Assembly: GCA_020248905.1 (NCBI GenBank)
Contig: JADCGR010000051.1
Location: 1-64,000 of the forward strand
Source of the DNA: Curvibacter sp.
GTDB taxonomy: Bacteria > Pseudomonadota > Gammaproteobacteria > Burkholderiales > Burkholderiaceae_C
Reading direction: 5' to 3'
Length of the DNA: 64,000 nt
The position numbers and the translations under genes are program-made. The notes under the pieces were generated by a model that ran no database searches, had not been told where the DNA came from, and saw only the letters and a program-made list of their open reading frames with translations. Positions 1 through 64,000 of the stretch are shown one piece after another (position 1 is the first letter of the stretch; the number at the start of each line of letters is the position of its first letter).

Positions 1-122
1 GAACCACCGCATCGATGAGCTGTTGCCGCACCGCTGGACGCTGGCGACGCCCTGATCACCTGATCTCGACTTGATCAGCACATTGGCACGCACAGGTCAA
101 TGTGGCGTGCCTGGCCGCTTAC
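1..122 (+). mobile_element. Right end of an IS66-family insertion sequence
   Basis: After the transposase-like stop codon about 65 bases of non-coding DNA lead to GGCCGCTTAC at 113-122. Read on the other strand this is GTAAGCGGCC, the kind of terminus (5'-GTAA...) typical of IS66-family inverted repeats. The next eight bases, aaactatc (123-130), would be the right copy of the 8-bp target duplication IS66 elements make. The left end is outside the window, so neither the repeat nor the duplication can be confirmed here. Bases 123-325 hold no recognisable gene. Confidence 0.5.
2..55 (+). pseudogene. 3' end of an IS66-family transposase gene, cut by the window edge
   Basis: Only the last 17 codons are inside the window; they read to a TGA at 53-55. 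The residues RIDELLPHRW match what I recall of the conserved tail of the IS66 transposase C-terminal domain (consensus like 'inriDELLPwnW'). The body of the gene lies upstream, so intactness cannot be judged. The transposon end at about position 122 supports the assignment. Confidence 0.55.
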
Positions 123-325
123 AAACTATCTACAGGGCTGTCGGCGTTACGAAAGAATTGCCGCCGAAAGTGCTCAGTATCCTAGTGGACTTCGCGTTGT
201 TCTTTAACGGAATTAGAATTCGCGCTGAAGCGAGCGGGTTCCGCGCTGACTTGCCACTTGCTGCCCATATCCCTCTCAAAAAAGGGCGTATGCCTCGGGC
301 GGCGTTTTGGTGGGACACTCGCGCC

Positions 326-928
326 ATGAACAAGCCGACGCTCGCACTCCTGCTCATCCTCACTTCTTTCCTGTGTCCGCTGACCGCGCAGGCTTCCAGC
401 CCGCAGCCGGTGCCAGCGACGGCTCCGGGCCTCGCCGCCCCGCAGGAGCTTGCGCCTTTTGGCTCGGGCTGGTCCTTGCGCGGCAGCGGTGCGTTGCGGT
501 TCCTCGGCTTTAAGGCCTATGACGCGAATCTCTGGCAATTGTCGCGCGACGGGGATTTTTCGTATGCGCGGCCGTTCGCGCTAGAGATCCGCTACGACAT
601 GAACATCAAAGGCAGCGACATCGCCAACACCTCCCTGATTGAGCTCTCGCGCATCACGCCCACCCCCGCTGAACAGCTCACGCGCTGGGGCGCGCTCATG
701 GGATCGATTTTCGTCGACGTTAAGCCCGGGGACCGACTGGTGGGCTTGCATTTGCCCGGCCGCGGCGTTCGCTTCTTCCTTAATGGCCGCTTGCAGGGCG
801 AGTCGCCGGACGTCGCCTTCAGCGAGGCCTTCTTCAAGATCTGGCTCGACCCGGCGACGAAGCGTCCCGACCTGCGCGCCCGCTTGCTGGGACAGGTGGC
901 GACGCCCCCGACCCCTGCTGCGCAGTAA
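326..928 (+). CDS. Exported chalcone-isomerase-like protein
   Basis: A 200-residue protein with a clear signal peptide (residues 1-23, hydrophobic core then TAQA). The mature part contains LRGSGALRFLGFKAYDANLW and a C-terminal region around GRGVRFFLNGRLQG, the pattern of the bacterial chalcone-isomerase-like (Chalcone_3) family of periplasmic proteins of unknown role. I chose the ATG at 326 because it gives a proper signal peptide; the open frame continues upstream to 71, but that extension is not signal-like and runs back into the IS end. The gene sits about 200 bp from the insertion sequence, which may have replaced its native promoter. Confidence 0.72.
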   Translation: MNKPTLALLLILTSFLCPLTAQASSPQPVPATAPGLAAPQELAPFGSGWSLRGSGALRFLGFKAYDANLWQLSRDGDFSYARPFALEIRYDMNIKGSDIANTSLIELSRITPTPAEQLTRWGALMGSIFVDVKPGDRLVGLHLPGRGVRFFLNGRLQGESPDVAFSEAFFKIWLDPATKRPDLRARLLGQVATPPTPAAQ

Positions 929-1063
929 AGATGCACGCCGCCGCGCGTGGGGCACGGTTCTTCTGAGAGCACCGCGTGGCAGCATAATCGGGCATTGCGC
1001 CCCGAACCGGCCCGGCCAGTCCGGGGCCGCTGTCCGTCAGACCCCCGAGTACGGTCCCGACCC

Positions 1064-2602
1064 ATGCCCGACAAAAAGCCATTCGAGATCGCCCGCGAGA
1101 CGCTCAAGCAGATCTCGGCACGCAAGCTCGTCCCTACGCCGGGCAATTACCAGGCGATTTACAACGAGATCGCCGGCTTGCCCTTTGTTCAACCCTTTCC
1201 CGACGAGCGCTTGCGGCGCATTGCCCAGGCCCTGCCCGCCCGCAACCCCGGGCAGGAAAAACAGCTCGGTCTGCTGGAGTACGCCATCTCGCAGCGTAGC
1301 TGGGCGGGGGTGCAGAATGCGCTGCAGGCCTACGCCGGTTTCGTGCCAGCCAATGGTGAAACCAGTCCGTCCCCGCTGGCTGCCACCCCCGCCGCAGCGG
1401 TCGCCCTGACGCCGGAGTTTTTCGAGCAGATTGCGCGTCTGCTGGAGTACGTGAAGCCCGCGCTTGGTACCGACGCCGACGATGCCCGCTTCCAGGAGCA
1501 GTTGCAGCAGCTCCTGAAGGCCCTGCGTGATCCGGCCGCCGAGCCTTACAAGGTCAAGGCGCAGCTGGCCGATTTCAGCCACCGCCTGTCGTTCGCGGCG
1601 GAAGACCAGGCCGAGATCCGCCAGACCCTGCTCAAGCTTCTGCAGCTCATCATCGAGAACATCGGCGAGCTCAGCGCGGATGATGGCTGGCTCAAGGGCC
1701 AGATCGATGCCTTGCGTGAGGCCGCGCAGCCACCACTGACCCTGCGACGTCTAGACGATGTGGAGCGGCGCCTCAAGGACGTGATCTTCAAGCAAAGGGA
1801 TGCCAAGGGCCGCGCCCTCCAGGCCCAGGAGGAGTTGCGCCAGATGCTGGCCACCTTCATCGCGCGTCTCTCCCAGGTGGCGGAATCAAGCAGCGCCTAC
1901 CAGGGCAAGATGGAAGAAAGCGTCAAGCAGATCGAGCAGGCGCGCACGATTGAAGACATCGCGCCCGTTCTCAAGGAAGTGATCAGCGCTACACGCCACA
2001 TGAGTGCGGCGTCCTCAGACGCACGCGACGAGCTGCGCAACATGCGCGAGAAGTCCCAGGCCACAGAGGCTGAGCTGGTCAAGCTGCACCGCGAGCTTGA
2101 CCGGGTCAGCACCCAGGCGCGCCACGATCCGCTGACCGGCGCGCTCAACCGTCAGGGTCTCGACGAGGCCATCAACCGCGAGGTGGCTACGATGCGGCGC
2201 AAGGACACCCCCTTGTCGGTGGCGCTGCTGGACATCGACAACTTCAAGAAGCTTAATGACAGCAAGGGTCACGATACCGGCGATGCGGCGCTTGCGCACC
2301 TGGCCAACGTGGCGCGTGAATGCATGCGGCCGCAGGATACGCTGGCGCGCTACGGCGGCGAGGAGTTTGTGATCCTTCTGCCTGACACGCCGCTTGACAA
2401 TGGGATAGAGGCCCTCACGCGCCTGCAGCGTGAGCTCAGCAAGCGCTTTTTCCTCGCTGGCGCCGAGAAGGTGCTCATTACTTTCAGTGGCGGCGTGGCG
2501 CAGCTGGCGGCCGGCGAAAGCGGTTCCGACGCCATCCGTCGGGCGGACCAGGCCATGTACCTGGCCAAGCGGGCCGGCAAGAACCGCGTTATCGGGGCCT
2601 GA
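1064..2602 (+). CDS. Diguanylate cyclase with N-terminal helical sensor region
   Basis: A 512-residue soluble protein. The C-terminal third is a GGDEF domain: the metal/GTP motif LLDIDNFKKLND, then GGEEF at residues 431-435, with RPQD (422-425) exactly five residues before it, which is an intact inhibitory I-site. It should therefore make c-di-GMP from two GTP and be product inhibited. The first about 330 residues are helical and coiled-coil-like, start with PTPGNYQAIYNEIAG, and have no membrane segment; the input signal is unknown. The start at 1064 is chosen because the protein homology-like part begins right there; upstream residues in frame are low-complexity. Codes 23 bp upstream of nnrU. 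Confidence 0.85.
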   Translation: MPDKKPFEIARETLKQISARKLVPTPGNYQAIYNEIAGLPFVQPFPDERLRRIAQALPARNPGQEKQLGLLEYAISQRSWAGVQNALQAYAGFVPANGETSPSPLAATPAAAVALTPEFFEQIARLLEYVKPALGTDADDARFQEQLQQLLKALRDPAAEPYKVKAQLADFSHRLSFAAEDQAEIRQTLLKLLQLIIENIGELSADDGWLKGQIDALREAAQPPLTLRRLDDVERRLKDVIFKQRDAKGRALQAQEELRQMLATFIARLSQVAESSSAYQGKMEESVKQIEQARTIEDIAPVLKEVISATRHMSAASSDARDELRNMREKSQATEAELVKLHRELDRVSTQARHDPLTGALNRQGLDEAINREVATMRRKDTPLSVALLDIDNFKKLNDSKGHDTGDAALAHLANVARECMRPQDTLARYGGEEFVILLPDTPLDNGIEALTRLQRELSKRFFLAGAEKVLITFSGGVAQLAAGESGSDAIRRADQAMYLAKRAGKNRVIGA

Positions 2603-2625
2603 ATGCCCTTCACAGGAGAGACCAT

Positions 2626-3204
2626 ATGGAGATGCTGATCGCAGGACTCGTCGTTTTTCTAGGTGTGCACTCGTTGCGCATGGTCGCCGGTGGCTGGCGT
2701 GAGCGCATGCAGAGTGCGCTTGGCGCGGGGCCCTGGAAGGGCCTGTACTCGCTGCTTTCCCTGCTGGGCCTCGCGCTGATTGTCTGGGGCTTCGACATGG
2801 CGCGCGAGCAGCCCGTGGTGCTGTGGTCGCCCCCGGCGGGCTTACGGCACGCCGCGTCCCTGCTGACGCTGGTCGCTTTCGTGCTGCTGGCAGCGGCCTA
2901 TGTGCCGGGCAATGGCATAAAGGCCCGACTGCACCACCCGATGGTGCTGGGCGTCAAGGCCTGGGCGCTGGCCCATCTGCTCAGCACCGGCATGCTCGCG
3001 CATCTGCTGCTTTTTGGCAGCTTCCTGGTCTGGTCGGTTTTCAACTTCAGCGCATCGCGTCGGCGCGACCGGCGCGAGGGCGTGCAGTATGCGCCCGCTC
3101 GCCTGCCGGCCACCGCCATTACCGTGGTGCTTGGGATCGCGGCCTGGGCTGCCTTTTCCTTTGGCTTGCACGGCCTGCTGATAGGTGTCAAACCCTTCGG
3201 TTGA
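2626..3204 (+). CDS. NnrU family membrane protein
   Basis: A 192-residue integral membrane protein with about five hydrophobic segments. The N-terminus FLGVHSLRMVAG, the middle HHPMVLGVKAWALAHLL and the late GLHGLLIGVKP are characteristic of the NnrU family, which is associated with nitric oxide/denitrification genes in some proteobacteria and related to isoprenoid methyltransferase-like membrane proteins. No nitrogen-oxide genes are nearby, so a denitrification role is not supported by context. An AGGAGA ribosome site lies 7 bp upstream of the ATG. Confidence 0.85.
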   Translation: MEMLIAGLVVFLGVHSLRMVAGGWRERMQSALGAGPWKGLYSLLSLLGLALIVWGFDMAREQPVVLWSPPAGLRHAASLLTLVAFVLLAAAYVPGNGIKARLHHPMVLGVKAWALAHLLSTGMLAHLLLFGSFLVWSVFNFSASRRRDRREGVQYAPARLPATAITVVLGIAAWAAFSFGLHGLLIGVKPFG

Positions 3205-3228
3205 GCGTGGTGCCGCCCAGCGCTGCGC

Positions 3229-3441
3229 TTATCTTTCGAGGGCCCACTGGATCACGAACTTGGCAGCGAAGCCGACCATGCCAAACGCCAGCCCCAGAAA
3301 GAGCATGAAGGTGCCGAAGCGGCCTGCTTTCGACTCCCAGGCCAGATGGCCGATGATGAAGAGCATGTAGAGCATGAAGGCCCCCACGCCGAAGCTCAGG
3401 CCGAACGCTGCAATCTGCTCCTCGGTGTAGCCAAACATCAA
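3229..3441 (-). CDS. DUF2788 small membrane protein
   Basis: A 70-residue protein with two hydrophobic helices (about 12-34 and 42-65) separated by the basic hairpin HLAWESKAGRFG. Length and pattern fit the DUF2788 family of uncharacterised inner-membrane proteins. Its ATG overlaps the end of the upstream DUF2189 gene by 4 bp, so the two are translationally coupled. It converges on nnrU. Function unknown. Confidence 0.8.
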   Translation of the reverse strand: MMFGYTEEQIAAFGLSFGVGAFMLYMLFIIGHLAWESKAGRFGTFMLFLGLAFGMVGFAAKFVIQWALER

Positions 3442-4265
3442 GCGCGTCCTTGCGTACCGGGCGCGGTGCGCTCTGGCCAGGCGGAGGCGTTGACCAGCGC
3501 CCGGTAGGCGTGCCAGCTAGCGTGGCCGAGCAGCGGCATCACCACGATGAGGCCGAGAAGAGCGGTCAACAGGCCCAGCAGCGTCAGGGCCATGATGAGC
3601 GCGGCCCATAGCGCCATGGGTGCTGGATTGCCGAGCACGGTTTCCCAGCTGGTGACCACCGCCTGCAGCACGCTGACGCGTCGGTCTAGCAGCAGCGGGA
3701 TCGCAATGGCGCTGGACGCAAAGATCGGTGCAGCCAGCAGGCCGCCTAGCGCCAGCCAGATCTCGAAAAGCCAATTTTCTCGCGCCAGCACGACATGCCG
3801 CAGGAAATCGAGCGGTTGCAGGATGGGCGTGGGCGAAAGCAGGGTGATGAGCGCGGCCGAGGTCAGCACCCAGCCCGTTCCCGCCATACCCAGCAGAAGC
3901 CCGAAGCGCACCAGCCGCCAGTCCTTGCCGTCGGTATGGCTGCCATGGCGGCGCCAGCTCAGCCAGGTCTGCGGCACCAGGCGCCAGGAGAGCGGCTCGC
4001 CGCGCTCCGCCGCCTGGCTCAGCGCGTACAGGCTCGTGGCCAGTACCGGGCCGACGACGAGCATGCCGGAAAAGGCCCCCGCCAGAAGCCAGAACTGCTG
4101 ATGGGCGACCAGCAGCAGCAGCTGGCCAAAGACGGTCAGGACGAGGCCGTGAGCCAGGCTAACCCAGCCGCAGCGACCCATGTCACGCCACCCCAGCGCC
4201 AGCCAGTGCAGGGGTTGCTGCAGTCGGACGGTACGGACGACGGGCGCCGTGGGGACGGGCTTCAT
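3438..4265 (-). CDS. DUF2189 family multi-spanning membrane protein
   Basis: A 275-residue protein with about six transmembrane helices, preceded by a short cytoplasmic N-terminus (VRLQQPLHWLALGWRDM) that matches the start of the DUF2189 family. The conserved block GPVLATSLYALSQAAERGEP follows the second helix pair. No catalytic residues can be recognised. It overlaps the DUF2788 gene by 4 bp and lies 17 bp after the end of the Spy-like gene on the same strand, so the three may be one transcript. Function unknown. Confidence 0.8.
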   Translation of the reverse strand: MKPVPTAPVVRTVRLQQPLHWLALGWRDMGRCGWVSLAHGLVLTVFGQLLLLVAHQQFWLLAGAFSGMLVVGPVLATSLYALSQAAERGEPLSWRLVPQTWLSWRRHGSHTDGKDWRLVRFGLLLGMAGTGWVLTSAALITLLSPTPILQPLDFLRHVVLARENWLFEIWLALGGLLAAPIFASSAIAIPLLLDRRVSVLQAVVTSWETVLGNPAPMALWAALIMALTLLGLLTALLGLIVVMPLLGHASWHAYRALVNASAWPERTAPGTQGRA

Positions 4266-4282
4266 GCCTGCGCGAAGTCTCC

Positions 4283-4762
4283 TTAACGCGCGCCGTGTCG
4301 CCGCCCCTCGGCGACGATCCCCAGGGTATTGTCGTCAAAGGCTTTCTTCTGCTCCTTGCTCAGGGCGGCATAGAAGCTGCGCGTGGCGGCATCGCGACGA
4401 TCAAACTCCGCGTCACGTTGCCGGCGCAGTTCACGCATCCTGTCCAGTCGCTCCGGGGTGCTCAGGCTGGCGAAGTCTTGAGGCCGCGGCGGCTGCGCGC
4501 GAGAGCCCTGCGTGATCGCCGCGAGGTAGCTGTTCCAGCTGGCTTCCTGCTCGGGGCCGAGCTTGAGCTCGGCCTTGAGCTCAGCCGTGCGCCGCGCCAG
4601 ATGCTCGTGCATGCGGGCCTGGCGCTCGGGGTTCATGGACGGTCTTGCGAAACCATCGTGGCCGTCCCCGTAGCCAGGGCCACCGTGCGCGAGTGCGCCC
4701 ACCGATAGACCAGTCAGCGCTGCTGCCAGGACCATGGGCTTTAATGAGAGAGAAGTTTTCAT
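4283..4762 (-). CDS. Spy/CpxP-type periplasmic protein (LTXXQ family)
   Basis: A 159-residue exported protein. A signal peptide (residues 1-25, ending GALAHG) is followed by a Gly/His-rich stretch and then a highly charged, purely helical region with two copies of the family motif in diverged form: LGPEQEASWNSYL (about 72-84) and LSKEQKKAFDD (about 134-144). Such proteins act as periplasmic chaperones or as sensors of envelope and metal stress. The HGGPGYGDGHDG segment might bind metal, which would fit the copper genes 2 kb away, but that is inference. Confidence 0.78.
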   Translation of the reverse strand: MKTSLSLKPMVLAAALTGLSVGALAHGGPGYGDGHDGFARPSMNPERQARMHEHLARRTAELKAELKLGPEQEASWNSYLAAITQGSRAQPPRPQDFASLSTPERLDRMRELRRQRDAEFDRRDAATRSFYAALSKEQKKAFDDNTLGIVAEGRRHGAR

Positions 4763-4880
4763 CGAGTTGAATCCTTTCCTGAAACACCTGCGTTCACATC
4801 ACAGGGTCATGGGAGTGTCTGCGTCTCGTGTATCGCGTCCATGTAGCTCTGCATCGCTTGTGTAAAGAGCGGCGACTTTT

Positions 4881-5762
4881 TCAGTCCTTCCCCAGCCGTC
4901 CTGCCTGAAAGTCCTCTACCGCCTGAATTAGCTGCTCCCGTGTGTTCATCACGAAGGGCCCGTACTGGGCGATGGGCTCGTTGAGTGGAATGCCAGCGAT
5001 CAGCAGCGCCCGAGCGGGCTCGTCCCCGGGCAGGCCCTGCAGCAGCACGCCGTCGCCACGGTTGTCGAGGACGGCCATGCGGTGGCGCGCAACGACGGCA
5101 TCAGCGATCCCTATGCAGCCGCGATAGGTGTAGGTGAAAGCGTTGTAGTGCGCCGCCAGGGGCTGACGGAACGTGGCGCCGCCTGCCGGGAAATGCAGGT
5201 CGAGGTAGAGGGGAGCGGTTGGCCATTGCTGCGCGGGCCGGGCCACGGCGCCGTTCACGCCGTGGCTGTGGCCGGCAATCACGCGCACCGTCACGCCTTC
5301 GGGGGTGGTGAACTCGGGGATCTCGGTGCTTTGGATGGCGCGGTAGCCCGGTGTGCACATCTTGTCGCGACCCGGGAGGTTCAGCCATAGCTGGAAGCCC
5401 TCCATCATGCCGGCTTGCTGCTCTGGCAGCTCGCTGTGGATCAGGCCCCGCCCCGCAGTCATCCATTGCACGCCGCCGCTGGTGAGCAGGCCCTCGTTGC
5501 CTGCGCTGTCGCGATGGCGCATGCGCCCGGCAATCATGTAGGTCACGGTCTCGAAGCCGCGGTGCGGGTGATCCGGGAAGCCCGCGATGTAATCGTTTGG
5601 GTCGTCGCTGGCGAAGTTGTCCAGCATCAGAAATGGATCGAGCCGGCGTTGTAGCTCATGGGTCAGCACGCGCGTGAGTTTGACGCCCGCGCCGTCCGTC
5701 GCGGGCTGTCCGGTCACGAGGCGCTCTACGCGGCGTGGCGCTTCAATGGAAGTGAAGTCCAT
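4881..5762 (-). CDS. Pirin family protein
   Basis: A 293-residue bicupin. The N-terminal cupin carries the expected metal ligands: DHPHRGFETVTYM (His65, His67) and GLIHSE (His109, Glu111). Some bacterial pirins are quercetin dioxygenases, others bind regulators or enzymes; the substrate cannot be read from sequence. The C-terminal cupin (about 170-275) is complete. The ATG at 5762 is chosen because the conserved family start (IEAPRRVERLV) begins six residues later; the frame stays open upstream to 6053 but that part reads as low-complexity Arg/Pro and is not pirin-like. Confidence 0.88.
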   Translation of the reverse strand: MDFTSIEAPRRVERLVTGQPATDGAGVKLTRVLTHELQRRLDPFLMLDNFASDDPNDYIAGFPDHPHRGFETVTYMIAGRMRHRDSAGNEGLLTSGGVQWMTAGRGLIHSELPEQQAGMMEGFQLWLNLPGRDKMCTPGYRAIQSTEIPEFTTPEGVTVRVIAGHSHGVNGAVARPAQQWPTAPLYLDLHFPAGGATFRQPLAAHYNAFTYTYRGCIGIADAVVARHRMAVLDNRGDGVLLQGLPGDEPARALLIAGIPLNEPIAQYGPFVMNTREQLIQAVEDFQAGRLGKD

Positions 5763-6209
5763 GGCGTCATTACACCGCAGGCATGGAGTCCGTGTCGTCG
5801 GTGAGGTCGCGGACGCAGTGGCTCGATCTGGCGAGGTAAAACGCGCGGTTGGCGCGCATCCGAAGGCTCTGGGGCTTGTCTTCGGGCTGGGCGAAGGCCA
5901 GCCCACCCCTTGTCGTGCACCCAGCGCCCGGCGAGGTCGGACTCCAGGACGTGCCGTACGGCGGCGTACGATCAAGACTTGGGCCAGCCACGCGTTGATG
6001 GCCGGCGCGTTGATTACCAGTCCTACGAACTCGCGGTGACAGAGGCGCAGCATCGCGCGGCCGCTCGCGGGGGTTGAACCGACCGATGCTGGCGCTCGTC
6101 TGGTGAGGCAGGTGAGCAGCTAGCGCTGCGCCTCATCGAGGCTGACGCGCAAAGGCGCGGGCCGGGTTCAGGACGGATACAAGAGGCTGCATGTCCTCCG
6201 GCAGTGGCA
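5763..6209. other. About 450 bp without an intact gene; possible decayed coding DNA
   Basis: Between the pirin and DUF2892 genes no frame gives a convincing protein. On the minus strand short stretches look protein-like but change frame, for example a piece ending FVGLVINAPAINAWLAQVLIV near 6000 and another reading AFYLARSSHCVRDLTDD near 5800. This is what a gene broken by several frameshifts would look like, but I do not recognise the family, so it stays unassigned. Confidence 0.35.
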
Positions 6210-6410
6210 TCAAGTCGGGCCGTCTTTGGTTCGGCAGGTGTTGATGCCCAGCAACGCATAGGGGGGGCACCAGCCTATTAGGCCGGTGACCAGGGGTATC
6301 ACACCCAACCAGCCCCACCAGCCCACAGTGCCGGTAGCCGCCAGCGCGGCCAGGACCAGGCCGGCTGCCGCCCGGATGATACGTTCGATGCCACCGATAT
6401 TGGACTTCAT
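6210..6410 (-). CDS. YgaP-like DUF2892 membrane protein
   Basis: A 66-residue protein that begins MKSNIGGIERIIRAAAGLVL and ends ALLGINTCRTKDG, both signatures of the DUF2892 (YgaP transmembrane) family. One or two hydrophobic segments and a Trp-Gly-rich turn lie between, with WCPPYALLGINTC near the C-terminus. These proteins often accompany rhodanese or metal/sulfur genes; no rhodanese domain is present here. AGGAG stands 7 bp before the ATG. It lies downstream of the cueR remnant on the same strand. Confidence 0.85.
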   Translation of the reverse strand: MKSNIGGIERIIRAAAGLVLAALAATGTVGWWGWLGVIPLVTGLIGWCPPYALLGINTCRTKDGPT

Positions 6411-6458
6411 CTGCGCGCTCCTAAAAATATTCCATTGTTGGGCACACGGGAGGCTGCG

Positions 6459-6770
6459 TCAATGGACGATCGTTGTAGCGTCTGGCGGGCGGGCGAGGTC
6501 ATCGAGGATGGGGCGATCGGGCCGCTCCTCGCCGTGGCACTGGTGCGCCGCCGGCTCTGCCACATGCCCAAAAGTTCGGCGATCTCGGCCACCGAGAAAC
6601 CCAGGTGGCGCGAGTGCTTGATTAAGCGCATGGCGTGGATGTCGGCCTCCCTGTATTGCCGGTAATCGCGGTCAATGCGTGCCACGCGCGGCGGCGTGTG
6701 CAGCAACTGCTAATGTCGGCCCATCTTGGCCGAGGTGCTCGATAGGCCGGCTGCGTATCGGTTGGTGATG
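6459..6770 (-). pseudogene. cueR: Broken MerR-family copper regulator (cueR remnant)
   Basis: Three pieces of a CueR-like protein can be read on the minus strand. An N-terminal piece AAGLSSTSAKM (equivalent to SGVSAKMIRYYE) hits an in-frame stop two codons later. A middle piece reads DYRQYREADIHAMRLIKHSR and LGFSVAEIAELLGMWQSRRR, the MerR winged-helix half. After a frameshift and the apparent loss of about 45 residues of the dimerisation helix comes CHGEERPDRPILDDLARPPD, the typical CueR C-terminus with its metal-binding region, ending at 6459-6461. No start codon in the right context survives. The gene cannot make a working regulator, although it sits between copZ and DUF2892 exactly where cueR is usually found. 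Confidence 0.75.
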
Positions 6771-6793
6771 GTTCAGTCCATGCCGCCCAAGGC

Positions 6794-6991
6794 TCAGTCT
6801 GCCACCGCATAGCCTTCGTCGGCGATGGCCTGCGCCAGCGCCTCGCGGGGCTTTTGCGACTGCACCTCGACGAGGTTGCGGCTGCGGTCGATGCGCACTT
6901 CGGCCTGCGGATCGACTTGCTTGATGGCACGGGTCACGCTTTTCTCGCAATGGCCGCAGGTCATGCCGGTGACAGTGAAAATCTGGTTCAT
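6794..6991 (-). CDS. copZ: Copper chaperone CopZ (HMA domain)
   Basis: A 65-residue single heavy-metal-associated domain with the copper-binding loop GMTCGHC (Cys12, Cys15) and the ferredoxin-like beta-alpha-beta pattern. It should bind Cu(I) in the cytoplasm and pass it to the CopA ATPase encoded divergently. The ATG is preceded by GAGGAG. A CueR-type operator lies about 40-60 bp upstream. The cueR remnant follows directly downstream. Confidence 0.92.
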   Translation of the reverse strand: MNQIFTVTGMTCGHCEKSVTRAIKQVDPQAEVRIDRSRNLVEVQSQKPREALAQAIADEGYAVAD

Positions 6992-7032
6992 TCGGGAGCT
7001 CCTCGAACTCTGTTGGACGCAAGGATATGCTG

Positions 7033-7054
7033 AGCCTTGCCATCATGGGAAGGT
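7033..7054 (-). promoter_or_regulatory. CueR-type operator of the copZ promoter
   Basis: On the minus strand this reads ACCTTCCCATGATGGCAAGG, an imperfect dyad of the MerR/CueR class. It sits between a weak -35-like element and CAGCAT/CATATC, with the about 19-bp spacing that MerR-type activators need. It resembles the copA operator 65 bp away but has a mismatch between the arms. Assignment rests on pattern and on the copper genes it faces. Confidence 0.65.
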
Positions 7055-7094
7055 GAGGCAACCTTTTCTGCGGCCGGGTTGATGCAGCGCAAGG

Positions 7095-7123
7095 CTGAAC
7101 CTTGCCATCGTGGCAAGGTTCAG
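7095..7123 (+). promoter_or_regulatory. CueR-type operator of the copA promoter
   Basis: A perfect 29-bp palindrome: the arm CTGAACCTTGCCA (7095-7107), a TCG centre, and the arm TGGCAAGGTTCAG (7111-7123). TGAACC can serve as -35 and CAGAAT (7121-7126) as -10 with a 19-bp spacer, the geometry used by CueR/MerR activators. Transcription would then start near 7132-7134, which affects the choice of the copA start codon. Confidence 0.72.
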
Positions 7124-7133
7124 AATGAGTCGC

Positions 7134-9353
7134 ATGAACACCCATCCCGCGCCCCCCTCTGTTGCAACGCTGGACCTCGGCATCTCCGGCATGACCTGCG
7201 CTTCCTGCGTAACCCGGGTCGAGAAGGCCTTGAAAAAGGTGCCGGGTGTGATCGACGCGGAGGTCAACCTGGCCACCGAGTCGGCCCGCGTGAGCTACCG
7301 GCCCTCGGAGCAGATCGAGGCACGCCTGAGTCGCGCCGTGCGCGATGCCGGCTACGAGCCGCGTGCGGCCGACGCCCTTGGCCAGACGCCGGATGCCTCA
7401 CCCTGGGCGGGCTTTGGCGTGGTAACCGTAGGCCTGGTGCTCTCGCTGCCGCTAGTGCTGCCTATGCTGGCCGATCTGACGGGCCGGCACTGGATGCTGC
7501 CGGCCTGGCAGCAGTTCCTGCTGGCCACGCCGGTGCAGTTCGTCCTGGGCGCGCGCTTCTACGTGGCGGGTTGGCATGCGCTTAAGGCTCGTACCGGAAA
7601 TATGGACCTGCTGGTGGCCATCGGCACCACGGCGGGCTGGGCTTTGTCGGTCTGGCTATGGGTGACAGCGCCAGAGGGTGCGATGCCGCATCTCTACTTT
7701 GAGGCATCCGCCGTGGTTGTGACGCTGGTGCTGTTGGGCAAGTGGCTGGAGGCGCGTGCGAAGCGGCAGACCACCGCCGCCATCCGTGCGCTGCATGCGC
7801 TGCGGCCCGAGCAGGCGCATCTGATCGGGCTGGACGGTGAGGTGGATGTGCCGCTGGCCGAGGTGCTGGTGGGTGACCGGCTGGTGGTGCGGCCAGGCGA
7901 GCGTTTTCCCGCCGACGGTGTGCTGCTTGAGGGCCACACGCAGGTAGACGAGTCCATGCTTACGGGCGAAGCCTTGCCCGTCACCCGCGATGTGGGCGCG
8001 CGCCTGACGGGTGGCTCGATCAACGGTGAGGGCCGCGTGGTCATGCGGGTGGGGGCGGTGGGTAGCGAGACTGTGCTTGCGCGCATTATCCGTCTGGTGG
8101 AGGATGCTCAGGCCGCGAAGGCGCCGATCCAGCGTCTCGTGGACCAGGTGTCCGCCGTGTTCGTGCCGGTGGTGCTGGGCATCGCGGTGCTGACGCTGCT
8201 GGCGTGGCTGGCCTGGGGTGCTTCGGGCGAGGAGGCCATCATCCATGCCGTGGCGGTGCTCGTTATCGCCTGTCCGTGCGCCCTGGGCCTGGCTACGCCA
8301 GCGGCCATCATGGCGGGCACCGGGGTGGCTGCGAAGCACGGCATTTTCATCAAGGATTCGCAGGCGCTGGAGATCGCGCATCGGGTCGACACGGTAGCCT
8401 TTGACAAGACGGGCACGCTGACGGTGGGCCAGCCCCGTCTGCTGGCCTTCGAGGTCGTGCCCGGCCAGGATGAGGCCGCTCTTCTGGGCGCCGCCGCCAG
8501 TCTGCAAAGTGGCGGCGAACACCCGCTGGCGCGTGCGGTGGTTCAGGCGGCGCGCGCCCGCGACATGGCTCTCGATGCACCCGACGATGTACGCGCTGTA
8601 CCCGGGCGCGGCAGCGAGGGCAGTGTCGGCGTACGCAGCTACCTGATGGGCAGCCTGCGCTGGATGGAGGAACTCCAGGTGCCGCTGGGCGTCTTGGCCG
8701 GTCGTGCGACCGAACTTCAGCGACAGGGCGCCACGGTGTCGGCCCTGGTTGAGCGCACGGGCGATGGGCTGACCCTGCGCGCCCTGCTCGCCTTTGGCGA
8801 CGAGCCCAAGCCAGGTGCGCGGCAGGCTTTGGCCGAGTTGCGCGCGCGGGGCATCCGCACGGTCATGATCTCGGGCGACAACTGCGGCGCGGCCGAGGCC
8901 ATGGGGCGCCGCCTGGGCCTGCGCCCCGAGGACGGAGAGGTGCTTGCCGAGGTCTTGCCCGCAGACAAGGCGGCGGCTGTGGGCCGGCTGAAGGCGGGGG
9001 GGCACATCGTCGCGATGGTGGGCGATGGCGTCAACGATGCCCCTGCGCTGGCCGCTGCCGACGTGGGCCTGGCCATGGGCAATGGCACGGACGTGGCCAT
9101 GCATGCTGCAGGCATCACGCTAATGCGTGGCGACCCGCTGCTGGTGGCTGACGCGCTGGATGTCTCTGCCCGGACTGTGACCAAGATACGCCAGAACCTC
9201 TTCTGGGCCTTTGTGTACAACGTGGCGGGCATCCCGCTGGCCGCCCTGGGCTACCTGAGCCCGGTAATTGCCTCAGCGGCCATGGCCATGAGCTCGGTCA
9301 GCGTGATGAGCAATGCCCTGCTACTGCGGCGCTGGCGGCAGTTGACCGCTTAA
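7134..9353 (+). CDS. copA: Copper-exporting P1B-type ATPase CopA
   Basis: A 739-residue P-type ATPase that pumps Cu(I) out of the cytoplasm. In order: one N-terminal HMA domain with GMTCASC (Cys22, Cys25), two leading membrane helices plus the usual six, the CPC ion-pathway motif (Cys380-Pro-Cys382), the phosphorylation site DKTGT (Asp424), the His-Pro motif of the nucleotide domain (GGEHPLARA) and GDGVNDAP (630-637). All catalytic residues are present. ATGs exist at 7110, 7125 and 7134; the first two lie inside the operator/-10 region, so 7134 (MNTHPAPP) is the likely start, possibly of a leaderless mRNA. Divergent to copZ. Confidence 0.95.
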
Positions 9354-9581
9354 AGCGATAGCCGACCTCGGCAAGGCACGAAAAAAGGGGGAAAAGTATG
9401 AACCGAGGGCCTCAGGGACTTGTTCAGAGGTTCCCAAGGCATCCTGGATCGGCACTCATGGCCGGTGAAGGCGAGCCGGGGCGCGTAGCTTCTCGCGCCC
9501 GGCATTCTCAGTAGTTTTTGTGCAGTGACCGCGCAGCTCGGTGTGCTCGCGGCGTCGGCGGCGCGCCCGTGATGGCTTGGT

Positions 9582-10484
9582 TCAAGCTGGTTGTGCTGCG
9601 AGGATTCTGCGTAGCACTTTACGGGCTAAAAGCTCCACGTGTTGGCCAGCTGCGGACAGAGGCCTGTCGCGATTCCAAACCAAGGAAATCGGGTAGCGAA
9701 AAGGTGACCGCAGCGGCAAGAACGTTAGCGTTGCGTCTCGCTCTGAAGCCGCCGTCAGCTCATCTACAACCGCGATTCCCGCCCCGGCCCGGACCAATGC
9801 GAGTCCAACTCGCGCAATGCGGACGGTGGGACCGCTCCGAACCTCAACCCCCGCTTCTTGAAGCAAAGTGTCCATCGTCCTACCTTGAATCGTAGATTGA
9901 TCGAACTTGATCAGGGACTGCCCTGAGAGATCGCGCAAAGAGAGCGTTGAACGGCTTGTGAGCAGGTGTCCGGCAGGCACGGCAACGACGAGTCTGGCTC
10001 GGCCCAGCAACCTCGTCCTCAGGCTGGGATGTTCCGGTTCAATGAGCGCTATCCCAAGGTCGGCCTGGTGCGTCAACAGCTCTTGAGTCAGCACACGCAG
10101 CGGCAAAACGTCTAGTGTGATGCTGAGGGCAGGTTTGTCTCGACCCAACATTGCAACCACTTCGGGCACCGCCGCCAAGCCAGCGCTTGGACTGCAGACG
10201 ATCCGCAGTGACCGTCCCTCGCCAGTCTTCAGAGACTTTGCAACACCCAGGACAGTCTCGATCCCGCCGTAAATCTTGCGGACTTCCTCATACAGCACGC
10301 GAGCATCCTGGGTTGGAAGGATGCCTGTTCCTTGTCGTTCGAACAAGGGAACGTCAAGCGATGACTGAAGATGCTTGATTAATCGGCTTACCGCAGGCGC
10401 GGATACGTGAAGCAGCTGCGCGGCTCCACCGATGGATCCCGTCAGCATGACCGCTCGGAACACCTCCATTTGGCGCAGGTTCAT
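9582..10484 (-). CDS. LysR-type transcriptional regulator
   Basis: A 300-residue LysR protein: winged helix at residues 1-60 (MEVFRAVMLTGSIGGAAQLL, then SAPAVSRLIKHLQ) and a complete substrate-binding domain (about 90-295). It is divergent from the Bug-isochorismatase-AroE-like genes and most likely controls them. The 87-bp spacer is very AT-rich and contains the dyad GTTAAA (10497-10502) / TTTAAC (10523-10528), a candidate operator. Further ATG and TTG starts lie just upstream at 10487 and 10493. The 228 bp before copA's end hold no recognisable gene. Confidence 0.88.
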   Translation of the reverse strand: MNLRQMEVFRAVMLTGSIGGAAQLLHVSAPAVSRLIKHLQSSLDVPLFERQGTGILPTQDARVLYEEVRKIYGGIETVLGVAKSLKTGEGRSLRIVCSPSAGLAAVPEVVAMLGRDKPALSITLDVLPLRVLTQELLTHQADLGIALIEPEHPSLRTRLLGRARLVVAVPAGHLLTSRSTLSLRDLSGQSLIKFDQSTIQGRTMDTLLQEAGVEVRSGPTVRIARVGLALVRAGAGIAVVDELTAASERDATLTFLPLRSPFRYPISLVWNRDRPLSAAGQHVELLARKVLRRILAAQPA

Positions 10485-10574
10485 CATTAACAACGAGTTA
10501 AAAATATGTGAAGAAAAGTTACTTTAACTTATCTTTGCGATCACCGAAAATTCAACACATTCAAGGAGACGCAG

Positions 10575-11567
10575 ATGAAAGTTACCCGCCGCCAACTGTT
10601 GACTGTTGCCGCCGCAGCAACATCGCCCGCTTGGGGCTCGCCCCTGGGCTCTGGGTCTGGACAGCCTTCATGGCCGCTCCAGCCTGTGCGTCTGATAGTC
10701 GGATTTCCAGCGGGTTCCTCGCCAGATATGCTTGCACGGCTGCTCGCGGAACAACTGGCCCCGCGGATTGGGCAAGCGGTCGTGGTTGAAAACCGACCGG
10801 GGGCGGCGGGCAACATCGCCGTCGATCTCGTTGCGAAAGCAACGGATGGCCACACCATCGGCATATCGCCAAATGGTCCTCTCAGCAGCTCTCCGCATCT
10901 ATATCCGAAGCTCCCCTACAACCCTGAGCGCGATCTTGCGCCAATATCGCTGGTTGCGACTTCACCGATGGTTTTGGCAGCGCCAGCACAGTATCCTGCG
11001 TCCGACATTCGGGAGGCGATGCTCTATGCGCGCAATCAAGGGGACAAGCTCAACTATGGCTCTGTAGGGGCGGGATCTGCTTCCCACTTGGCGATGGAGC
11101 TCCTGAAGATACAGACGGGGATCCGGCCTGTGCATATCCCCTTCAACGGCTTCCCAGCAGTCGTTACTGCAATGATTGGAGGGCAGATTGAGTTGAGCTT
11201 TCTCGTGCCGTCCATCGCGCTGCCGCATGTGCGCTCCGGCCGACTGAAGCTGTTTGGCGTTAGTTCCGGCACCCGTAGCATTCTCGTTCCTGATATGGAG
11301 CCTATTGCCACTGGAGCCAACGTTCCCCGGTTTGACGTGGAGGTATGGAACGGAATCATCGCTCCGAAATCTATGCACCACACCGTGCAAGCGCGACTTG
11401 CTCAACACCTGTACGAGATATTGCGTATTCAGACGGTGCGTGACTCCTTGTTCGCGATGTCCTGGCAGGCTGTGGGCAGCTTGCCGGCCGGATTGTCGCA
11501 GCGCATGCGTAGCGATTCTGCAACCTGGGGTGGTGTCGTTCGCATGGCCCAGATCAAGCTTGATTAG
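10575..11567 (+). CDS. Bug-family periplasmic substrate-binding protein
   Basis: A 330-residue tripartite-tricarboxylate-transporter type solute receptor. A twin-arginine-like leader (VTRRQLLTVAAAATSPAWG) is followed by the family start PVRLIVGFPAGSSPDMLARLL, the VVVENRPGAAGNIA loop and a G-rich YGSVGAGSASHLAME ligand loop. Bug proteins bind carboxylates with their two-loop carboxylate pincer. No TctAB membrane genes are nearby, as is usual for Bug genes in Bordetella relatives. Being first in a transcript with an isochorismatase and an AroE-like enzyme, a cyclic carboxylate such as a shikimate- or quinate-type compound is a reasonable guess. Confidence 0.9.
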   Translation: MKVTRRQLLTVAAAATSPAWGSPLGSGSGQPSWPLQPVRLIVGFPAGSSPDMLARLLAEQLAPRIGQAVVVENRPGAAGNIAVDLVAKATDGHTIGISPNGPLSSSPHLYPKLPYNPERDLAPISLVATSPMVLAAPAQYPASDIREAMLYARNQGDKLNYGSVGAGSASHLAMELLKIQTGIRPVHIPFNGFPAVVTAMIGGQIELSFLVPSIALPHVRSGRLKLFGVSSGTRSILVPDMEPIATGANVPRFDVEVWNGIIAPKSMHHTVQARLAQHLYEILRIQTVRDSLFAMSWQAVGSLPAGLSQRMRSDSATWGGVVRMAQIKLD

Positions 11568-11578
11568 GAGACCTCAAG

Positions 11579-12232
11579 ATGCAATCACCTGATCGGCTGT
11601 CACGGCGCAAGATATCGCCTTATCCCCTTCCTGGCGGTGACCAGCTCGCCCGAAACAAAGTGCACTGGCCTTTGCGGTTGGATGAGTGTGTTCTCGTGAT
11701 TCATGACATGCAGAACTTTTGGCTGAGCTTATTCGATAATGCAGGACCTGTGGTGGCCAACGTAGAGGCGCTTCGACATGCCGCCAAGGCGCTAGCGATA
11801 CCCGTCATCTACACGAAGGCGGTCCGCCCGCGAACACTGGCAGAGCGGGCACTCGGTCTTGATATGTGGGGCCCCGGGTTGGGTGCGACCCACGTGACAG
11901 AGGCGGATTGCGCCATCTGTGAGGCCTTGACTCCCGCCCCAGACGACTACGTTATCGACAAGCCTCGGTATAGCGGTTTTTTTCGCACCGAACTTGAAGA
12001 CGTACTGAGCCTCATTAATCGTAACCATGTCATCCTGACTGGGGTGTTCGCGCACCATGGCGTCTTGCTCACTGCAGCGGATGCTTACATGCGAAACTAC
12101 AAAGTCAGTATGGTCGTTGACGCCACAGCAGATTACTCGCTTGCCGATCACGAGAAGGCGTTGGAGTATGTGGCCGAGGTTTGTGGCGCTCTTACTACAA
12201 CCGCAGCCGTCCGTTCCGCATTCGAAGCATGA
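11579..12232 (+). CDS. Isochorismatase-type hydrolase, EntB/PhzD-like
   Basis: A 217-residue alpha/beta hydrolase of the isochorismatase family. The acid Asp43 (VIHDMQNFW) and the lysine Lys128 (VIDKPRYSGFF) are present, but the cysteine found in most family members is a valine (Val162, in GVFAHHGV). That pattern is shared with PhzD, which hydrolyses the vinyl ether of chorismate-type compounds by acid catalysis rather than through a cysteine nucleophile. The expected substrate is therefore isochorismate or a relative. No carrier-protein domain follows, unlike EntB. It is 11 bp behind the Bug gene and overlaps the AroE-like gene by 4 bp. Confidence 0.85.
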   Translation: MQSPDRLSRRKISPYPLPGGDQLARNKVHWPLRLDECVLVIHDMQNFWLSLFDNAGPVVANVEALRHAAKALAIPVIYTKAVRPRTLAERALGLDMWGPGLGATHVTEADCAICEALTPAPDDYVIDKPRYSGFFRTELEDVLSLINRNHVILTGVFAHHGVLLTAADAYMRNYKVSMVVDATADYSLADHEKALEYVAEVCGALTTTAAVRSAFEA

Positions 12233-13044
12233 TAGTGTCCGCCGGTCATTCGCTTATTTTCATGCTTGGCCGACCGATCGCGCAGGCCAAATCGCCAGCG
12301 TTGATGAATTCCTGGTTCGCGCAGAGGAACATTGCATGCGCGACCTTGCCCTTGCACTTGTCCGAGACCGGTCTGCGAAGCGCCCTGCAGCTGGTGCGAC
12401 ACAGTGAGAACGTTCAGGGCGCCATTGTCACAATACCCTTCAAACGCGAAGTCGCCTCTTATTTGGAAGAGCTGAGTGAAGCCAGCCTCGTCCTCGATGC
12501 AGTCAACGTTATCCGAAAGACAGCCGATGGTTGTCTGTTTGGGGACATGCTGGACGGCGAGGCCATGCTTTGCGCTTTACGCGCAAGGCGCATATCCATC
12601 AGGGGCCGGCGAGTATTTGTCGCTGGCTGCGGCGGCGCCGGTTCGGCGATGGCGTTTAGTGCGTGTATTGCAGGCGCTGGCAGAGTTCGGCTGATGGATG
12701 TGGACGATAGCTGTGCAGAAAAGTTGGCTGCTGCTCTGCTGAAGCGCTTTCCGAATTGCGATATTCGAACAACGGCCAGCCCCGGCGATTCGGACGTGTT
12801 GATTAACGCAACGCCGCTTGGGATGAATGCAGATGACGATATCCCTATTGGGCTAACCAATGCGGCTGATACGCTCGTCGTGGATGCCGTAACGTCATTA
12901 ACCGATACGCCTTGGGTTCGGGCTTGCAAAGCCAGGGGGTGGGCGACGATTGGCGGTAACGAATTGGCTGCAGCGCAACTCCCATTGCTATTGGCTTTTT
13001 TCGGTCACCCCTCAAGCCCCTTGTCCATCATCAGCGCCCACTAG
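12229..13044 (+). CDS. Shikimate/quinate dehydrogenase-family protein (AroE-like paralogue)
   Basis: A 271-residue protein with the AroE fold: substrate region RPIAQAKSPALMN, catalytic lysine Lys72 in VTIPFKRE, and the NAD(P) loop AGCGGAGSAMAFS. Two features differ from biosynthetic AroE: the first serine of the S-x-S-P substrate motif is alanine (Ala20), and the usual NTDG block is replaced by DMLDG (the acid is kept). This points to an AroE-like catabolic or side-pathway dehydrogenase rather than the housekeeping enzyme. Its ATGA start overlaps the isochorismatase stop, so the two are translationally coupled. Confidence 0.82.
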   Translation: MIVSAGHSLIFMLGRPIAQAKSPALMNSWFAQRNIACATLPLHLSETGLRSALQLVRHSENVQGAIVTIPFKREVASYLEELSEASLVLDAVNVIRKTADGCLFGDMLDGEAMLCALRARRISIRGRRVFVAGCGGAGSAMAFSACIAGAGRVRLMDVDDSCAEKLAAALLKRFPNCDIRTTASPGDSDVLINATPLGMNADDDIPIGLTNAADTLVVDAVTSLTDTPWVRACKARGWATIGGNELAAAQLPLLLAFFGHPSSPLSIISAH

Positions 13045-13123
13045 TGTGGAGGGCTGACTGGCTTCAGCGCGGGATGGGGCCTCAACAAGTCTCCTTTCGT
13101 GGCGCGGTCGGTTCAGGCCTCCC

Positions 13124-14767
13124 ATGAACAAGATCATTCGGTATGTAGGATTTCTGCCAGTGAGCCTGCGCCTCTACTCCTTCATGCGCCAGTTCACGGT
13201 CCGCGTGCGGATGATGGGCGCCATCGCGGTGGTGCTGGCCTTACTGGCCCTGATCGCGGGTGCTGGGATGTTGGGCATGTTTCGTATCCACCAGCTCAGT
13301 GGCGAAGTAATCGACAGATCAATGGCTGTGGTTGACCGAGTGGCACAGCTTCGGCTTGATATGTCCCAGGTCCGGCGTCACGAGAAGGACATGATCATCC
13401 AGTACGAAAGACCCGAGGAGATTCGTCAGATCCGGGCGCGCTGGGACGTCGAGACCCAGCGCATTGAGCAATCGGTTGACGACTTGCTCGCGCGTTTGCC
13501 AAACCTGCGGCGCGAGCAGTTACAAGTGGCGCACGCCCATCTCGGGGTCTATCGCGAATTGTTTGCCCGCACGGCAGCAATGTTGGAAGGTGGCGCGTTC
13601 ACCACGGCGACTTCGGCCCAGCGATTGAGCGTTCGGGCTGGAAACGAATTTGACAAAGCAGATAGGCTCTTGGCCCAAATCGATGAAGCGGTGCGCATGG
13701 AAGCGCTCGCGTCCAATGCCAACCGTACTGCCACGCTTGAGCGCATGCTCCTTGTATTTGCCGTGCTTGTCGCGCTAGCTCTGGCATTCGTGGTTCCGCT
13801 GACTCTTCTCAACATGCAGGCGATCTGCAGGCCTGTCGAGCGGGCTCGGCAGCTGGCCCAGGCTATCGCAAGAGGGGATCTAGCGCGACCCATGGAGGTG
13901 GACGGCGCCGACGAACTGGCCGACCTGCAGCGAGCGCTGGAACAGATGCGCGCTGGCCTTGCCAGCATGGTGGCGCAGCTACGCGATGCGGGCGAGAATG
14001 TTGCTACTGTCAGCCGCGAACTCGCCAGTGGCAACCAGGACCTTTCAAGCCGTACCGAGCATACGGCTGGCAATGTGCAGACGACCGTGGGCTCCATTGG
14101 AGATCTTAGCGGTAGCGTCGAGCAGACAGCCGACGCGGCCCGGGCTGCGAATCAGCTGGTGGCGGACGCTTCGCAGGCGGCGCAGCGCGGCGGCGCAGTG
14201 GTGACGCAGGCCGTCCGGAGCATGCACAGCATCTCGCAGTCCAGCCAGAAGATCAACGACATCATCGACCTGATCGACTCCATCGCCTTCCAGACCAATA
14301 TCCTGGCGCTCAACGCGGCCGTCGAGGCAGCGCGGGCCGGCAACCAGGGTCGCGGCTTTGCGGTGGTGGCTGCAGAGGTGCGGTCCTTGGCGCAGCGCTC
14401 TGCAGCAGCGGCTGGCGAGATCAAGGAACTGATTGATGCAAGCGTGAGCGCGGTTAATGGGGGCGCTCGGCAGGTCGAAGAGGCCGGCGTCGTGATGCAC
14501 GAGATCGTGGCGAGCGTGCAGCGTGTGCGCGACATCATGGTCAAGATCTCCCTGGCGGCCGACAGGCAGTCACACGGAATCGGACAGGTCAACGAGTCTG
14601 TTCAGGAGATCGACCGCATGACGCAGCAGAACGCGGCGTTGGTCGAACAATCAGCCGCAGCGGCGCAGTCTATGCGCGAGCAGGCTGACCGCTTGGCCGA
14701 TATCGTCCGCCAGTTTCGGCTGGAGGGCCAAGCGGCCGATGGTTCGCAGTTACGGCTGACAAACTGA
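13124..14767 (+). CDS. Methyl-accepting chemotaxis protein
   Basis: A 547-residue chemoreceptor. Transmembrane helix 1 is at about residues 29-50, followed by a roughly 160-residue periplasmic four-helix-bundle sensor with RRHEKDMIIQYE, helix 2 at about 205-228, a HAMP domain (ending near 280) and the cytoplasmic signalling domain with the invariant hairpin tip IDSIAFQTNILALNAAVEAA (around 385-405). It relays ligand signals to CheA/CheW; no che genes are here. A start at 13184 is also possible. No C-terminal CheR-binding pentapeptide is seen (ends RLTN). Confidence 0.92.
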   Translation: MNKIIRYVGFLPVSLRLYSFMRQFTVRVRMMGAIAVVLALLALIAGAGMLGMFRIHQLSGEVIDRSMAVVDRVAQLRLDMSQVRRHEKDMIIQYERPEEIRQIRARWDVETQRIEQSVDDLLARLPNLRREQLQVAHAHLGVYRELFARTAAMLEGGAFTTATSAQRLSVRAGNEFDKADRLLAQIDEAVRMEALASNANRTATLERMLLVFAVLVALALAFVVPLTLLNMQAICRPVERARQLAQAIARGDLARPMEVDGADELADLQRALEQMRAGLASMVAQLRDAGENVATVSRELASGNQDLSSRTEHTAGNVQTTVGSIGDLSGSVEQTADAARAANQLVADASQAAQRGGAVVTQAVRSMHSISQSSQKINDIIDLIDSIAFQTNILALNAAVEAARAGNQGRGFAVVAAEVRSLAQRSAAAAGEIKELIDASVSAVNGGARQVEEAGVVMHEIVASVQRVRDIMVKISLAADRQSHGIGQVNESVQEIDRMTQQNAALVEQSAAAAQSMREQADRLADIVRQFRLEGQAADGSQLRLTN

Positions 14768-14819
14768 AGCGACAAGAGTGGTCGGAACGCTGGCCGACGA
14801 ACACCGATGGGGGGCACCG

Positions 14820-17800
14820 TTAGTCGGCCTCCTTGGGGCCAGAAGACGAAAACCATAGTACATACAACACCGGTAGTACCACCAGCGTCAGCAGCGTGGC
14901 GGTGATCAGGCCGCCGATGACGACAATGGCCAGCGGACGCTGGGTCTCGGCGCCGATGTCCTGCGACAACGCCATGGGGAGCAGCCCCAACGCCGCGAGC
15001 ATAGCCGTCATGAGCACGGTACGCAGCCGCTGCATTGAGCCCTTGCGGGCTGCCTCAAGCACGGTATGGCCGGAGTTTCGCAGCTGCTGGAAGACCGAGA
15101 GCATCACCACGCCGTTGAGGACGGCCTGGCCCGACAGGGCGATGAAGCCGATGGCGGCCGAGACCGACAGCGGGATGCTGAAAACCCAGAGGGCGACGAA
15201 GCCACCGATGATGGCCAGGGGCACATTGGCGAGGATCAGCACGGCTTTCTGGAAGGAGCCAAAGGCGTCGAACAGCAGCACGAAGATGAGTAGCAGGGAA
15301 ATGGGGACCACGAGGGAGAGCCGCTGCATGGCCCGCTCCTGGTTCTCGAACTCGCCCGACCAGTTGACGACGTAGCTGGCGGGAATCTGCACGGTCTTGG
15401 CCACGCGCTCCTTCATGTCCTTTACCACCGATCCCATGTCGCGGTCGCGGATGAAGATCCCAATGGCCATGGTCCGTCGGCCGCCCTCGCGAGCAATGTT
15501 CATGGCGCCACTGGTCTCTCGGATGTCGGCCACGGCCCCGAGGGTGGTGTAGCCGCCGCCTGGTCGGGGAATCGGTGTGGAGGCCAGCTGTGCGATCGTG
15601 CGGCGCTCGGCAGGCAGGCGCACGGCCACCGAAAAGCGGCGCTCGCCTTCCCAAAGCTGGGTGGCGGCCTTGCCAGCGAGCGCAGCCTCGATCACATCCT
15701 GAACGTCGCCGACGTTGAGGCCCTGGCGCGCCGCCCGGTCACGGTCGATGTCAATCACGAGTTGCGGCAGTTCTCCTAGACGGTCGATTTCAGCACGGTA
15801 GACACCGGCGACCTGTTTGACCTCCCGCTCAATGGCCTCGGTCGTGCGGCGCAGTTCCGCGAGGTCGTCTCCCGCCACCTTGATCACGATCTGCCCGTCG
15901 ATCTGGGAGATCGACTCCAGCACGTTGTCGCGTATGGGTTGCGAGAAGACCGGCACCAGGCCTGGTATGGCCGTGATCTGGCGCTCCATTTCGAGAATGA
16001 GTTCGTCTCGCGTGAGTCCCTTACGCCACTCCTCGTGCGGCTTCACATCGACGAAGACCTCTGCCATGCTGATGGTCTTGGGGTCGGTGCCGTCCTCGGG
16101 CTGGCCCGCTTTGGACACCGTGGTGCGGACCTCGGGGACCGCGAGCAGCGCCTCGCGTGCCTGGCGCAGGATGCGCGTGGCCTCGTCGTTGGATATGCTG
16201 GCCGGCAGTCTCAGGTTGACCCAGATCGTTCCCTCGTCAAGCTCGGGCAGGAACTCCGACCCCAGACGCGCGGCAGCGACCATCCCGACCCCGAAGGCTG
16301 CCAGCGCGATGATCACGACCTTGCCTTGGTGGGCCAGGGCCCAGTCCAGCACCGGTGCGTAGATGCCCTTGGCCGCTGTCAGCACCCGGTTGTCGCCATG
16401 CGGCAGGCCGCGGCGCAGCAGCCAATAGGCCAGTAGGGGCACCAGGGTGAGTGAGAACACCAGGGCCCCGATCAGGGCAGCCGTGACCGACAGGGCCATG
16501 GGCTGGAAGATCCGTCCCTCGTGCCGCTGCAGGGCAAAGATCGGAATGTGAGCCGCGATGATGATGAGCATCGAGAACAGCGTCGGCCGTCCGACTTCGC
16601 TTGCGGCTTCGATGATGGTCTGCCGGCGCTCATTCTCGGACATGTTCTCCCGTTCTTTTTCGAGCCGGTGCATGATGTTCTCGATCACGATGACCGCACC
16701 GTCGACGATGATGCCGAAGTCCATCGCCCCCAGCGAGAGCAGGTTGGCCGGCACGCCCATGATCTTCAGGCCCATGAAGGTCGCCAGCAGGGACAGCGGG
16801 ATGATGAGCACCACGGCCAGGCTGGCGCGCAGGTTGGAGAGGAAGATGTAGAGCACCAGTGATACCAGCAGCGCTCCCTCGACCAGGTTGCGGAACACCG
16901 TGGAGAGGGTCTTGCCCATGAGCCAGGAGCGGTCGTAGTAGGGTTCGATCTGCACGCCCGCCGGTAGTCCGCGTTCGTTGAGTTCGGCCACTTTCGCTTT
17001 CACGCCCTTGAGCACCTCGCTGGCGTTTTCGCCCTTGCGCATGACCACCATGCCGGTGATGACGTCATCGTCTCCGTCTTGCCCGACCGTACCCAGACGC
17101 GGCACGGCGCCGATCTCGACGCGCGCGACATCGCGGATCAGGATGGGTGTCGCGTTGCGCGTGGCGACAACGATGGTGGCGATGTCGTCAGCCGAACGCA
17201 GTAGGCCTATGCCGCGGATGGCGTACTGCTGAACGCCCTGGGCCACGTAGCTTCCGCCCGCGTTGGAATTACCCCGCTCCAGCGCGTCCAGCAGCTGCTG
17301 GAAGCCCAGGCCGTAGGCCCGCAGACGATCGAGGTCGGGTTGTACTTCGTACTGCTTGATGTAGCCGCCCATGGTCACCACATCGGCGATGCCAGGCACC
17401 TGGCGCAGTGCCCGCTCAACCACCCAGTCCTGCAAGGTGCGCAGCTCGGTGGTGGACCGGCCATCACCGCGCAGGCGGTAGCGCAGAACCTCGCCCACCG
17501 GGGTGGCGTTGGGCGCGATGTTGGCGGCAACGTCTGGTGGCAGGCTCACGCTGCGCAGCCGCTCGCTCACCTGCTGGCGGACTTCCGGAACCCGTGCGGC
17601 GTCGTCGTAGGTCACTACCGTAAAGGACAGGCCGAACTGCGTGTGCGAGAAGACGCGGATCGCGTTGGGTAGGCCCGCCAGCGCGGTCTCGATAGGCAGC
17701 GTCACCTGCTTTTCCACTTCCTCGGCCGCGCGCCCTGGGTAGAGCGCGATGACGGTGACCTGGGTATCCGTGACGTCGGGGAAGGCCTCGACGGATAGAT

Positions 17801-17894
17801 TCTTGAAGGCAATCATCCCCGTCAGCGCAAACAGCAGGGTGCCCAGTATGATGAAAAGCGGCTGATGTACCGCATAGTGAATCAGGCGCCTCAT
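14820..17894 (-). CDS. czcA: Heavy-metal RND efflux pump, CzcA family
   Basis: A 1024-residue inner-membrane RND proton/cation antiporter. The fourth transmembrane helix carries DFGIIVDGAVIVIEN with Asp392, Asp398 and Glu405, matching the spacing of the acids Asp402/Asp408/Glu415 of Cupriavidus CzcA. This marks the divalent-cation (Co/Zn/Cd/Ni) HME class, not the CusA copper/silver class. Both periplasmic porter halves and twelve helices are present. Its start overlaps the czcB stop by 4 bp; the gene is last in the czcCBA transcript. Confidence 0.93.
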   Translation of the reverse strand: MRRLIHYAVHQPLFIILGTLLFALTGMIAFKNLSVEAFPDVTDTQVTVIALYPGRAAEEVEKQVTLPIETALAGLPNAIRVFSHTQFGLSFTVVTYDDAARVPEVRQQVSERLRSVSLPPDVAANIAPNATPVGEVLRYRLRGDGRSTTELRTLQDWVVERALRQVPGIADVVTMGGYIKQYEVQPDLDRLRAYGLGFQQLLDALERGNSNAGGSYVAQGVQQYAIRGIGLLRSADDIATIVVATRNATPILIRDVARVEIGAVPRLGTVGQDGDDDVITGMVVMRKGENASEVLKGVKAKVAELNERGLPAGVQIEPYYDRSWLMGKTLSTVFRNLVEGALLVSLVLYIFLSNLRASLAVVLIIPLSLLATFMGLKIMGVPANLLSLGAMDFGIIVDGAVIVIENIMHRLEKERENMSENERRQTIIEAASEVGRPTLFSMLIIIAAHIPIFALQRHEGRIFQPMALSVTAALIGALVFSLTLVPLLAYWLLRRGLPHGDNRVLTAAKGIYAPVLDWALAHQGKVVIIALAAFGVGMVAAARLGSEFLPELDEGTIWVNLRLPASISNDEATRILRQAREALLAVPEVRTTVSKAGQPEDGTDPKTISMAEVFVDVKPHEEWRKGLTRDELILEMERQITAIPGLVPVFSQPIRDNVLESISQIDGQIVIKVAGDDLAELRRTTEAIEREVKQVAGVYRAEIDRLGELPQLVIDIDRDRAARQGLNVGDVQDVIEAALAGKAATQLWEGERRFSVAVRLPAERRTIAQLASTPIPRPGGGYTTLGAVADIRETSGAMNIAREGGRRTMAIGIFIRDRDMGSVVKDMKERVAKTVQIPASYVVNWSGEFENQERAMQRLSLVVPISLLLIFVLLFDAFGSFQKAVLILANVPLAIIGGFVALWVFSIPLSVSAAIGFIALSGQAVLNGVVMLSVFQQLRNSGHTVLEAARKGSMQRLRTVLMTAMLAALGLLPMALSQDIGAETQRPLAIVVIGGLITATLLTLVVLPVLYVLWFSSSGPKEAD

Positions 17895-19069
17895 GGCGGC
17901 GAATACCCCGCAGCCGGCGCCGCAGACGCGGGCAGAGCCTCTGCGCGGGCCAGGCGGAACTGGCGCGCCAGCAGCAGGGCGTTCTCGCTCACCACCTGCT
18001 CGCCGGCTGCGAGTCCGGCGGAGATGACCACGTCGCGTGTGCCTTCATAGCTGATCTCCACGCGCCGGCGCTCGAACTCGCCGGGCCGCGTCTGCACGAA
18101 GACCCAGTGCTGTGCCCCCTGCAGAAGCGACGCGTTGGCCGGAATCACGACGCCCTCGGCGAAACGACGCTCAAACGCGGCCGTTCCCAGCATCTCGGCT
18201 TTGAGCAGTCCCTTCGGATTGGCCACGCGCGCACGTACCTTGATCGTTCGCGTCTGGGCGTCGATGAAATCGGCGCTGGCGACGACCACGCCCTCAAAAA
18301 CCTGACCCGCCAGCACGGGCACGCGCAAGCTGAACTTTTGCCCGGGTCGCACCAGCGCGATCTCGTGGTCACGCACATCGATCTGGACCCAGAGCGTGGA
18401 CGGATCGCTAATGACAAACAGCGGTGGGACGCCGGCACCGGCCTGGTCCGGTCGCAGCTCCTGGCCAGGGTTGAGATTGCGCTCAACGACGTTGCCCGCC
18501 AGGGTGGCACGCAGCAGCAACTCCTGGTTGACGCCGGCGTTGCTTCCGTACAGGCTGGTGCGCGCGCGGGCGCGATTCGCTTCGGCCCTGGCGCGCTCGA
18601 ACTCAGCCTCGGCCTGCTCAAGTTCCTTGCGCGGCACGATGCCGCTCTCAAACAACTCGCGCTGGCGTTGAAGGTTACGGCTGGCGAGGCGCTCGTCGGC
18701 TTCGGCGCGTGCAGTTTCGCTCTGGGCCTGGCCGAAGTCTGGCGAGGCCAGCACGGCCAGCGGGCTGCCCGCAGAAACACGCTGCCCGACATCGGCGCGG
18801 ATGGCGGTGACACGGCCTGCGAAAGACGGATAGACGCGCTGGGTGCGTTCCTCGTTCCAGACAACGCGCGCGGGCAGATCGATCTGCATGGCTCGGGCGG
18901 GCTGCGCGCTGGTCGTGGGCAACAGCCTGAGCTGCGGATGGCCGGCGGCGTAGCGCAGGCGCTGGTCCTGCACGATGGGGGCCGGCGCTTGCGCGCCGGA
19001 AGAGGGCGCGTCGCTGCAAGCGGTCAGCAAGACGGCGCTCAGGATCAGGAAGGGAAAGCGGTTTGGCAT
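17891..19069 (-). CDS. czcB: RND periplasmic adaptor lipoprotein, CzcB family
   Basis: A 392-residue membrane-fusion protein linking CzcA to CzcC. It starts with a lipoprotein signal (LSAVLLTAC, lipid-bearing Cys18). Then follow barrel-sandwich halves around VRVWNEERTQRVYPSF-like and GRVTAIRADVGQRVSAGSPL segments, a long alpha-helical hairpin (about 115-190, many Glu/Arg/Ala heptads) and the C-terminal beta domains. No His-rich metal-binding N-terminal domain is seen, unlike some CzcB proteins. It is separated from czcC by 9 bp. Confidence 0.9.
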   Translation of the reverse strand: MPNRFPFLILSAVLLTACSDAPSSGAQAPAPIVQDQRLRYAAGHPQLRLLPTTSAQPARAMQIDLPARVVWNEERTQRVYPSFAGRVTAIRADVGQRVSAGSPLAVLASPDFGQAQSETARAEADERLASRNLQRQRELFESGIVPRKELEQAEAEFERARAEANRARARTSLYGSNAGVNQELLLRATLAGNVVERNLNPGQELRPDQAGAGVPPLFVISDPSTLWVQIDVRDHEIALVRPGQKFSLRVPVLAGQVFEGVVVASADFIDAQTRTIKVRARVANPKGLLKAEMLGTAAFERRFAEGVVIPANASLLQGAQHWVFVQTRPGEFERRRVEISYEGTRDVVISAGLAAGEQVVSENALLLARQFRLARAEALPASAAPAAGYSPP

Positions 19070-19078
19070 GGTGGGCGA

Positions 19079-20416
19079 TCACGGTCGGTTTCTTGGAGGC
19101 TCAAGGCGGGAACTGCTGACCGGCGTTTCGGTGCGCAGCCGCCAGCTGCCCCAGGCCTTGGCGTGTTCGCTGCGCGCGACGAGCGCGTCCAGCGCAGTGG
19201 CACGCAGGGTGCGGCGCGCGTCCAGCAGGTCAGTGAGGGACAGCGCGCCCTTGCGGTAGGCCAGTTCAGCGCCCTCGGCAACGCGGCGTGCACGCGGCAG
19301 GATTTGCACGTCGTAAGAAAGGGCCCGCTCGGCGGTGGTCTGCAATTCGTAGAGCAGGCGTTCCAGCTCGCTGCGCGCCAGTCGGCGGGTTTTTTCCAGC
19401 GCCTGCTCAGCCAGCTCCAGCTGGGCGCTGGCGCGCGCGATCTCGCCCTGGTAGGCGTAGCCCCACTGCAGCGGCATGGACATGCGCAGGCTGACGAGCG
19501 CGGTGGATGTGCCGGGGAGGTGGTCGTAGGAGATGCCCCAGGTGAGGTCGGACTTGCGTAGCGCCATGGCGCCCTGCTGGGCTGCGGTGGCGGCCACGAC
19601 ACGCGAACGCGCCGCGCGTACATCCGCTCGGTTCTCGACCAGGGCATCGACGACGGGCGTTGGGGCGATGGTTTGCAGGGAGGGCCAGTCGGCCTGGGCC
19701 TGTAGCTGCGCCGCGCTGCCCAGGGCAGTGATTTGCGCCAGCGCCACAGCAGCGCGCTGGCGCTCCAGCTCTGCGAGGCGCAGCTCGGAGCGGGCGCGTT
19801 GCGCCTCGATGTCCGTGCGCAGGCTGTCCTGGGCGGAGAGGTCACCCGCCTGCAGCCGGCGCTCGGCGGCGCGCGCCAGCTCGGCGGCGCTGCGCTCGAT
19901 CTGCGTCACCTCGGCCACGCGCTCCTGCGCCGCCAGCAGGTCATAGAAGCCGCCCAGCGCAGCGAGCTGCTGTTGCAGCGTGACGTCGTCCAGATCGGCA
20001 GCGACGGCCTCGCTGCTGGGGCGGGCGGCCTCGGTGCGCAGCTCGCGCTTGTTGCCACGTTCCCAGGTCCAGTCCAGGCCCACGGATTTGTCGTAGGTTT
20101 TCTGCGTCATCGGGTTGCCTCGCCCGTTGCCGTTCTTGAGATCGATCTGTCCGACGCCGGCCGAAAGCGAGGGCAGCGGCGCGCGGTCGGCGCTGGTCAC
20201 GTCGGCCTGGGCGCTGGCGAGCTGGCGCTGGGCCAGAGCCACGTCCAGGTTGGTGCGAGCGGCGGCCAGCACCTGCGGCAGGCTGACGCGCATCACATCG
20301 GCCGGGGTGCCGGGGCTGGCCACCTGCATGGGTGCGGTCGATTGGGCTGCGGCCCAACCGATGCTGGACGCGAGCAGGCCGACCAATAGCGGGGGGGTAA
20401 GGGAGCGAAAACTCAT
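19079..20416 (-). CDS. czcC: Outer-membrane efflux channel, CzcC/TolC family
   Basis: A 445-residue outer-membrane factor with a signal peptide (residues 1-25, SIGWAAAQ) and the duplicated TolC-type helical repeats: PQVLAAARTNLDVALAQRQL near residue 50 and the internal second repeat after VENRADVRAARSRVVAA near 260. It would form the trimeric exit duct for the CzcBA pump. First gene of the operon, divergent from a response regulator/sensor pair 115 bp away. The ATG has no strong ribosome site. Confidence 0.9.
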   Translation of the reverse strand: MSFRSLTPPLLVGLLASSIGWAAAQSTAPMQVASPGTPADVMRVSLPQVLAAARTNLDVALAQRQLASAQADVTSADRAPLPSLSAGVGQIDLKNGNGRGNPMTQKTYDKSVGLDWTWERGNKRELRTEAARPSSEAVAADLDDVTLQQQLAALGGFYDLLAAQERVAEVTQIERSAAELARAAERRLQAGDLSAQDSLRTDIEAQRARSELRLAELERQRAAVALAQITALGSAAQLQAQADWPSLQTIAPTPVVDALVENRADVRAARSRVVAATAAQQGAMALRKSDLTWGISYDHLPGTSTALVSLRMSMPLQWGYAYQGEIARASAQLELAEQALEKTRRLARSELERLLYELQTTAERALSYDVQILPRARRVAEGAELAYRKGALSLTDLLDARRTLRATALDALVARSEHAKAWGSWRLRTETPVSSSRLEPPRNRP

Positions 20417-20422
20417 AAACTC

Positions 20423-20445
20423 GCAAACTAGGCGCCATTGTTTGC
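20423..20445. promoter_or_regulatory. Inverted repeat in the divergent czcC / response-regulator promoter region
   Basis: GCAAAC (20423-20428) and GTTTGC (20440-20445) form a perfect 6-bp dyad with an 11-bp spacer that itself contains the palindrome GGCGCC. It lies 7 bp upstream of the czcC start codon in the 115-bp divergent spacer, so it may be the binding site of the adjacent OmpR-type regulator. Assignment is by position only. Confidence 0.35.
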
Positions 20446-20531
20446 CACCGGGCCTGACCTCCCCCCGACCGCGCGCCTAACGGAAACGTGTAGGGTCCGC
20501 CCCGTTGTACCTGCAAGGAGCCTGACGGACG

Positions 20532-21227
20532 ATGAGATTTCTCCTGGTAGAAGACGATGCCGTGCTGGGCGACATGATGGAGCGCAGCCTGCGATCTGCG
20601 GGCCACCGCTTGGACGTGGCCGGCTCGCTCAATCAGGCCCGACAATTCTGGCGCGTGCAGGTTTATGACGCGGTCCTGCTCGATCTCAACCTGCCGCAGT
20701 CGGACGCCCCTGGCAGCGCGCTTGCCAATGGCCTCACGCTGCTGCGCGAGGCGCGCGCGCGCGGCGACCGCACTCCCGTGCTGGTGTTGACGGCGCGCAA
20801 CCGAACCGAGGAGCGCATTGCCGGTCTCGACGCGGGCGCCGACGACTATCTGGGCAAACCCTTTGAGCTTGCCGAAGTCGAGGCGCGCCTGCGCGCCCTG
20901 GTGCGGCGCAGCGCGGGAACGGACGATGTCTGCGAGATCGGTGCCCTGGCGCTTGATCGCAAGACGCGGCGGCTGACGCTGGGCGGCGAGTTGCTGGAGC
21001 TGCCGGCACGCGAGTTCGAGGTGCTGTGGGAGCTCATGACGCCACCGGGCCGCGTGGTTAGCAAGCGGGCGCTGTCCAATAAGCTCTCCGGCTTTGATGA
21101 CTCATTGGGCGACAACGCGCTGGAGGCTTTCATCTCGCGGCTACGCAAGAAGCTTCAGGGCAGCGGCGCGCGCATCCGCACGCTGCGCGGGCTGGGTTAT
21201 GCCCTGGAGCCCGGAGAAGGGGCTTGA
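20532..21227 (+). CDS. OmpR-family response regulator of the czc two-component system
   Basis: A 231-residue regulator with a receiver domain (acidic pocket Glu7-Asp8-Asp9, phosphoacceptor Asp51, Lys in GKPFELAE) and a winged-helix DNA-binding domain (about 135-228; ISRLRKKLQGSGARIRTLRGLGY). An unusual short insertion, QSDAPGSALAN, follows the phosphorylation site loop. It should bind the shared promoter region and switch on czcCBA, judged by divergent position. AAGGAG lies 12-17 bp before the ATG. Overlaps the sensor gene by 4 bp if that starts at the TTG. Confidence 0.9.
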   Translation: MRFLLVEDDAVLGDMMERSLRSAGHRLDVAGSLNQARQFWRVQVYDAVLLDLNLPQSDAPGSALANGLTLLREARARGDRTPVLVLTARNRTEERIAGLDAGADDYLGKPFELAEVEARLRALVRRSAGTDDVCEIGALALDRKTRRLTLGGELLELPAREFEVLWELMTPPGRVVSKRALSNKLSGFDDSLGDNALEAFISRLRKKLQGSGARIRTLRGLGYALEPGEGA

Positions 21228-22627
21228 ACCTGCCGGGCATGAGCCGCGCCTCGCTGCGCACGCGACTCGTGCGCAATGTGCTGCTGCCCTTGGCCATCAC
21301 CTGGCTGCTCGGCACTGCGCTGACCGTCACCGTGGCGTATTACTTTGCCCAGAAAGCTTTCGACCGCGCGCTGCTCGACGACGCCTATGCCCTGGCCTCA
21401 CGCGTGCGGGCCCAGCCCGAAGGCCTGGCGCTGGAGTTGTCCAGCCGCGAGATGAGCACTGTGCTTTTCGACCAGACCGAGAGTATTTATTTCGTCGTGC
21501 GCCGTGAAGATGGCTCCGTTATGGCCGGGCATCCGGGCCTGCGCGCGGAGTTGCCGCTCAGCTCGGCCACCATCCGCTTTTCCGAGATCTTTTATCAGGG
21601 CCGCGCGCTACGCGCGGTCAGCGTGCGTCAGGAGGAACCCGATGACTTCGTCGTCACGGTGGCGCAGACCACGCGTAGTCGCAAGGCGTTGCTGCGCGAT
21701 GTACTTTTCTATTCGGTCGCACCGCAATTGACGCTGCTGATCCTTCTGGCCGTGTGGTTGCGCGGTGCGATCGGCCAGGAAGTGCAGCCACTCAGTGATC
21801 TGCAGAGCTCTGTGGAGCGCCGCGATGCGCGCGATCTGGCGCCCGTGCCCGTGTACGCGGCGTCGCGCGAGATCGAGCAGCTTGGCGTGGCCATCAATGC
21901 GCTGCTGGAGCGGCTGGGTCACAGCCTGCAGGCCCAGCGCGAGTTCTCGGGCAATGTGGCGCATGAGCTGCGCACGCCGCTGGCCGGCATCCGTGCGCTC
22001 GCGGAGTACGGGCTGGCGCAAGGCGATCCTGCGGTCTGGCGCGAGCAACTGCAGCGCATCGGTGTGAGTGAGGCGCGCGCCAGCCGCCTGGTGGAGCAGC
22101 TGCTGGCGCTGGCGCTGGCCGATGAGGCCGAGACCGGCGTGAAGAACGAGGCGCTGGCCCTGGACGAACTGGTCCGCGAGACCGTACTGCGCTATTTGCC
22201 CCGGGCCGACGCGGCTGGCGTAGACCTGGGCGTACAGGGGCCGGATGAGCCGGTCTGGGTGATCGGCAACGCGGCGCTGCTGGAGGGCGTGCTGGGCAAT
22301 CTGCTGGACAACGCCCTGCGCTACGCCCGCCCGCTTGACGGCCAGTCTGGTTCGGTGACGGTGGAGCTCGCGCACGAGGCCGAGGGCGTGCGCCTGTCCG
22401 TCATCGACAATGGTCCGGGTCTTGACGTTGCGCAACGCGGCCACCTGCTGCTGCGCGGCGTGCGCGGACTGCATGCCGAGCGACTGGGGCCGGGTGCGGG
22501 CCTGGGCCTGGCCATCGTCCGAAAGTTCGCCGACTTGATGGACGGGCGCTTCCAGCTTGATGAAGGGCCCGCAGGCCGCGGCCTGCGGGCCAGCTTGCTG
22601 TTGCGGGAGTCTGCGCCGGCTGCCTGA
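21224..22627 (+). CDS. Sensor histidine kinase, TctE-like
   Basis: A 467-residue membrane kinase. A transmembrane helix at about 18-40, an extracytoplasmic sensor of the 2CSK_N type found in TctE (FDQTESIYFVVRREDGSVMAGH), a second helix near 165-185, the phosphoacceptor FSGNVAHELRTPL (His247), and an ATPase domain with NLLDNALRYA, DNGPGLD and GAGLGLAIV. Alternative starts are TTG 21224 (overlapping the regulator stop, with GGAGAAGG just upstream) and ATG 21239. Although TctE relatives sense citrate-type ligands, the neighbourhood suggests metal sensing. Confidence 0.9.
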   Translation: MNLPGMSRASLRTRLVRNVLLPLAITWLLGTALTVTVAYYFAQKAFDRALLDDAYALASRVRAQPEGLALELSSREMSTVLFDQTESIYFVVRREDGSVMAGHPGLRAELPLSSATIRFSEIFYQGRALRAVSVRQEEPDDFVVTVAQTTRSRKALLRDVLFYSVAPQLTLLILLAVWLRGAIGQEVQPLSDLQSSVERRDARDLAPVPVYAASREIEQLGVAINALLERLGHSLQAQREFSGNVAHELRTPLAGIRALAEYGLAQGDPAVWREQLQRIGVSEARASRLVEQLLALALADEAETGVKNEALALDELVRETVLRYLPRADAAGVDLGVQGPDEPVWVIGNAALLEGVLGNLLDNALRYARPLDGQSGSVTVELAHEAEGVRLSVIDNGPGLDVAQRGHLLLRGVRGLHAERLGPGAGLGLAIVRKFADLMDGRFQLDEGPAGRGLRASLLLRESAPAA

Positions 22628-22711
22628 AGTGGACCATCAGTGATAAGTGCCACGGCCGGCCCCCGCCAGTTGTGTAACATTCTTGCAAGCTCGGGCTCCT
22701 AGAATGGCTGC

Positions 22712-23416
22712 ATGAGGTGGCCCGTCGTGGTTTGTTTGATGCTCGCGGCGCCCGCATGGGCTGCGCGACCTTTTGTGACCGACGATGCGCGCCTGACCAC
22801 AGCGGGCAGCTGCCAGCTAGAGAGCTGGACCCGGGTCTACCAAGACCGTCGCGAAGTCTGGGCATTGCCGGCGTGCAATCCCGGCGGCAACCTGGAGTTC
22901 ACGGCAGGGGGTGGTCGCGCGCGCACTGATGGCCAAGCTGCTACCTCCGATTACGTTTTGCAGCTCAAGACTCTGTTCCGTGCGCTGGACACCGACGGCT
23001 GGGGCGCGGGCCTGGCTGTAGGGCGGGTGGCTCACCCGGAGATCCAGCCCGGCCCGAACCAGCTGGGCAATACCTATGCCTACCTTCCCGTCTCGGTCTC
23101 GTTCATGGGCGACCGCGCAGTGCTTCACGGCAACCTGGGCTGGCTACGCGATCGCAGCAGCCGCCAGGACCGCGCCACCTGGGGCCTGGGCGGCGAGCTC
23201 TATCCCTATCCGAGGCTGGCGCTCGTCCTTGAGACCTTCGGGGACGATCGGGCCAGGCCGTACTGGCAGGCCGGCCTGCGCTACTCGGTCATCCCCAACC
23301 TGCTGCAGGTGGACAGCACGCTGGGCGGGCAGCGCGATGGCGGGGCCGCTGGCCGCTGGCTTTCTTTTGGGATACGCTGGACCCCGGCCCGTGTGCCGTT
23401 TTTCCAACGTCCCTGA
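22712..23416 (+). CDS. Exported protein, probable small outer-membrane beta-barrel
   Basis: A 234-residue protein with a signal peptide (residues 1-17, PAWA|ARPF). The mature protein starts RPFVTDDARLTTAGSCQLESW and then alternates polar and hydrophobic residues in Gly-rich strands, as in small outer-membrane barrels; it ends in VPFFQRP. Two cysteines (about 33 and 54) could form a disulfide. Such proteins are often encoded near metal or solvent efflux genes; the role is unknown. It follows the sensor kinase by 84 bp. Confidence 0.65.
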   Translation: MRWPVVVCLMLAAPAWAARPFVTDDARLTTAGSCQLESWTRVYQDRREVWALPACNPGGNLEFTAGGGRARTDGQAATSDYVLQLKTLFRALDTDGWGAGLAVGRVAHPEIQPGPNQLGNTYAYLPVSVSFMGDRAVLHGNLGWLRDRSSRQDRATWGLGGELYPYPRLALVLETFGDDRARPYWQAGLRYSVIPNLLQVDSTLGGQRDGGAAGRWLSFGIRWTPARVPFFQRP

Positions 23417-23426
23417 GGAGTGACCC

Positions 23427-23837
23427 ATGACCATTTTCCGATCCCTGGCCTGTGCGGCCCTGATGGTGACCGCAGCTCCGTTGCTGCAGGCGCAAGCCGC
23501 GCTGAAGTCCGGAGAACAGGTCTACCGCGAGACTTGCATGGCCTGCCACGGGCCCGGCCTGGCCAATGCCCCCCGGATGGGCGATACCAAAGCCTGGGCC
23601 AAGCTCATCGGCGAGGGGCAGTCCGTGCTCACGGCGCATGGCTGGGTGGGCGTGCGTGCCATGCCGCCCAAGGGTGGTCGCAACGACCTGAGCTTGGAGG
23701 AGTTCGCGCGTGCCCTGGCCTGGATGGTGCGCAACTCCGGCGGCAAGTGGCAGGACCCGGATGCGCGCATGATGGACAGCATCCGCGCCGAAGAACGCAA
23801 GCGCATCGAACAGCTCAAGAAGACGGGCAAGGGCTGA
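23427..23837 (+). CDS. Periplasmic monohaem cytochrome c (c5-like)
   Basis: A 136-residue exported c-type cytochrome. The signal peptide is about residues 1-23. The haem site is CMACH (Cys37, Cys40, His41) and the distal ligand is Met79 in VRAMPPKGG, typical of cytochrome c5. A charged C-terminal tail (ERKRIEQLKKTGKG) follows. It lies 10 bp after the barrel-like gene and 3 bp before the AsmA-like gene, so the three form one transcript. The redox partner is not evident. Confidence 0.9.
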   Translation: MTIFRSLACAALMVTAAPLLQAQAALKSGEQVYRETCMACHGPGLANAPRMGDTKAWAKLIGEGQSVLTAHGWVGVRAMPPKGGRNDLSLEEFARALAWMVRNSGGKWQDPDARMMDSIRAEERKRIEQLKKTGKG

Positions 23838-23840
23838 GGG

Positions 23841-25148
23841 ATGTCGCGCCCGCGGCGCGCGGCCCTGGCCGGAGCGCTTTTGCTTGCGGGGCTCACCGTC
23901 CTTGTGCTGGGCTTGCAGCACTGGATCGCCAGCGATGCGATGCGCGAGCGCGTCGAGCGCGAGGCCTCGGCTGCGCTGGGTGTTCCCGTGCAGATCGACC
24001 GGGTGGGGCTCACACTCTTGCCTTTGCCCGGGGTCGGGCTTGACGGCGTGCAGCTGCGCACGCATCAGCCGCTGAAGGCCGCTCGCATTGAGCTGCGGCC
24101 CGCCTGGGCTTGCTTGCTGATGGGTCGCCCGGCGCTGGCCACGCTGGTGGTGCGGCGAGCCGAGCTGCCCCAGAAGGGCATTGATGCGCTGCTGGCCTCG
24201 CTGCAGTCCCTGCGGCGCGCCGATTCGGCGCCCGATACTGGTAGCGCGTGGGCCCTGCTGCCCCGGCTCACGGTGCTGGATGAGTTGCGCTGGATCGACA
24301 GCCAGGGCCAGGCGGTCCTGATCCAGGCTGAAGCACGGCTCGACGCCGACACGCTTGCGGGGGAGCTCACGCTGGAGGTGTTGCAGGGGCGTCTGCAGGG
24401 CGCCCGCGTGGCACTGCGTCGCGATGGCGAGCGCTTCTGGAATCTCGCGGTCGACATGGCTGGCGGCACGGTGCGTGGTCGACTGGAGCTGCAGCCCGTC
24501 GCCCGGCCCGGCGCCGAGTTTGTGGTGCTGGGTCAGCTGAGAACGCGCGAGGTCGAGGTCTCTCGCCTCAGGGCGCGCGCGGCCCAGCCGCTTAGCGGCC
24601 GGCTGGAGGCCACGACGACACTCAGTGCGCGGGCGCGGCAACCGTCGGAGTTGCCCGATGTGTTGCAGACGCAGTCGAAGTTCGCGGTGCGCGGCGCCGT
24701 GCTGCACGGCGTGGACCTCGCCAAGGCGGTGAAGACGGCCGGTGTGAGCCGCGGCGGCAAGACCACGCTCGACGCGCTGTCCGGCCAGGTGAACACGCGT
24801 GGCAGCGCCATCGAGCTGCAGAATTTCGCGGCCAGCTCCGGCGTGCTCGGGGCGACGGGCCAGCTCCGGCGTGCTCGGGGCGACGGGCCAGGTCAGTGTG
24901 TCCCCGGCCGGTCGTCTGGGCGGGCGCGTGACGGTGGAGCTGGCCGGTGCCGTGGGCGTGCCACTGGCCGTGGGCGGTACGCTGGACGAGCCCGAGGTGC
25001 AGCTGACCACGGGCGCACGTATCGGCGCGGCCTTGGGCACCGTGCTCATGCCCGGCCTGGGCACGGGCGCCGGGGCTTCGGTGGGCGGCAAGCTCGGGGA
25101 GTTCCTCGGCAAGCCTGCGTCACGCTGACGCGCCTGTGCAGGCACTAG
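23841..25148 (+). CDS. AsmA-like membrane-anchored protein, frameshifted near its 3' end
   Basis: As it reads, 435 residues: an N-terminal membrane anchor (about 10-28), then an AsmA/DUF748-like beta-rich region with VPVQIDRVGLTLLPLPGVGLDG and repeated strand patterns. From residue about 340 the reading frame is wrong: a 28-bp tandem duplication at 24831-24886 shifts it into an Arg/Gly-rich tail ending at 25148. With one copy removed the frame continues as VTVELAGAVGVPLAVGGTLD and ends at 25126-25128 with a glycine-rich tail around GLGTGAGASVGGKLGE. Treat the gene as disrupted. It overlaps the convergent aldolase gene by 4 bp only because of the shift. Confidence 0.7.
   Translation: MSRPRRAALAGALLLAGLTVLVLGLQHWIASDAMRERVEREASAALGVPVQIDRVGLTLLPLPGVGLDGVQLRTHQPLKAARIELRPAWACLLMGRPALATLVVRRAELPQKGIDALLASLQSLRRADSAPDTGSAWALLPRLTVLDELRWIDSQGQAVLIQAEARLDADTLAGELTLEVLQGRLQGARVALRRDGERFWNLAVDMAGGTVRGRLELQPVARPGAEFVVLGQLRTREVEVSRLRARAAQPLSGRLEATTTLSARARQPSELPDVLQTQSKFAVRGAVLHGVDLAKAVKTAGVSRGGKTTLDALSGQVNTRGSAIELQNFAASSGVLGATGQLRRARGDGPGQCVPGRSSGRARDGGAGRCRGRATGRGRYAGRARGAADHGRTYRRGLGHRAHARPGHGRRGFGGRQARGVPRQACVTLTRLCRH
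24831..24891 (+). repeat. Perfect 28-bp tandem duplication inside the AsmA-like gene
   Basis: The unit beginning GCCAGCTCCGGCGTGCTC is present at 24831-24858 and again at 24859-24886 without a mismatch, followed by a further GCCAG (24887-24891). Since 28 is not a multiple of three it causes a frameshift, and removal of one copy restores an open frame to 25128. Confidence 0.95.
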
Positions 25149-25900
25149 CTTCGGTAAGACGGGTCCATCCGCTCCAGCTTTCGCAGCAGTGCCGGCCACG
25201 CGATGTTGGCGCCCTGGCCCGCTGTGGCCTGCTTCATCACGCCGGCGATGCCTTGCAGGATTTGCGGGTTCACCATCACCAGCTCGCCGCCCGCTTGCGC
25301 ATCGAGCTGGATGCGGCAGGTTGCCTCGAAAATGTACATATTGAGGAAGGCATCTGGCACCGTGCGACCCACGGTGAGCAGGCCGTGGTTGCGCAGCATC
25401 AGGTAGTTGGCCGTGCCCAGGTCGGCCTGAAGGCGCGGCTTTTCCTCGTCGCGCAGGGCCACACCTTCGTAGTCGTGGTAGGCCAGCGAGCCCAGCACAA
25501 AGGTGGACTGCTGGCTGATGGGCAGCACACCACATTTTTGCGCGCTCACCGCCACACCGGCGCGCGAGTGCGTGTGCAGCACGCAGCCGGCATCTTCACG
25601 TACGGCGTGGATGGCGCTGTGGATCACGAAGCCCGCTGGGTTGACGGGGAAGGGCGATTCGACCAGCTTGTTGCAGTCGGGGTCCACCTTCACCAGGCTG
25701 GAGGCCGTGATCTCGTCAAACATCAGGCCGTAGGGATTGATCAGGAAGTGGTGTTCCGGCCCCGGGATGCGCGCGCTGATATGGGTGAAGACCAGATCGC
25801 TCCATCCATAGTGGGCGACCAGGCGATACGCGGCGGCGAGGTCACAGCGCAGCTGCCATTCCTCGGCGCTCACGAGTTCTTTCAAGGACGGGATGTGCAT
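25145..25900 (-). CDS. Class II aldolase/adducin family protein
   Basis: A 251-residue protein of the zinc-dependent class II aldolase fold. Zinc ligands are recognisable: HTHSRAGVAV (two His near residue 120) and the later LRNHGLLTVG (His about 184); the N-terminal part has FTHISARIPGPEHHFLINP. Family members are fuculose- or ribulose-phosphate aldolases and several decarboxylases; the substrate cannot be told. The start at 25900 follows AGGAGAA and begins MHIPSLKELVS; an upstream in-frame start at 25954 is less likely. It may be co-regulated with the importer by the neighbouring AraC protein. Confidence 0.85.
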   Translation of the reverse strand: MHIPSLKELVSAEEWQLRCDLAAAYRLVAHYGWSDLVFTHISARIPGPEHHFLINPYGLMFDEITASSLVKVDPDCNKLVESPFPVNPAGFVIHSAIHAVREDAGCVLHTHSRAGVAVSAQKCGVLPISQQSTFVLGSLAYHDYEGVALRDEEKPRLQADLGTANYLMLRNHGLLTVGRTVPDAFLNMYIFEATCRIQLDAQAGGELVMVNPQILQGIAGVMKQATAGQGANIAWPALLRKLERMDPSYRS

Positions 25901-25964
25901 GGCGTTTCTCCTGATCGAGGCGTTCACTGTCCATCGGGTAGATGGCCCGGTCAATGCCCCGGGG

Positions 25965-26918
25965 TCACGCCGGTGACGCGGCGCGGAATTCGCTGGGGCT
26001 CATGCCCGTGTGCTCGCGAAACACACGGCTGAAGTGGGAGGCGTTGTTGAAGCCCCAGGACAGGGCGATGTCGGTGATGGGGCGGCTCTGCGCCATGGGA
26101 TGGTGAAGATCGCGGATGCACGCTTCGAGCCGCAGCGTCTGGATGTACTGGGCGAGCGTCTGCGTCTCGTCGCTGAAGGCGTTGTAGAGATGGCGCTTGC
26201 TGCAGTTGAGCGCCACGGCGATGCGGTCCACCGTGAGCCCGGGGTCGCGCAGGTGCAGGGCTACGTAGCCACGTATGCGGTCCTTGAGCGCTGCGCGCTG
26301 GGTCAGCTGGGTTTCCTGGCCCGACAGCTCGATCAGCGACAGCCGTACGAGCTGGGCAATCAGCTCGCCGGCGCCACGTGCGGCGTCCGAGCTCATGTGC
26401 GGCAGTTCCTGGAAGGTGCTGCGCATCGTGGAGAGGGCAACCCGGCTGATGCCGCTGGCGCCGCCCACCGAGCGCGCCATGAGATTTTCCAGCCGCAGTC
26501 CGCGCTCGAGCATCTGCGCCTTGGGCAGCATGACGATCAGGTGCTCCACGCGCTCGGGGTTGGCCACCGAGTAGCTGCCTGTGGTGTCGTAGATGGTCCA
26601 GGCGCCCGGCGTGACCCATGCCTGCCGGCCCATCTGCTCCACGCCGGCGCGGCCCAGGTTGGGGGCGACGATCTTGAGGTAACCCTCTTCGCTGGCGCGT
26701 ACCATGTCTGGCGTGCGGCTCACCTGGTGGCGGTTGGCCTGCAGGCGCGTGAGGATGATGTCGCCCGCCTGCACGGTGGCCAGGTGGCCGTCAAAGGTCG
26801 TGTCGCCGTAAAGGTCACAGTCCAGGCCGCCGAACTGCTTCCAGATCCAGTCGCGCCAGACCGGCGCCCGCTCCTTGGGGGCGTACTCGTCGGTGCTGAC
26901 GACGCTGGCTTGGGTCAT
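25965..26918 (-). CDS. AraC-family transcriptional activator (FeaR-like architecture)
   Basis: A 317-residue regulator with an N-terminal AraC-binding-like domain (about 20-190; VTPGAWTIYDTTGSYSVANP) and a C-terminal double helix-turn-helix (about 215-312; LNCSKRHLYNAFSDE and ALSWGFNNASHFSRVFREHT). This domain pair is seen in activators of aromatic amine and aldehyde catabolism such as FeaR. It is divergent from the ABC importer and aldehyde dehydrogenase operon and probably activates it. The start at 26918 (MTQASVV) is preferred over upstream in-frame codons that give a Pro/Arg-rich leader. Confidence 0.85.
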   Translation of the reverse strand: MTQASVVSTDEYAPKERAPVWRDWIWKQFGGLDCDLYGDTTFDGHLATVQAGDIILTRLQANRHQVSRTPDMVRASEEGYLKIVAPNLGRAGVEQMGRQAWVTPGAWTIYDTTGSYSVANPERVEHLIVMLPKAQMLERGLRLENLMARSVGGASGISRVALSTMRSTFQELPHMSSDAARGAGELIAQLVRLSLIELSGQETQLTQRAALKDRIRGYVALHLRDPGLTVDRIAVALNCSKRHLYNAFSDETQTLAQYIQTLRLEACIRDLHHPMAQSRPITDIALSWGFNNASHFSRVFREHTGMSPSEFRAASPA

Positions 26919-27134
26919 GAGGGTGTTCGTGGGAGGGGTGCGGGTTGGTCGGCTTGCAGAGGCTGCTGAATTATCGGGCATGGGTCGGAGGGGACAAACC
27001 CCTGGCCGCGGGTTAACCCTAGTGGCCATGCGCGAACCGTCAACTACTTTGTGCACGTTCAGCAAAGCCACGGATTGCGCACCGTTTTAGCATTGCTGGG
27101 CTGATCCCCAAAAGCAAATCCACCGGAGACACTT

Positions 27135-28334
27135 ATGGTTCAAAAGACGAAACGTACCCTGCTTAAAGGCACGGCCGCCGCAGTTGGCGCCGCAACCTTT
27201 GCCCCGTACCTGCTGGCCAATCAGGCCCCGGTGCGCATCGGTTATGCCATGGCCCGCACCGGCCCGTGGACCGGGGGCGCGCAGGTGAGCCAGGAGCCCA
27301 ACTACCTGCTCTGGGCCGAGCAGCAGAACGCGGCCGGCGGCCTGGACGTCAAGGGCGTCAAGCGTCCCATCGAGCTCATCAGCTCGGATGACCGCAGCGA
27401 CATCGAGACCTGCGTGCGCTCATATGAAAAGCTCATGGGCTCCGACAAGGTCGATCTGGTGCTGCCGCCCTGGGGATCGAATGCCAACTTTGCTGTGGCT
27501 CCGCTGGCCAACCGCTTCCAGTACCCCTTCCTTGCTCCCACGGCGCTCTCGCGTCGTCTGGTCGAGATGAAGCTGCCCTACTTCTTCCTGCTGCTGCAGC
27601 AGCCCAAGCCCATGACGGACTCGCTGGTGGAGATGCTTAAGACAAATGGATGCAGGAGCGTGGCCTGCGTCTACGTGGACGACCTGTTCGGCCTGGAGAA
27701 CTACGCTGCCTTCAAGGTGGCGCTGCAGGGCTCGGGCATCCAGCTGGTGGAAGACAAGAGCTACCCCGGCGGCGTCAAGGATCTGTCGCCCGTGCTGCGC
27801 TCGATCAAGGACAAGAACCCGGACGCCTTCGTCGGCTTCACCTACCCGCCGGACACCATCCTCGCCAGCCGCCAGGCCAAGGAGATTGGCTTCAACCCGA
27901 AGTTCTTCTACGCGTCCGTGGGCACGGCCTTCCAGCTCTATCGCAACGTCATGACGCCGGCAGGGGCCGAGGGCGTGCTGGGCATGGGCTCGTGGAACAG
28001 CAAGACCAGCCCCGGAGCCAAGGCCTACTTCGACGCCCATACGAAGAAGTTTGGCGGCAAGGAGCCCGACCGCTGGGCCAGCGGCGCCTGCTGGGCCGGT
28101 CTGGAAATCCTTACCAACGCCGTCAAGGCGCACGGCCTGGACCGCAAGGCCGTCCGGGATTACGTGGCGAATACCACGCACAAGACCATCCTGGGCGATA
28201 TCAAATTCTCCGGCAGCGAGAACGTGGGCACGCCGGGCACCGTGGGCCAGTGGCAGAACGGCGAGTTTGAGGTGGTGTGGCCAGCGAAGCTGGCGACGGC
28301 CAAGCTCAACCCCAACAAGCCGGCCTGGAAGTGA
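27135..28334 (+). CDS. ABC transporter substrate-binding protein, branched-chain/aromatic type
   Basis: A 399-residue periplasmic binding protein (Peripla_BP_6 fold) with a leader KRTLLKGTAAAVGAATFAPY, twin-basic rather than twin-Arg. It opens with VRIGYAMARTGPWTGG, the usual first strand and ligand loop. Relatives import amino acids, amides or aromatic acids. It is the first gene of the operon with two permeases, two ATPases and an aldehyde dehydrogenase, which suggests an aromatic compound as cargo. CCGGAG precedes the ATG by 7 bp. Confidence 0.9.
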   Translation: MVQKTKRTLLKGTAAAVGAATFAPYLLANQAPVRIGYAMARTGPWTGGAQVSQEPNYLLWAEQQNAAGGLDVKGVKRPIELISSDDRSDIETCVRSYEKLMGSDKVDLVLPPWGSNANFAVAPLANRFQYPFLAPTALSRRLVEMKLPYFFLLLQQPKPMTDSLVEMLKTNGCRSVACVYVDDLFGLENYAAFKVALQGSGIQLVEDKSYPGGVKDLSPVLRSIKDKNPDAFVGFTYPPDTILASRQAKEIGFNPKFFYASVGTAFQLYRNVMTPAGAEGVLGMGSWNSKTSPGAKAYFDAHTKKFGGKEPDRWASGACWAGLEILTNAVKAHGLDRKAVRDYVANTTHKTILGDIKFSGSENVGTPGTVGQWQNGEFEVVWPAKLATAKLNPNKPAWK

Positions 28335-28346
28335 TCTTCCCCCGGA

Positions 28347-28441
28347 GGCGACCCTGAGGTCGCCCTCACCCTGAGGGGGACGCCGCCAGCGGCCCGGCCG
28401 AGCCGGTACCGCGGCGGCCCTGAAGGTGACCGGGCCGCTGG
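28347..28441 (+). repeat. Hairpin-forming spacer between the binding-protein gene and livH
   Basis: The 149-bp spacer contains GGCGACC (28347-28353) with GGTCGCC (28358-28364), and a perfect 12-bp pair CCAGCGGCCCGG (28386-28397) with CCGGGCCGCTGG (28430-28441). No T-run follows, so it is not a standard terminator. It is more likely an mRNA-stabilising or attenuating structure that keeps the binding protein in excess over the permease. Confidence 0.6.
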
Positions 28442-28483
28442 CCCGGTCTTGGTTTCTCCCTCGACTTCTTCTCATCCTGCTTC

Positions 28484-29374
28484 ATGTCACTCACTGCCTG
28501 GCTCGAACTGATCGCCTCCGGTCTGATCACCGGGGGCATCTACGCGCTGGTCGCCCTGGGGCTCAACCTTCAGTACGGTTTGATGCGCATCCTTAACATC
28601 GCCCATGGCGAGTTCCTCATGGTCGGCGCGTACCTGACCTGGCTGGTTCAGACGCAGTTTGGCTATTCGCCCTTGCTCATGGTGCCCGTCGCGTTTTTCG
28701 TGCTGATGGCCCTCGGCGGCATCGTGCACTTCCTGTGCTTCCGTCGCCTGACCGCCACCTCGCCCAACCTCGATGTGTTTGAGGCGCGTGGCCTGATGGT
28801 GGCTTTCGGGCTCATGTTCCTGGTGCAGAACTTCGTGTCGTGGATGTGGGGCGGGGACCTGCGCGGCTATGACTACCTGACTGAGCCGGTGAAACTGGGC
28901 GAGGTGCAGTTCGCGGCCAACAAGCTTGTGGTTTTCTTCCTCGCCCTGGTGTTCGCGGGCGCGCTCATTGTGCTTATGCGCCAGACCCTGCTTGGCAAGG
29001 GTGTGCGCGCGCTCATGCAGTCGCCCACGGGCGCGCAGCTCATGGGTATTGACACCAAGAGGCTGCATCCGCTGATTTTCGGCATCGGCCTGGGTCTGTC
29101 GGGCATTGCCGGCGCGCTGCTGTCCATGGCCTACACCATCACACCGTATATGGGCCAGCCCTATACCGTGACCGCGCTCATCGTCATCACGCTGGGTGGC
29201 TTCGGCAGCATGGGCGGGGCGCTCATCGGCGGGCTGTTCCTGGGCGTGATCGAGGCGCTGGGCATGCATTTCACCAATCCCTCGCTCAAGGCCCTGCTGT
29301 CGTACGCGGTCTTCATCGCCGTGCTGCTGTTGCGCCCTGAAGGCGTGTTCACTCGCAAGTCGCGTAAAGCATGA
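28484..29374 (+). CDS. livH: ABC transporter permease, LivH family
   Basis: A 296-residue membrane protein with about eight helices and the LivH landmarks: GLITGGIYALVALGLNLQYGLMRILNIAHGEF at the N-terminus and ITLGGFGSMGGALIGGLFLG near residue 230, the cytoplasmic EAA-like loop that contacts the ATPase. One half of the transmembrane channel of the importer. The cargo is set by the binding protein. Next gene follows after 82 bp. Confidence 0.92.
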   Translation: MSLTAWLELIASGLITGGIYALVALGLNLQYGLMRILNIAHGEFLMVGAYLTWLVQTQFGYSPLLMVPVAFFVLMALGGIVHFLCFRRLTATSPNLDVFEARGLMVAFGLMFLVQNFVSWMWGGDLRGYDYLTEPVKLGEVQFAANKLVVFFLALVFAGALIVLMRQTLLGKGVRALMQSPTGAQLMGIDTKRLHPLIFGIGLGLSGIAGALLSMAYTITPYMGQPYTVTALIVITLGGFGSMGGALIGGLFLGVIEALGMHFTNPSLKALLSYAVFIAVLLLRPEGVFTRKSRKA

Positions 29375-29456
29375 CCTCCACGCTCGTCACCTCGTATCAT
29401 TCGCTGCCCCCCGAGGGGGCGTTCAGCCCCTTGTGGCGGCCCTGCGGGACTCAAGC

Positions 29457-30485
29457 ATGAACTCCCGTCAATTGCTCATCCGCGACGTGCTCGTGCTGCT
29501 GGCCTTCACGGGCTGGGCCCTGGCCCTGCCGTTCTACACGAGCGAGTTTGTCACCTCCATGGCGCTGACCTGCCTGATGTACGTGGCGCTGTCTTCAAGC
29601 TGGGGCCTGTTCTGCGGCAGCACGCGCTATCTCTCGCTTGCCACTTCGGCCTTCTTTGGCATCGGGGCCTACACCACGGCCATCCTGCTCGGGCAGTTCG
29701 GCTGGGTCGAGACCATCCTGATCGGCGCCGGCCTCTCCGTGGGGGTGGCGGTGCTCATGGGCGCGGCGGTGTTGCACCTGCGCGGCACCTACTTTGCGGT
29801 GCTGACCTTTGGCATGACGGAGCTCATCTTGCACGCTGTGACCTACTTCGAGAAGTCGGTGACGGGCACGGTGGGTCGCGTGCTGATGGTGGTGCCCGAG
29901 CGTGACACCATCTATCTCACCGTGCTGGCCCTGGCGGTTCTTTCGGTGGCCGTGTCGATCGGGGTACGGCGCACGCGCTTTGGCTTGGCCCTCATGGGGA
30001 TAGGCGCTGACGAGCAGCGCGCGCAGACCCTGGGCGTGAACACGCGGCTGGTCAAGATCGCCGGGTTCGCACTGACGGCGGCTTTCGCTGGCGCGGTGGG
30101 CGCGGCCATGGCGGTGCGCTGGACCTACATCGACCCCCACACGGTCTTTAACCCCTTCATCGGCTTCCAGACCGTGCTCATCACGCTTATAGGCGGTGTG
30201 CTCACGCTTTGGGGCCCGCTGATCGCGGCCATCATCTTCAGCGTGCTGGCCGAGTCTCTGCGCCTGCAGTTCCCGCAGATTTATCTCATGTCGCTGGGTC
30301 TGCTGCTCATCCTGTGTGTGCTGTACCTGCCGGGCGGCCTGGCCTCGTTGCGCTGGGCCACGCTCAAGGGCTGGTGGTCTGACACGCGCGACTGGGCCAA
30401 GGATCTCAAGCGCGAGCTGTCCGGCGAGAAGGAGCGCGAGAAGCAGCGCATCAAGCGCCGAGAGAAGGAGAGCTACTTTGTCTGA
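29457..30485 (+). CDS. livM: ABC transporter permease, LivM family
   Basis: A 342-residue permease with about nine helices. LivM marks include GLFCGSTRYLSLATSAFFG near residue 50 and IGGVLTLWGPLIAAI near 245. The C-terminus ends in an unusually long charged tail, KRELSGEKEREKQRIKRRE, predicted cytoplasmic. The start at 29457 (MNSRQLLIRD) fits the family; an in-frame upstream start at 29433 is less likely. It overlaps livG by 8 bp. Confidence 0.9.
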   Translation: MNSRQLLIRDVLVLLAFTGWALALPFYTSEFVTSMALTCLMYVALSSSWGLFCGSTRYLSLATSAFFGIGAYTTAILLGQFGWVETILIGAGLSVGVAVLMGAAVLHLRGTYFAVLTFGMTELILHAVTYFEKSVTGTVGRVLMVVPERDTIYLTVLALAVLSVAVSIGVRRTRFGLALMGIGADEQRAQTLGVNTRLVKIAGFALTAAFAGAVGAAMAVRWTYIDPHTVFNPFIGFQTVLITLIGGVLTLWGPLIAAIIFSVLAESLRLQFPQIYLMSLGLLLILCVLYLPGGLASLRWATLKGWWSDTRDWAKDLKRELSGEKEREKQRIKRREKESYFV

Positions 30486-31281
30486 GCCTGTCCAAACCTA
30501 CCTGCTGGAGGCGCACAACGTCACGGTGCGTTTCGGCGGCCTGATTGCGGTGGACGCTGTGAGCGCCAGCTTCGCGCCGGGCGAGCTGGTCGGCATCATC
30601 GGACCCAACGGTGCGGGCAAGACCACCTTCTTCAACGCCATCTCGGGCGTGCAGATGCCGACCTCCGGTCGCCTGGTCTGCCTGGGGCACAACCTCACGG
30701 GGCGCGGCCCGCATCGTTTTGCCGCCAAAGGCGTTGCGCGCACCTTCCAGACGCCGCGCGTGTTTGCGGACATGCCGGTGACTGCGAACATCGATTTCGG
30801 GCTGAAGTTCGCTGGTAAGCGCCGCCGTGAGTACATCTTCTGGGGCGACGAGAAGAACGTGCCGTGGGCGCTGCGCGACGCGCGCAGCATCCTGCAGCTC
30901 ATTGGTCTGACGGCACAGGCTGAATTGCCCGCCGCGGCCATCACTCCCTCGCAGCAGCGCCTGCTGGAGATCGGCATGGCGCTGGCCACGCGTCCGAAGC
31001 TGCTATTGCTCGACGAAGTGGCCGCCGGCCTGACCGAGTCCGAGATTGAGGAGATGGCGCGCCTGATCGGCCGCCTGCGCGACGAGCTGGACCTGACCGT
31101 GATCTGGATCGAGCATGCTGTGACGACGCTGCTGCGCCATGTGGAGCGCGTCATCGTGCTGCACCAGGGCCGCAAGATCGCCGACGACACGCCGCAGAAC
31201 GTGGTGCGCAACCCCGTGGTGATCGAGGCCTACCTCGGTGACGAGATGGCCGAACCCGATGCAGAGGAGGTGGTCGCATGA
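30478..31281 (+). CDS. livG: ABC transporter ATPase, LivG family
   Basis: A 267-residue ATPase: Walker A GPNGAGKTTFF, Walker B LLLLDEVAAGL, and an atypical signature, TPSQQRLLEIGMAL instead of LSGGQ, as in many LivG proteins. The start is a TTG at 30478, supported by AAGGAG seven bases upstream and by the overlap with livM; no ATG fits. Its stop overlaps the livF start (ATGATG) by 4 bp. Confidence 0.9.
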   Translation: MSEPVQTYLLEAHNVTVRFGGLIAVDAVSASFAPGELVGIIGPNGAGKTTFFNAISGVQMPTSGRLVCLGHNLTGRGPHRFAAKGVARTFQTPRVFADMPVTANIDFGLKFAGKRRREYIFWGDEKNVPWALRDARSILQLIGLTAQAELPAAAITPSQQRLLEIGMALATRPKLLLLDEVAAGLTESEIEEMARLIGRLRDELDLTVIWIEHAVTTLLRHVERVIVLHQGRKIADDTPQNVVRNPVVIEAYLGDEMAEPDAEEVVA

Positions 31282-32084
31282 TGTGGTACCGCGATGCCCC
31301 TTTCGTGCTCGGGGACAAGCGGCGCGCGCATCTGCAGGTGCGGGGTTTGAGCGCCGGCTACGGCGATTTCCTGGTGCTGCGTGACCTGCGCTTTGAGGTC
31401 AAGCCGGGCCTGACAGTGATCCTTGGCGCCAATGGCGCGGGCAAGACCACTTTGCTCAAGTCGCTCATGGGCCTGATTCCGCGCCAGGGCCTGGTGCTGC
31501 TCGACGGCGAGGATCTGCCGGAAAAGACCCACGAGATCGTCAAGGGCGGCGTGACCCTGGTGGCTGAGGGCCGCCAGCTCTTCCCGCAGATGACGGTGCT
31601 GGAGAACCTGGAGCTCGGTGGATGGCTGGTGAGCAAGGCCGAACGCGGGCGCCGCATCGAGCGGGTCCTGGCCGATTTTCCCAAGCTGCGCGAGCGCGCC
31701 AGCCAGCTCGCCGGCACCATGAGCGGTGGCGAGCAGCAGATGGTGGCCGTGGCGCGCGCCATGATGAGCCAGCCGCGCCTGCTCATGCTCGACGAACCTT
31801 CGCTGGGCCTGGCGCCGCGCATGGTCGACGAGTTGCTGGCGATCGCGCGCCGCATTGCCGATGCCGGAACCACCGTGCTTATGGTGGAGCAGAACGTCAA
31901 GAAGGCGCTAGCCGTGGCCGACCGCGGTTATGTGCTTGATCGAGGCGCTCTGGTGGCCAGCGGGCCGGCGCGGCTGCTGGCGCGCTCCAACGTAGTACGC
32001 GAGGCCTACCTTGGCGCTGACGCAGCCGACAAGACCACGGCTGCAGATGCCGTGCAGCGCCGCAAAAAGACCGTCCCTGTTTGA
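31278..32084 (+). CDS. livF: ABC transporter ATPase, LivF family
   Basis: A 268-residue ATPase with Walker A GANGAGKTTLL, a perfect signature MSGGEQQMVAVARAM, Walker B LLMLDEPSLGLAP and the switch histidine position replaced by MVEQNVKKAL, usual for LivF. A short N-terminal extension (about 18 residues, WYRDAPFVLGDKR) precedes the fold. The C-terminal 25 residues are a charged tail. Heterodimer partner of LivG. Confidence 0.92.
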   Translation: MMWYRDAPFVLGDKRRAHLQVRGLSAGYGDFLVLRDLRFEVKPGLTVILGANGAGKTTLLKSLMGLIPRQGLVLLDGEDLPEKTHEIVKGGVTLVAEGRQLFPQMTVLENLELGGWLVSKAERGRRIERVLADFPKLRERASQLAGTMSGGEQQMVAVARAMMSQPRLLMLDEPSLGLAPRMVDELLAIARRIADAGTTVLMVEQNVKKALAVADRGYVLDRGALVASGPARLLARSNVVREAYLGADAADKTTAADAVQRRKKTVPV

Positions 32085-32110
32085 AGATCATCTGTCTGAA
32101 GGAGTTTCGT

Positions 32111-33565
32111 ATGTCTGACATGTCCATGCTCATCAACGGGCTCAAGGTGACGGCCGAGCGCGGCGCCACCTTCGAGCGCCGCAATCCTCTGGATGGCACC
32201 ATTGCGTCGCGCGCGCCCGCGGCATCGCCGGCTGACGCGGTGATGGCTGTGGAGGCAGCGGCCGAGGCCTTCAAGACCTGGAGCCAGACCGGCCCCGGCG
32301 AGCGCCGCGCTTTGCTGCTCAAGGCAGCCGACGCGCTGGAGGCCAAGACGCCGCAGTTCATTGAGGCGGTGGCGGCCGAGACCGGCGCCGCTGGCAGCTG
32401 GGCGGGCTTCAATGTGTTCCTTGCCGCGGGGATGATTCGTGAGGCTGCGGCGCTGACCACCCAGGTGTGCGGCGAAGTGATTCCCTCGGACATACCCGGT
32501 TCTCTCGCAATGTCGGTGCGCCAGCCCGCCGGCGTGGTGCTGGGTATTGCGCCGTGGAACGCGCCCGTCATCCTGGGTACGCGCGCCATCTGTGTGCCCC
32601 TGGCCTGTGGCAACACCGTGGTGATGAAGGGCTCGGAAAACTGCCCGCGCACTCACCAGCTCATCATTGAGGCCTTCCAGGACGCCGGTTTTCCGCCGGG
32701 GGTCGTCAACTACATCACCAACGCCCCGGCTGACGCTGGCGCTGTGGTCGAGGCCATGGTCGCGCACTCCGCAGTGCGTCGCGTGAACTTCACCGGCTCC
32801 ACGCGCGTGGGCCGCCTCATCGCCATGACTTGCGCCAAGTACCTCAAGCCCGTGGTGCTGGAACTCGGTGGCAAGGCGCCGATGGTGGTGCTGGATGATG
32901 CGGACATTGACGACGCCGTCAACGGCGCGGCATTTGGCGCCTTCGCCAACAGCGGCCAGATCTGCATGAGTACCGAGCGCATCATCGTGGACCATAAGAT
33001 CGCCGACGCCTTCGTCAAGAAGTTCGCCGACAAGGCCAAGGCGCTGCCGCTGGGCGACCCACGCAAGCCCGAGCCGGTGGTGCTGGGCTCGGTCATCGGC
33101 ATGAGCACGGTGGAGCATTGCAACGCGCTGATTGACGATGCGCTGGCCAAGGGCGCCAAGCTGGTTTGCGGCGAGAAGGCCACCACCACGTTGATGCCCG
33201 CGACCATTCTGGATCACGTTACGCCCGCGATGAAGATCTACCACGAGGAGACGTTCGGCCCGGTCAAGTGCATCGTGCGGGTGAATGGCGTCGAGGAGGC
33301 CGTGGCCTGCGCGAACGACAACGAGTACGGCCTGTCGGCAGCGGTTTTCGGCGGGGACATTGCGCGCGCCTTCAATGTGGCGCGTCGGATCGACTCCGGT
33401 ATTTGCCATGTGAACGGCCCCACGGTGCACGACGAGGCGCAGATGCCCTTCGGTGGCGTCAAAGGCTCGGGCCTGGGTCGCTTCGGCGGCAAGGCCGGTA
33501 TCCATGAGTTCACGGAGCTGCGCTGGGTGACCCTTCAGACGACGCCGCGCCACTACCCCTTCTGA
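32111..33565 (+). CDS. NAD(P)-dependent aldehyde dehydrogenase, aryl/salicylaldehyde type
   Basis: A 484-residue aldehyde dehydrogenase with the general base Glu251 (LELGGKAP) and the nucleophile Cys285 (NSGQICMST). The N-terminal SMLINGLKVTAERGATFERR and the C-terminal FTELRWVTLQTTPRHYPF resemble salicylaldehyde, benzaldehyde and vanillin dehydrogenases. It would oxidise an aldehyde to the acid, probably derived from the substrate imported by the livHMGF system just upstream (27 bp). AAGGAG precedes the ATG. Confidence 0.9.
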   Translation: MSDMSMLINGLKVTAERGATFERRNPLDGTIASRAPAASPADAVMAVEAAAEAFKTWSQTGPGERRALLLKAADALEAKTPQFIEAVAAETGAAGSWAGFNVFLAAGMIREAAALTTQVCGEVIPSDIPGSLAMSVRQPAGVVLGIAPWNAPVILGTRAICVPLACGNTVVMKGSENCPRTHQLIIEAFQDAGFPPGVVNYITNAPADAGAVVEAMVAHSAVRRVNFTGSTRVGRLIAMTCAKYLKPVVLELGGKAPMVVLDDADIDDAVNGAAFGAFANSGQICMSTERIIVDHKIADAFVKKFADKAKALPLGDPRKPEPVVLGSVIGMSTVEHCNALIDDALAKGAKLVCGEKATTTLMPATILDHVTPAMKIYHEETFGPVKCIVRVNGVEEAVACANDNEYGLSAAVFGGDIARAFNVARRIDSGICHVNGPTVHDEAQMPFGGVKGSGLGRFGGKAGIHEFTELRWVTLQTTPRHYPF

Positions 33566-33577
33566 GCGAGCCCGGCT

Positions 33578-33841
33578 TCACGGCTGGGGCGGCGCGGTTT
33601 CTTTTTCGAGCCGCGTCAGATAGAGCAGGGCGTACGCGGTGCGGTCGCTACACATGGTGGGTGAGGGCGTCAGGCTGCGACAGACCGCAGGCCTCTGGGG
33701 CCGGCCAAAGAGCAGGCACAGGCCGGCGGCGTCGAGTTGCACACAGCGTACCCCTGCGGGCTTGCCCTGGGGCATACCGGGAATGGGGCTCGAGATGGAC
33801 GGGGCGATGCAGCAGGCCGCGCAGCCCGGGCGGCAGTCCAT
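33578..33841 (-). CDS. YkgJ-type cysteine-cluster protein
   Basis: An 87-residue protein with CxxxCxxCC at the N-terminus (Cys3, Cys7, Cys10, Cys11) and further cysteines at about 33, 42, 54 and 64, including GLCLLFGRPQRPAVCRS. This is the pattern of the YkgJ family, proposed to chelate zinc or iron, or to hold an Fe-S cluster. It is 9 bp downstream of the glutamate dehydrogenase gene and so in its transcript. It converges on the aldehyde dehydrogenase. Confidence 0.82.
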   Translation of the reverse strand: MDCRPGCAACCIAPSISSPIPGMPQGKPAGVRCVQLDAAGLCLLFGRPQRPAVCRSLTPSPTMCSDRTAYALLYLTRLEKETAPPQP

Positions 33842-33850
33842 GGCCGCAGC

Positions 33851-35146
33851 TCAAGGGTAGAGCCCGCGCATCTCGCGCGCGTGCAGGATGCGTTTGCACG
33901 CCACGATGAAGGTGGCCGTACGCAGCGAGACGCGGTTCTCCCGCGCGACCTGCCAGATGCCGGCAAAGGCCTCTTTCATGATGCGCACCAGCCGGGCGTT
34001 GATCTCGTCCTCACTCCAGAAATAGCTGGAGAAATCCTGCACCCATTCGAAGTAACTCACGGTGACGCCGCCGGCGTTGGCGATGACATCGGGCACCACC
34101 ACGATGTTGCGTGCTTCGAGAATGTCGTCAGCCTGCGGGGTGGTGGGGCCGTTGGCGCCCTCGATCACCATGCGCGCGGTGATGAGCCCGGCATTGGCGC
34201 TTGTGATCTGCCCTTCGAGCGCGGCGGGTATCAGGATGTCGCAGGGCACCTGCCAGAAGGCGTCGCAGGCCATTGCTTCGGCGGCTGCGAAGCCTGTCAC
34301 GCTTGCGTTGAGGCGCACGTGTTCACTCAGGGCGGACAAGTCCAGCCCCGCTTCGCGGTAGACCGTGCCGGTGTGGTCCTGTACGGCGACGACGCGGGCG
34401 CCTGCCTCGGCAAACAGTCGCGCTGAGACGCTGCCGACATTGCCGAAGCCCTGCACGGCCACCCGCGCGCCTTCGATCTTCAGGCCGATCTGTTGTGCCG
34501 CTTCCGCGCCCACGGTGTATACGCCGCGCCCCGTGGCCTCGCGCCGTCCGAGGGAGCCACCCAGCGCCAGGGGCTTGCCCGTGACGACGCCGGTGGCAGT
34601 TTCGCCGACGTTCATGGAGTAGGTGTCCATCATCCAGGCCATGATCTGTTCGTTCGTATTGACGTCCGGCGCCGGGATGTCCTTGCTGGGGCCGATGATG
34701 ATGCCGATCTCGCTGGTATAGCGTCGCGTGAGCCGTTCGAGCTCGGCGAGGGACAGGCTCTTGGGGTTCACGCGGATGCCGCCTTTGGCGCCGCCATAGG
34801 GCACGTTAACCGCCGCATTCTTTACCGACATCCAGGCCGACAGCGCCATGACTTCCGAAAGCGTTACGTCCTGATGAAATCGTACGCCACCCTTGCCCGG
34901 TCCGCGCGAGGTGTTGTGCTGGACCCGGTAGCCCTCGAAGTGTGCGACGGTGCCGTTGTCCAACTGGATGGGAACGTCGACGATCAGTGATCGCTTGGGT
35001 CGCTTGAGTGTTTCCACCCAGCGTGCCAGCGAGCCGAGGTAGGGCGTGACCCGATCCACCTGTTGCAGGTAGGTGCCCCACGGGCCCAGTTGGTCGGCCT
35101 GGAGGTAGGAGGGCAGATCGTGGTTGCTGTTTGCGACATGAGCCAT
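33851..35146 (-). CDS. gdhA: Glutamate dehydrogenase (Glu/Leu/Phe/Val dehydrogenase family)
   Basis: A 431-residue enzyme for reversible oxidative deamination of glutamate. The substrate-binding half has [13 protein letters not shown] and the catalytic lysine in [13 protein letters not shown]; the NAD(P)-binding half has [14 protein letters not shown]. The C-terminus with [15 protein letters not shown] is typical of bacterial GDH. Nothing looks broken. NAD versus NADP preference is not assigned. Upstream, 257 bp separate it from the divergent mnmG. Confidence 0.92.
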
Positions 35147-35403
35147 GGGGCGGATCCTTTGTGGTGGGCAGCGGCGAGCTTAGGGCGATGCCGGAATCCC
35201 GTCCAAAGCCCTTTTCGTCTGCCTTGATGCGTTTATTGCATATCGATGCCGCGTCAGAGGTCGTGGCCGGGTCTGCGGCGCAAGTAGCTGCACACAAAAT
35301 GGGCAGCCCCGCTAAAATTGCGGCTGCGCGTTTGAAGCGGGCATGCGCCCTCTTTCCAGCCCCGACGCGCGCTTCGCATGCGATCACCAGGATCCCTCTT
35401 TTC

Positions 35404-37380
35404 ATGCTCTACCCACAAGAATTTGATGTGATCGTCGTTGGCGGCGGCCATGCCGGTACGGAAGCCGCATTGGCGGCTGCCCGCATGGGCGCGCGCACTC
35501 TGCTGCTTACGCACAACATTGAGACTCTGGGCCAGATGAGCTGCAACCCGTCGATTGGCGGCATCGGCAAGGGGCACCTGGTGAAAGAGGTGGATGCGCT
35601 GGGTGGCGCCATGGCGATCGCGACCGACGAGGGCGGCATCCAGTTCCGCATCCTCAACAACTCCAAGGGCCCGGCCGTGCGTGCCACCCGCGCCCAGGCT
35701 GATCGCATTCTTTACAAGGCGGCCATCCGGCGACGCCTGGAGAACCAGCCCCATCTCTGGCTGTTGCAGCAGGCTGTGGATGATCTGATGGTGGAGGGCG
35801 ACGGTGACGGGGCGAGGGTGGTTGGCGCCGTGACCCAGGTGGGCATCCGCATTCGCAGCCGCACCGTGGTGCTGACGGCGGGCACCTTCCTGGACGGCAA
35901 GATCCACGTGGGCCTGAACAATTACTCTGCCGGCCGTGCGGGCGATCCGCCGGCCGTTAGCCTGTCGGCCCGTCTGAAGGAGCTCAAGTTGCCGCAGGGC
36001 CGCCTCAAGACCGGCACACCGCCGCGCATTGACGGACGCAGCATCGATTTTTCGAAGTGCACCGAGCAGCCGGGCGACGGCATGCCCGGCGGGCTGAACG
36101 AGGGTGCGGTGCCGGTGTTCAGCTTCATGGGCAGTGCCGCCATGCACCCGCAGCAGATGGCCTGCTGGATCACGCATACGAACGAGCGCACTCACGAGAT
36201 CATCCGCGCCGGTTTTCACCGCAGCCCCATGTTCACGGGCAGGATCGAAGGCGTGGGCCCGCGCTACTGCCCCAGCGTGGAGGACAAGATCAACCGCTTT
36301 GCCGACAAGGACAGCCACCAGATCTTCCTGGAGCCAGAGGGCCTGACGACGCACGAGTACTACCCCAACGGCATCTCGACTAGCCTGCCATTTGACATCC
36401 AGTACGCGCTGGTGCGGAGCATGAAGGGGCTGGAGAACGCCCACATCCTGCGGCCCGGCTACGCCATCGAGTACGACTACTTCGACCCGCGCTCGCTCAA
36501 GGGCAGCTTTGAGACCAAACAGATCAGCGGCCTGTTCTTCGCCGGCCAGATCAACGGCACCACTGGTTATGAAGAGGCGGCGGCCCAGGGCCTGTTCGCC
36601 GGTATTAACGCCGCGCTGCGGTGTCGCGGCGAAGGACCATGGCAGCCGCGCCGCGACGAGGCCTATCTGGGCGTGCTGGTCGACGACCTCACCACCCAGG
36701 GCGTGACCGAGCCCTACCGCATGTTCACCAGCCGGGCTGAGTTCCGCCTGCAGCTGCGCGAGGACAACGCCGACCTGCGCTTGACGGAGACTGGCCGAAA
36801 ACTGGGCCTGGTGGACGACGCGCGCTGGGACGTCTTCTGCCGCAAGCACGATGCTGTGGCAGTCGAGACCGAGCGCCTCAAGGCGACCTGGGTGAACCCC
36901 CGCATCCTGTCGGCGGCGGAGGCCGAGCGGGTGCTAGGCACCACGATCGAGCGCGAGTACTGCCTGTTCGATTTGCTGCGCCGTCCCGATGTGAGCTATG
37001 CCGGCCTGATGTCACTGGAAGGTGGCAAATACGCCAGCCCTAATGTTTCACGTGAAACCCTGGGTGCGCTGGCCGTTAGCGTGGTGGAGCAGATCGAGAT
37101 CGTGGCCAAGTATTCGGGCTATATCGACCGCCAAAAGGACGAGGTCGAACGCGCCGCGCACTACGAAAACCTCAAGCTCCCGGCCGATCTGGACTACATG
37201 GCTGTGACGGCCCTGTCCATCGAAGCCCGGCAGAAGCTCCAGAAGCATCGGCCCGAAACCCTGGGCCAGGCTTCGCGCATCTCGGGCATCACCCCGGCGA
37301 GCATCTCGCTGTTGCTGATTCACTTGAAAAAGGGCGGCTTGCGCGGTTTCGCCAAGGGCGAAGAGACTGCGGCGGCATGA
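35404..37380 (+). CDS. mnmG: tRNA uridine 5-carboxymethylaminomethyl modification enzyme MnmG (GidA)
   Basis: A 658-residue FAD enzyme that, with MnmE, modifies the wobble U34 of some tRNAs. Dinucleotide loop [17 protein letters not shown] (about 11-27), the GidA signatures [20 protein letters not shown] and [21 protein letters not shown], and a complete C-terminal MnmE-binding helical domain. The ATG at 35404 begins the conserved [15 protein letters not shown]; the open frame extends upstream to 35131 but is not family-like. A parS site lies in codons for NVSRET near 37050. It overlaps rsmG by 4 bp. Confidence 0.96.
37044..37059. promoter_or_regulatory. parS: parS centromere site 1 (inside mnmG)
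   Basis: TGTTTCACGTGAAACC matches the bacterial chromosome parS consensus TGTTNCACGTGAAACA at all but the last base; the central 14 bp GTTTCACGTGAAAC are a perfect palindrome. ParB, encoded 3 kb away, should load here. The site lies within the mnmG coding sequence. Confidence 0.9.
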
Positions 37381-38213
37381 CGGCTGCGTTGCTTGAGGCC
37401 CTGAGATCTGGGGCGGCCGAGCTTGAGCTGCGGCTGTCGGATGCCCAGATCGGCCAGCTGCTGGACTACCTGGCGCTGATCCAGAAGTGGAACAAGGTCT
37501 ACAACCTCACGGCCTTACGTGACCCGGCCGAGATGCTGACCCACCATCTGCTCGACAGTCTGGCCGTCATTGGCCCGCTGCGCCGGCAACTCCGGGGCCA
37601 CCAGCCGGCGGACGGGCTGGGCTTGCGTTTGCTGGATGTGGGCTCCGGCGCCGGACTGCCCGGTGTGGTCATTGCCATCTGCTGCCCGGACGTGGCGGTG
37701 AGCTGCGTGGACACCGTGGCTAAAAAGGTAAGCTTCATCCAGCAGGCCGCCATCAGCCTGAAGCTGCCCAATCTCAAGGGTCTGCATGCTCGGGTGGAAA
37801 ACTTGGACGATCACTACGACGTGGTCTGCTCCCGGGCCTTCGCTTCCCTCGCCGACTTCACCGCATGGTCTCGTTCGGCCCTGGCGCCAGCGGGGGTCTG
37901 GCTGGCGATGAAAGCGAAGCACCCTACGGATGAGCTGGCGGCATTGCCGGCGGGGGTGGAGGTGTTTCACGTGGAACAGCTTTCTGTTCCGGGTCTGGAC
38001 GCACAGAGATGTCTGGTCTGGCTTCGGGCTTCTTCTCGCCAAGTGCCGCAGGTAAAACCATCGCCCCAACGAAACGTTCCACGTGAAACAAAACCAAGGC
38101 CGAAACCCAGGAGTTCCTGCCTTACACTGCACCCCCTGTTCCCGAAGAATTCCCCATGTTTGGCGTTGCCGATTACGGTGCGTTTGTCGTCACCATCATC
38201 ATCTTTTTGCTGA
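37377..38213 (+). CDS. rsmG: 16S rRNA (guanine-N7) methyltransferase RsmG (GidB) with a long tail
   Basis: A 278-residue enzyme that methylates G527 of 16S rRNA. Motifs include [17 protein letters not shown], the SAM loop [13 protein letters not shown] and [10 protein letters not shown]. Normal RsmG proteins end after about 210-220 residues, here at about the [20 protein letters not shown] block; about 65 further residues are Pro/Arg/Ser-rich and overlap the lysE gene by 58 bp. Two parS sites lie in the last 250 bp. The tail is probably an unselected read-through. The ATGA overlap couples it to mnmG. Confidence 0.92.
37964..37979. promoter_or_regulatory. parS: parS centromere site 2 (inside rsmG)
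   Basis: TGTTTCACGTGGAACA, identical to the parS consensus except for one base in the right arm, which breaks the palindrome at one position. Located in codons of the last conserved part of RsmG (FHVEQ). Confidence 0.85.
38075..38090. promoter_or_regulatory. parS: parS centromere site 3 (in the rsmG tail)
   Basis: CGTTCCACGTGAAACA matches the parS consensus except for the first base and a C at the permitted variable position. It lies 111 bp from site 2 in the non-conserved tail of rsmG, encoding NVPRET, and 80 bp before the lysE start. Confidence 0.85.
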
Positions 38214-38770
38214 TACCCGGGCCTGGCAATCTGGCGCTGATCACCTCCACGAGCAAGGGAGGAGTGCGCGGTGGACTGGCTGCGACTCTTGGGGTCATAC
38301 TTGGCGACCAGGTTCTGATGTGGGCCGCCGTCGCGGGTGTGGCGGCATTGCTCATCGCCTATCCGACGGCTTTCAATCTGCTGCAGTGGGGCGGCGCGGC
38401 ATACCTCGCCTGGTTGGGTGTGCAGATGCTGCTGGCCAAGCCGGGCCAGGCGCCCGTGCTCCACATCAAGACCGGCCACTACCTGAAGCAGGCCATGGTG
38501 ATCACCCTGCTCAACCCCAAGGCCATCATGTTCTACCTGGCCTTCTTCCCGCTGTTTGTCGACCCGGCCACGCACCAGGGCCTGTGGACCTTCGGTTTCA
38601 TGGCCCTGACCATCGCGTTTCTGACCTTTCTTTACGGTTTAGGCCTGACCCTCCTCACCCATTTTTTGGCGGACCGTCTGCGTACCCAGCCGATGATCGG
38701 CCGCGTGCTGGAGAAACTTGCTGGCCTGTGCCTGATTGGCTTCGGCTTGCGTCTAGCTTTCACGCGCTAA
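38156..38770 (+). CDS. LysE family amino-acid exporter
   Basis: A 204-residue membrane protein with six helices. The family start [20 protein letters not shown] (about 18-37) and the block LLNPKAIMFYLAFFPLFV (about 119-136) identify the LysE/RhtB superfamily, which exports basic or neutral amino acids. The substrate is not readable. It overlaps the rsmG tail by 58 bp and sits 24 bp before parA, inside the partition cluster. Confidence 0.92.
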   Translation: MFGVADYGAFVVTIIIFLLIPGPGNLALITSTSKGGVRGGLAATLGVILGDQVLMWAAVAGVAALLIAYPTAFNLLQWGGAAYLAWLGVQMLLAKPGQAPVLHIKTGHYLKQAMVITLLNPKAIMFYLAFFPLFVDPATHQGLWTFGFMALTIAFLTFLYGLGLTLLTHFLADRLRTQPMIGRVLEKLAGLCLIGFGLRLAFTR

Positions 38771-38794
38771 TACACATCAACAAGGGACGAGCTG

Positions 38795-39583
38795 ATGGCG
38801 AAGATATTCTGCGTGGCCAACCAGAAGGGGGGCGTGGGCAAGACCACGACGACCGTGAACCTCGCGGCGGGGCTGGCAAAGGTGGGGCAGCGCGTGCTCA
38901 TGGTGGACCTGGATCCCCAGGGCAATGCCACCATGGGCTCGGGCGTGGACAAGCGCCAGCTCAAGCTCAGCCTGTATGACGTGTTGCTTGAGTCGGCCAC
39001 CATCGCCGAGGCCCGCGTTCGTAGCGAAAAGTTGATCGAAGGCGGCTGCGGCTATGACATTCTGGGCGCCAACCGCGAGCTCGCTGGCGCCGAGGTGGAG
39101 CTGGTGGATGTGGAGCGGCGCGAGAAACGCCTCAAGCATGCGCTGGCGCAGGTGAACGACGAATACGACTTCGTACTCATCGACTGCCCGCCCAGTCTTT
39201 CCATGCTCACGCTCAATGGCCTGTGCAGCGCGCACGGAGTCATCGTGCCCATGCAGTGCGAGTACTTCGCGCTTGAGGGACTGACTGATCTGGTCAACAC
39301 GATCAAGCAGGTGCATGCCAACCTCAATCCCGACCTCGAAATCATCGGCCTGCTGCGCGTCATGTTTGACCCGCGCGTCACCCTGCAGGCGCAGGTCAGC
39401 GACCAGCTCAAGGCCCACTTCGGCGACAAGGTGTTCGACGCCGTGATCCCGCGCAACGTGCGCCTCGCCGAGGCGCCGAGCTACGGCCAGCCCGGCGTGG
39501 TCTTCGACCCCGCTTCCAAGGGTGCGCAGTCCTTCATTGCCTTCGCCGAGGAGATGGTTGCCCGCCTCAAGAAGATGAAGTAG
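38795..39583 (+). CDS. parA: Chromosome-partitioning ATPase ParA (Soj)
   Basis: A 262-residue P-loop ATPase with the deviant Walker A KGGVGKTTTTVN (signature Lys11, Lys16), Walker A' VDLDPQGNAT and Walker B VLIDCPPSL. No N-terminal DNA-binding domain, so it is the chromosomal Soj type. Together with ParB on parS it moves the origin region. AGGGACGAG precedes the ATG. A small hydrolase gene separates it from parB. Confidence 0.96.
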   Translation: MAKIFCVANQKGGVGKTTTTVNLAAGLAKVGQRVLMVDLDPQGNATMGSGVDKRQLKLSLYDVLLESATIAEARVRSEKLIEGGCGYDILGANRELAGAEVELVDVERREKRLKHALAQVNDEYDFVLIDCPPSLSMLTLNGLCSAHGVIVPMQCEYFALEGLTDLVNTIKQVHANLNPDLEIIGLLRVMFDPRVTLQAQVSDQLKAHFGDKVFDAVIPRNVRLAEAPSYGQPGVVFDPASKGAQSFIAFAEEMVARLKKMK

Positions 39584-39611
39584 CGCGGCCAGTCGCTCCC
39601 AAAACAATAGC

Positions 39612-40151
39612 ATGCAAGCCTGTCAAGTCCTGCTCCTCCCGGGTTGGGAAAATTCCGGACCGACCCACTGGCAGAGCCGCTGGGAGGCCGCGCATGGCTA
39701 TGTGCGTGTCCAGCAGCATGACTGGGAGCGCCCGCTTCGCGGCGACTGGCTCATGCAGCTTGAAGAGGCTGTCCTGGGCTGCACCGCGCAAGCCGTCCTG
39801 GTCGCGCACAGCCTGGGCTGCATCCAGGTGGCCGCCTGGGCCGCCACATCGAGGAACACCGGGCGCGTGCGCGCCGCGCTACTGGTGGCGCCGGGCGATG
39901 TGGAGCGCGAGGCGCTGCGCCCGCTGCTGCCGAGCTGGTCGCCCATTGAGCGCAAGCGCCTGCCGTTCTCCAGCATCCTTGTCGCCAGCCGCGACGACCC
40001 CTATTGCGCCTTCGAGAAGGCGCAGGGTCTCGCTGCCGACTGGGGCGCCAAGCTGGTGGACGCCGGGCCCGCCGGGCACCTGAACGCCGACTCGAATCTG
40101 GGCACCTGGCCGGCAGGCCATGCGCTGTTGCAAGGCCTGATGGCGCAGTGA
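39612..40151 (+). CDS. RBBP9/YdeN-type serine hydrolase
   Basis: A 179-residue alpha/beta hydrolase. It starts with QVLLLPGWENSGPTHWQSRWE, family-typical. The nucleophile is the Ser in VLVAHSLGC (about 65), the acid the Asp in VASRDDPYC (about 127) and the base the His in GPAGHLNADSN (about 153). The triad is complete. Physiological substrate unknown. It lies between parA and parB, 31 bp before the latter, and is probably co-transcribed. Confidence 0.88.
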   Translation: MQACQVLLLPGWENSGPTHWQSRWEAAHGYVRVQQHDWERPLRGDWLMQLEEAVLGCTAQAVLVAHSLGCIQVAAWAATSRNTGRVRAALLVAPGDVEREALRPLLPSWSPIERKRLPFSSILVASRDDPYCAFEKAQGLAADWGAKLVDAGPAGHLNADSNLGTWPAGHALLQGLMAQ

Positions 40152-40182
40152 AGAACACTGTGGATTGAAAGAGCAAGAAGAT

Positions 40183-41202
40183 ATGGTGACCAAGAAACCC
40201 AAGGGACTCGGCCGCGGACTCGAAGCCCTGCTCGGCCCCAAGGTCGACGACACCCGTGCCGAAGTGGCGGCACTGAACGAAGCGCGTGAGGGCCACGCCA
40301 CGGGCAGCCTGAAGCTCGACGATCTTGTGCCCGGCACGTACCAGCCGCGCACGCGCATGGATGAAGGCGCGCTCTACGAGCTGGCCGAATCCATCAAGGC
40401 CCAGGGCATCATGCAACCAATACTTGTTCGGCGTCTGGACGCCGAACAAGCGCGGTTGCACCGGCAAAAAGTAATTGCTCAGGGGCCCTCCCCTGAGCAA
40501 GTTCGCGCGCAAGCAAACTATGATGAGCCGCTCTACGAGATCATTGCTGGTGAGCGCCGCTTCCGAGCGGCAAAGCTCGCCGGCCTGGACAGCGTGCCCG
40601 TGCTCGTGCGCGACGTGCCCAACGAGGCCGCCGCCGCGATGGCGCTCATTGAGAACATCCAGCGCGAAGACCTCAACCCGCTCGAAGAGGCCCAGGGCCT
40701 GCAGCGCTTGATCCGCGAATTCGGCCTCACGCATGAACAGGCTGCGCAGGCTGTGGGCCGATCGCGCAGCGCCGCGTCCAACCTGTTGCGTCTGCTCAAT
40801 CTGGCCGAGCACGCGCAGGCCATGCTCATGGCTGGTGACATCGACATGGGCCACGCGCGCGCCTTGCTGGCGCTGGACCGCGCGACGCAGATCACCGCAG
40901 CCAACCAGATCACCGCGAAAAAGATGTCGGTGCGCGAGGCCGAGAGCCTGGTGAAGAAACTCGGGGCCGAATTTAACCTGGCCCCGCAGAAGCCGGGCAA
41001 GGAAAAGTCGCGCGACCTCAAGCGGGTGGAAGAAGAACTGTCAGACCTGCTCACCGCCGAGGTCGAGGTGCGCGTCAAGAAGCGCGTCAAGCGCCACGGT
41101 CGCGTTGAAGAGATGGGCGAGCTCAGCATCCAGTTCGGCTCGCTTGACGAACTCAATGGGCTGATCGACCGGCTGCGGCGTAGTGGTGGCAGCGGAAGCT
41201 GA
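40183..41202 (+). CDS. parB: Chromosome-partitioning protein ParB (Spo0J) with an in-frame insertion
   Basis: A 339-residue parS-binding CTPase. N-terminal KPKGLGRGLEALLG, then QPILVR (about 78-83), the CTP-binding GERRFRA (123-129), ENIQREDLNPLEEA, a helix-turn-helix (LTHEQAAQAVGRSRSAASN) and a C-terminal dimer domain ending LIDRLRRS. In other ParB proteins the segments corresponding to LVR and YEIIAGERR are only a few residues apart; here about 30 residues (84-116) intervene. The DNA for that insertion consists largely of two perfect hairpins (see repeats). The frame stays open, so the protein is likely functional. Start 40183 begins MVTKKPKG. Confidence 0.95.
   Translation: MVTKKPKGLGRGLEALLGPKVDDTRAEVAALNEAREGHATGSLKLDDLVPGTYQPRTRMDEGALYELAESIKAQGIMQPILVRRLDAEQARLHRQKVIAQGPSPEQVRAQANYDEPLYEIIAGERRFRAAKLAGLDSVPVLVRDVPNEAAAAMALIENIQREDLNPLEEAQGLQRLIREFGLTHEQAAQAVGRSRSAASNLLRLLNLAEHAQAMLMAGDIDMGHARALLALDRATQITAANQITAKKMSVREAESLVKKLGAEFNLAPQKPGKEKSRDLKRVEEELSDLLTAEVEVRVKKRVKRHGRVEEMGELSIQFGSLDELNGLIDRLRRSGGSGS
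40412..40460. repeat. Long near-perfect palindrome inside parB (first hairpin)
   Basis: Core arms CTTGTTCGGCGTC (40423-40435) and GACGCCGAACAAG (40438-40450) are perfect 13-bp complements with a 2-base loop. Outside them TGCAACC (40412-40418) pairs with GGTTGCA (40454-40460), giving 20 paired bases per side interrupted by a small internal loop. It encodes residues around LVRRLDAEQARLH of ParB. Confidence 0.95.
40475..40500. repeat. Second perfect hairpin inside parB
   Basis: TTGCTCAGGGG (40475-40485) and CCCCTGAGCAA (40490-40500) are perfect 11-bp complements around CCCT. It begins 14 bp after the first palindrome ends and encodes part of the VIAQGPSPEQV segment of the ParB insertion. Confidence 0.95.
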
Positions 41203-41268
41203 TCCCCGAGTCCATCACAAACCGTTTGCGCTGAGGCAGCAGCATGATGAACCAGAGTCCCGCGCCCA

Positions 41269-41294
41269 CCGTTCGGGATGAGCCTGTCGAAGCT
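41269..41294. repeat. Possible dispersed repeat unit (GAGCCTGTCGAAG type)
   Basis: The stretch contains GTTCGGGATGAGCCTGTCGA, an imperfect dyad. The reverse-strand version, TTCGACAGGCTCA, resembles a short interspersed repeat I recall from many proteobacterial genomes. It lies between parB and the methyltransferase gene. A single copy in this window; the identification is from memory. Confidence 0.45.
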
Positions 41295-41317
41295 CTCATG
41301 CATCAGCCAGGCAGACT

Positions 41318-42052
41318 GTGAGTTTTCTCCCTCGCCTGCCCTGGCCCCTCCCTGCGTTGCTGAGCTGGAGCCTGTGCTGGCTGGCGCTCTCGCTGCTGTT
41401 GCGGGCCGGCCTTCATACCACCCATGCGCTCACGGCCGCCACCCTGCTCGGCGTGCTGCTGAGCATGCTGAGCCAGAGCTGGTGGCGGCGCGTCATCATC
41501 GGCCTGGGATTTCCGGTGTCCCTGCTGCTGGCCGGCGGGCTCGCGCTGCCAGCTGGAGGCTGGCTGCTGCCGCTGGCCCTGCTCTTGCTCATCTATCCGC
41601 TCAACGCCTGGCGCGACGCGCCGCTGTTTCCCACACCGGGCCATGCCCTCAACGAACTGCCCACCGTGGCTCCATTGGAACCGGGGGCCAAAGTGCTCGA
41701 TGCGGGTTGCGGCTTGGGCCAGGGGCTGGAAGCGTTGAGACAAGCCTACCCGCTGGCTGAACTGCATGGCCTGGAATCGAGCCGCCCGCTGGCCTGGCTG
41801 TGCGCCCGCCGTTGTCCCTGGGCGCGCGTGCAGCGTGGCGATATCTGGCAGGCCGACTGGTCGGCTTTTAAACTGATCTACCTCTTTCAGCGACCGGAAA
41901 CCATGCCCAGAGCCTACGAAAAGGCCAAAACCGAGCTTCAGGCCGGAGCCTGGCTGGTCAGTCTGGAATTTGAGGTGCCGGGCGAGCGGCCCTCGGCCAC
42001 GCTGGAAGGCGCGGCGGGCAAGCGGGTGTGGGTGTACCGGCTGGGTGTCTGA
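41318..42052 (+). CDS. Membrane-anchored SAM-dependent methyltransferase
   Basis: A 244-residue protein. The first about 95 residues hold three to four hydrophobic helices; from about 110 a class I methyltransferase core begins with VLDAGCGLGQGLEAL (motif I), followed by ELHGLESSRP and a FKLIYLFQRPETMPR strand. The substrate is unknown. The start is a GTG at 41318; no ATG gives the full hydrophobic N-terminus. It follows parB by 115 bp. Confidence 0.75.
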   Translation: MSFLPRLPWPLPALLSWSLCWLALSLLLRAGLHTTHALTAATLLGVLLSMLSQSWWRRVIIGLGFPVSLLLAGGLALPAGGWLLPLALLLLIYPLNAWRDAPLFPTPGHALNELPTVAPLEPGAKVLDAGCGLGQGLEALRQAYPLAELHGLESSRPLAWLCARRCPWARVQRGDIWQADWSAFKLIYLFQRPETMPRAYEKAKTELQAGAWLVSLEFEVPGERPSATLEGAAGKRVWVYRLGV

Positions 42053-42111
42053 GGCCCCGGGGGAACTTGCCAGGGCCGCCGCCGAGGTGATGGCTGCAGC
42101 CGCCGCGCGAC

Positions 42112-43539
42112 TCAGAGCGAGAAGATCTTGCCCGGATTCATGATGTTTTTCGGATCCAGCGCAAGCTTGATGCTGCGCATCATGTCCACGGCGCCGGCGC
42201 CTGCCTCATCGAGAAGGAAGCCCATCTTGTGGATGCCCACGCCATGCTCGCCCGTGCAGGTTCCGCCCAGGGCCAGCGCGCGGTGTACCAGTGCGTGGTT
42301 CAGTTCCTCGGCCTTGGCGTACTCGTGCGGCCTGGCCGGGTCGATGAGGTAACCGAAATGGAAATTGCCGTCGCCGACGTGGCCCACCAGGAAGTAGGGC
42401 AGGCCACTTGCGTCGGCCTCGGTCACGGAATCGAGCAGGCAGTCGGCCAGACGGCTGATGGGCACGCAGGTGTCGGTGCTGATGGCGCGGCAGCCCGGCT
42501 TGCTCTGGATAGCCGCGAAGTAGGCGTTGTGCCGCGCGGTCCAGAGCCGGGTGCGCTCTTCGGGCGTCACGGCCCATTCGAAGGCCTTGCCGCCGTGTTC
42601 GCCCGCGATCTCCTGCACGGCCTCGGCCTGCTCCTTCACCCCCGCAGGTGAACCGTGGAACTCCATCAGCAGCATGGGCTCCTCGCGCAGGCTGAGCCGG
42701 GAATGCGTGTTGACCATGCGCACCGTGTTCGCGTCGATCAGCTCCACACGGGCAATCGGGATGCCCATCTGGATGATCTGGATGGTGGTGCGCACCGCTG
42801 CCTCGATGCTGGGAAAAGAGCAGATCGCGGCCGAAATGGCCTCCGGCAGGGGGTAGAGCCTGAGTGTGATCTCCGTCATCACGCCGAGCGTGCCCTCGCT
42901 GCCCACAAAGAGGCGCGTCAGGTCGTAGCCCGCCGAGGACTTCTTGGCGCGCGTGCCGGTACGGATGACCTCGCCGCTGGCGGTGACCACCTCCAGGCCC
43001 AGCACGTTCTCGCGCATGGTGCCGTAGCGCACGGCATTGGTTCCGCTGGCGCGTGTGGCGCTCATGCCGCCCAGGCTCGCGTCTGCGCCCGGGTCGATGG
43101 GGAAGAACAGGCCCGTGCTCTTGATCTCCTCGTTGAGCTGCTTGCGCGTGACGCCGGGCTGCACCGTCACGGTAAGGTCCTCCGGGGTCACGGCCAGCAC
43201 GCGGTTCATGCGGCTCACGTCCACGCTGATGCCGCCCTGCACGGCCAGCAGGTGGCCTTCGAGCGAGGAGCCAACACCGAAGGGGATCACCGGTGTGTTG
43301 TGGTCGCTGGCCAGCTTCACGGTATCGGCCACGTCCTGCGTGCTTTCGGCGAACACCACCGCCGAGGGCGGCGGCACGTTGGTGAAGGCCGATTCGTCGC
43401 GGCCATGCTGCTCGCGCACCGCCAGTGCGGTGGAGCAGCGCTCGCCGAAGCGGGCCTTGAGCGCGCCGATCAGCGCCGCCGGCACCTCGCGCTGGTGGAC
43501 TTCTGGCAGCAGATGGGCGGCGGGGGCGGGTGCGTTCAT
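42112..43539 (-). CDS. FAD-linked oxidase, D-lactate dehydrogenase/GlcD type
   Basis: A 475-residue flavoprotein. The FAD domain contains PFGVGSSLEGHLLAVQGG and SLGGMSATRASGTNAVRYG; the C-terminal FAD-oxidase half has VGHVGDGNFHFGYLID and GTCTGEHGVGIHK. This matches bacterial D-lactate dehydrogenases (cytochrome) and related 2-hydroxyacid dehydrogenases that feed electrons to the respiratory chain. The start at 43539 (MNAPAPAAHL) is preferred; the open frame extends upstream over the promoter dyad, which would be odd for coding sequence. Confidence 0.88.
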   Translation of the reverse strand: MNAPAPAAHLLPEVHQREVPAALIGALKARFGERCSTALAVREQHGRDESAFTNVPPPSAVVFAESTQDVADTVKLASDHNTPVIPFGVGSSLEGHLLAVQGGISVDVSRMNRVLAVTPEDLTVTVQPGVTRKQLNEEIKSTGLFFPIDPGADASLGGMSATRASGTNAVRYGTMRENVLGLEVVTASGEVIRTGTRAKKSSAGYDLTRLFVGSEGTLGVMTEITLRLYPLPEAISAAICSFPSIEAAVRTTIQIIQMGIPIARVELIDANTVRMVNTHSRLSLREEPMLLMEFHGSPAGVKEQAEAVQEIAGEHGGKAFEWAVTPEERTRLWTARHNAYFAAIQSKPGCRAISTDTCVPISRLADCLLDSVTEADASGLPYFLVGHVGDGNFHFGYLIDPARPHEYAKAEELNHALVHRALALGGTCTGEHGVGIHKMGFLLDEAGAGAVDMMRSIKLALDPKNIMNPGKIFSL

Positions 43540-43584
43540 GGTGTCTCCGGTGGGCGGCCCCACCGGGCGCGGCGGGGCTGGGGA

Positions 43585-43631
43585 ATAATCGTAGCTTCTG
43601 TCCGGCACGACAAATCCATCAAGTCGTGCCG
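43585..43631 (-). promoter_or_regulatory. Promoter of the FAD oxidase with an overlapping operator-like dyad
   Basis: On the minus strand TTGTCG (43608-43613) and GATTAT (43585-43590) form a sigma-70-like pair with a 17-bp spacer. Overlapping the -35 is a perfect 9-bp dyad CGGCACGAC (43603-43611) / GTCGTGCCG (43623-43631) with an 11-bp centre. It lies in the divergent spacer between the oxidase and the cobalamin adenosyltransferase gene, so a repressor or activator could act on either. Confidence 0.5.
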
Positions 43632-43660
43632 CACGCCTATTTTCATCCAAGGTTGCCATC

Positions 43661-44218
43661 ATGGGAAATCGCCTGACACAGATCGCCACCCGCACCGGGG
43701 ACCAGGGCACCACCGGACTGGGGGACAACCAGCGGGTATCCAAGAACAGCCTGCGCGTGCACACTATGGGCGAGGTGGACGAGCTGAACTCCCATATCGG
43801 CCTGCTGCTGTGCGAGGACATGCCCGCCGACGTGCGCAACCTGCTGGTAGAGATACAGCACCAGCTCTTCAACCTCGGCGGCGAGCTGTCCATTCCGGGC
43901 TATGAGCTGCTCAAGCCCGAGGCCGTGCTCGCCCTGGACCAGGCCCTGGCCATCTACAACGAGCAGCTGCCCCGTCTGCAGGAGTTCATCCTGCCGGCCG
44001 GCTCGCGCGCCGCAGCTCTGGCCCATGTGTGCCGTACAGTCGCTCGCCGCGCCGAGCGCGCCCTGGTGGCCCTGGGCAACGAGGAAGCCATCAAGGACGC
44101 GCCGCGCCAGTACATCAACCGCCTCTCGGACCTGATGTTCGTGCTGGCGCGCGTGCTCAACCGCATGAACGGCGGCGACGATGTCTACTGGAAGAGCGAG
44201 CGCCTCCAGCGAGGCTGA
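43661..44218 (+). CDS. Cob(I)alamin adenosyltransferase, PduO type
   Basis: A 185-residue enzyme that transfers adenosyl from ATP to Co(I) corrinoid. Family landmarks: the ATP loop TRTGDQGTTGLGDNQRVSK at the N-terminus, VDELNSHIGLL, and the C-terminal RAERALVALGNEE with INRLSDLMFVLAR. No cobalamin riboswitch is visible upstream, and no B12 biosynthesis genes are nearby. Ends 38 bp inside the next small gene. Confidence 0.93.
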   Translation: MGNRLTQIATRTGDQGTTGLGDNQRVSKNSLRVHTMGEVDELNSHIGLLLCEDMPADVRNLLVEIQHQLFNLGGELSIPGYELLKPEAVLALDQALAIYNEQLPRLQEFILPAGSRAAALAHVCRTVARRAERALVALGNEEAIKDAPRQYINRLSDLMFVLARVLNRMNGGDDVYWKSERLQRG

Positions 44219-44540
44219 GCGCCTCGGCCTCGCGCTGGCGCTGCTGCTCGCTGCGATGCCCGCGCTGGCCGACACGGCGCGCTACCGCTGCGAGGCCGTC
44301 TACCTGCCCGCGCGCAGCACCTGGGTGCGCAGCGTGGAGATCGACCACGACGAGCGTCGCATCCGCACCCTGCGCATCGACGGCGTTTCGGTGTACAGCT
44401 TTGCTATCAACGGCACCGGGATTCGCACCGCTCTGGACAACGAGCGCATCGTGTTCGACAGCGCCAGCGCGCAATGGCAAAGTGATTTCAGGGGGCTGGC
44501 GCAGGGGCAGGGGCGTTGCACGCGGGATGCCTACCCGTAG
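44181..44540 (+). CDS. Small exported protein of unknown function
   Basis: A 119-residue protein with a signal peptide (about 12-30, LGLALALLLAAMPALA|DT). The mature part, starting ARYRCEAVYLPARSTWVRSV, is beta-rich with two cysteines (about 38 and 113) that may pair. It overlaps the adenosyltransferase gene by 38 bp; the overlap is needed to encode the full signal peptide. I do not recognise the family. Confidence 0.6.
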   Translation: MSTGRASASSEAERLGLALALLLAAMPALADTARYRCEAVYLPARSTWVRSVEIDHDERRIRTLRIDGVSVYSFAINGTGIRTALDNERIVFDSASAQWQSDFRGLAQGQGRCTRDAYP

Positions 44541-44594
44541 ATGAGCGCCCGGCAATCGCGCAATCCCTCGTGCTGGTTTGTCAGCGAGAGCCAG

Positions 44595-45310
44595 TCAGTC
44601 GGCCAGACGAAACAGCATGCCAGTCTGGCCGCATTTCATCATCAGAGAATTGAAAACCGCTGTTGTCGTATGCCAGCACATGCTCGCGATGTCGGCAAAG
44701 AATGCTCCTTTCGTATCGCCCCCCCTGGCACTGCTGCGCAAGACAAAGCTGCCCACGCGCCGCCCCGCAAATACCTCGTCCATCAAGAGCTCCAGCCGCG
44801 TCCGGTTGTCGTCATTGATGCTGACCAGAATCACGCCATCGGCCGTGAGCAGCTCGCGCGCCAGCGTAAGGCGCTGGTACAGAGACTCCAGCCACTGGCT
44901 GTGGCGCCAGCGGTCGTTGGCGCCCACGTAGTGGTCGTTGTAGACCCAGTCTTTGTTGCCGGTGTTGTAGGGTCGGTCGATGTAGATCACGCGTACCTTG
45001 CCGGCATGCGTGCTGCGCAGCCGGCGCAAGCTGTCGAAGTTGTCGCCTTGGATGATGAGGTTGCCGTGTTCGGTGCAGCCCGCAGGCGTGTGGCTCTACT
45101 CGGGGACAAGGCGGGGCCGCACGACGTTGGTGTTCAGCGCCTGGACGTGTTCGATGGCGTCGCGTTCCCAATAAAGGCCGAGCTTCTGGCGCGTCAGGTG
45201 TTGGGCCAGTAGGCGCCGTAGTTTGGGCGCGGACAGATGGTCCAGGTTCTGCAGCAAGGTGCTGCGGTCGCTGGGAGGGGAGGATATATCGGGGATGTTA
45301 ACGAGTCGTG
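44595..45310 (-). pseudogene. Remnant of a site-specific adenine DNA methyltransferase (type III Mod-like)
   Basis: Minus-strand pieces read LLQNLDHLSAPKLRRLLAQ, then DAIEHVQALNTN, an in-frame TAG, then HGNLIIQGDNFDSLRRLRST and KVRVIYIDRPYNTGNKDWVYN, the target region of the type III/beta-class adenine methyltransferases. Damage is extensive: no start codon, an internal stop, the catalytic DPPY changed to DRPY, a frameshift before what should read HREHVLAYDNSGFQF, and loss of the entire C-terminal half at about 44595. No restriction gene partner remains. It is a scar of a lost R-M or orphan methylase locus. Confidence 0.75.
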
Positions 45311-45329
45311 GTGCGCTGTCAGGTCCGGG

Positions 45330-46496
45330 TCAGGCCATTCGGGCCAGTGCCGCGCAGGCGGCGGCCAAAGGTAGGGCCGTGATGTCCGCAGCAAGCGGAA
45401 TAGCTTCGTGGCCCGGGTAGATGACCAGCTTGCGCAGCGGCTTCAAATCCTCGCAGGCGATGTGAAAGCCGCGCTCCAGCTTGGGCGCAAGGCTGCGCTT
45501 GATCTCGATTGCCCAGAGCGTGCCATCAGGCCAGTGCAGCAGCAGGTCGATCTCGGCCCCTGCGCTGGTACGGTAGAAAAAGCCTTGAGCGTTCGGGGCG
45601 GCATGGGCCAGCAGGTTTTCGATGACAAAACCTTCCCAGCTGGCGCCGACGACCATGTGGGACAGTAGGCCGTCTATATTCTCGATGTCCAGCAGCGCAT
45701 GCACCACACCGCTATCACGCACATAGACCTTGGACGACTTGACCAGGCGTTTGCCGGCGTTACTGTGCCAGGGGGGCAGGCGGCGCACCAGCAACAGGGC
45801 GCACAGCAGATCGAGGTAGGCGTGGGCGGTCTTAGCGTCTACGCCGAGGTTGCGCGCCAGTTGCGCCACATTGAGCAGGCTGCCTTGTGCGTGCGCCAGC
45901 ATGGTCCAGAAGCGGCGCAGCGTGTCGGCAGCGATGCGGGGGGCGAACAGGGGAATGTCGCGTTCCAGATAGGCGCGAATGAAGTTCTGGCGCCAGCGCA
46001 GGCTGCGCGCATCGCTGGGAGCCAACATGCTTTCCGGAAAGCCGCCACGCAGCCACAGCTTGTCTTGCTGCTCAGTGCCGGTCTCGCTGAGCAGCAAGGG
46101 GCCCAGTTCCAGGTAGGCGATGCGGCCGGCCAGGCTTTCGCCGGATTGCTTGAGCAAATCCAGTGAGGCGGAGCCCAGGAGCAGGTAAAGGCCGCTGCGC
46201 TGCTTTTGCCGGCGCGCCTGGTCGATCACCCCGCGCAGCACGGGGAATAACTCGGGCGTGCGGTGCACCTCGTCCAGGATGACCAGCTTGTCCAGGTGCC
46301 CCGCCAAGTAAAGCTCGGGCTGCGCCAGCTTGGCGCGGTCGCGCTCGGATTCCAGATCGAGGTAGACGCTGGGGCGGAAGCGGGCCGCCTCCAGCGCCAG
46401 AGTGGTCTTGCCGACCTGGCGCGGCCCCAGCAGCGCCACAGCGGGGTTGTGCTGCAGCTCGTCCAGCAGGAGGGCGTGGATATGGCGCTCAAACAT
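45330..46496 (-). CDS. AAA ATPase with DUF4143 domain
   Basis: A 388-residue protein with an N-terminal AAA_14 ATPase (Walker A LLGPRQVGKTTLA, Walker B KLVILDEVHR) and a C-terminal DUF4143 nuclease-like domain (SAGAEIDLLLHWPDG and AIEIKRS, a PD-(D/E)xK-like pattern). Such proteins are scattered, frequently transferred genes of unknown function, sometimes near defence or toxin loci. It lies next to the methyltransferase remnant, forming a small accessory patch. Appears intact. Confidence 0.87.
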   Translation of the reverse strand: MFERHIHALLLDELQHNPAVALLGPRQVGKTTLALEAARFRPSVYLDLESERDRAKLAQPELYLAGHLDKLVILDEVHRTPELFPVLRGVIDQARRQKQRSGLYLLLGSASLDLLKQSGESLAGRIAYLELGPLLLSETGTEQQDKLWLRGGFPESMLAPSDARSLRWRQNFIRAYLERDIPLFAPRIAADTLRRFWTMLAHAQGSLLNVAQLARNLGVDAKTAHAYLDLLCALLLVRRLPPWHSNAGKRLVKSSKVYVRDSGVVHALLDIENIDGLLSHMVVGASWEGFVIENLLAHAAPNAQGFFYRTSAGAEIDLLLHWPDGTLWAIEIKRSLAPKLERGFHIACEDLKPLRKLVIYPGHEAIPLAADITALPLAAACAALARMA

Positions 46497-46545
46497 CGTT
46501 GCAATTATGGAACCTCACTCCATGAATTGCAAGGATAAATTTTGC

Positions 46546-47832
46546 TCAGCCTTTGCGGTTGAGCAGCGCGTAAAGCACGATGGCACCAAAGGTTGCCGTG
46601 CCGATGCCGCCCAGCGCGAACTCGCCAAACTTCAGCGTGAAGTCGCCCGTACCTAGCACCAGCGTGACGGCGGCGACGATGAGGTTCTTGTTCTGGCTGA
46701 AGTCCACCTTGTTGTCCACCCAGATCTTGGCGCCTGCAATGGCAATGAGGCCGAAGACCACAATGGACACGCCGCCCATGACCGGCAGCGGAATGGCCTG
46801 GATCACGGCGCCAAATTTGGGGCTGAAGCCCAGAAGCACGGCGATGACGGCGGCCACGACGAAGATGGCCGTGGAGTAGATCTTGGTGGCGGCCATCACC
46901 CCGATGTTCTCGGCATAGGTGGTCACGCCCGTGCCGCCGGCCGAGCCGCTGACCATGGTGGCAACGCCGTCGCCGATGAAGGCCTTGCCCATGTAGGCGT
47001 CTAGGTTCTTGCCGGTCATGGCGGTCACCGCCTTGATGTGGCCCAGGTTCTCGGCCACGAGGATGATGGCCACCGGGGCGATCAGCAGCATGGCGTTGGC
47101 CTCAAACACGGGCGCGGTGAAGTTGGGCAGGCCGAACCAGGCGGCGCTCATCACACCCGACAGATCCATGGGCTTGCCCAAGCCCAGGCCGTTGGTAAGG
47201 ATCGCGTAAATCACGGTGGCCACGAAAAGGCCCACAAGGATCAGCAGGCGTTGCACCATGCCCTGGGTGAGCACGGCTATCAGGCCCACGCTGACGAAGG
47301 TGACGAGCTGCATCCAGCTGTCAAAGTTGCTGGCCGCCATATTCTTGACCGGAATGCCCGCCAGGTTCAGGCCAATCACGGCCACCACGGCGCCCGTCAC
47401 CACCGGCGGCATGAAGCGCTCGATCCAGCCTGTGCCCACAGCCTGCACGATGAAGCCGATGAGGGTGTAGGCCACGCCGCAGGCAATGATGCCGCCCAGC
47501 GCCACGCCAATATTGGCGTTGGGCCCCTTGCCCGCAAAGGCTGTGGCGGCAATCACCACGCCGATGAAGGCAAAGCTCGAGCCCAGGTAGCTGGGCACCT
47601 TGCCGCCAGTGATGACAAAAAAAATCAGCGTGCCGATGCCGCTCATGAGGATGGCGATGTTCGGGTCGAAGCCCATGAGGATGGGCGCAAGCACGGTGGC
47701 ACCGAACATGGCGATCACGTGCTGCACGCCCATCACGGCCGTCTGCGGCCAGGGCAGGCGTTCATCCGGCCCGATCACGCCGCCCTGCTGCAGCACGTCG
47801 GCACTTTTCTCTGTCCACTGGAAGAGGCTCAT
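46546..47832 (-). CDS. Uracil/xanthine permease (NCS2 family, UraA-like)
   Basis: A 428-residue proton-coupled nucleobase importer with 14 hydrophobic segments. It starts with VIGPDERLPWPQTAVMGVQHV, typical for NCS2, and has the signature region NIGVMAATKIYSTAIFVVAA. It is divergent from upp, the uracil phosphoribosyltransferase gene, so uracil is the most likely cargo. AAGGAGAAG stands directly before the ATG. The 127-bp divergent spacer has a GATGCT/AGCATC dyad at 47861-47874. Confidence 0.9.
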   Translation of the reverse strand: MSLFQWTEKSADVLQQGGVIGPDERLPWPQTAVMGVQHVIAMFGATVLAPILMGFDPNIAILMSGIGTLIFFVITGGKVPSYLGSSFAFIGVVIAATAFAGKGPNANIGVALGGIIACGVAYTLIGFIVQAVGTGWIERFMPPVVTGAVVAVIGLNLAGIPVKNMAASNFDSWMQLVTFVSVGLIAVLTQGMVQRLLILVGLFVATVIYAILTNGLGLGKPMDLSGVMSAAWFGLPNFTAPVFEANAMLLIAPVAIILVAENLGHIKAVTAMTGKNLDAYMGKAFIGDGVATMVSGSAGGTGVTTYAENIGVMAATKIYSTAIFVVAAVIAVLLGFSPKFGAVIQAIPLPVMGGVSIVVFGLIAIAGAKIWVDNKVDFSQNKNLIVAAVTLVLGTGDFTLKFGEFALGGIGTATFGAIVLYALLNRKG

Positions 47833-47959
47833 CTTCTTCTCCTTGGGTTACGGTGCCCGCGATGCTAAAGCATCCCCATTACGGGCCTCGCATCGTTGGT
47901 GAGAGTCGCGCGACAATCAAGCCGTCGCTCCCCCACATCCCTCACGAAAGCCCAGCGCC

Positions 47960-48613
47960 ATGATCGCCCTCGACCCCGCCGCCCGCGCCAACGTCACGCT
48001 CGTCGACCATCCCCTGGTGCAGCACAAGCTGACCCTCATGCGCAAGAAGGAGGCCAGCACCAGCAGCTTCCGCCGCCTGCTGGGTGAGCTGGCCAGCCTC
48101 ATGGTCTACGAGGTCTGCCGCGATCTGCCCATGCAGGAGGTGCAGATCGACACCCCGCTGGAGACGATGAGCAGCAGGGTCATCGACGGCAAGAAGCTGG
48201 TCTTCGCCAGCATCCTGCGTGCGGGCAACGGCATTCTTGATGGCATGCTCTCCGTGGTGCCCGGCGCGCGCGTCGGGCACATTGGCCTGTACCGCGACCC
48301 GCATACCCTGCGGGCCGTGGAGTATTACTTCAAGATGCCCAAGGCGATGGAGGAACGCGATGTGATCGTCGTCGATCCCATGCTGGCCACGGGCAACTCG
48401 GCTGCGGCAGCGGTGGCGCGGCTCAAGGCTTGCAAGCCGCGCTCCATCAAGTTCCTGTGCCTGCTGGCCTGCCCCGAGGGCATCACGACGATGTACCGAC
48501 AGCACCCGGACGTGCCTGTCTACACGGCTGCCATCGACCGCGAGCTCAATGATCACGGCTACATCCTGCCCGGCCTGGGCGACGCGGGGGACCGCATCTT
48601 TGGCACGCAGTAA
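47960..48613 (+). CDS. upp: Uracil phosphoribosyltransferase
   Basis: A 217-residue enzyme that makes UMP from uracil and PRPP. The PRPP-binding loop is [19 protein letters not shown] (about 136-154) and the C-terminal uracil loop ends with [12 protein letters not shown]. The N-terminal [20 protein letters not shown] is family-typical. It forms a pyrimidine-salvage pair with the divergent permease. Confidence 0.95.
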
Positions 48614-48626
48614 GCCGCCGCACCCG

Positions 48627-49043
48627 ATGCCGCATTACTGGCTCATGAAGTCCGAGCCCGACGAGGTCTCGACGAACGGCGCGCCGGTCACCCCGCGCGC
48701 CACGGTGCCGTCGACCGGCGTGCGCAACGATGAGGCCCGCAACATCATGCGCGACGCCATGCGACCGCGCGACGGCGTGCCGTTCTACCACTCCAGCCGC
48801 GCCCAGCCCGGCATCGCGGGCATCGCCCGTGTGGCCTTGACCGCCTGCCCCGATCCCATCCAGTTCGACCCAAAGTCGCCCTACTTTGACTCGCGACCCG
48901 ATGCCCCCCGCTGGCTGCTGGTGGACGTGAAGGTCCTGCGCAAGACGCGCCGGCTCACTCTGCCAGAGCGGCGCGCCGAGCCGGCGCTGGCCAGGCTGCG
49001 CGTGCTGCAGAAAGGCAACCGCCTTTCCATCGCCCCCGTGTAG
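48627..49043 (+). CDS. EVE-domain protein, diverged
   Basis: A 138-residue protein starting MPHYWLMKSEPDEVS, the classical beginning of EVE (YTH-like) domains that bind modified nucleobases. The block FYHSSRAQPGIAGIARVAL and DPKSPYFDSRPDAPRW are well kept. But the usual W-x-GVRNYQARN is here STGVRNDEARN, losing two aromatic residues that commonly lie by the base pocket. Function may be lost or altered. It follows upp by 13 bp. Confidence 0.75.
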   Translation: MPHYWLMKSEPDEVSTNGAPVTPRATVPSTGVRNDEARNIMRDAMRPRDGVPFYHSSRAQPGIAGIARVALTACPDPIQFDPKSPYFDSRPDAPRWLLVDVKVLRKTRRLTLPERRAEPALARLRVLQKGNRLSIAPV

Positions 49044-49207
49044 CCCCGTGAGTAACGGCCCGTCGTGCAGCGCCTTGATGCGGCGTCTTGATGCGGCGCA
49101 CGTCGGCCCCACCGCAGTCCCCTGAATCGGCCGAGGATCGTGCATTTTCCACAGGCGTCACGAGGGGAAATCGGTTAACCTGCCCCCCGTCGTGACTTTT
49201 CGGGAGC

Positions 49208-49739
49208 GTGCTCATGACAGGACGAAGGCGTCTTCTGTACCGCAGCAACCAGTGGCTGTCCGCCCTGGCCTGCGGCGCGGTGGACGTCATCGTCGCCGAC
49301 GAGCCCTTCGCCTCCCGCCTGGCCCAGCAGAAGGTGTGGTGTGCGCTGGCGGATTACCACGAAATGGAGACCGCGCGCCGCCTGCTCGGTGGCCTGTTCC
49401 TCAACGGCATGCTGACCTCGCGCGAAGACGTCATCGCCAGCCAGCCCGATCTGATGGAGCGCACCGTGCGCGCCATCCTCCGCACCCTGGCCTGGATCGA
49501 GGCCCCAAGCAGGGCGCAGATCGTGGACGCGCTGGCACCGCCCCCGACCCAAGGAGCGCGCGGCCCTGCGCGACGTCCACGCCCTGCGCAAGCACGTCTA
49601 TTCACCCGACGGGCACTTTTCTGCAGGGCAGATCGATTCCACCGAGCGCTTTCTTTACAGCACCGAGACCGAGATGAAGCAGCGCGGCTTTCGTCTGGGC
49701 AGCACGGTGGAAGAGCGCCGGGCGGGACGCACAGGCTGA
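49208..49739 (+). pseudogene. Truncated, frameshifted ABC-type substrate-binding protein
   Basis: The reading frame from 49208 matches the C-terminal half of a nitrate/sulfonate/taurine-type binding protein: GAVDVIVADEPFASRLAQQ, ADYHEMETARRLLGGLFLNG. Near 49545 the frame shifts; the other frame continues PKERAALRDVHALRKHVYSP and ends at the TGA at 49737-49739. The N-terminal half with signal peptide is missing. No permease or ATPase genes are adjacent. Confidence 0.7.
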
Positions 49740-49779
49740 TGTCTCCCGCCGCGTGTCCCCCGCCAGGGCTGCCGAGCCC

Positions 49780-52530
49780 ATGACCCACGGCGATTCGTTC
49801 AAGCCCGGGCGCCGCGGCGCACGGATCTGGCAGGTCCTGGGCACCCGCAGCCTCAAGCGCCAGCTGGTTGCGCGCTTTGTTCTGGTCTTCATGCTCGTCA
49901 CGGTCGTCGGGAGCCTGCTGGTCGTGTTGGCTTACCAGGCGCTGTCCCGTCAGACCGAGCGCCGCGTGGGCGACAATTCACTGCAGAACCTGAAGCAGCG
50001 CTTCGAGCGGCAGCAGGATGTCTGGCTGCGCGATGCCGAAGAGGTCAAATCGCAGATCGACTTCATGCGCATCTTCGTGGCCCCCGACCAGGCCGGCAAC
50101 CTGATGCGCTTGCAGGCGTACTTCGCCTCCATGGAAGGCAAACTGGACCGCTTTTCCTCGGGCGCCCTGCTGGACCCCCGGGGCCGGGTGGTCTTGCGCT
50201 ATGGTCCCGAAGGGGGTGAGCTGGAGCGGCGACTGCGGGCAGACCCGGCCTTGCCGCGCTGGATGCACAGCGCCGAACGGCGCCGCGTCTACGCCGTGCT
50301 TGCGCGGCCGCTGTGGCTAGGGGTTGAGGGGCGCGGGCTGCTGGTGATGCTGCAGCCTGTAGACGACGGCCTCCTGCGCCAGCTGACCGCTGCAGGCGCA
50401 GAACTCTATCTCGTGCTCGAGGGGCAGGTGCTGGCCAGCAGCGAGGGCGCCCGCGGCTACAACCGCCTGATTGACGCCGAGCACAGCGGTCACCTGGACA
50501 AAGACGCCGGCTTTTTCCTGGAGCAGCGCGTGCTGCCGCTGTTCGGGGCTGGTCCGCGGGATCCGCGGCTGGTGCTGCAGCAGCGCCCGGAGCCGGTGCT
50601 GTCCACCCCCGTCGTTCTGCTGGCCAGCTTCCTGCTCATGGCGGCCCTGGCCGGCGTGCTGTGGCTGGTGCTGGGGCGCTGGGTCAGCCGCCTGGCGCAG
50701 CGGGTGGCGCGGCTGTCGGACGCAGCGAGTGGCTTTGCCCGTCAGCATGCCCTGGGGCCCGCCGTGGAGCACGAACTGCGCGAGGCGCAGGCCGAGGCGG
50801 ACGACGAGATCAGCGCGGTGGCCGAGGCCAGCCGTGCGCTGATGAAGAGCGTCGAGCAGTACGATGAAGAGCGCTTCGCCTATTTGCAGACCCTGGACAT
50901 GCTCGAAGAGGGCGTGGTCGAGCTGGCGGCTGACGGCCGTTACCTGCGCTGCAGCCCGGGCTGGTCGCAGCTGGCTGGCATCGAGGTGTTGCCGGGCGAG
51001 CGCATCTTCGACCACGTGCATCTGGACGACATCGACAACCTCGAGCACCAGTTCCAGCAGCTGGTCCAGGCAGACAAGACCGGCCTGAGCGGCCGCCTGC
51101 GTCTGCGCCGGCCCGACGCCAAGGAGCTCTGGGTCGAGTACCGCTTCATCAGCAGCACGGGCCTTGGCGGCCAGGTGCGCGGGGTGCTGCGTGACATCAC
51201 GCAGAGCTACCAGCTCGAGAAGCACGTCACCCACATGGCCCTGCACGACGCGCTCACTGGCCTGCCCAACCGCGTGCTGCTGGAGGACCGCTGCAAGATG
51301 GCCTTGCGTAGCGCCGAGCGCAGCGGGATGACGGTGGCGCTGGGTTTTCTGGACCTGGACCATTTCAAGCACGTGAACGACCAGTTCGGGCACAAGATGG
51401 GCGATGAACTGCTGACAACCCTCTCGGGTGCCCTGGGCAAGTGCCTGCGCTCGGGGGACACGCTGGCGCGCTGGGGCGGCGACGAGTTCGTGGTGCTGCT
51501 GACAGACCTGGGTGGCCATGCGGACGCGGAGGACGCCATCGCCAAGCTCGCCCAGGTCTGCCAGACGCCCATCCGCATCGGCGAGACCGTGTTCAGTGCC
51601 ACCTTCAGCATGGGCGTGGCCCTCTATCCGGCTGACGCCACCGACGTTGAGAACCTGCTCTCGCAGTCCGACCGTGCCATGTTCGCAGCCAAGCAGCAGG
51701 GGCGAAACACCGTGCGCTTCTTCGCCGAGATCGCGCAGCGCGAGGAAGACCGCAAGGCCCTGTACATCCAGAACCGGCTGGCCATCGCCATCCGCGAGGG
51801 CCGCATCAAGGCCTGGTTCCAGCCCATCGTCGACGCTCGCACCCACCGGGTGGTCAGCTGCGAGGCACTGGCTCGCTGGCAGGACGAGACCTACGGGTGG
51901 GTGTCGCCGGCCACCTTCGTTCCCATGGCGGAAAACCTGGGCCTGATCCGCGAGCTTGGGCAGCAGATCTGGAAGCAGTCCATCGAGAGCCTGCACCGCT
52001 GGCGCCAGCGCGGATTGGACATGCGCATCTCGGTCAACGTCTCGCGTCGCCAGCTATTCACGCCGACCTTCACTGCAGACCTGCTGGAAGACCTGGAGCG
52101 GCTCGCCATCCCGGTCTCGGTGGTCGACCTGGAGATCACCGAAAGCGTGGCGATGGAGGATGCCGAGCACACGGAAAGGCGTCTGGCCGAGCTCAGTGAG
52201 GCAGGTTTCGGCATCGCCATCGACGACTTCGGGACGGGGTTCTCTTCCCTCTCGCAGTTGCACGACATGCCGGCCACCAAGATCAAGATCGACATCTCCT
52301 TCGTGCGCCGTGCCCAGACCGAGCAGGGCAGCCAGCTGATCCAGGCCGTGGTGAAGATTGCCTCGGCCTTCGGCCTGCAAACCGTGGCCGAAGGCGTGGA
52401 AAGCGCCGAGATTGCAAAGGTATTGACCGGCCAGGGGGTGACCTTGCTGCAGGGCTACCACTTCGGCAAGCCTATGAGCACCGAAGACTTTGAGCGCCAC
52501 ATCGACGCGCCGATTTCTGCGCCACCATGA
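49780..52530 (+). CDS. Bifunctional GGDEF-EAL c-di-GMP enzyme with PAS sensor
   Basis: A 916-residue membrane protein: helix at about 27-50, a periplasmic sensor of about 220 residues, a second helix at about 275-300 with HAMP-like linker, a PAS domain (about 367-485), GGDEF (RWGGDEF, G566-F570, I-site RSGD 557-560) and EAL (E695-A-L in SCEALARW). EAL catalytic residues are all visible: ISVNVSR, LEITES, IDDFGTG, IKIDISFV, AEGVES and LLQGYHFG. Both making and degrading c-di-GMP are therefore possible. Its stop overlaps the acetoacetyl-CoA synthetase start by 4 bp (ATGA). Confidence 0.93.
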   Translation: MTHGDSFKPGRRGARIWQVLGTRSLKRQLVARFVLVFMLVTVVGSLLVVLAYQALSRQTERRVGDNSLQNLKQRFERQQDVWLRDAEEVKSQIDFMRIFVAPDQAGNLMRLQAYFASMEGKLDRFSSGALLDPRGRVVLRYGPEGGELERRLRADPALPRWMHSAERRRVYAVLARPLWLGVEGRGLLVMLQPVDDGLLRQLTAAGAELYLVLEGQVLASSEGARGYNRLIDAEHSGHLDKDAGFFLEQRVLPLFGAGPRDPRLVLQQRPEPVLSTPVVLLASFLLMAALAGVLWLVLGRWVSRLAQRVARLSDAASGFARQHALGPAVEHELREAQAEADDEISAVAEASRALMKSVEQYDEERFAYLQTLDMLEEGVVELAADGRYLRCSPGWSQLAGIEVLPGERIFDHVHLDDIDNLEHQFQQLVQADKTGLSGRLRLRRPDAKELWVEYRFISSTGLGGQVRGVLRDITQSYQLEKHVTHMALHDALTGLPNRVLLEDRCKMALRSAERSGMTVALGFLDLDHFKHVNDQFGHKMGDELLTTLSGALGKCLRSGDTLARWGGDEFVVLLTDLGGHADAEDAIAKLAQVCQTPIRIGETVFSATFSMGVALYPADATDVENLLSQSDRAMFAAKQQGRNTVRFFAEIAQREEDRKALYIQNRLAIAIREGRIKAWFQPIVDARTHRVVSCEALARWQDETYGWVSPATFVPMAENLGLIRELGQQIWKQSIESLHRWRQRGLDMRISVNVSRRQLFTPTFTADLLEDLERLAIPVSVVDLEITESVAMEDAEHTERRLAELSEAGFGIAIDDFGTGFSSLSQLHDMPATKIKIDISFVRRAQTEQGSQLIQAVVKIASAFGLQTVAEGVESAEIAKVLTGQGVTLLQGYHFGKPMSTEDFERHIDAPISAPP

Positions 52531-54668
52531 GCCATCCCCCCTACATCCCCCAGATCCGCCTGTACCAGGACTGGCTGCGCACGCAGCGCGGGCTGGACTT
52601 CAGTGCCTATGACGCGCTCTGGCGCTGGTCCGTGACTGATCTGGACGCTTATTGGCAAAGCATCTGGGATTGCTACGGGGTTTACTCGCCGACACCCCAC
52701 ACGGCGGTGCTGGCCGAAAACCGCATGCCCGGCGCGCGCTGGTTTCCCGGGGCGCGCGTGAACTATGCGCAGCAGGTGCTGCGGCATGTGGAGCCCGCGC
52801 ATGCCGCGGGTTTCCCGGCGATCGTGAGCCATGACGAGGCGAGCCTCGCGCGCGGCGCGCCCGTCGGCGAGCTTTCCTGGCCCGAGCTGCAAAGGCAGGT
52901 GGCCTCGCTGGCCCTGCGCCTGCAGGAGCAGGGCGTGGGCGAGGGAGACCGCGTCGTGGCCTACCTGCCCAACATACCCGAGGCCACGGTTGCGTTCCTG
53001 GCTGTGGTCAGCATCGGTGCGGTCTGGAGCATCTGCGCGCCCGACATGGGCACGGCGGCCGTGCTCGACCGTTTCCGCCAGATCGAGCCCAAGGTGCTCA
53101 TTGCCGTCGACGGGGCGCGCTACGGCGGGCGTGACGCCGACCGGCGTGCGGCCGTGGCAGAGCTGTGCGCGGCCCTGCCGAGCCTGCAGGCGCTCATCCG
53201 TCTGCCTCGCCTGGGCTTGCCTGAGGTGCTGGTTGGCAGCGGGGTGCAGGTCGTGCCCTGGGCGCAGGCGGTGGCGCGCGACGATGCGCAGACCGCGGCC
53301 TTCAAGCCCCTTTCGGTGCCCTTCGACCATCCGCTGTGGGTTGTTTATTCCAGCGGTACCACGGGCCTGCCTAAGCCCATCGTGCACGGCCACGGCGGCA
53401 TCCTCATCGTTGCGCTGGCCTTCACTCTGCACACCGACATCGGCTGCAGCTATGCGCCCAACACTTTGGGCGAGCGCTTCCACTGGTACAGCTCCACCGG
53501 CTGGGTGATGTGGAACTGCCAGGTCAGCGGTCTGCTCACGGGCACCACCATCTGCCTCTTCGACGGCAGCCCGGGCGGCTTGACCGTGGACGCCGCTGGC
53601 CACAAGCAGGCGCCAGACTGGACCACCTTGTGGCGCTTCGCCGCCGCCACGCGCACCACGGTCTTCGGTGCCGGCGCCGCCTTCTATGCCAATGTCATGA
53701 AGGCCGGCGTTGATCTGGCCCGCTGCGGCGATCTCACGCGCATTCGAGCCCTGGGCTCCACGGGCTCGCCGCTATCCGAGGATGTGCAGCGCTGGACCAG
53801 TGTGCAGATGCGACGCGTCAATCCGAGGGCGGGCGGTACGCGCAAGCAGCCCGGTGACATCTGGTGGAGCAATATCTCGGGTGGTACCGATTTTGCGGGT
53901 GCCTTCATCGGCGGCCAACGCGAACTGCCCCAGGTGCCCGGCGAGATGCAGTGCCGCGTGCTGGGTTGCGCGGTCGAGGCCTGGAACGAGCAGGGTGAGC
54001 CGGTGACCGAGGCTGTTGGAGAACTGGTCTGCACGCAGCCGATCCCCAGCATGCCGATTTACTTCTGGAACGATGCGGGCCAGCAGCGCTACTTGGCCAG
54101 CTACTTTGACATGTACCCCGCAGGACTCGGCCGCCGGCCGGGCGGCGGCGATGCGCCGGCCAGTGCCGGCCCGGTCTGGCGCCACGGGGACTGGCTCAAG
54201 ATCACCTCGCGCGGCAGCTGCATCATCTACGGGCGCAGCGACGCCACCATCAACCGCCATGGCCTGCGCATGGGCACAAGCGAGCTGTACAGCGCGGTGG
54301 AGGCGCTGCCCGAAGTGCTGGACGCCATGGTGGTGGACCTGGAGTATCTGGGCCGCGAGAGCTTCATGCCGCTGTTCGTGGTGCTGCGCCCGGGCCAGGT
54401 GCTGGATACGGCCATGAAGTCAAGGATCAACGACGCCATCAAGACTGCGCTGTCGCCACGCTTCGTGCCCAACGAGATCCTCCAGGTGGATGAGATCCCG
54501 CGCACCCTCAGCGGCAAGAAGCAGGAGCTGCCCATCAAGAAGCTGCTGCTCGGTCAGCCCCCCGAGAAAGTGGTCAACCGCGACGCGATGGCCAACCCGG
54601 CTTGCCTGGGCTGGTATGTGGCCTATGCCGGGACCTACGCACAGCGCCAGGGCGCGAATAGTCGCTGA
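52527..54668 (+). CDS. Acetoacetyl-CoA synthetase
   Basis: A 713-residue acyl-adenylate-forming ligase, acetoacetate + CoA + ATP to acetoacetyl-CoA. Marks: N-terminal YGVYSPTPHTAVLAENRMPG, the P-loop YSSGTTGLPKPIVHGHGG, the GRSDATINRHGLRMG core and the C-terminal catalytic lysine in LSGKKQELPIKK. Length is slightly above the usual 650-680. Substrate could be another short 3-keto acid. Translationally coupled to the GGDEF-EAL gene upstream. Confidence 0.9.
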   Translation: MSHPPYIPQIRLYQDWLRTQRGLDFSAYDALWRWSVTDLDAYWQSIWDCYGVYSPTPHTAVLAENRMPGARWFPGARVNYAQQVLRHVEPAHAAGFPAIVSHDEASLARGAPVGELSWPELQRQVASLALRLQEQGVGEGDRVVAYLPNIPEATVAFLAVVSIGAVWSICAPDMGTAAVLDRFRQIEPKVLIAVDGARYGGRDADRRAAVAELCAALPSLQALIRLPRLGLPEVLVGSGVQVVPWAQAVARDDAQTAAFKPLSVPFDHPLWVVYSSGTTGLPKPIVHGHGGILIVALAFTLHTDIGCSYAPNTLGERFHWYSSTGWVMWNCQVSGLLTGTTICLFDGSPGGLTVDAAGHKQAPDWTTLWRFAAATRTTVFGAGAAFYANVMKAGVDLARCGDLTRIRALGSTGSPLSEDVQRWTSVQMRRVNPRAGGTRKQPGDIWWSNISGGTDFAGAFIGGQRELPQVPGEMQCRVLGCAVEAWNEQGEPVTEAVGELVCTQPIPSMPIYFWNDAGQQRYLASYFDMYPAGLGRRPGGGDAPASAGPVWRHGDWLKITSRGSCIIYGRSDATINRHGLRMGTSELYSAVEALPEVLDAMVVDLEYLGRESFMPLFVVLRPGQVLDTAMKSRINDAIKTALSPRFVPNEILQVDEIPRTLSGKKQELPIKKLLLGQPPEKVVNRDAMANPACLGWYVAYAGTYAQRQGANSR

Positions 54669-54722
54669 TTTTCCTCAGATGTTTCATAGCCGGGCCCGGA
54701 TGGCCCCCACAATGCGTACGTG

Positions 54723-55868
54723 ATGCTCAACACACCCACGCTGCTGATGGCCAACTTCATGGTGGCCTCGCTGTTTGCCGTCTGCCTAGGGCTGGTGTCG
54801 CGCCGTGAGCGCGCTGAAGGCTTGTGGCAGTGGGCTGCTGCCATGGCCAGCCTCGCCGCCTGCATGCTTCTGTTGATGTTCCGTGGTCGCACCACCGACT
54901 GGCTGGCGATTGGTGCCCCCGCGCTGCTGCTTTGCGCGACTTTTGCCCAGATGCTCGACAGTGTGGCGCGTTTCCAGCAGCGCCCGGCGCCCGCCTGGAT
55001 GGTCTGGGGGCCGCTGCCGCTCACGGCGCTCTTCTCCCTGGCCCTGGTGAACGGCCTGCGGCCCGGCCTGCTGCCCACAGGGCTGCTACTGGTGACCCAG
55101 CTGCTGCTGGTGCTCGTGTTTCTGCGCCGTGGCTGGCAGGCTGTGCCGGGCTACGGCAAACACTTCCTGGCGATGGGCATGCTGCTGTTTACCCTGAACA
55201 TGCTGGCGCGCCCGGTCCTGCTCCTGCTTGGTTACGTGAACCCGACCGTGCCTCTGGCATCGGACGCGATCCAGGCCGCTGCCTTTCTGAGCACCATGGC
55301 GGGGGTCATCCTGAGCGGTCTGGGCGTGCTCGTCATGGCCAAGGATCGTACCGATGAACACAACCGGGCGCTCGCGCTGATGGACGAACTGACGGGCCTG
55401 TACAACCGCCGCCACACGCAGCAGACCCTGGTACGGCAACTCGCCCAGGCCCGCCGCGCCCAGCGGCCTTTGGCGGTGCTGATGCTCGATGTGGACCATT
55501 TCAAGCGCGTCAACGACACCTACGGGCATCCCACGGGCGACCAGGTGTTGCGCGAGCTGGCCCTGCGCATCCTTGAGCGCCTGCGTGCCCAGGATTTGGC
55601 TGGCCGCTGGGGCGGGGAGGAGTTTCTTGTGGTGCTGCCTGACACCGATGCCCGGGGCGCGCAGGCGCTGGCCGGTCAGCTGATTCTTGCCATCGAAGGC
55701 CGGCCCTTTCTTGCCGCCAACGGCAAGCCGCTGCGCCTGACGGCCAGCGTCGGGGTTCACGTCTTGCCAGCCGGCGAGGCCGGCGAGCGCGACGACATGA
55801 TCAGCGCGGCCGACCGCGCCTTGTACCTGGCCAAGGAGCGCGGGCGTAACCGGGTAGAAGTGCTATGA
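54723..55868 (+). CDS. Membrane-bound diguanylate cyclase
   Basis: A 381-residue protein with six hydrophobic helices in the first about 200 residues and a C-terminal GGDEF domain: LMLDVDHFKRVNDTYGH, active site RWGGEEF (G297-F301) and an intact I-site RAQD (288-291). It should produce c-di-GMP. A GTG start at 54720 is also possible. It is the third c-di-GMP enzyme gene in the window and lies 54 bp after the acetoacetyl-CoA synthetase gene. Confidence 0.9.
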   Translation: MLNTPTLLMANFMVASLFAVCLGLVSRRERAEGLWQWAAAMASLAACMLLLMFRGRTTDWLAIGAPALLLCATFAQMLDSVARFQQRPAPAWMVWGPLPLTALFSLALVNGLRPGLLPTGLLLVTQLLLVLVFLRRGWQAVPGYGKHFLAMGMLLFTLNMLARPVLLLLGYVNPTVPLASDAIQAAAFLSTMAGVILSGLGVLVMAKDRTDEHNRALALMDELTGLYNRRHTQQTLVRQLAQARRAQRPLAVLMLDVDHFKRVNDTYGHPTGDQVLRELALRILERLRAQDLAGRWGGEEFLVVLPDTDARGAQALAGQLILAIEGRPFLAANGKPLRLTASVGVHVLPAGEAGERDDMISAADRALYLAKERGRNRVEVL

Positions 55869-55878
55869 ACGCGCGCGC

Positions 55879-56778
55879 TCAGCCTGCTGACTCGCGTTGC
55901 AGCCAGCCCACCAGGGCGTCGAGCGCCGGGCGCGGGGTGCTGCGATCCGGCAGCACCAGCCAGTAGCTGCGCCCACTGGGCAGAGCGCGGCCACAGGCCT
56001 GCACCAGCTCGCCGCGTGCGAGCTCGGGCTCGATCAGCAGACGCGGCACCAGCGCCAGGCCCAGGCCCTGCGCAGCGGCAGCCGCAGTCATGGAGTAAAG
56101 CTCGTAGCGGGGGCCCGAAAGGGCGGCCGGCGCTTCCACGCCTGTGGCCTCGAACCACTGGCGCCAGGCCTCGGGCCGCGTGCTCTGTTGCAGCAGGGGC
56201 AGGCGTGCCAGCTCGCGCGGCTGCAGCTGCCGGCGTCCGCGCAGCAGGGCCGGGGCGCACACGGGCACGATGATTTCTTCAATGAGCCGCGTGGCCTGCG
56301 TCCCGGCCCAGTTGGCCACCTGGTCGGCCGTACCGGAGTAAATGGCCGCGTCGAATCCGGTGTCGGCGAACAGGAAGGGCCGGGTACGAGTTTCGAGATG
56401 GATGACCAGCTCCGGGTGCTCACGCGACAGCGCTGGCAGGCGCGGCAACAGCCAGCGCGTCGCAAAGGTCGGCACCGTGGCCAGGGTGATGATGCCGGCC
56501 GTGCCCTGGCGTGACATGGCGTCCAGCGTGTCACGCTCCAGGGCCTGCAGACGCGGCGCGATCTGGCGTGCATAGTCCGCGCCCTCAGGCGTCAGTGCCA
56601 CGCCGTGGCGCGTGCGGCGAAACAGCGCCAGACCCAGAAAGCCTTCGAGGGCCGCGATCTGCCGCGATACGGCGCTCTGGCTCAGCGCGAGCTCCTGGGC
56701 AGCGCGGGTGTAGCTCTCGTGCCGGGCTGCGGCATCGAAGCAGGCCAGTGCTTGCAGGGAGGGGATTTTCCGGCGCAT
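55879..56778 (-). CDS. LysR-type regulator, GcvA-like, divergent to gcdH
   Basis: A 299-residue LysR regulator of the GcvA subgroup (RRKIPSLQALACFDAAARHES, helix-turn-helix SQSAVSRQIAALEGF, effector domain about 92-295). It is divergent from the glutaryl-CoA dehydrogenase gene and probably controls it, like GcdR in related bacteria. Appears intact. Confidence 0.87.
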   Translation of the reverse strand: MRRKIPSLQALACFDAAARHESYTRAAQELALSQSAVSRQIAALEGFLGLALFRRTRHGVALTPEGADYARQIAPRLQALERDTLDAMSRQGTAGIITLATVPTFATRWLLPRLPALSREHPELVIHLETRTRPFLFADTGFDAAIYSGTADQVANWAGTQATRLIEEIIVPVCAPALLRGRRQLQPRELARLPLLQQSTRPEAWRQWFEATGVEAPAALSGPRYELYSMTAAAAAQGLGLALVPRLLIEPELARGELVQACGRALPSGRSYWLVLPDRSTPRPALDALVGWLQRESAG

Positions 56779-56880
56779 GGAGTGCGTGAATCACACAAAT
56801 AAGCCTGTATTCTGCCCATGAGAGGTAAGCGGACACCCTGAGGTGTGCGCTTTCTGCATATCTGGATGTCATCAATTCGT

Positions 56881-56909
56881 TTGCTCGCAGGGATGGGCGG
56901 CCCTAATAT
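56881..56909 (+). promoter_or_regulatory. Sigma-70 promoter of gcdH
   Basis: TTGCTC (56881-56886) as -35 and TAATAT (56904-56909) as -10 with a 17-bp spacer, 27 bp before the gcdH ATG, in the divergent spacer shared with the LysR gene. A GGAG ribosome site follows at 56925-56928. The match is by eye. Confidence 0.6.
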
Positions 56910-56935
56910 CGCGTCAGATTCACCGGAGCACAACC

Positions 56936-58132
56936 ATGGCCAATGCCGCCTTTCAGTGGAATGACCCTTTCCTGCTGAGCCAGCAGCTCAGCGACGACGA
57001 GCGCATGGTGCGCGATGCCGCCGCAGCTTACTGCGAGGATCAGCTGGCCCCGCGCATGCCACAGGCCTTCCGCCAGGAGCAGACCGACCCGGCCATCTTC
57101 CGCGAGATGGGCGCGCTCGGCCTGCTCGGCCCGACCATCCCTACACAATACGGCGGCGCGGGCTTGAACTATGTGGCCTACGGCCTGATTGCCCGCGAGG
57201 TCGAGCGCGTGGACAGCGGGTACCGCTCCATGATGAGCGTGCAGAGCTCTCTGGTGATGGTGCCCATCAACGAATTTGGCAGCGTAGCGCAGAAGCAGAA
57301 GTACCTGCCCCGGCTCGCCACTGGCGAGTGGATCGGCTGCTTCGGCCTGACCGAGCCCGACCATGGCTCCGACCCCAATTCCATGGCCACGCGCGCGCGC
57401 AAGACCGCTGGCGGCTACTGCCTCAAGGGCAGCAAGATGTGGATCTCCAACAGCCCGATTGCTGACGTCTTCGTGGTCTGGGCCCGGGAGGTCAGCGAGA
57501 GCGGTGCCGTGGGCCCGATCCGCGGCTTTATCCTCGAAAAGGGCATGAAGGGCCTGAGCGCGCCGGCCGTGCACGGCAAGGTAGGCCTGCGCGCTTCCAT
57601 CACCGGGGAGATCGTGATGGACGACGTTTTCGTGCCCGAGGAAAACGCCTTTCCCGAAGTGCAGGGACTCAAGGGCCCGTTCACCTGCCTCAACTCAGCG
57701 CGCTATGGCATCGCCTGGGGCGCCCTGGGTGCAGCCGAGGACTGCTGGTTCCGTGCCCGTCAGTACGTGCTGGACCGCCAGCAGTTCGGACGCCCGCTCG
57801 CGGCCAATCAGCTCATCCAGAAGAAGCTGGCCGACATGCAGACCGAGATTGCCCTGGGCCTGCAGGGCTGCCTGCGCCTGGGCCGCATGAAGGATGAAGG
57901 TACCGCGGCCGTGGAGATCACCTCGATCCTCAAGCGCAACTCCTGCGGCAAGGCGCTGGACATCGCGCGCATGGCCCGCGATATGATGGGCGGCAATGGC
58001 ATCTCCGACGAATTCGGCGTCGCGCGCCACCTGGTGAACCTTGAAGTGGTCAATACGTACGAAGGCACGCACGACATCCACGCGCTGATCCTGGGGCGTG
58101 CACAGACTGGGATTTCGGCTTTTGCGAATTGA
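56936..58132 (+). CDS. gcdH: Glutaryl-CoA dehydrogenase
   Basis: A 398-residue acyl-CoA dehydrogenase that oxidises and decarboxylates glutaryl-CoA to crotonyl-CoA. The start [20 protein letters not shown] and the C-terminal [20 protein letters not shown] are typical of GcdH rather than other acyl-CoA dehydrogenases; Glu376 is the catalytic base. FAD-binding signatures [15 protein letters not shown] and [13 protein letters not shown] are present. The partner CoA transferase is downstream beyond an unusual repeat-rich spacer. Confidence 0.93.
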
Positions 58133-58163
58133 GCCCGCTTTGCCTTGCCTGCGGGTTGGGCGG

Positions 58164-58355
58164 CTGAGATGGTGTGGGGCCACGGCCTCATAGGCGCTGC
58201 GCTAGCCAAATCGACCGCCACCCCCACCCCATCTCAGCTTCGAGGGTGATGAGCGTGGCAGCGACGAAAGCCTCAGTTCTCGCCATGGAGGGGCAAGCCG
58301 GGGGCGAATTGGCCAAGCGCAGCGCCTATGAGGCCCCGGCTTGCCCCTCCATGGC
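58164..58355. repeat. Nested long inverted repeats between gcdH and the CoA transferase
   Basis: Three inverted repeats share about 190 bp. A: GCTGAGATGGTGTGGGG (58164-58180) with a 17-bp complement ending at 58238, one mismatch. B: GGCCTCATAGGCGCTGCGCT (58184-58203) with its perfect complement at 58316-58335. C: the 22-bp GCCATGGAGGGGCAAGCC... (58282-58303) with its perfect complement at 58334-58355. B and C overlap in their right arms, so they are competing structures. No coding sequence is convincing here. Confidence 0.9.
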
Positions 58356-58387
58356 AGGCGAAGAAGCACCGATGCAACAAGGATGGT

Positions 58388-59638
58388 ATGAGTAAGAAAC
58401 CCGCAGCGCTCCCGCACATCAAGGTCCTGGACCTCTCCCGCGTGCTGGCCGGACCATGGTGCACCCAGATCCTGGCCGATCTGGGCGCCGATGTGGTCAA
58501 GATCGAGCGCCCGGGCAGCGGCGACGACACGCGCCACTGGGGGCCGCCCTTCCTGAAGGATGCGCAGGGCGATGAAACCGAACACGCGGCCTATTACACC
58601 TGCACCAATCGCAACAAGCGCTCAGTCACGGTGGACATTGCCAAGCCCGAGGGGCAGGCCCTGATACGGCAATTGGCCGCGCAGAGCGATGTGCTGGTGG
58701 AGAACTTCAAAGTGGGCGGCCTCAAGCGCTACGGCCTGGATTACGAGAGCCTGCGGGCTGTCAACCCGCGTCTCATCTATTGCTCGGTCACCGGCTTTGG
58801 TCAGGACGGCCCTTATGCCGAGCGTGCCGGCTATGACCTAATGGTGCAGGCCATGAGCGGCATGATGAGCATTACCGGCCGCGCCGACGATGTGCCCGGC
58901 GGCGGCCCGCAGCGCGTGGGCGTGGCGCTTACCGATCTCTTCACCGGGGTGTACGCGGCCACCGCCATCCTCGCTGCGCTGGAGGTGAGGCATCGCTCAG
59001 GCCAAGGGCAGCACATCGACATGGCGCTGCTCGACGTGGGCATGGCCATCCTAGCCAACCAGGCGGGCGGCTACCTGAACACGGGTCAGGTGCCCAGGCG
59101 CCAGGGCAACAGCCATCCCAGCCTCGTGCCCTATCAGGACTTCCCCACGAAAGACGGCGCCATGCTGCTGGCCATCGGCAATGACGGGCAGTTCGCGCGC
59201 TTCTGTGAAGCGGCAAGCCATGCGGCTTTGGCCCAGGATACACGCTATGCCACCAACCCGCAGCGCGTGCAGCACCGCGACACCCTCGTGCCGCTCCTTA
59301 CGGAGATCACGCGCACCCGCACCACCGCCGAGTGGATCGCCGTGCTAGAGCACAAGGCCGTGCCCTGTGGCCCCATCAACGATATCGCCCAGGCCTTCGC
59401 AGACGAGCAGGTACGCGCGCGCGGCCTGGTGGTCGAGCAGGCGAGGTCGGCGCGAGGCCGGGCTGCCGAGGGCGTGCCCTCGATCCGCGGGGTGGCCAGC
59501 CCGCTGCGGATGGGCGCCACGCCGCCGGTCTTGCGCCGCGCGCCGCCGGCTCTGGGGGAGCACACAGACGAAGTCCTCGCGGAGCTGGGTCTGGACGCCG
59601 CAGCGATCACGTCGCTGCGCAGCAAAGGCATTCTTTAG
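58388..59638 (+). CDS. CaiB/BaiF family CoA transferase (glutarate pathway)
   Basis: A 416-residue family III CoA transferase. The N-terminal LPHIKVLDLSRVLAGPWCTQIL, the loop CTNRNKRSVTVDIAKPEGQ and the catalytic acid expected in YDLMVQAMSG (Asp about 154) are visible. Relatives transfer CoA between succinyl-CoA and glutarate or hydroxymethylglutarate. Next to gcdH it would activate glutarate to glutaryl-CoA. Confidence 0.88.
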   Translation: MSKKPAALPHIKVLDLSRVLAGPWCTQILADLGADVVKIERPGSGDDTRHWGPPFLKDAQGDETEHAAYYTCTNRNKRSVTVDIAKPEGQALIRQLAAQSDVLVENFKVGGLKRYGLDYESLRAVNPRLIYCSVTGFGQDGPYAERAGYDLMVQAMSGMMSITGRADDVPGGGPQRVGVALTDLFTGVYAATAILAALEVRHRSGQGQHIDMALLDVGMAILANQAGGYLNTGQVPRRQGNSHPSLVPYQDFPTKDGAMLLAIGNDGQFARFCEAASHAALAQDTRYATNPQRVQHRDTLVPLLTEITRTRTTAEWIAVLEHKAVPCGPINDIAQAFADEQVRARGLVVEQARSARGRAAEGVPSIRGVASPLRMGATPPVLRRAPPALGEHTDEVLAELGLDAAAITSLRSKGIL

Positions 59639-59719
59639 CGAAAGCCTGCGGCGCCGCCCAGGTGACAGCCGGGGCGGTTGGCGCCTCCCACAATCGCCTG
59701 GCATTTGAAGGAGACAGTC

Positions 59720-60709
59720 ATGAGAACTTCACGCCTCAGCCGCCGTCAGCTTATCCAGCGCAGCGCTGCTCTTGTGGCCGCACCGGCCCTGGTGAGTCCC
59801 TGGGCCGTGGCCCAGGACAAATACCCCAACCGTCCGATCACGCTCATCGCGCCCTGGCCCACGGGCGGCAGCAGCGATGCCGTGATGCGCGCCTTCGCCG
59901 AGAGCGCGGGCCGTGCCATCGGGGGCACCGTCATCGTCGACAACAAGCCGGGTGCGGGCGGCACCCTGGGCGCAGCGGCCATGGTCAACGCCCGGCCCGA
60001 CGGTTACTTGCTAACGCAGCTGCCGCTGGGCATCTACCGCCTGCCGCACATGCAGAAGATGTCGTTCGATCCGGTCCGCGACATCACCCATATCGTCTGC
60101 CTAACCGGCTACACCTTCGGACTGGCGGCCCGCCCGGATGCGCCCTACAAGACCCTGCAGGAGATGGTGGCCTTTGCCCGTGCCAACCCGGGCAAGGTGA
60201 ACTACGGCCATACGGGCGTCGGCACCACGCCCCACCTGGCCATTGAGGAGTTCGCCACCAAGGCTGGCATCGTGCTGCAGGACATTCCGTACAAGGGCTC
60301 GGCAGAGATCCTGCAGGCCATCCTGGGCGGGCACATTCCGGTCATGAGCGGCACCACGGAGTTCGCGCCGTACGTGCGCGCCGGCACCCTGCGACTGCTG
60401 GCCACGCTGGGCAGCCAGCGCAACAAGGCCTTTCCGGATGTGCCCACCGTCAAGGAACGCGGCTGGGACACGGTGAGCGAGTCGCCGTTTGGCATCGGCG
60501 GGCCCAGGAATATGGACCCAGCGCTGGTCAGGCTTATCCACGACGCTTTCCGCCGTACCCTCGAAGACCCCAGGGTCCAGGAGACGCTGGACAAGTTCTA
60601 CATGCCCACGATCTACATGGGCACCGCCGAGTACACCGCCTACGCCGAGCGCACCTTTGCGGCCGAGAAGGCCACCATCGATCGTCTGAAGGCGGCCGGC
60701 AAGATCTGA
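59720..60709 (+). CDS. Bug-family substrate-binding protein, perhaps for glutarate
   Basis: A 329-residue tripartite-tricarboxylate solute receptor with the leader LSRRQLIQRSAALVAAPALVSP, then ITLIAPWPTGGSSDAVMRAF, VIVDNKPGAGGTLGAA and YGHTGVGTTPHLAIEEFA. As usual for Bug proteins, membrane partners are absent. Its place behind the CoA transferase and gcdH suggests a dicarboxylate such as glutarate as ligand. GAAGGAGA precedes the ATG. Confidence 0.88.
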   Translation: MRTSRLSRRQLIQRSAALVAAPALVSPWAVAQDKYPNRPITLIAPWPTGGSSDAVMRAFAESAGRAIGGTVIVDNKPGAGGTLGAAAMVNARPDGYLLTQLPLGIYRLPHMQKMSFDPVRDITHIVCLTGYTFGLAARPDAPYKTLQEMVAFARANPGKVNYGHTGVGTTPHLAIEEFATKAGIVLQDIPYKGSAEILQAILGGHIPVMSGTTEFAPYVRAGTLRLLATLGSQRNKAFPDVPTVKERGWDTVSESPFGIGGPRNMDPALVRLIHDAFRRTLEDPRVQETLDKFYMPTIYMGTAEYTAYAERTFAAEKATIDRLKAAGKI

Positions 60710-60743
60710 GCGCCTGCCGCTGCCACGGTGAATCGCGCGCCGT

Positions 60744-61646
60744 TCAGGACGGCCTGCGGTTCACCAGCACAATGCCAGTGGCCACCAGCGCCAGCGCCGC
60801 CAGCAGGCCTGGTGTGATCGGCTCCCGCAGCCACAGCGCGCCAAACAGCAGCGCGAAAAGCGGGGTGAGAAACGCGAAGGCTGAAACCTTCGTGGCAGGA
60901 TAGCGCCCCAGCATCCACATCCAGACCAGATAACTGGCGAATGCGCCCACCACCGTCTGCAGCAGCAGCGAGGTGGCCGCAAATGCACTGAACTGCGAGC
61001 TCCAGTGTTCGCCCAGGGCGAGCGACAGCGGGGGCAGCACAAGGGCACTGACCGCGACCTGATAGAACAGCAGCTTCTCGGCCGAGGCGCGCGCCAAGGC
61101 GCTGGCGCGGATGGTCACGGTGGTCAGACCCCAGGCCAGGCCGCCGACCAGCGCCAGCAGGTCGCCTCGCAACTGGCCATCGGCCATGGGCACGAGAAAG
61201 CTCTCGCGCAGCGCGAACGCCAGGGCCACAAAGGCCAGGAGCAGGCCAGCCCATTGCAATGCGCCCAGGCGTTCGGCGCGCACCCAAAGCGGCAGCAGCA
61301 GGGCCACCCAGAAGGGTGATGTATAGAGAAAGACCGTCAGCCGCGAAGCCGTGGTGTATTGCAACCCGATGTAAAGGCAGGAAAACTCGGTCGCGAACAG
61401 CGCGCCGGCCAGTAGCCCTGGCGCCAGCGTGCCGTCACGCGCGAACAGCGACACGCCACGCCAGCGACACCACAGGAGCAGCAGCACCGTGGCGCCCATA
61501 AAGCGCAGCGCCGCCTGGAAAATGGGGGCCAGCTCCGGCAGCGTGGCCTTGACCAGCACCTGCTGAAAGCCCCAGAACATACAGCAGGCCAGCAAAGTAC
61601 CGGCGGCTACACCGTCGAGGTAATCCTTCCGGGTCGCGCGTGTCAT
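60744..61646 (-). CDS. EamA/DMT-family transporter
   Basis: A 300-residue membrane protein with ten helices built of two EamA repeats (first from about 15, second from about 155; end of each marked by GLLLAFVALAFAL and ALALVATGIVLVN). Drug/metabolite transporters of this family mostly export metabolites. The substrate is not readable. It converges on the Bug gene. Confidence 0.9.
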   Translation of the reverse strand: MTRATRKDYLDGVAAGTLLACCMFWGFQQVLVKATLPELAPIFQAALRFMGATVLLLLWCRWRGVSLFARDGTLAPGLLAGALFATEFSCLYIGLQYTTASRLTVFLYTSPFWVALLLPLWVRAERLGALQWAGLLLAFVALAFALRESFLVPMADGQLRGDLLALVGGLAWGLTTVTIRASALARASAEKLLFYQVAVSALVLPPLSLALGEHWSSQFSAFAATSLLLQTVVGAFASYLVWMWMLGRYPATKVSAFAFLTPLFALLFGALWLREPITPGLLAALALVATGIVLVNRRPS

Positions 61647-61794
61647 TTCAGCCAGACCTTGCGCAGGATTCGTGCATGCGGTGTGTCAATCGGGCAATGC
61701 CGAGGAGCCGGCTTTGTCGGGCCACTGGCGTTGCTCCCCTGCAAGGGAGGTGGCGCAGCAACATGAAACGCGCGCAGCCTGGGGGTGTGCAAGA

Positions 61795-62313
61795 TCAAAG
61801 GGGGTGTTCGGCATAGAACTTGCCGCCGTGAAAGAGCAGGGGCGAGGCTTCGGGGCGATGCGTGCAGCGCTCGACCTCGCCGACGAAGATGACGTGGTCG
61901 CCCTCGTTGTAGCGGCTGCGGTTGAAGCACTCGAAGGTGGCTGCGGCACCGGCGAGCAGCGGCGCGCCCGCCACGCCCCCGCTGTGGACCACGCCAGCCC
62001 AGCGATCCAGATCCTTGCTGGCGAAGCGCTGCGCCAGTTCCTGCTGGTCTGCCGCAAGCACATTGATGGCGTAATGCGAGCCGGCGCTCAACGCAGCCAT
62101 CGATGCCGCAGCCCGCGCCAGGCTCCAGAGCACAAGCGGCGGGCTCAGCGAGACCGAGTTGAAGGAGTTGGCCGTCAGGCCCACAAGCTTGCCGTTGGCC
62201 GCGCGCGCGGTCACGATGGTCACGCCTGTGGCAAACATGCCCAGCGCGGCTCGGAACTCGGGGGTGGTGAAGCTCGGGGGACGGGCCCGCACGCCCGCAG
62301 AAAAGACAGACAT
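61795..62313 (-). CDS. Flavin reductase-like, FMN-binding split-barrel protein
   Basis: A 172-residue flavin reductase domain: FRAALGMFATGVTIVTARA at the N-terminus, GLTANSFNSVSLSPPLVLW (FMN phosphate loop) and the late GDHVIFVGEVERC. Such enzymes supply reduced flavin to two-component monooxygenases; no oxygenase is adjacent. It lies 148 bp upstream of the EamA gene on the same strand. Confidence 0.88.
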   Translation of the reverse strand: MSVFSAGVRARPPSFTTPEFRAALGMFATGVTIVTARAANGKLVGLTANSFNSVSLSPPLVLWSLARAAASMAALSAGSHYAINVLAADQQELAQRFASKDLDRWAGVVHSGGVAGAPLLAGAAATFECFNRSRYNEGDHVIFVGEVERCTHRPEASPLLFHGGKFYAEHPL

Positions 62314-62395
62314 GCTGGCAATTTACCTGAAATCCCCGCGCCTTCCGCGCCTGCCGCCTGCGCCCGCGCCAGCAAGCGCGACCTAAAATGCCTGC

Positions 62396-63241
62396 ATGCG
62401 TTTGCGCAAAATGATTCCTGCAGCTCTGGCCTGGTGTTTGTGGGCCCCTGGCGCCTACGCGCAGGACCGAACCTGTGCCGAGTTCTATGCCCGGCTCCCT
62501 AACGTCAGCTGGGCCCTGTGCCAGGGCGTGCAGTTGCAGGCGAGCGAGGGCCGCAGTGTCAGGGGGCGCACGATCTATGTGCGCGACGTGCAGCCGGAGA
62601 GCCCGCCCAGGCTCAGGGTCCTGGTGGTGGGCGGCATCCACGGCGACGAACTGTCGTCGGCTTCGGTGGCCCTGCACTGGATCCGGCTGGCCCAGGGCAG
62701 CCAAGAGCCCATCCACTGGCGCTTCATCCCGGCGCTCAACCCGGATGGTCTGTTCGACAAGCCGGCCCGTCGGGTCAACGCGAATGGCGTGGACCTTAAT
62801 CGGAACTTCCCAACGCCCAACTGGGAGCGCGACGCGGCCTACTACTGGGAGGTGCGTACCCGCAAGGACCCCCGCCGCTGGCCGGGGCGACGCCCGCTCA
62901 GCGAACCCGAAAGCGTCTACCTGCACGATGAGATGCAGCGCTTCAAGCCCAATCTGATCGTGAGCATCCACGCCCCCTACGGGGTGCTGGACTTTGACGG
63001 CCCGACCGAGCCGCCGCGGCGCCTGGGCCGGCTGTATCTGGACCAGGTGGGCATCTTTCCCGGATCCCTGGGCAACTACGGGGGCGTCCACAAGGGCATG
63101 CCGGTCGTGACCATCGAACTGCCCAGCGCCTTGCTTACGCCCCGAAACGTCGAAATCCAGCGCATGTGGGATGACCTGCGCGACTGGATGGGTGTAACGC
63201 TCGCGGGTGCCGCAGGCGCCAGCGTGGCGATCCAGCGCTGA
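62396..63241 (+). CDS. Exported M14-type zinc carboxypeptidase (MpaA-like)
   Basis: A 281-residue exported metallopeptidase. Signal peptide about 1-22 (GAYAQ). The zinc site is GGIHGDE (His82, Glu85) plus His192 in SIHAPYG; substrate residues NPDG, VDLNRNFP (Asn135, Arg136) and the catalytic Glu241 in IELPSALL are present. MpaA-type enzymes cleave murein peptides (amidase on gamma-D-Glu-Dap), so a role in cell-wall peptide turnover is likely. Intact. Confidence 0.88.
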   Translation: MRLRKMIPAALAWCLWAPGAYAQDRTCAEFYARLPNVSWALCQGVQLQASEGRSVRGRTIYVRDVQPESPPRLRVLVVGGIHGDELSSASVALHWIRLAQGSQEPIHWRFIPALNPDGLFDKPARRVNANGVDLNRNFPTPNWERDAAYYWEVRTRKDPRRWPGRRPLSEPESVYLHDEMQRFKPNLIVSIHAPYGVLDFDGPTEPPRRLGRLYLDQVGIFPGSLGNYGGVHKGMPVVTIELPSALLTPRNVEIQRMWDDLRDWMGVTLAGAAGASVAIQR

Positions 63242-63271
63242 CGGAGCGCGTCGCGCCACCGCGCGAGGTCG

Positions 63272-63694
63272 TCAGCGCACCAGCAGCACCGGCACGTCGC
63301 ACTTGGCCAGCACCTGCGTGGCGACTGAGCCCATGACGAGATTGCCGAGCGCACCGTGGCCGTGCGAGCCCATGATGAGCATGTCGAACTTGCCAGATTC
63401 GGCGGCCTTAGCGATCGTTTCGCCAGCGTGGCCCACCTTCCACTGGCTTTTGGCGTCAATGCCATGGCGGGCGAGGAACTTGGATACGGGGCTCAGCACT
63501 TTCTCGGACTCTTCGGCGTAGTAATTCTCAACCACTTCCTTGCCCAAGGCCGAGCGCGCGCGGGGGGGCAGGCTGGGCTGGACCGTGAAGATGGTGTAAC
63601 TGTGATCGCTGCCAAAAAGAGTGTCGTGCGCAGCCAGATAAGCCAGCATCTTCTTGGTGAACTCGCTGCCGTCGACAGCCAGAAGAATCTTCAC
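63272..63694 (-). CDS. Universal stress protein (UspA family)
   Basis: A 140-residue UspA domain with VKILLAVDGSEFTKKML at the start and the ATP-binding motif MGSHGHGALGNLVMGSVATQVL. The start is a GTG at 63694, supported by AAGGAG eight bases upstream; an ATG 57 bp further up is on the wrong side of the ribosome site. The promoter carries an FNR-type box, pointing to induction under low oxygen. Confidence 0.93.
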   Translation of the reverse strand: MKILLAVDGSEFTKKMLAYLAAHDTLFGSDHSYTIFTVQPSLPPRARSALGKEVVENYYAEESEKVLSPVSKFLARHGIDAKSQWKVGHAGETIAKAAESGKFDMLIMGSHGHGALGNLVMGSVATQVLAKCDVPVLLVR

Positions 63695-63723
63695 GTAATG
63701 CTCCTTGAGTTGTGATGCTCGAT

Positions 63724-63764
63724 AGTGTATGCGCCCGACCCCGGCCAGCATTGACCAAAGTCAA
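63724..63764 (-). promoter_or_regulatory. FNR/ANR-type promoter of the universal stress protein
   Basis: TTGACCAAAGTCAA (63751-63764) is a perfect dyad close to the FNR consensus TTGATnnnnATCAA. On the minus strand TACACT (63724-63729) is a good -10; a start near 63717 puts the FNR site centre at about -41, the class II activation position. Further up are a second dyad ATCCCGC (63767-63773) / GCGGGAT (63792-63798) and the palindrome AGGGATCCCT (63777-63786). Confidence 0.6.
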
Positions 63765-63867
63765 AAATCCCGCCAGAGGGATCCCTTTGTTGCGGGATCG
63801 GCGCGAGGACGCTGCGCAGCCATACATGTGCTCTGCTGTGCTGCAGGCGTCGACGCCATAGTACGTT

Positions 63868-64000
63868 CACATGCTCGGCGGGTGAAACGAAGGCCAGCAC
63901 GCGCCAAGCTGCTCAACCTTGTCGGCCCCGCCACCGTCCTCCATCGGCATGGAAGCCTGCCCGGGCGCGCACCACTGGTTCCGCCTGTTCCAAGCCCACG
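63868..64000 (+). mobile_element. Start of an IS110/IS1111-family transposase, cut by the window edge
   Basis: Near the right edge one frame reads SSIGMEACPGAHHWFRLFQ, the hallmark block of IS110-family (DEDD) transposases (usually IGMEAC..AHHWAR). Just before it a different frame gives VKRRPARAKLLNLVG, which resembles the preceding transposase segment, so there is likely a frameshift and the copy may be dead. The rest is outside the window. The stretch 63800-63867 shows nothing identifiable. Confidence 0.55.

Follow-up and report, generated by a model that had tools for sequence, protein, structure and literature searches.

Palindromic DNA inside protein genes has been described in several settings. 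Rickettsia palindromic elements (RPEs) lie in frame within protein genes (PMC10969869) and are said to lose their repeat identity over time (PMC6649704). As presented in PMC6649704, coding palindromes in the mitochondria of Nematomorpha encode protein on both arms, stay matched and are gained or lost among species, with template switching or conversion proposed; the same account mentions palindromic elements in Magnusiomyces mitochondrial genes that are skipped by translational bypassing. REP palindromes, tagged with GTAG or CGTC, are short hairpins that sometimes occur inside coding regions and reach high copy numbers (PMC3733652).

Here we describe a palindromic insert in the parB gene of Curvibacter sp., located in a stretch of 64,000 nucleotides that we call the window. 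A literature search by title and abstract, with subscription papers mostly outside its scope, returned nothing on palindromes in parB or on this element. With a probability of roughly 0.55, we read the insert as a palindromic loop cassette of parB, some 120 bp long, that passes from species to species through short-tract recombination, is translated and then decays.

The parB loop and its two hairpins

The window parB gene (40183..41202, forward strand) encodes a chromosome-partition protein of 339 aa in an open frame starting with ATG at 40183, with matches to ParB_N, HTH_ParB, ParB_C and TIGR00180. By sequence comparison, its product matches solved ParB/Spo0J chains, and in the closest of these, 7bnk_A, the matched stretches lie three residues apart at the loop point (query 84/117, chain 49/53). 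A parA-like gene lies upstream (38795..39583, forward strand), which we take from its translated sequence to be parA. What we take to be the parS pattern is matched at 37963..37978 (forward strand) and, with one mismatch each, at 37044-37059 and 38075-38090. ParB_N, HTH and C-terminal dimer domains, together with the nearby parA-like gene and parS-like sites, mark the gene as a chromosomal parB. Its relatives bear Comamonadaceae names, and the lineage proposed in the sequence-only reading, Alcaligenaceae, was wrong.

Between ILVR and YEI the protein carries a long loop of 34 aa (40432..40533, forward strand), which presumably lies beside the CTP site. All 26 genomes of the genus sample were searched for this loop; it was read directly in 18 of them as 10 aa, and the roughly 30 intervening residues reported earlier are indeed an extra segment. 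For two further genomes (G009, G021) a short loop was deduced from split matches, while five congeners (G012, G015, G020, G022, G023) have long loops without the window hairpins, the one in G022 (L009) holding a different hairpin of 8 bp. Outside the loop, the window ParB is 92% identical to that of the short-loop genome G013 over residues 1-86 and 96% identical over residues 118-337.

The insert amounts to about 24 extra aa, and its DNA is two perfect hairpins. Extended hairpin 1 (40412..40460, forward strand) has perfect inner arms of 13+13 bp spanning 40423-40450 (40423-40435 / 40438-40450, loop TG) and an outer stem of 7+7 bp (TGCAACC at 40412-40418, GGTTGCA at 40454-40460), the two being separated by an internal loop AATA/CGC. 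Hairpin 2 (40475..40500, forward strand) is a perfect stem of 11+11 bp (40475-40485 / 40490-40500) closed by CCCT, with the 16-nt core CAGGGGCCCTCCCCTG at 40480-40495. Both palindromes, and the open frame running through them, were confirmed as first reported. They are among the four longest perfect hairpins of the window (stems of 11 bp or more, loops no longer than 8), and in five simulated windows (second-order Markov) the longest perfect hairpin reached at most 11 bp. When synonymous codons were resampled with the protein fixed and codon usage taken from seven window stretches (1776 codons), hairpin 1 was perfect in none of 400,000 draws (12 of 13 pairs in 14 draws) and hairpin 2 in two of 400,000. 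The codons singled out earlier as unusual are so in the same seven stretches (ATA 7%, CTT 8%, GTT 5%, GTA 2%, ATT 11%), and the rare CTT and GTT occur in the insert because their wobble T is the pairing partner of the second base, A, of CAA and GAA in the right arm. Elsewhere in the window, a 756-codon open frame has near one of its ends a perfect hairpin of 13+13 bp with a loop of 3 bases (7095-7123), and a 508-codon open frame has a perfect 26-bp palindrome towards its end (22566-22591).

Distribution of the insert, with its proposed exchange and decay

Long loops are common at this parB site in the family: 87 of 208 distinct ParB loops exceed 14 aa. Most are non-palindromic, with a median z of 0.3 against synonymous nulls (60 draws per row; the 90 rows include the duplicates L239/L293 and L294, the second contig of G352). 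The carriers' palindromes reach z values of 3.4-10.3 against synonymous nulls; L294 has 2.1 compared with 4.7 for L157, and two non-carrier rows, L090 and L071, score 3.3 and 3.0. The sequence-only reading held that same-length loops without palindromes in most relatives would make this an ordinary loop, and the outcome is mixed: there are many such loops, five of them in the same genus, but two-hairpin inserts occur in at least five other genera. Separately, the long loops of L160, L161 and L170 (genus g75, gene offset 293) hold a parS-like palindrome, TGTTCCACGTGGAACA, running through VPRG codons with 0-1 mismatches, and near versions of it occur in the loops of L165 and L167.

Two hairpins at the same place in parB were found in L041, L042, L066, L067, L157, L191 and L293, and more weakly in L054. 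The loop region has perfect 11-13 bp stems in L001 (the window), L041 (G083, g59), L067, L042 (G308, g109), L066 and L191 (G253, g135), and counterparts of hairpin 1 occur in L041, L042, L066, L067 and L157. The last of these (G352, g55) has a 10-bp stem and, at the same place as hairpin 2, a hairpin of other letters, whereas in L293 (G188, g164) a stem of 14 bp is built from that copy's own codons, and the hairpin-2 core is that of the window. The exact 18-mer GCAGGGGCCCTCCCCTGC occurs at least four times among the matches listed from 399 family genomes, each time at the parB position (G308, G083, G253, G188). The search for similar inserts scored two candidates per genome, so that further copies could be missed, and matched 48 genomes: eight matches were tied to parB (G000, G035, G083, G188, G223, G253, G308, G352), and the other 40 were partial matches of 19-46 nt, five of which were viewed as alignments. 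Two contigs of G352, C45 and C80 (L238, L157), both carry parB with slightly different loops, perhaps from two strains in one assembly.

The arms of these copies covary, and both lie within the coding frame. Across ten aligned copies, hand-chosen with the imperfect L002 and L054 retained and with the structure taken from L067, 88.0% of cells were paired, compared with 33-50% in slid controls. Changes on both sides affected 14 of 33 pairs (29 cells), which none of 500 shuffles matched, although related rows can beat such shuffles; on one of the five measures, the count of further pair types, 11 of the 500 shuffles did as well. Between the window and L067 there is one double change (T-A to G-C), one side of which alters an amino acid (D to A).

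A quick ParB tree built without the loop and without a mixture model comprised 205 rows (118 short, 80 long and 7 carriers labelled by hand, with L157 and L294 left out for their cut frames). Loop class changed between long and short at least 26 times on this tree, and the seven carriers required seven changes. Short loops characterise the rows closest to the window (G013, G017), to L066 and to L042 (G370); L067 adjoins G264, whose 19-aa loop differs, and L041, L191 and L293 have only distant neighbours, also short-looped. In the pairs window/G017, L067/L063 and L399/L231, the 24-nt left arm is identical at 15, 15 and 16 positions, compared with 56, 59 and 57 of the adjoining 60 nt upstream, 52, 53 and 51 of the next 60 nt upstream, and 53, 56 and 56 of the adjoining 60 nt downstream. 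Third positions of the left arm agree at only 1-4 of 10 in seven pairs, as against fractions of 0.62-0.88 in the C-terminal flank. From this drop in identity, the changed tract starts near the end of the palindrome and takes in conserved host codons. We place the putative exchanged tract at 40414..40536 (forward strand), from the QPILVRR codons to the PLY codons, where the window differs from short-loop congeners and is 72 nt longer. Since the host codons QPILVRR are rewritten, more than a plain insertion is involved. The short-loop L408 has an arm identical to those of L402, L042 and L401 at 22-23 of 24 positions; it keeps the carriers' arm, so that swap left the arm in place, and the easier interpretation of L408 is that it lost the loop through exchange. 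We infer exchange from such patterns, no donor or moment of transfer having been seen.

The genus of G308, which includes the genome of L066 (Acidovorax sp.), was examined in 47 genomes; the insert was matched in 11, of which G848 and G831 matched only in the arm of a short loop. Both hairpins are kept in L400-L402 and L042 (Acidovorax). A single mismatch interrupts hairpin 1 in L399 and likewise in L403, where hairpin 2 is also shortened. L404-L406 have lost much of both hairpins and keep the peptide RRL.DEQA.LRRQERA.QGPSPA; such likeness of the peptide in palindrome-free copies suggests that the insert is translated. Among L400, L401, L402 and L042, 36-38 of 40 third positions are alike in the loop, compared with fractions of 0.73-0.87 in the C-terminal flank. 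Between L400 and L405 the agreement is 0.87 in the flank but only 27 of 40 third positions in the loop, and between L403 and L404 it is 0.95 and 33 of 40. L399, the fifth palindromic Acidovorax copy, showed no discordance with L400-L402 and L042 (loop 32-33 of 40, flank 0.75-0.81). In a DNA tree of 26 rows, in which 10 of 23 inner branches are weak, the states are mixed with eight changes, and the perfect L400 sits among the imperfect L405 and L406. The loop peptide looks like the product of the QPILVRR codons copied in inverted orientation, from which we infer that the palindrome probably came first and decayed later.

Competing explanations

In the exchange of a parB loop cassette that we favour, the cassette would code for the last part of a strand and for an extended turn in the N-terminal domain. 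It would pass from one species to another through homologous replacement of short tracts within parB, eased by the strongly conserved codons on either side. Copying templated by the hairpins (template switching) might keep its arms matched or restore them; the cassette would be translated as a surface extension at little cost, and where unrenewed it would decay into the non-palindromic long loops widespread in the family. Several points stand against this. On the left, the three swaps start at almost the same point, where the palindrome ends, which is tidier than expected of random recombination tracts; the likeness of silent sites in the palindrome could come from constraint and not transfer, and the covariation could have arisen through independent formation. 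Nor does exchange from parB to parB account for a hairpin-2 core in the rpmB (L28) leader of G013 and G017.

That leader core bears on mobility. In G013 (L292 743-768, contig C8), the rpmB leader has about 29 extra nt containing TCGAACAGGGGCCCTCCCCTGTTCGA; its 11-bp stem differs from that of parB hairpin 2, while the 16-nt core and the CCCT loop are the same. The G017 version (L330) differs at one core position and at one position next to the stem. The insert is absent from the other 21 of the leaders aligned (23 of the 26 genus genomes), three of which (L345, L349, L350) have other extra bases there. Within the 26 genus genomes, the 14-nt core AGGGGCCCTCCCCT occurs only in the window parB and the rpmB leader. 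The leader insert hints at a second site of a mobile palindrome or else at a rare coincidence. A low-copy selfish palindrome family of Comamonadaceae, homing to one parB codon position across genera, renewed from arm to arm, translated, occasionally landing elsewhere as in the rpmB leader, and giving rise to the family's long ParB loops through repeated gain and decay, is a doubtful reading as a whole.

We regard as unlikely a mobile palindromic element of RPE or REP type, with a strong preference for the parB site and low copy number, for which the rpmB leader would be a second landing site. The similar inserts at one codon position in several genera, the left edge that is sharp at the palindrome end in three pairs, and the leader insert all fit such an element; the rewriting of host codons, which are not merely split, does not. 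The rpmB site is variable in other congeners too, and the change there is no clean insertion. Nor did searches for further copies favour it. The dispersed selfish element proposed in the sequence-only reading did not hold up: in a search of ten genomes including the window's own, nothing outside parB rose above chance, and parB was the best match in nine. In the tenth, G223, the best match to the insert query had an E value of 0.55, and that genome's own weak parB copy was unmatched by the query. In the window's own genome, a pattern search (3 mismatches) and BLAST found parB and otherwise weak matches, of which the best, 19 nt exact (E 0.009, L034), was rejected as a dispersed repeat as it is not a hairpin. 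Plasmid and phage collections gave only one match of 27 nt and four of 46 nt, at chance level (E 0.2), and the window's own 146 nt had no match in the plasmid collection. Among 399 genomes of the order, a sample that includes 12 of the family, only that of the window has the hairpin-2 16-mer core; the core also occurs in five IMG/VR stretches in unrelated contexts, which we take as chance or convergent occurrences. One phage-like contig (L325, minus strand) has three repeat copies with the 16-mer core (3601-3616, 4998-5013, 10006-10021) in an otherwise unrelated context. The window's own genome (789,611 bases, window included) has 38 strong hairpins with stems of 11 bp or more; on inspection by eye, those lying outside parB do not contain the hairpin-2 core. 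Sixteen of the 38 lie in open frames of at least 250 codons without a T-run, such frames being no proof of coding, and four of six of these frames compared with Pfam were matched. Of the earlier proposal of a palindromic element inserted and tolerated as protein, a recent, tolerated palindromic insert is supported by short-loop congeners, similar inserts in other genera and a peptide kept without the palindrome; the dispersed element and the plain insertion are not supported.

Independent fold-back (template-switch) duplications, in which the QPILVRR codons were copied back inverted in each lineage and the right arm derives from the local left arm, seem less probable still. The upstream codons are repeated in inverted form in the right arm, with host-specific variants, as in L293 (CGATCCTGGTTCGT / ACGAACCAGGATCG) and L191 (CCTTGTGCGCCC / GGGCGCACAAGG). 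However, the spacer and hairpin-2 core are common to the main group across genera and the left-arm codons are unlike those of the carriers' own close relatives; therefore the main-group copies, at least, are one family.

Very unlikely, in our judgement, is a selected RNA or DNA structure within parB, acting in translation, in mRNA decay or as a protein-binding palindrome. The compensatory changes and the strong predicted RNA fold of the insert (-52.6 kcal/mol, z -5.7) would agree with it, but the nearest relatives lack the hairpins, the structure was lost between the near relatives L403 and L404, and the four Rfam matches at window positions 40200-40800 all fell under the gathering score. An ordinary variable loop with palindromes by chance is practically negligible, common as palindrome-free long loops are, given the synonymous resampling and the recurrence with covariation in other genera.

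Comparison with known systems

If the exchange of a decaying parB cassette is true, it would be a route to new protein segments, in which palindromic DNA enters an important gene and is translated, the DNA signature is lost and the peptide stays. The genus of G308 has perfect, slightly imperfect, palindrome-free and short-loop states together, so that gain, decay and loss would be datable and testable there. The locus also bears on what keeps coding inverted repeats perfect, a question left open for Nematomorpha mitochondria in the account of PMC6649704.

Like RPEs, here compared by description, the parB insert is palindromic and lies in frame in a protein gene, and copies without the palindrome retain the peptide. 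RPEs form many copies of about 150 bp in unrelated genes, whereas the parB insert occupies one site with a net gain of 72 nt, in Comamonadaceae, and many dispersed copies in one genome were not seen in the ten genomes searched. Similarly, it shares with REP palindromes its short hairpins in a coding region, and CGTC is present inside stem 1 (by eye), but REPs are of high copy number and the parB insert has no second copy in these ten genomes. The palindromic elements of Magnusiomyces also lie in protein genes; they are untranslated, however, whereas the persistence of the parB peptide suggests translation. The Nematomorpha palindromes resemble the parB palindrome in that the arms are coding and matched and the occurrence is patchy among species. 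Theirs measure up to 284 bp and lie in many mitochondrial genes (PMC6649704), and one insert common to several genera at one site, a feature of parB, is not among the properties told for Nematomorpha in the part of that source drawn on here.
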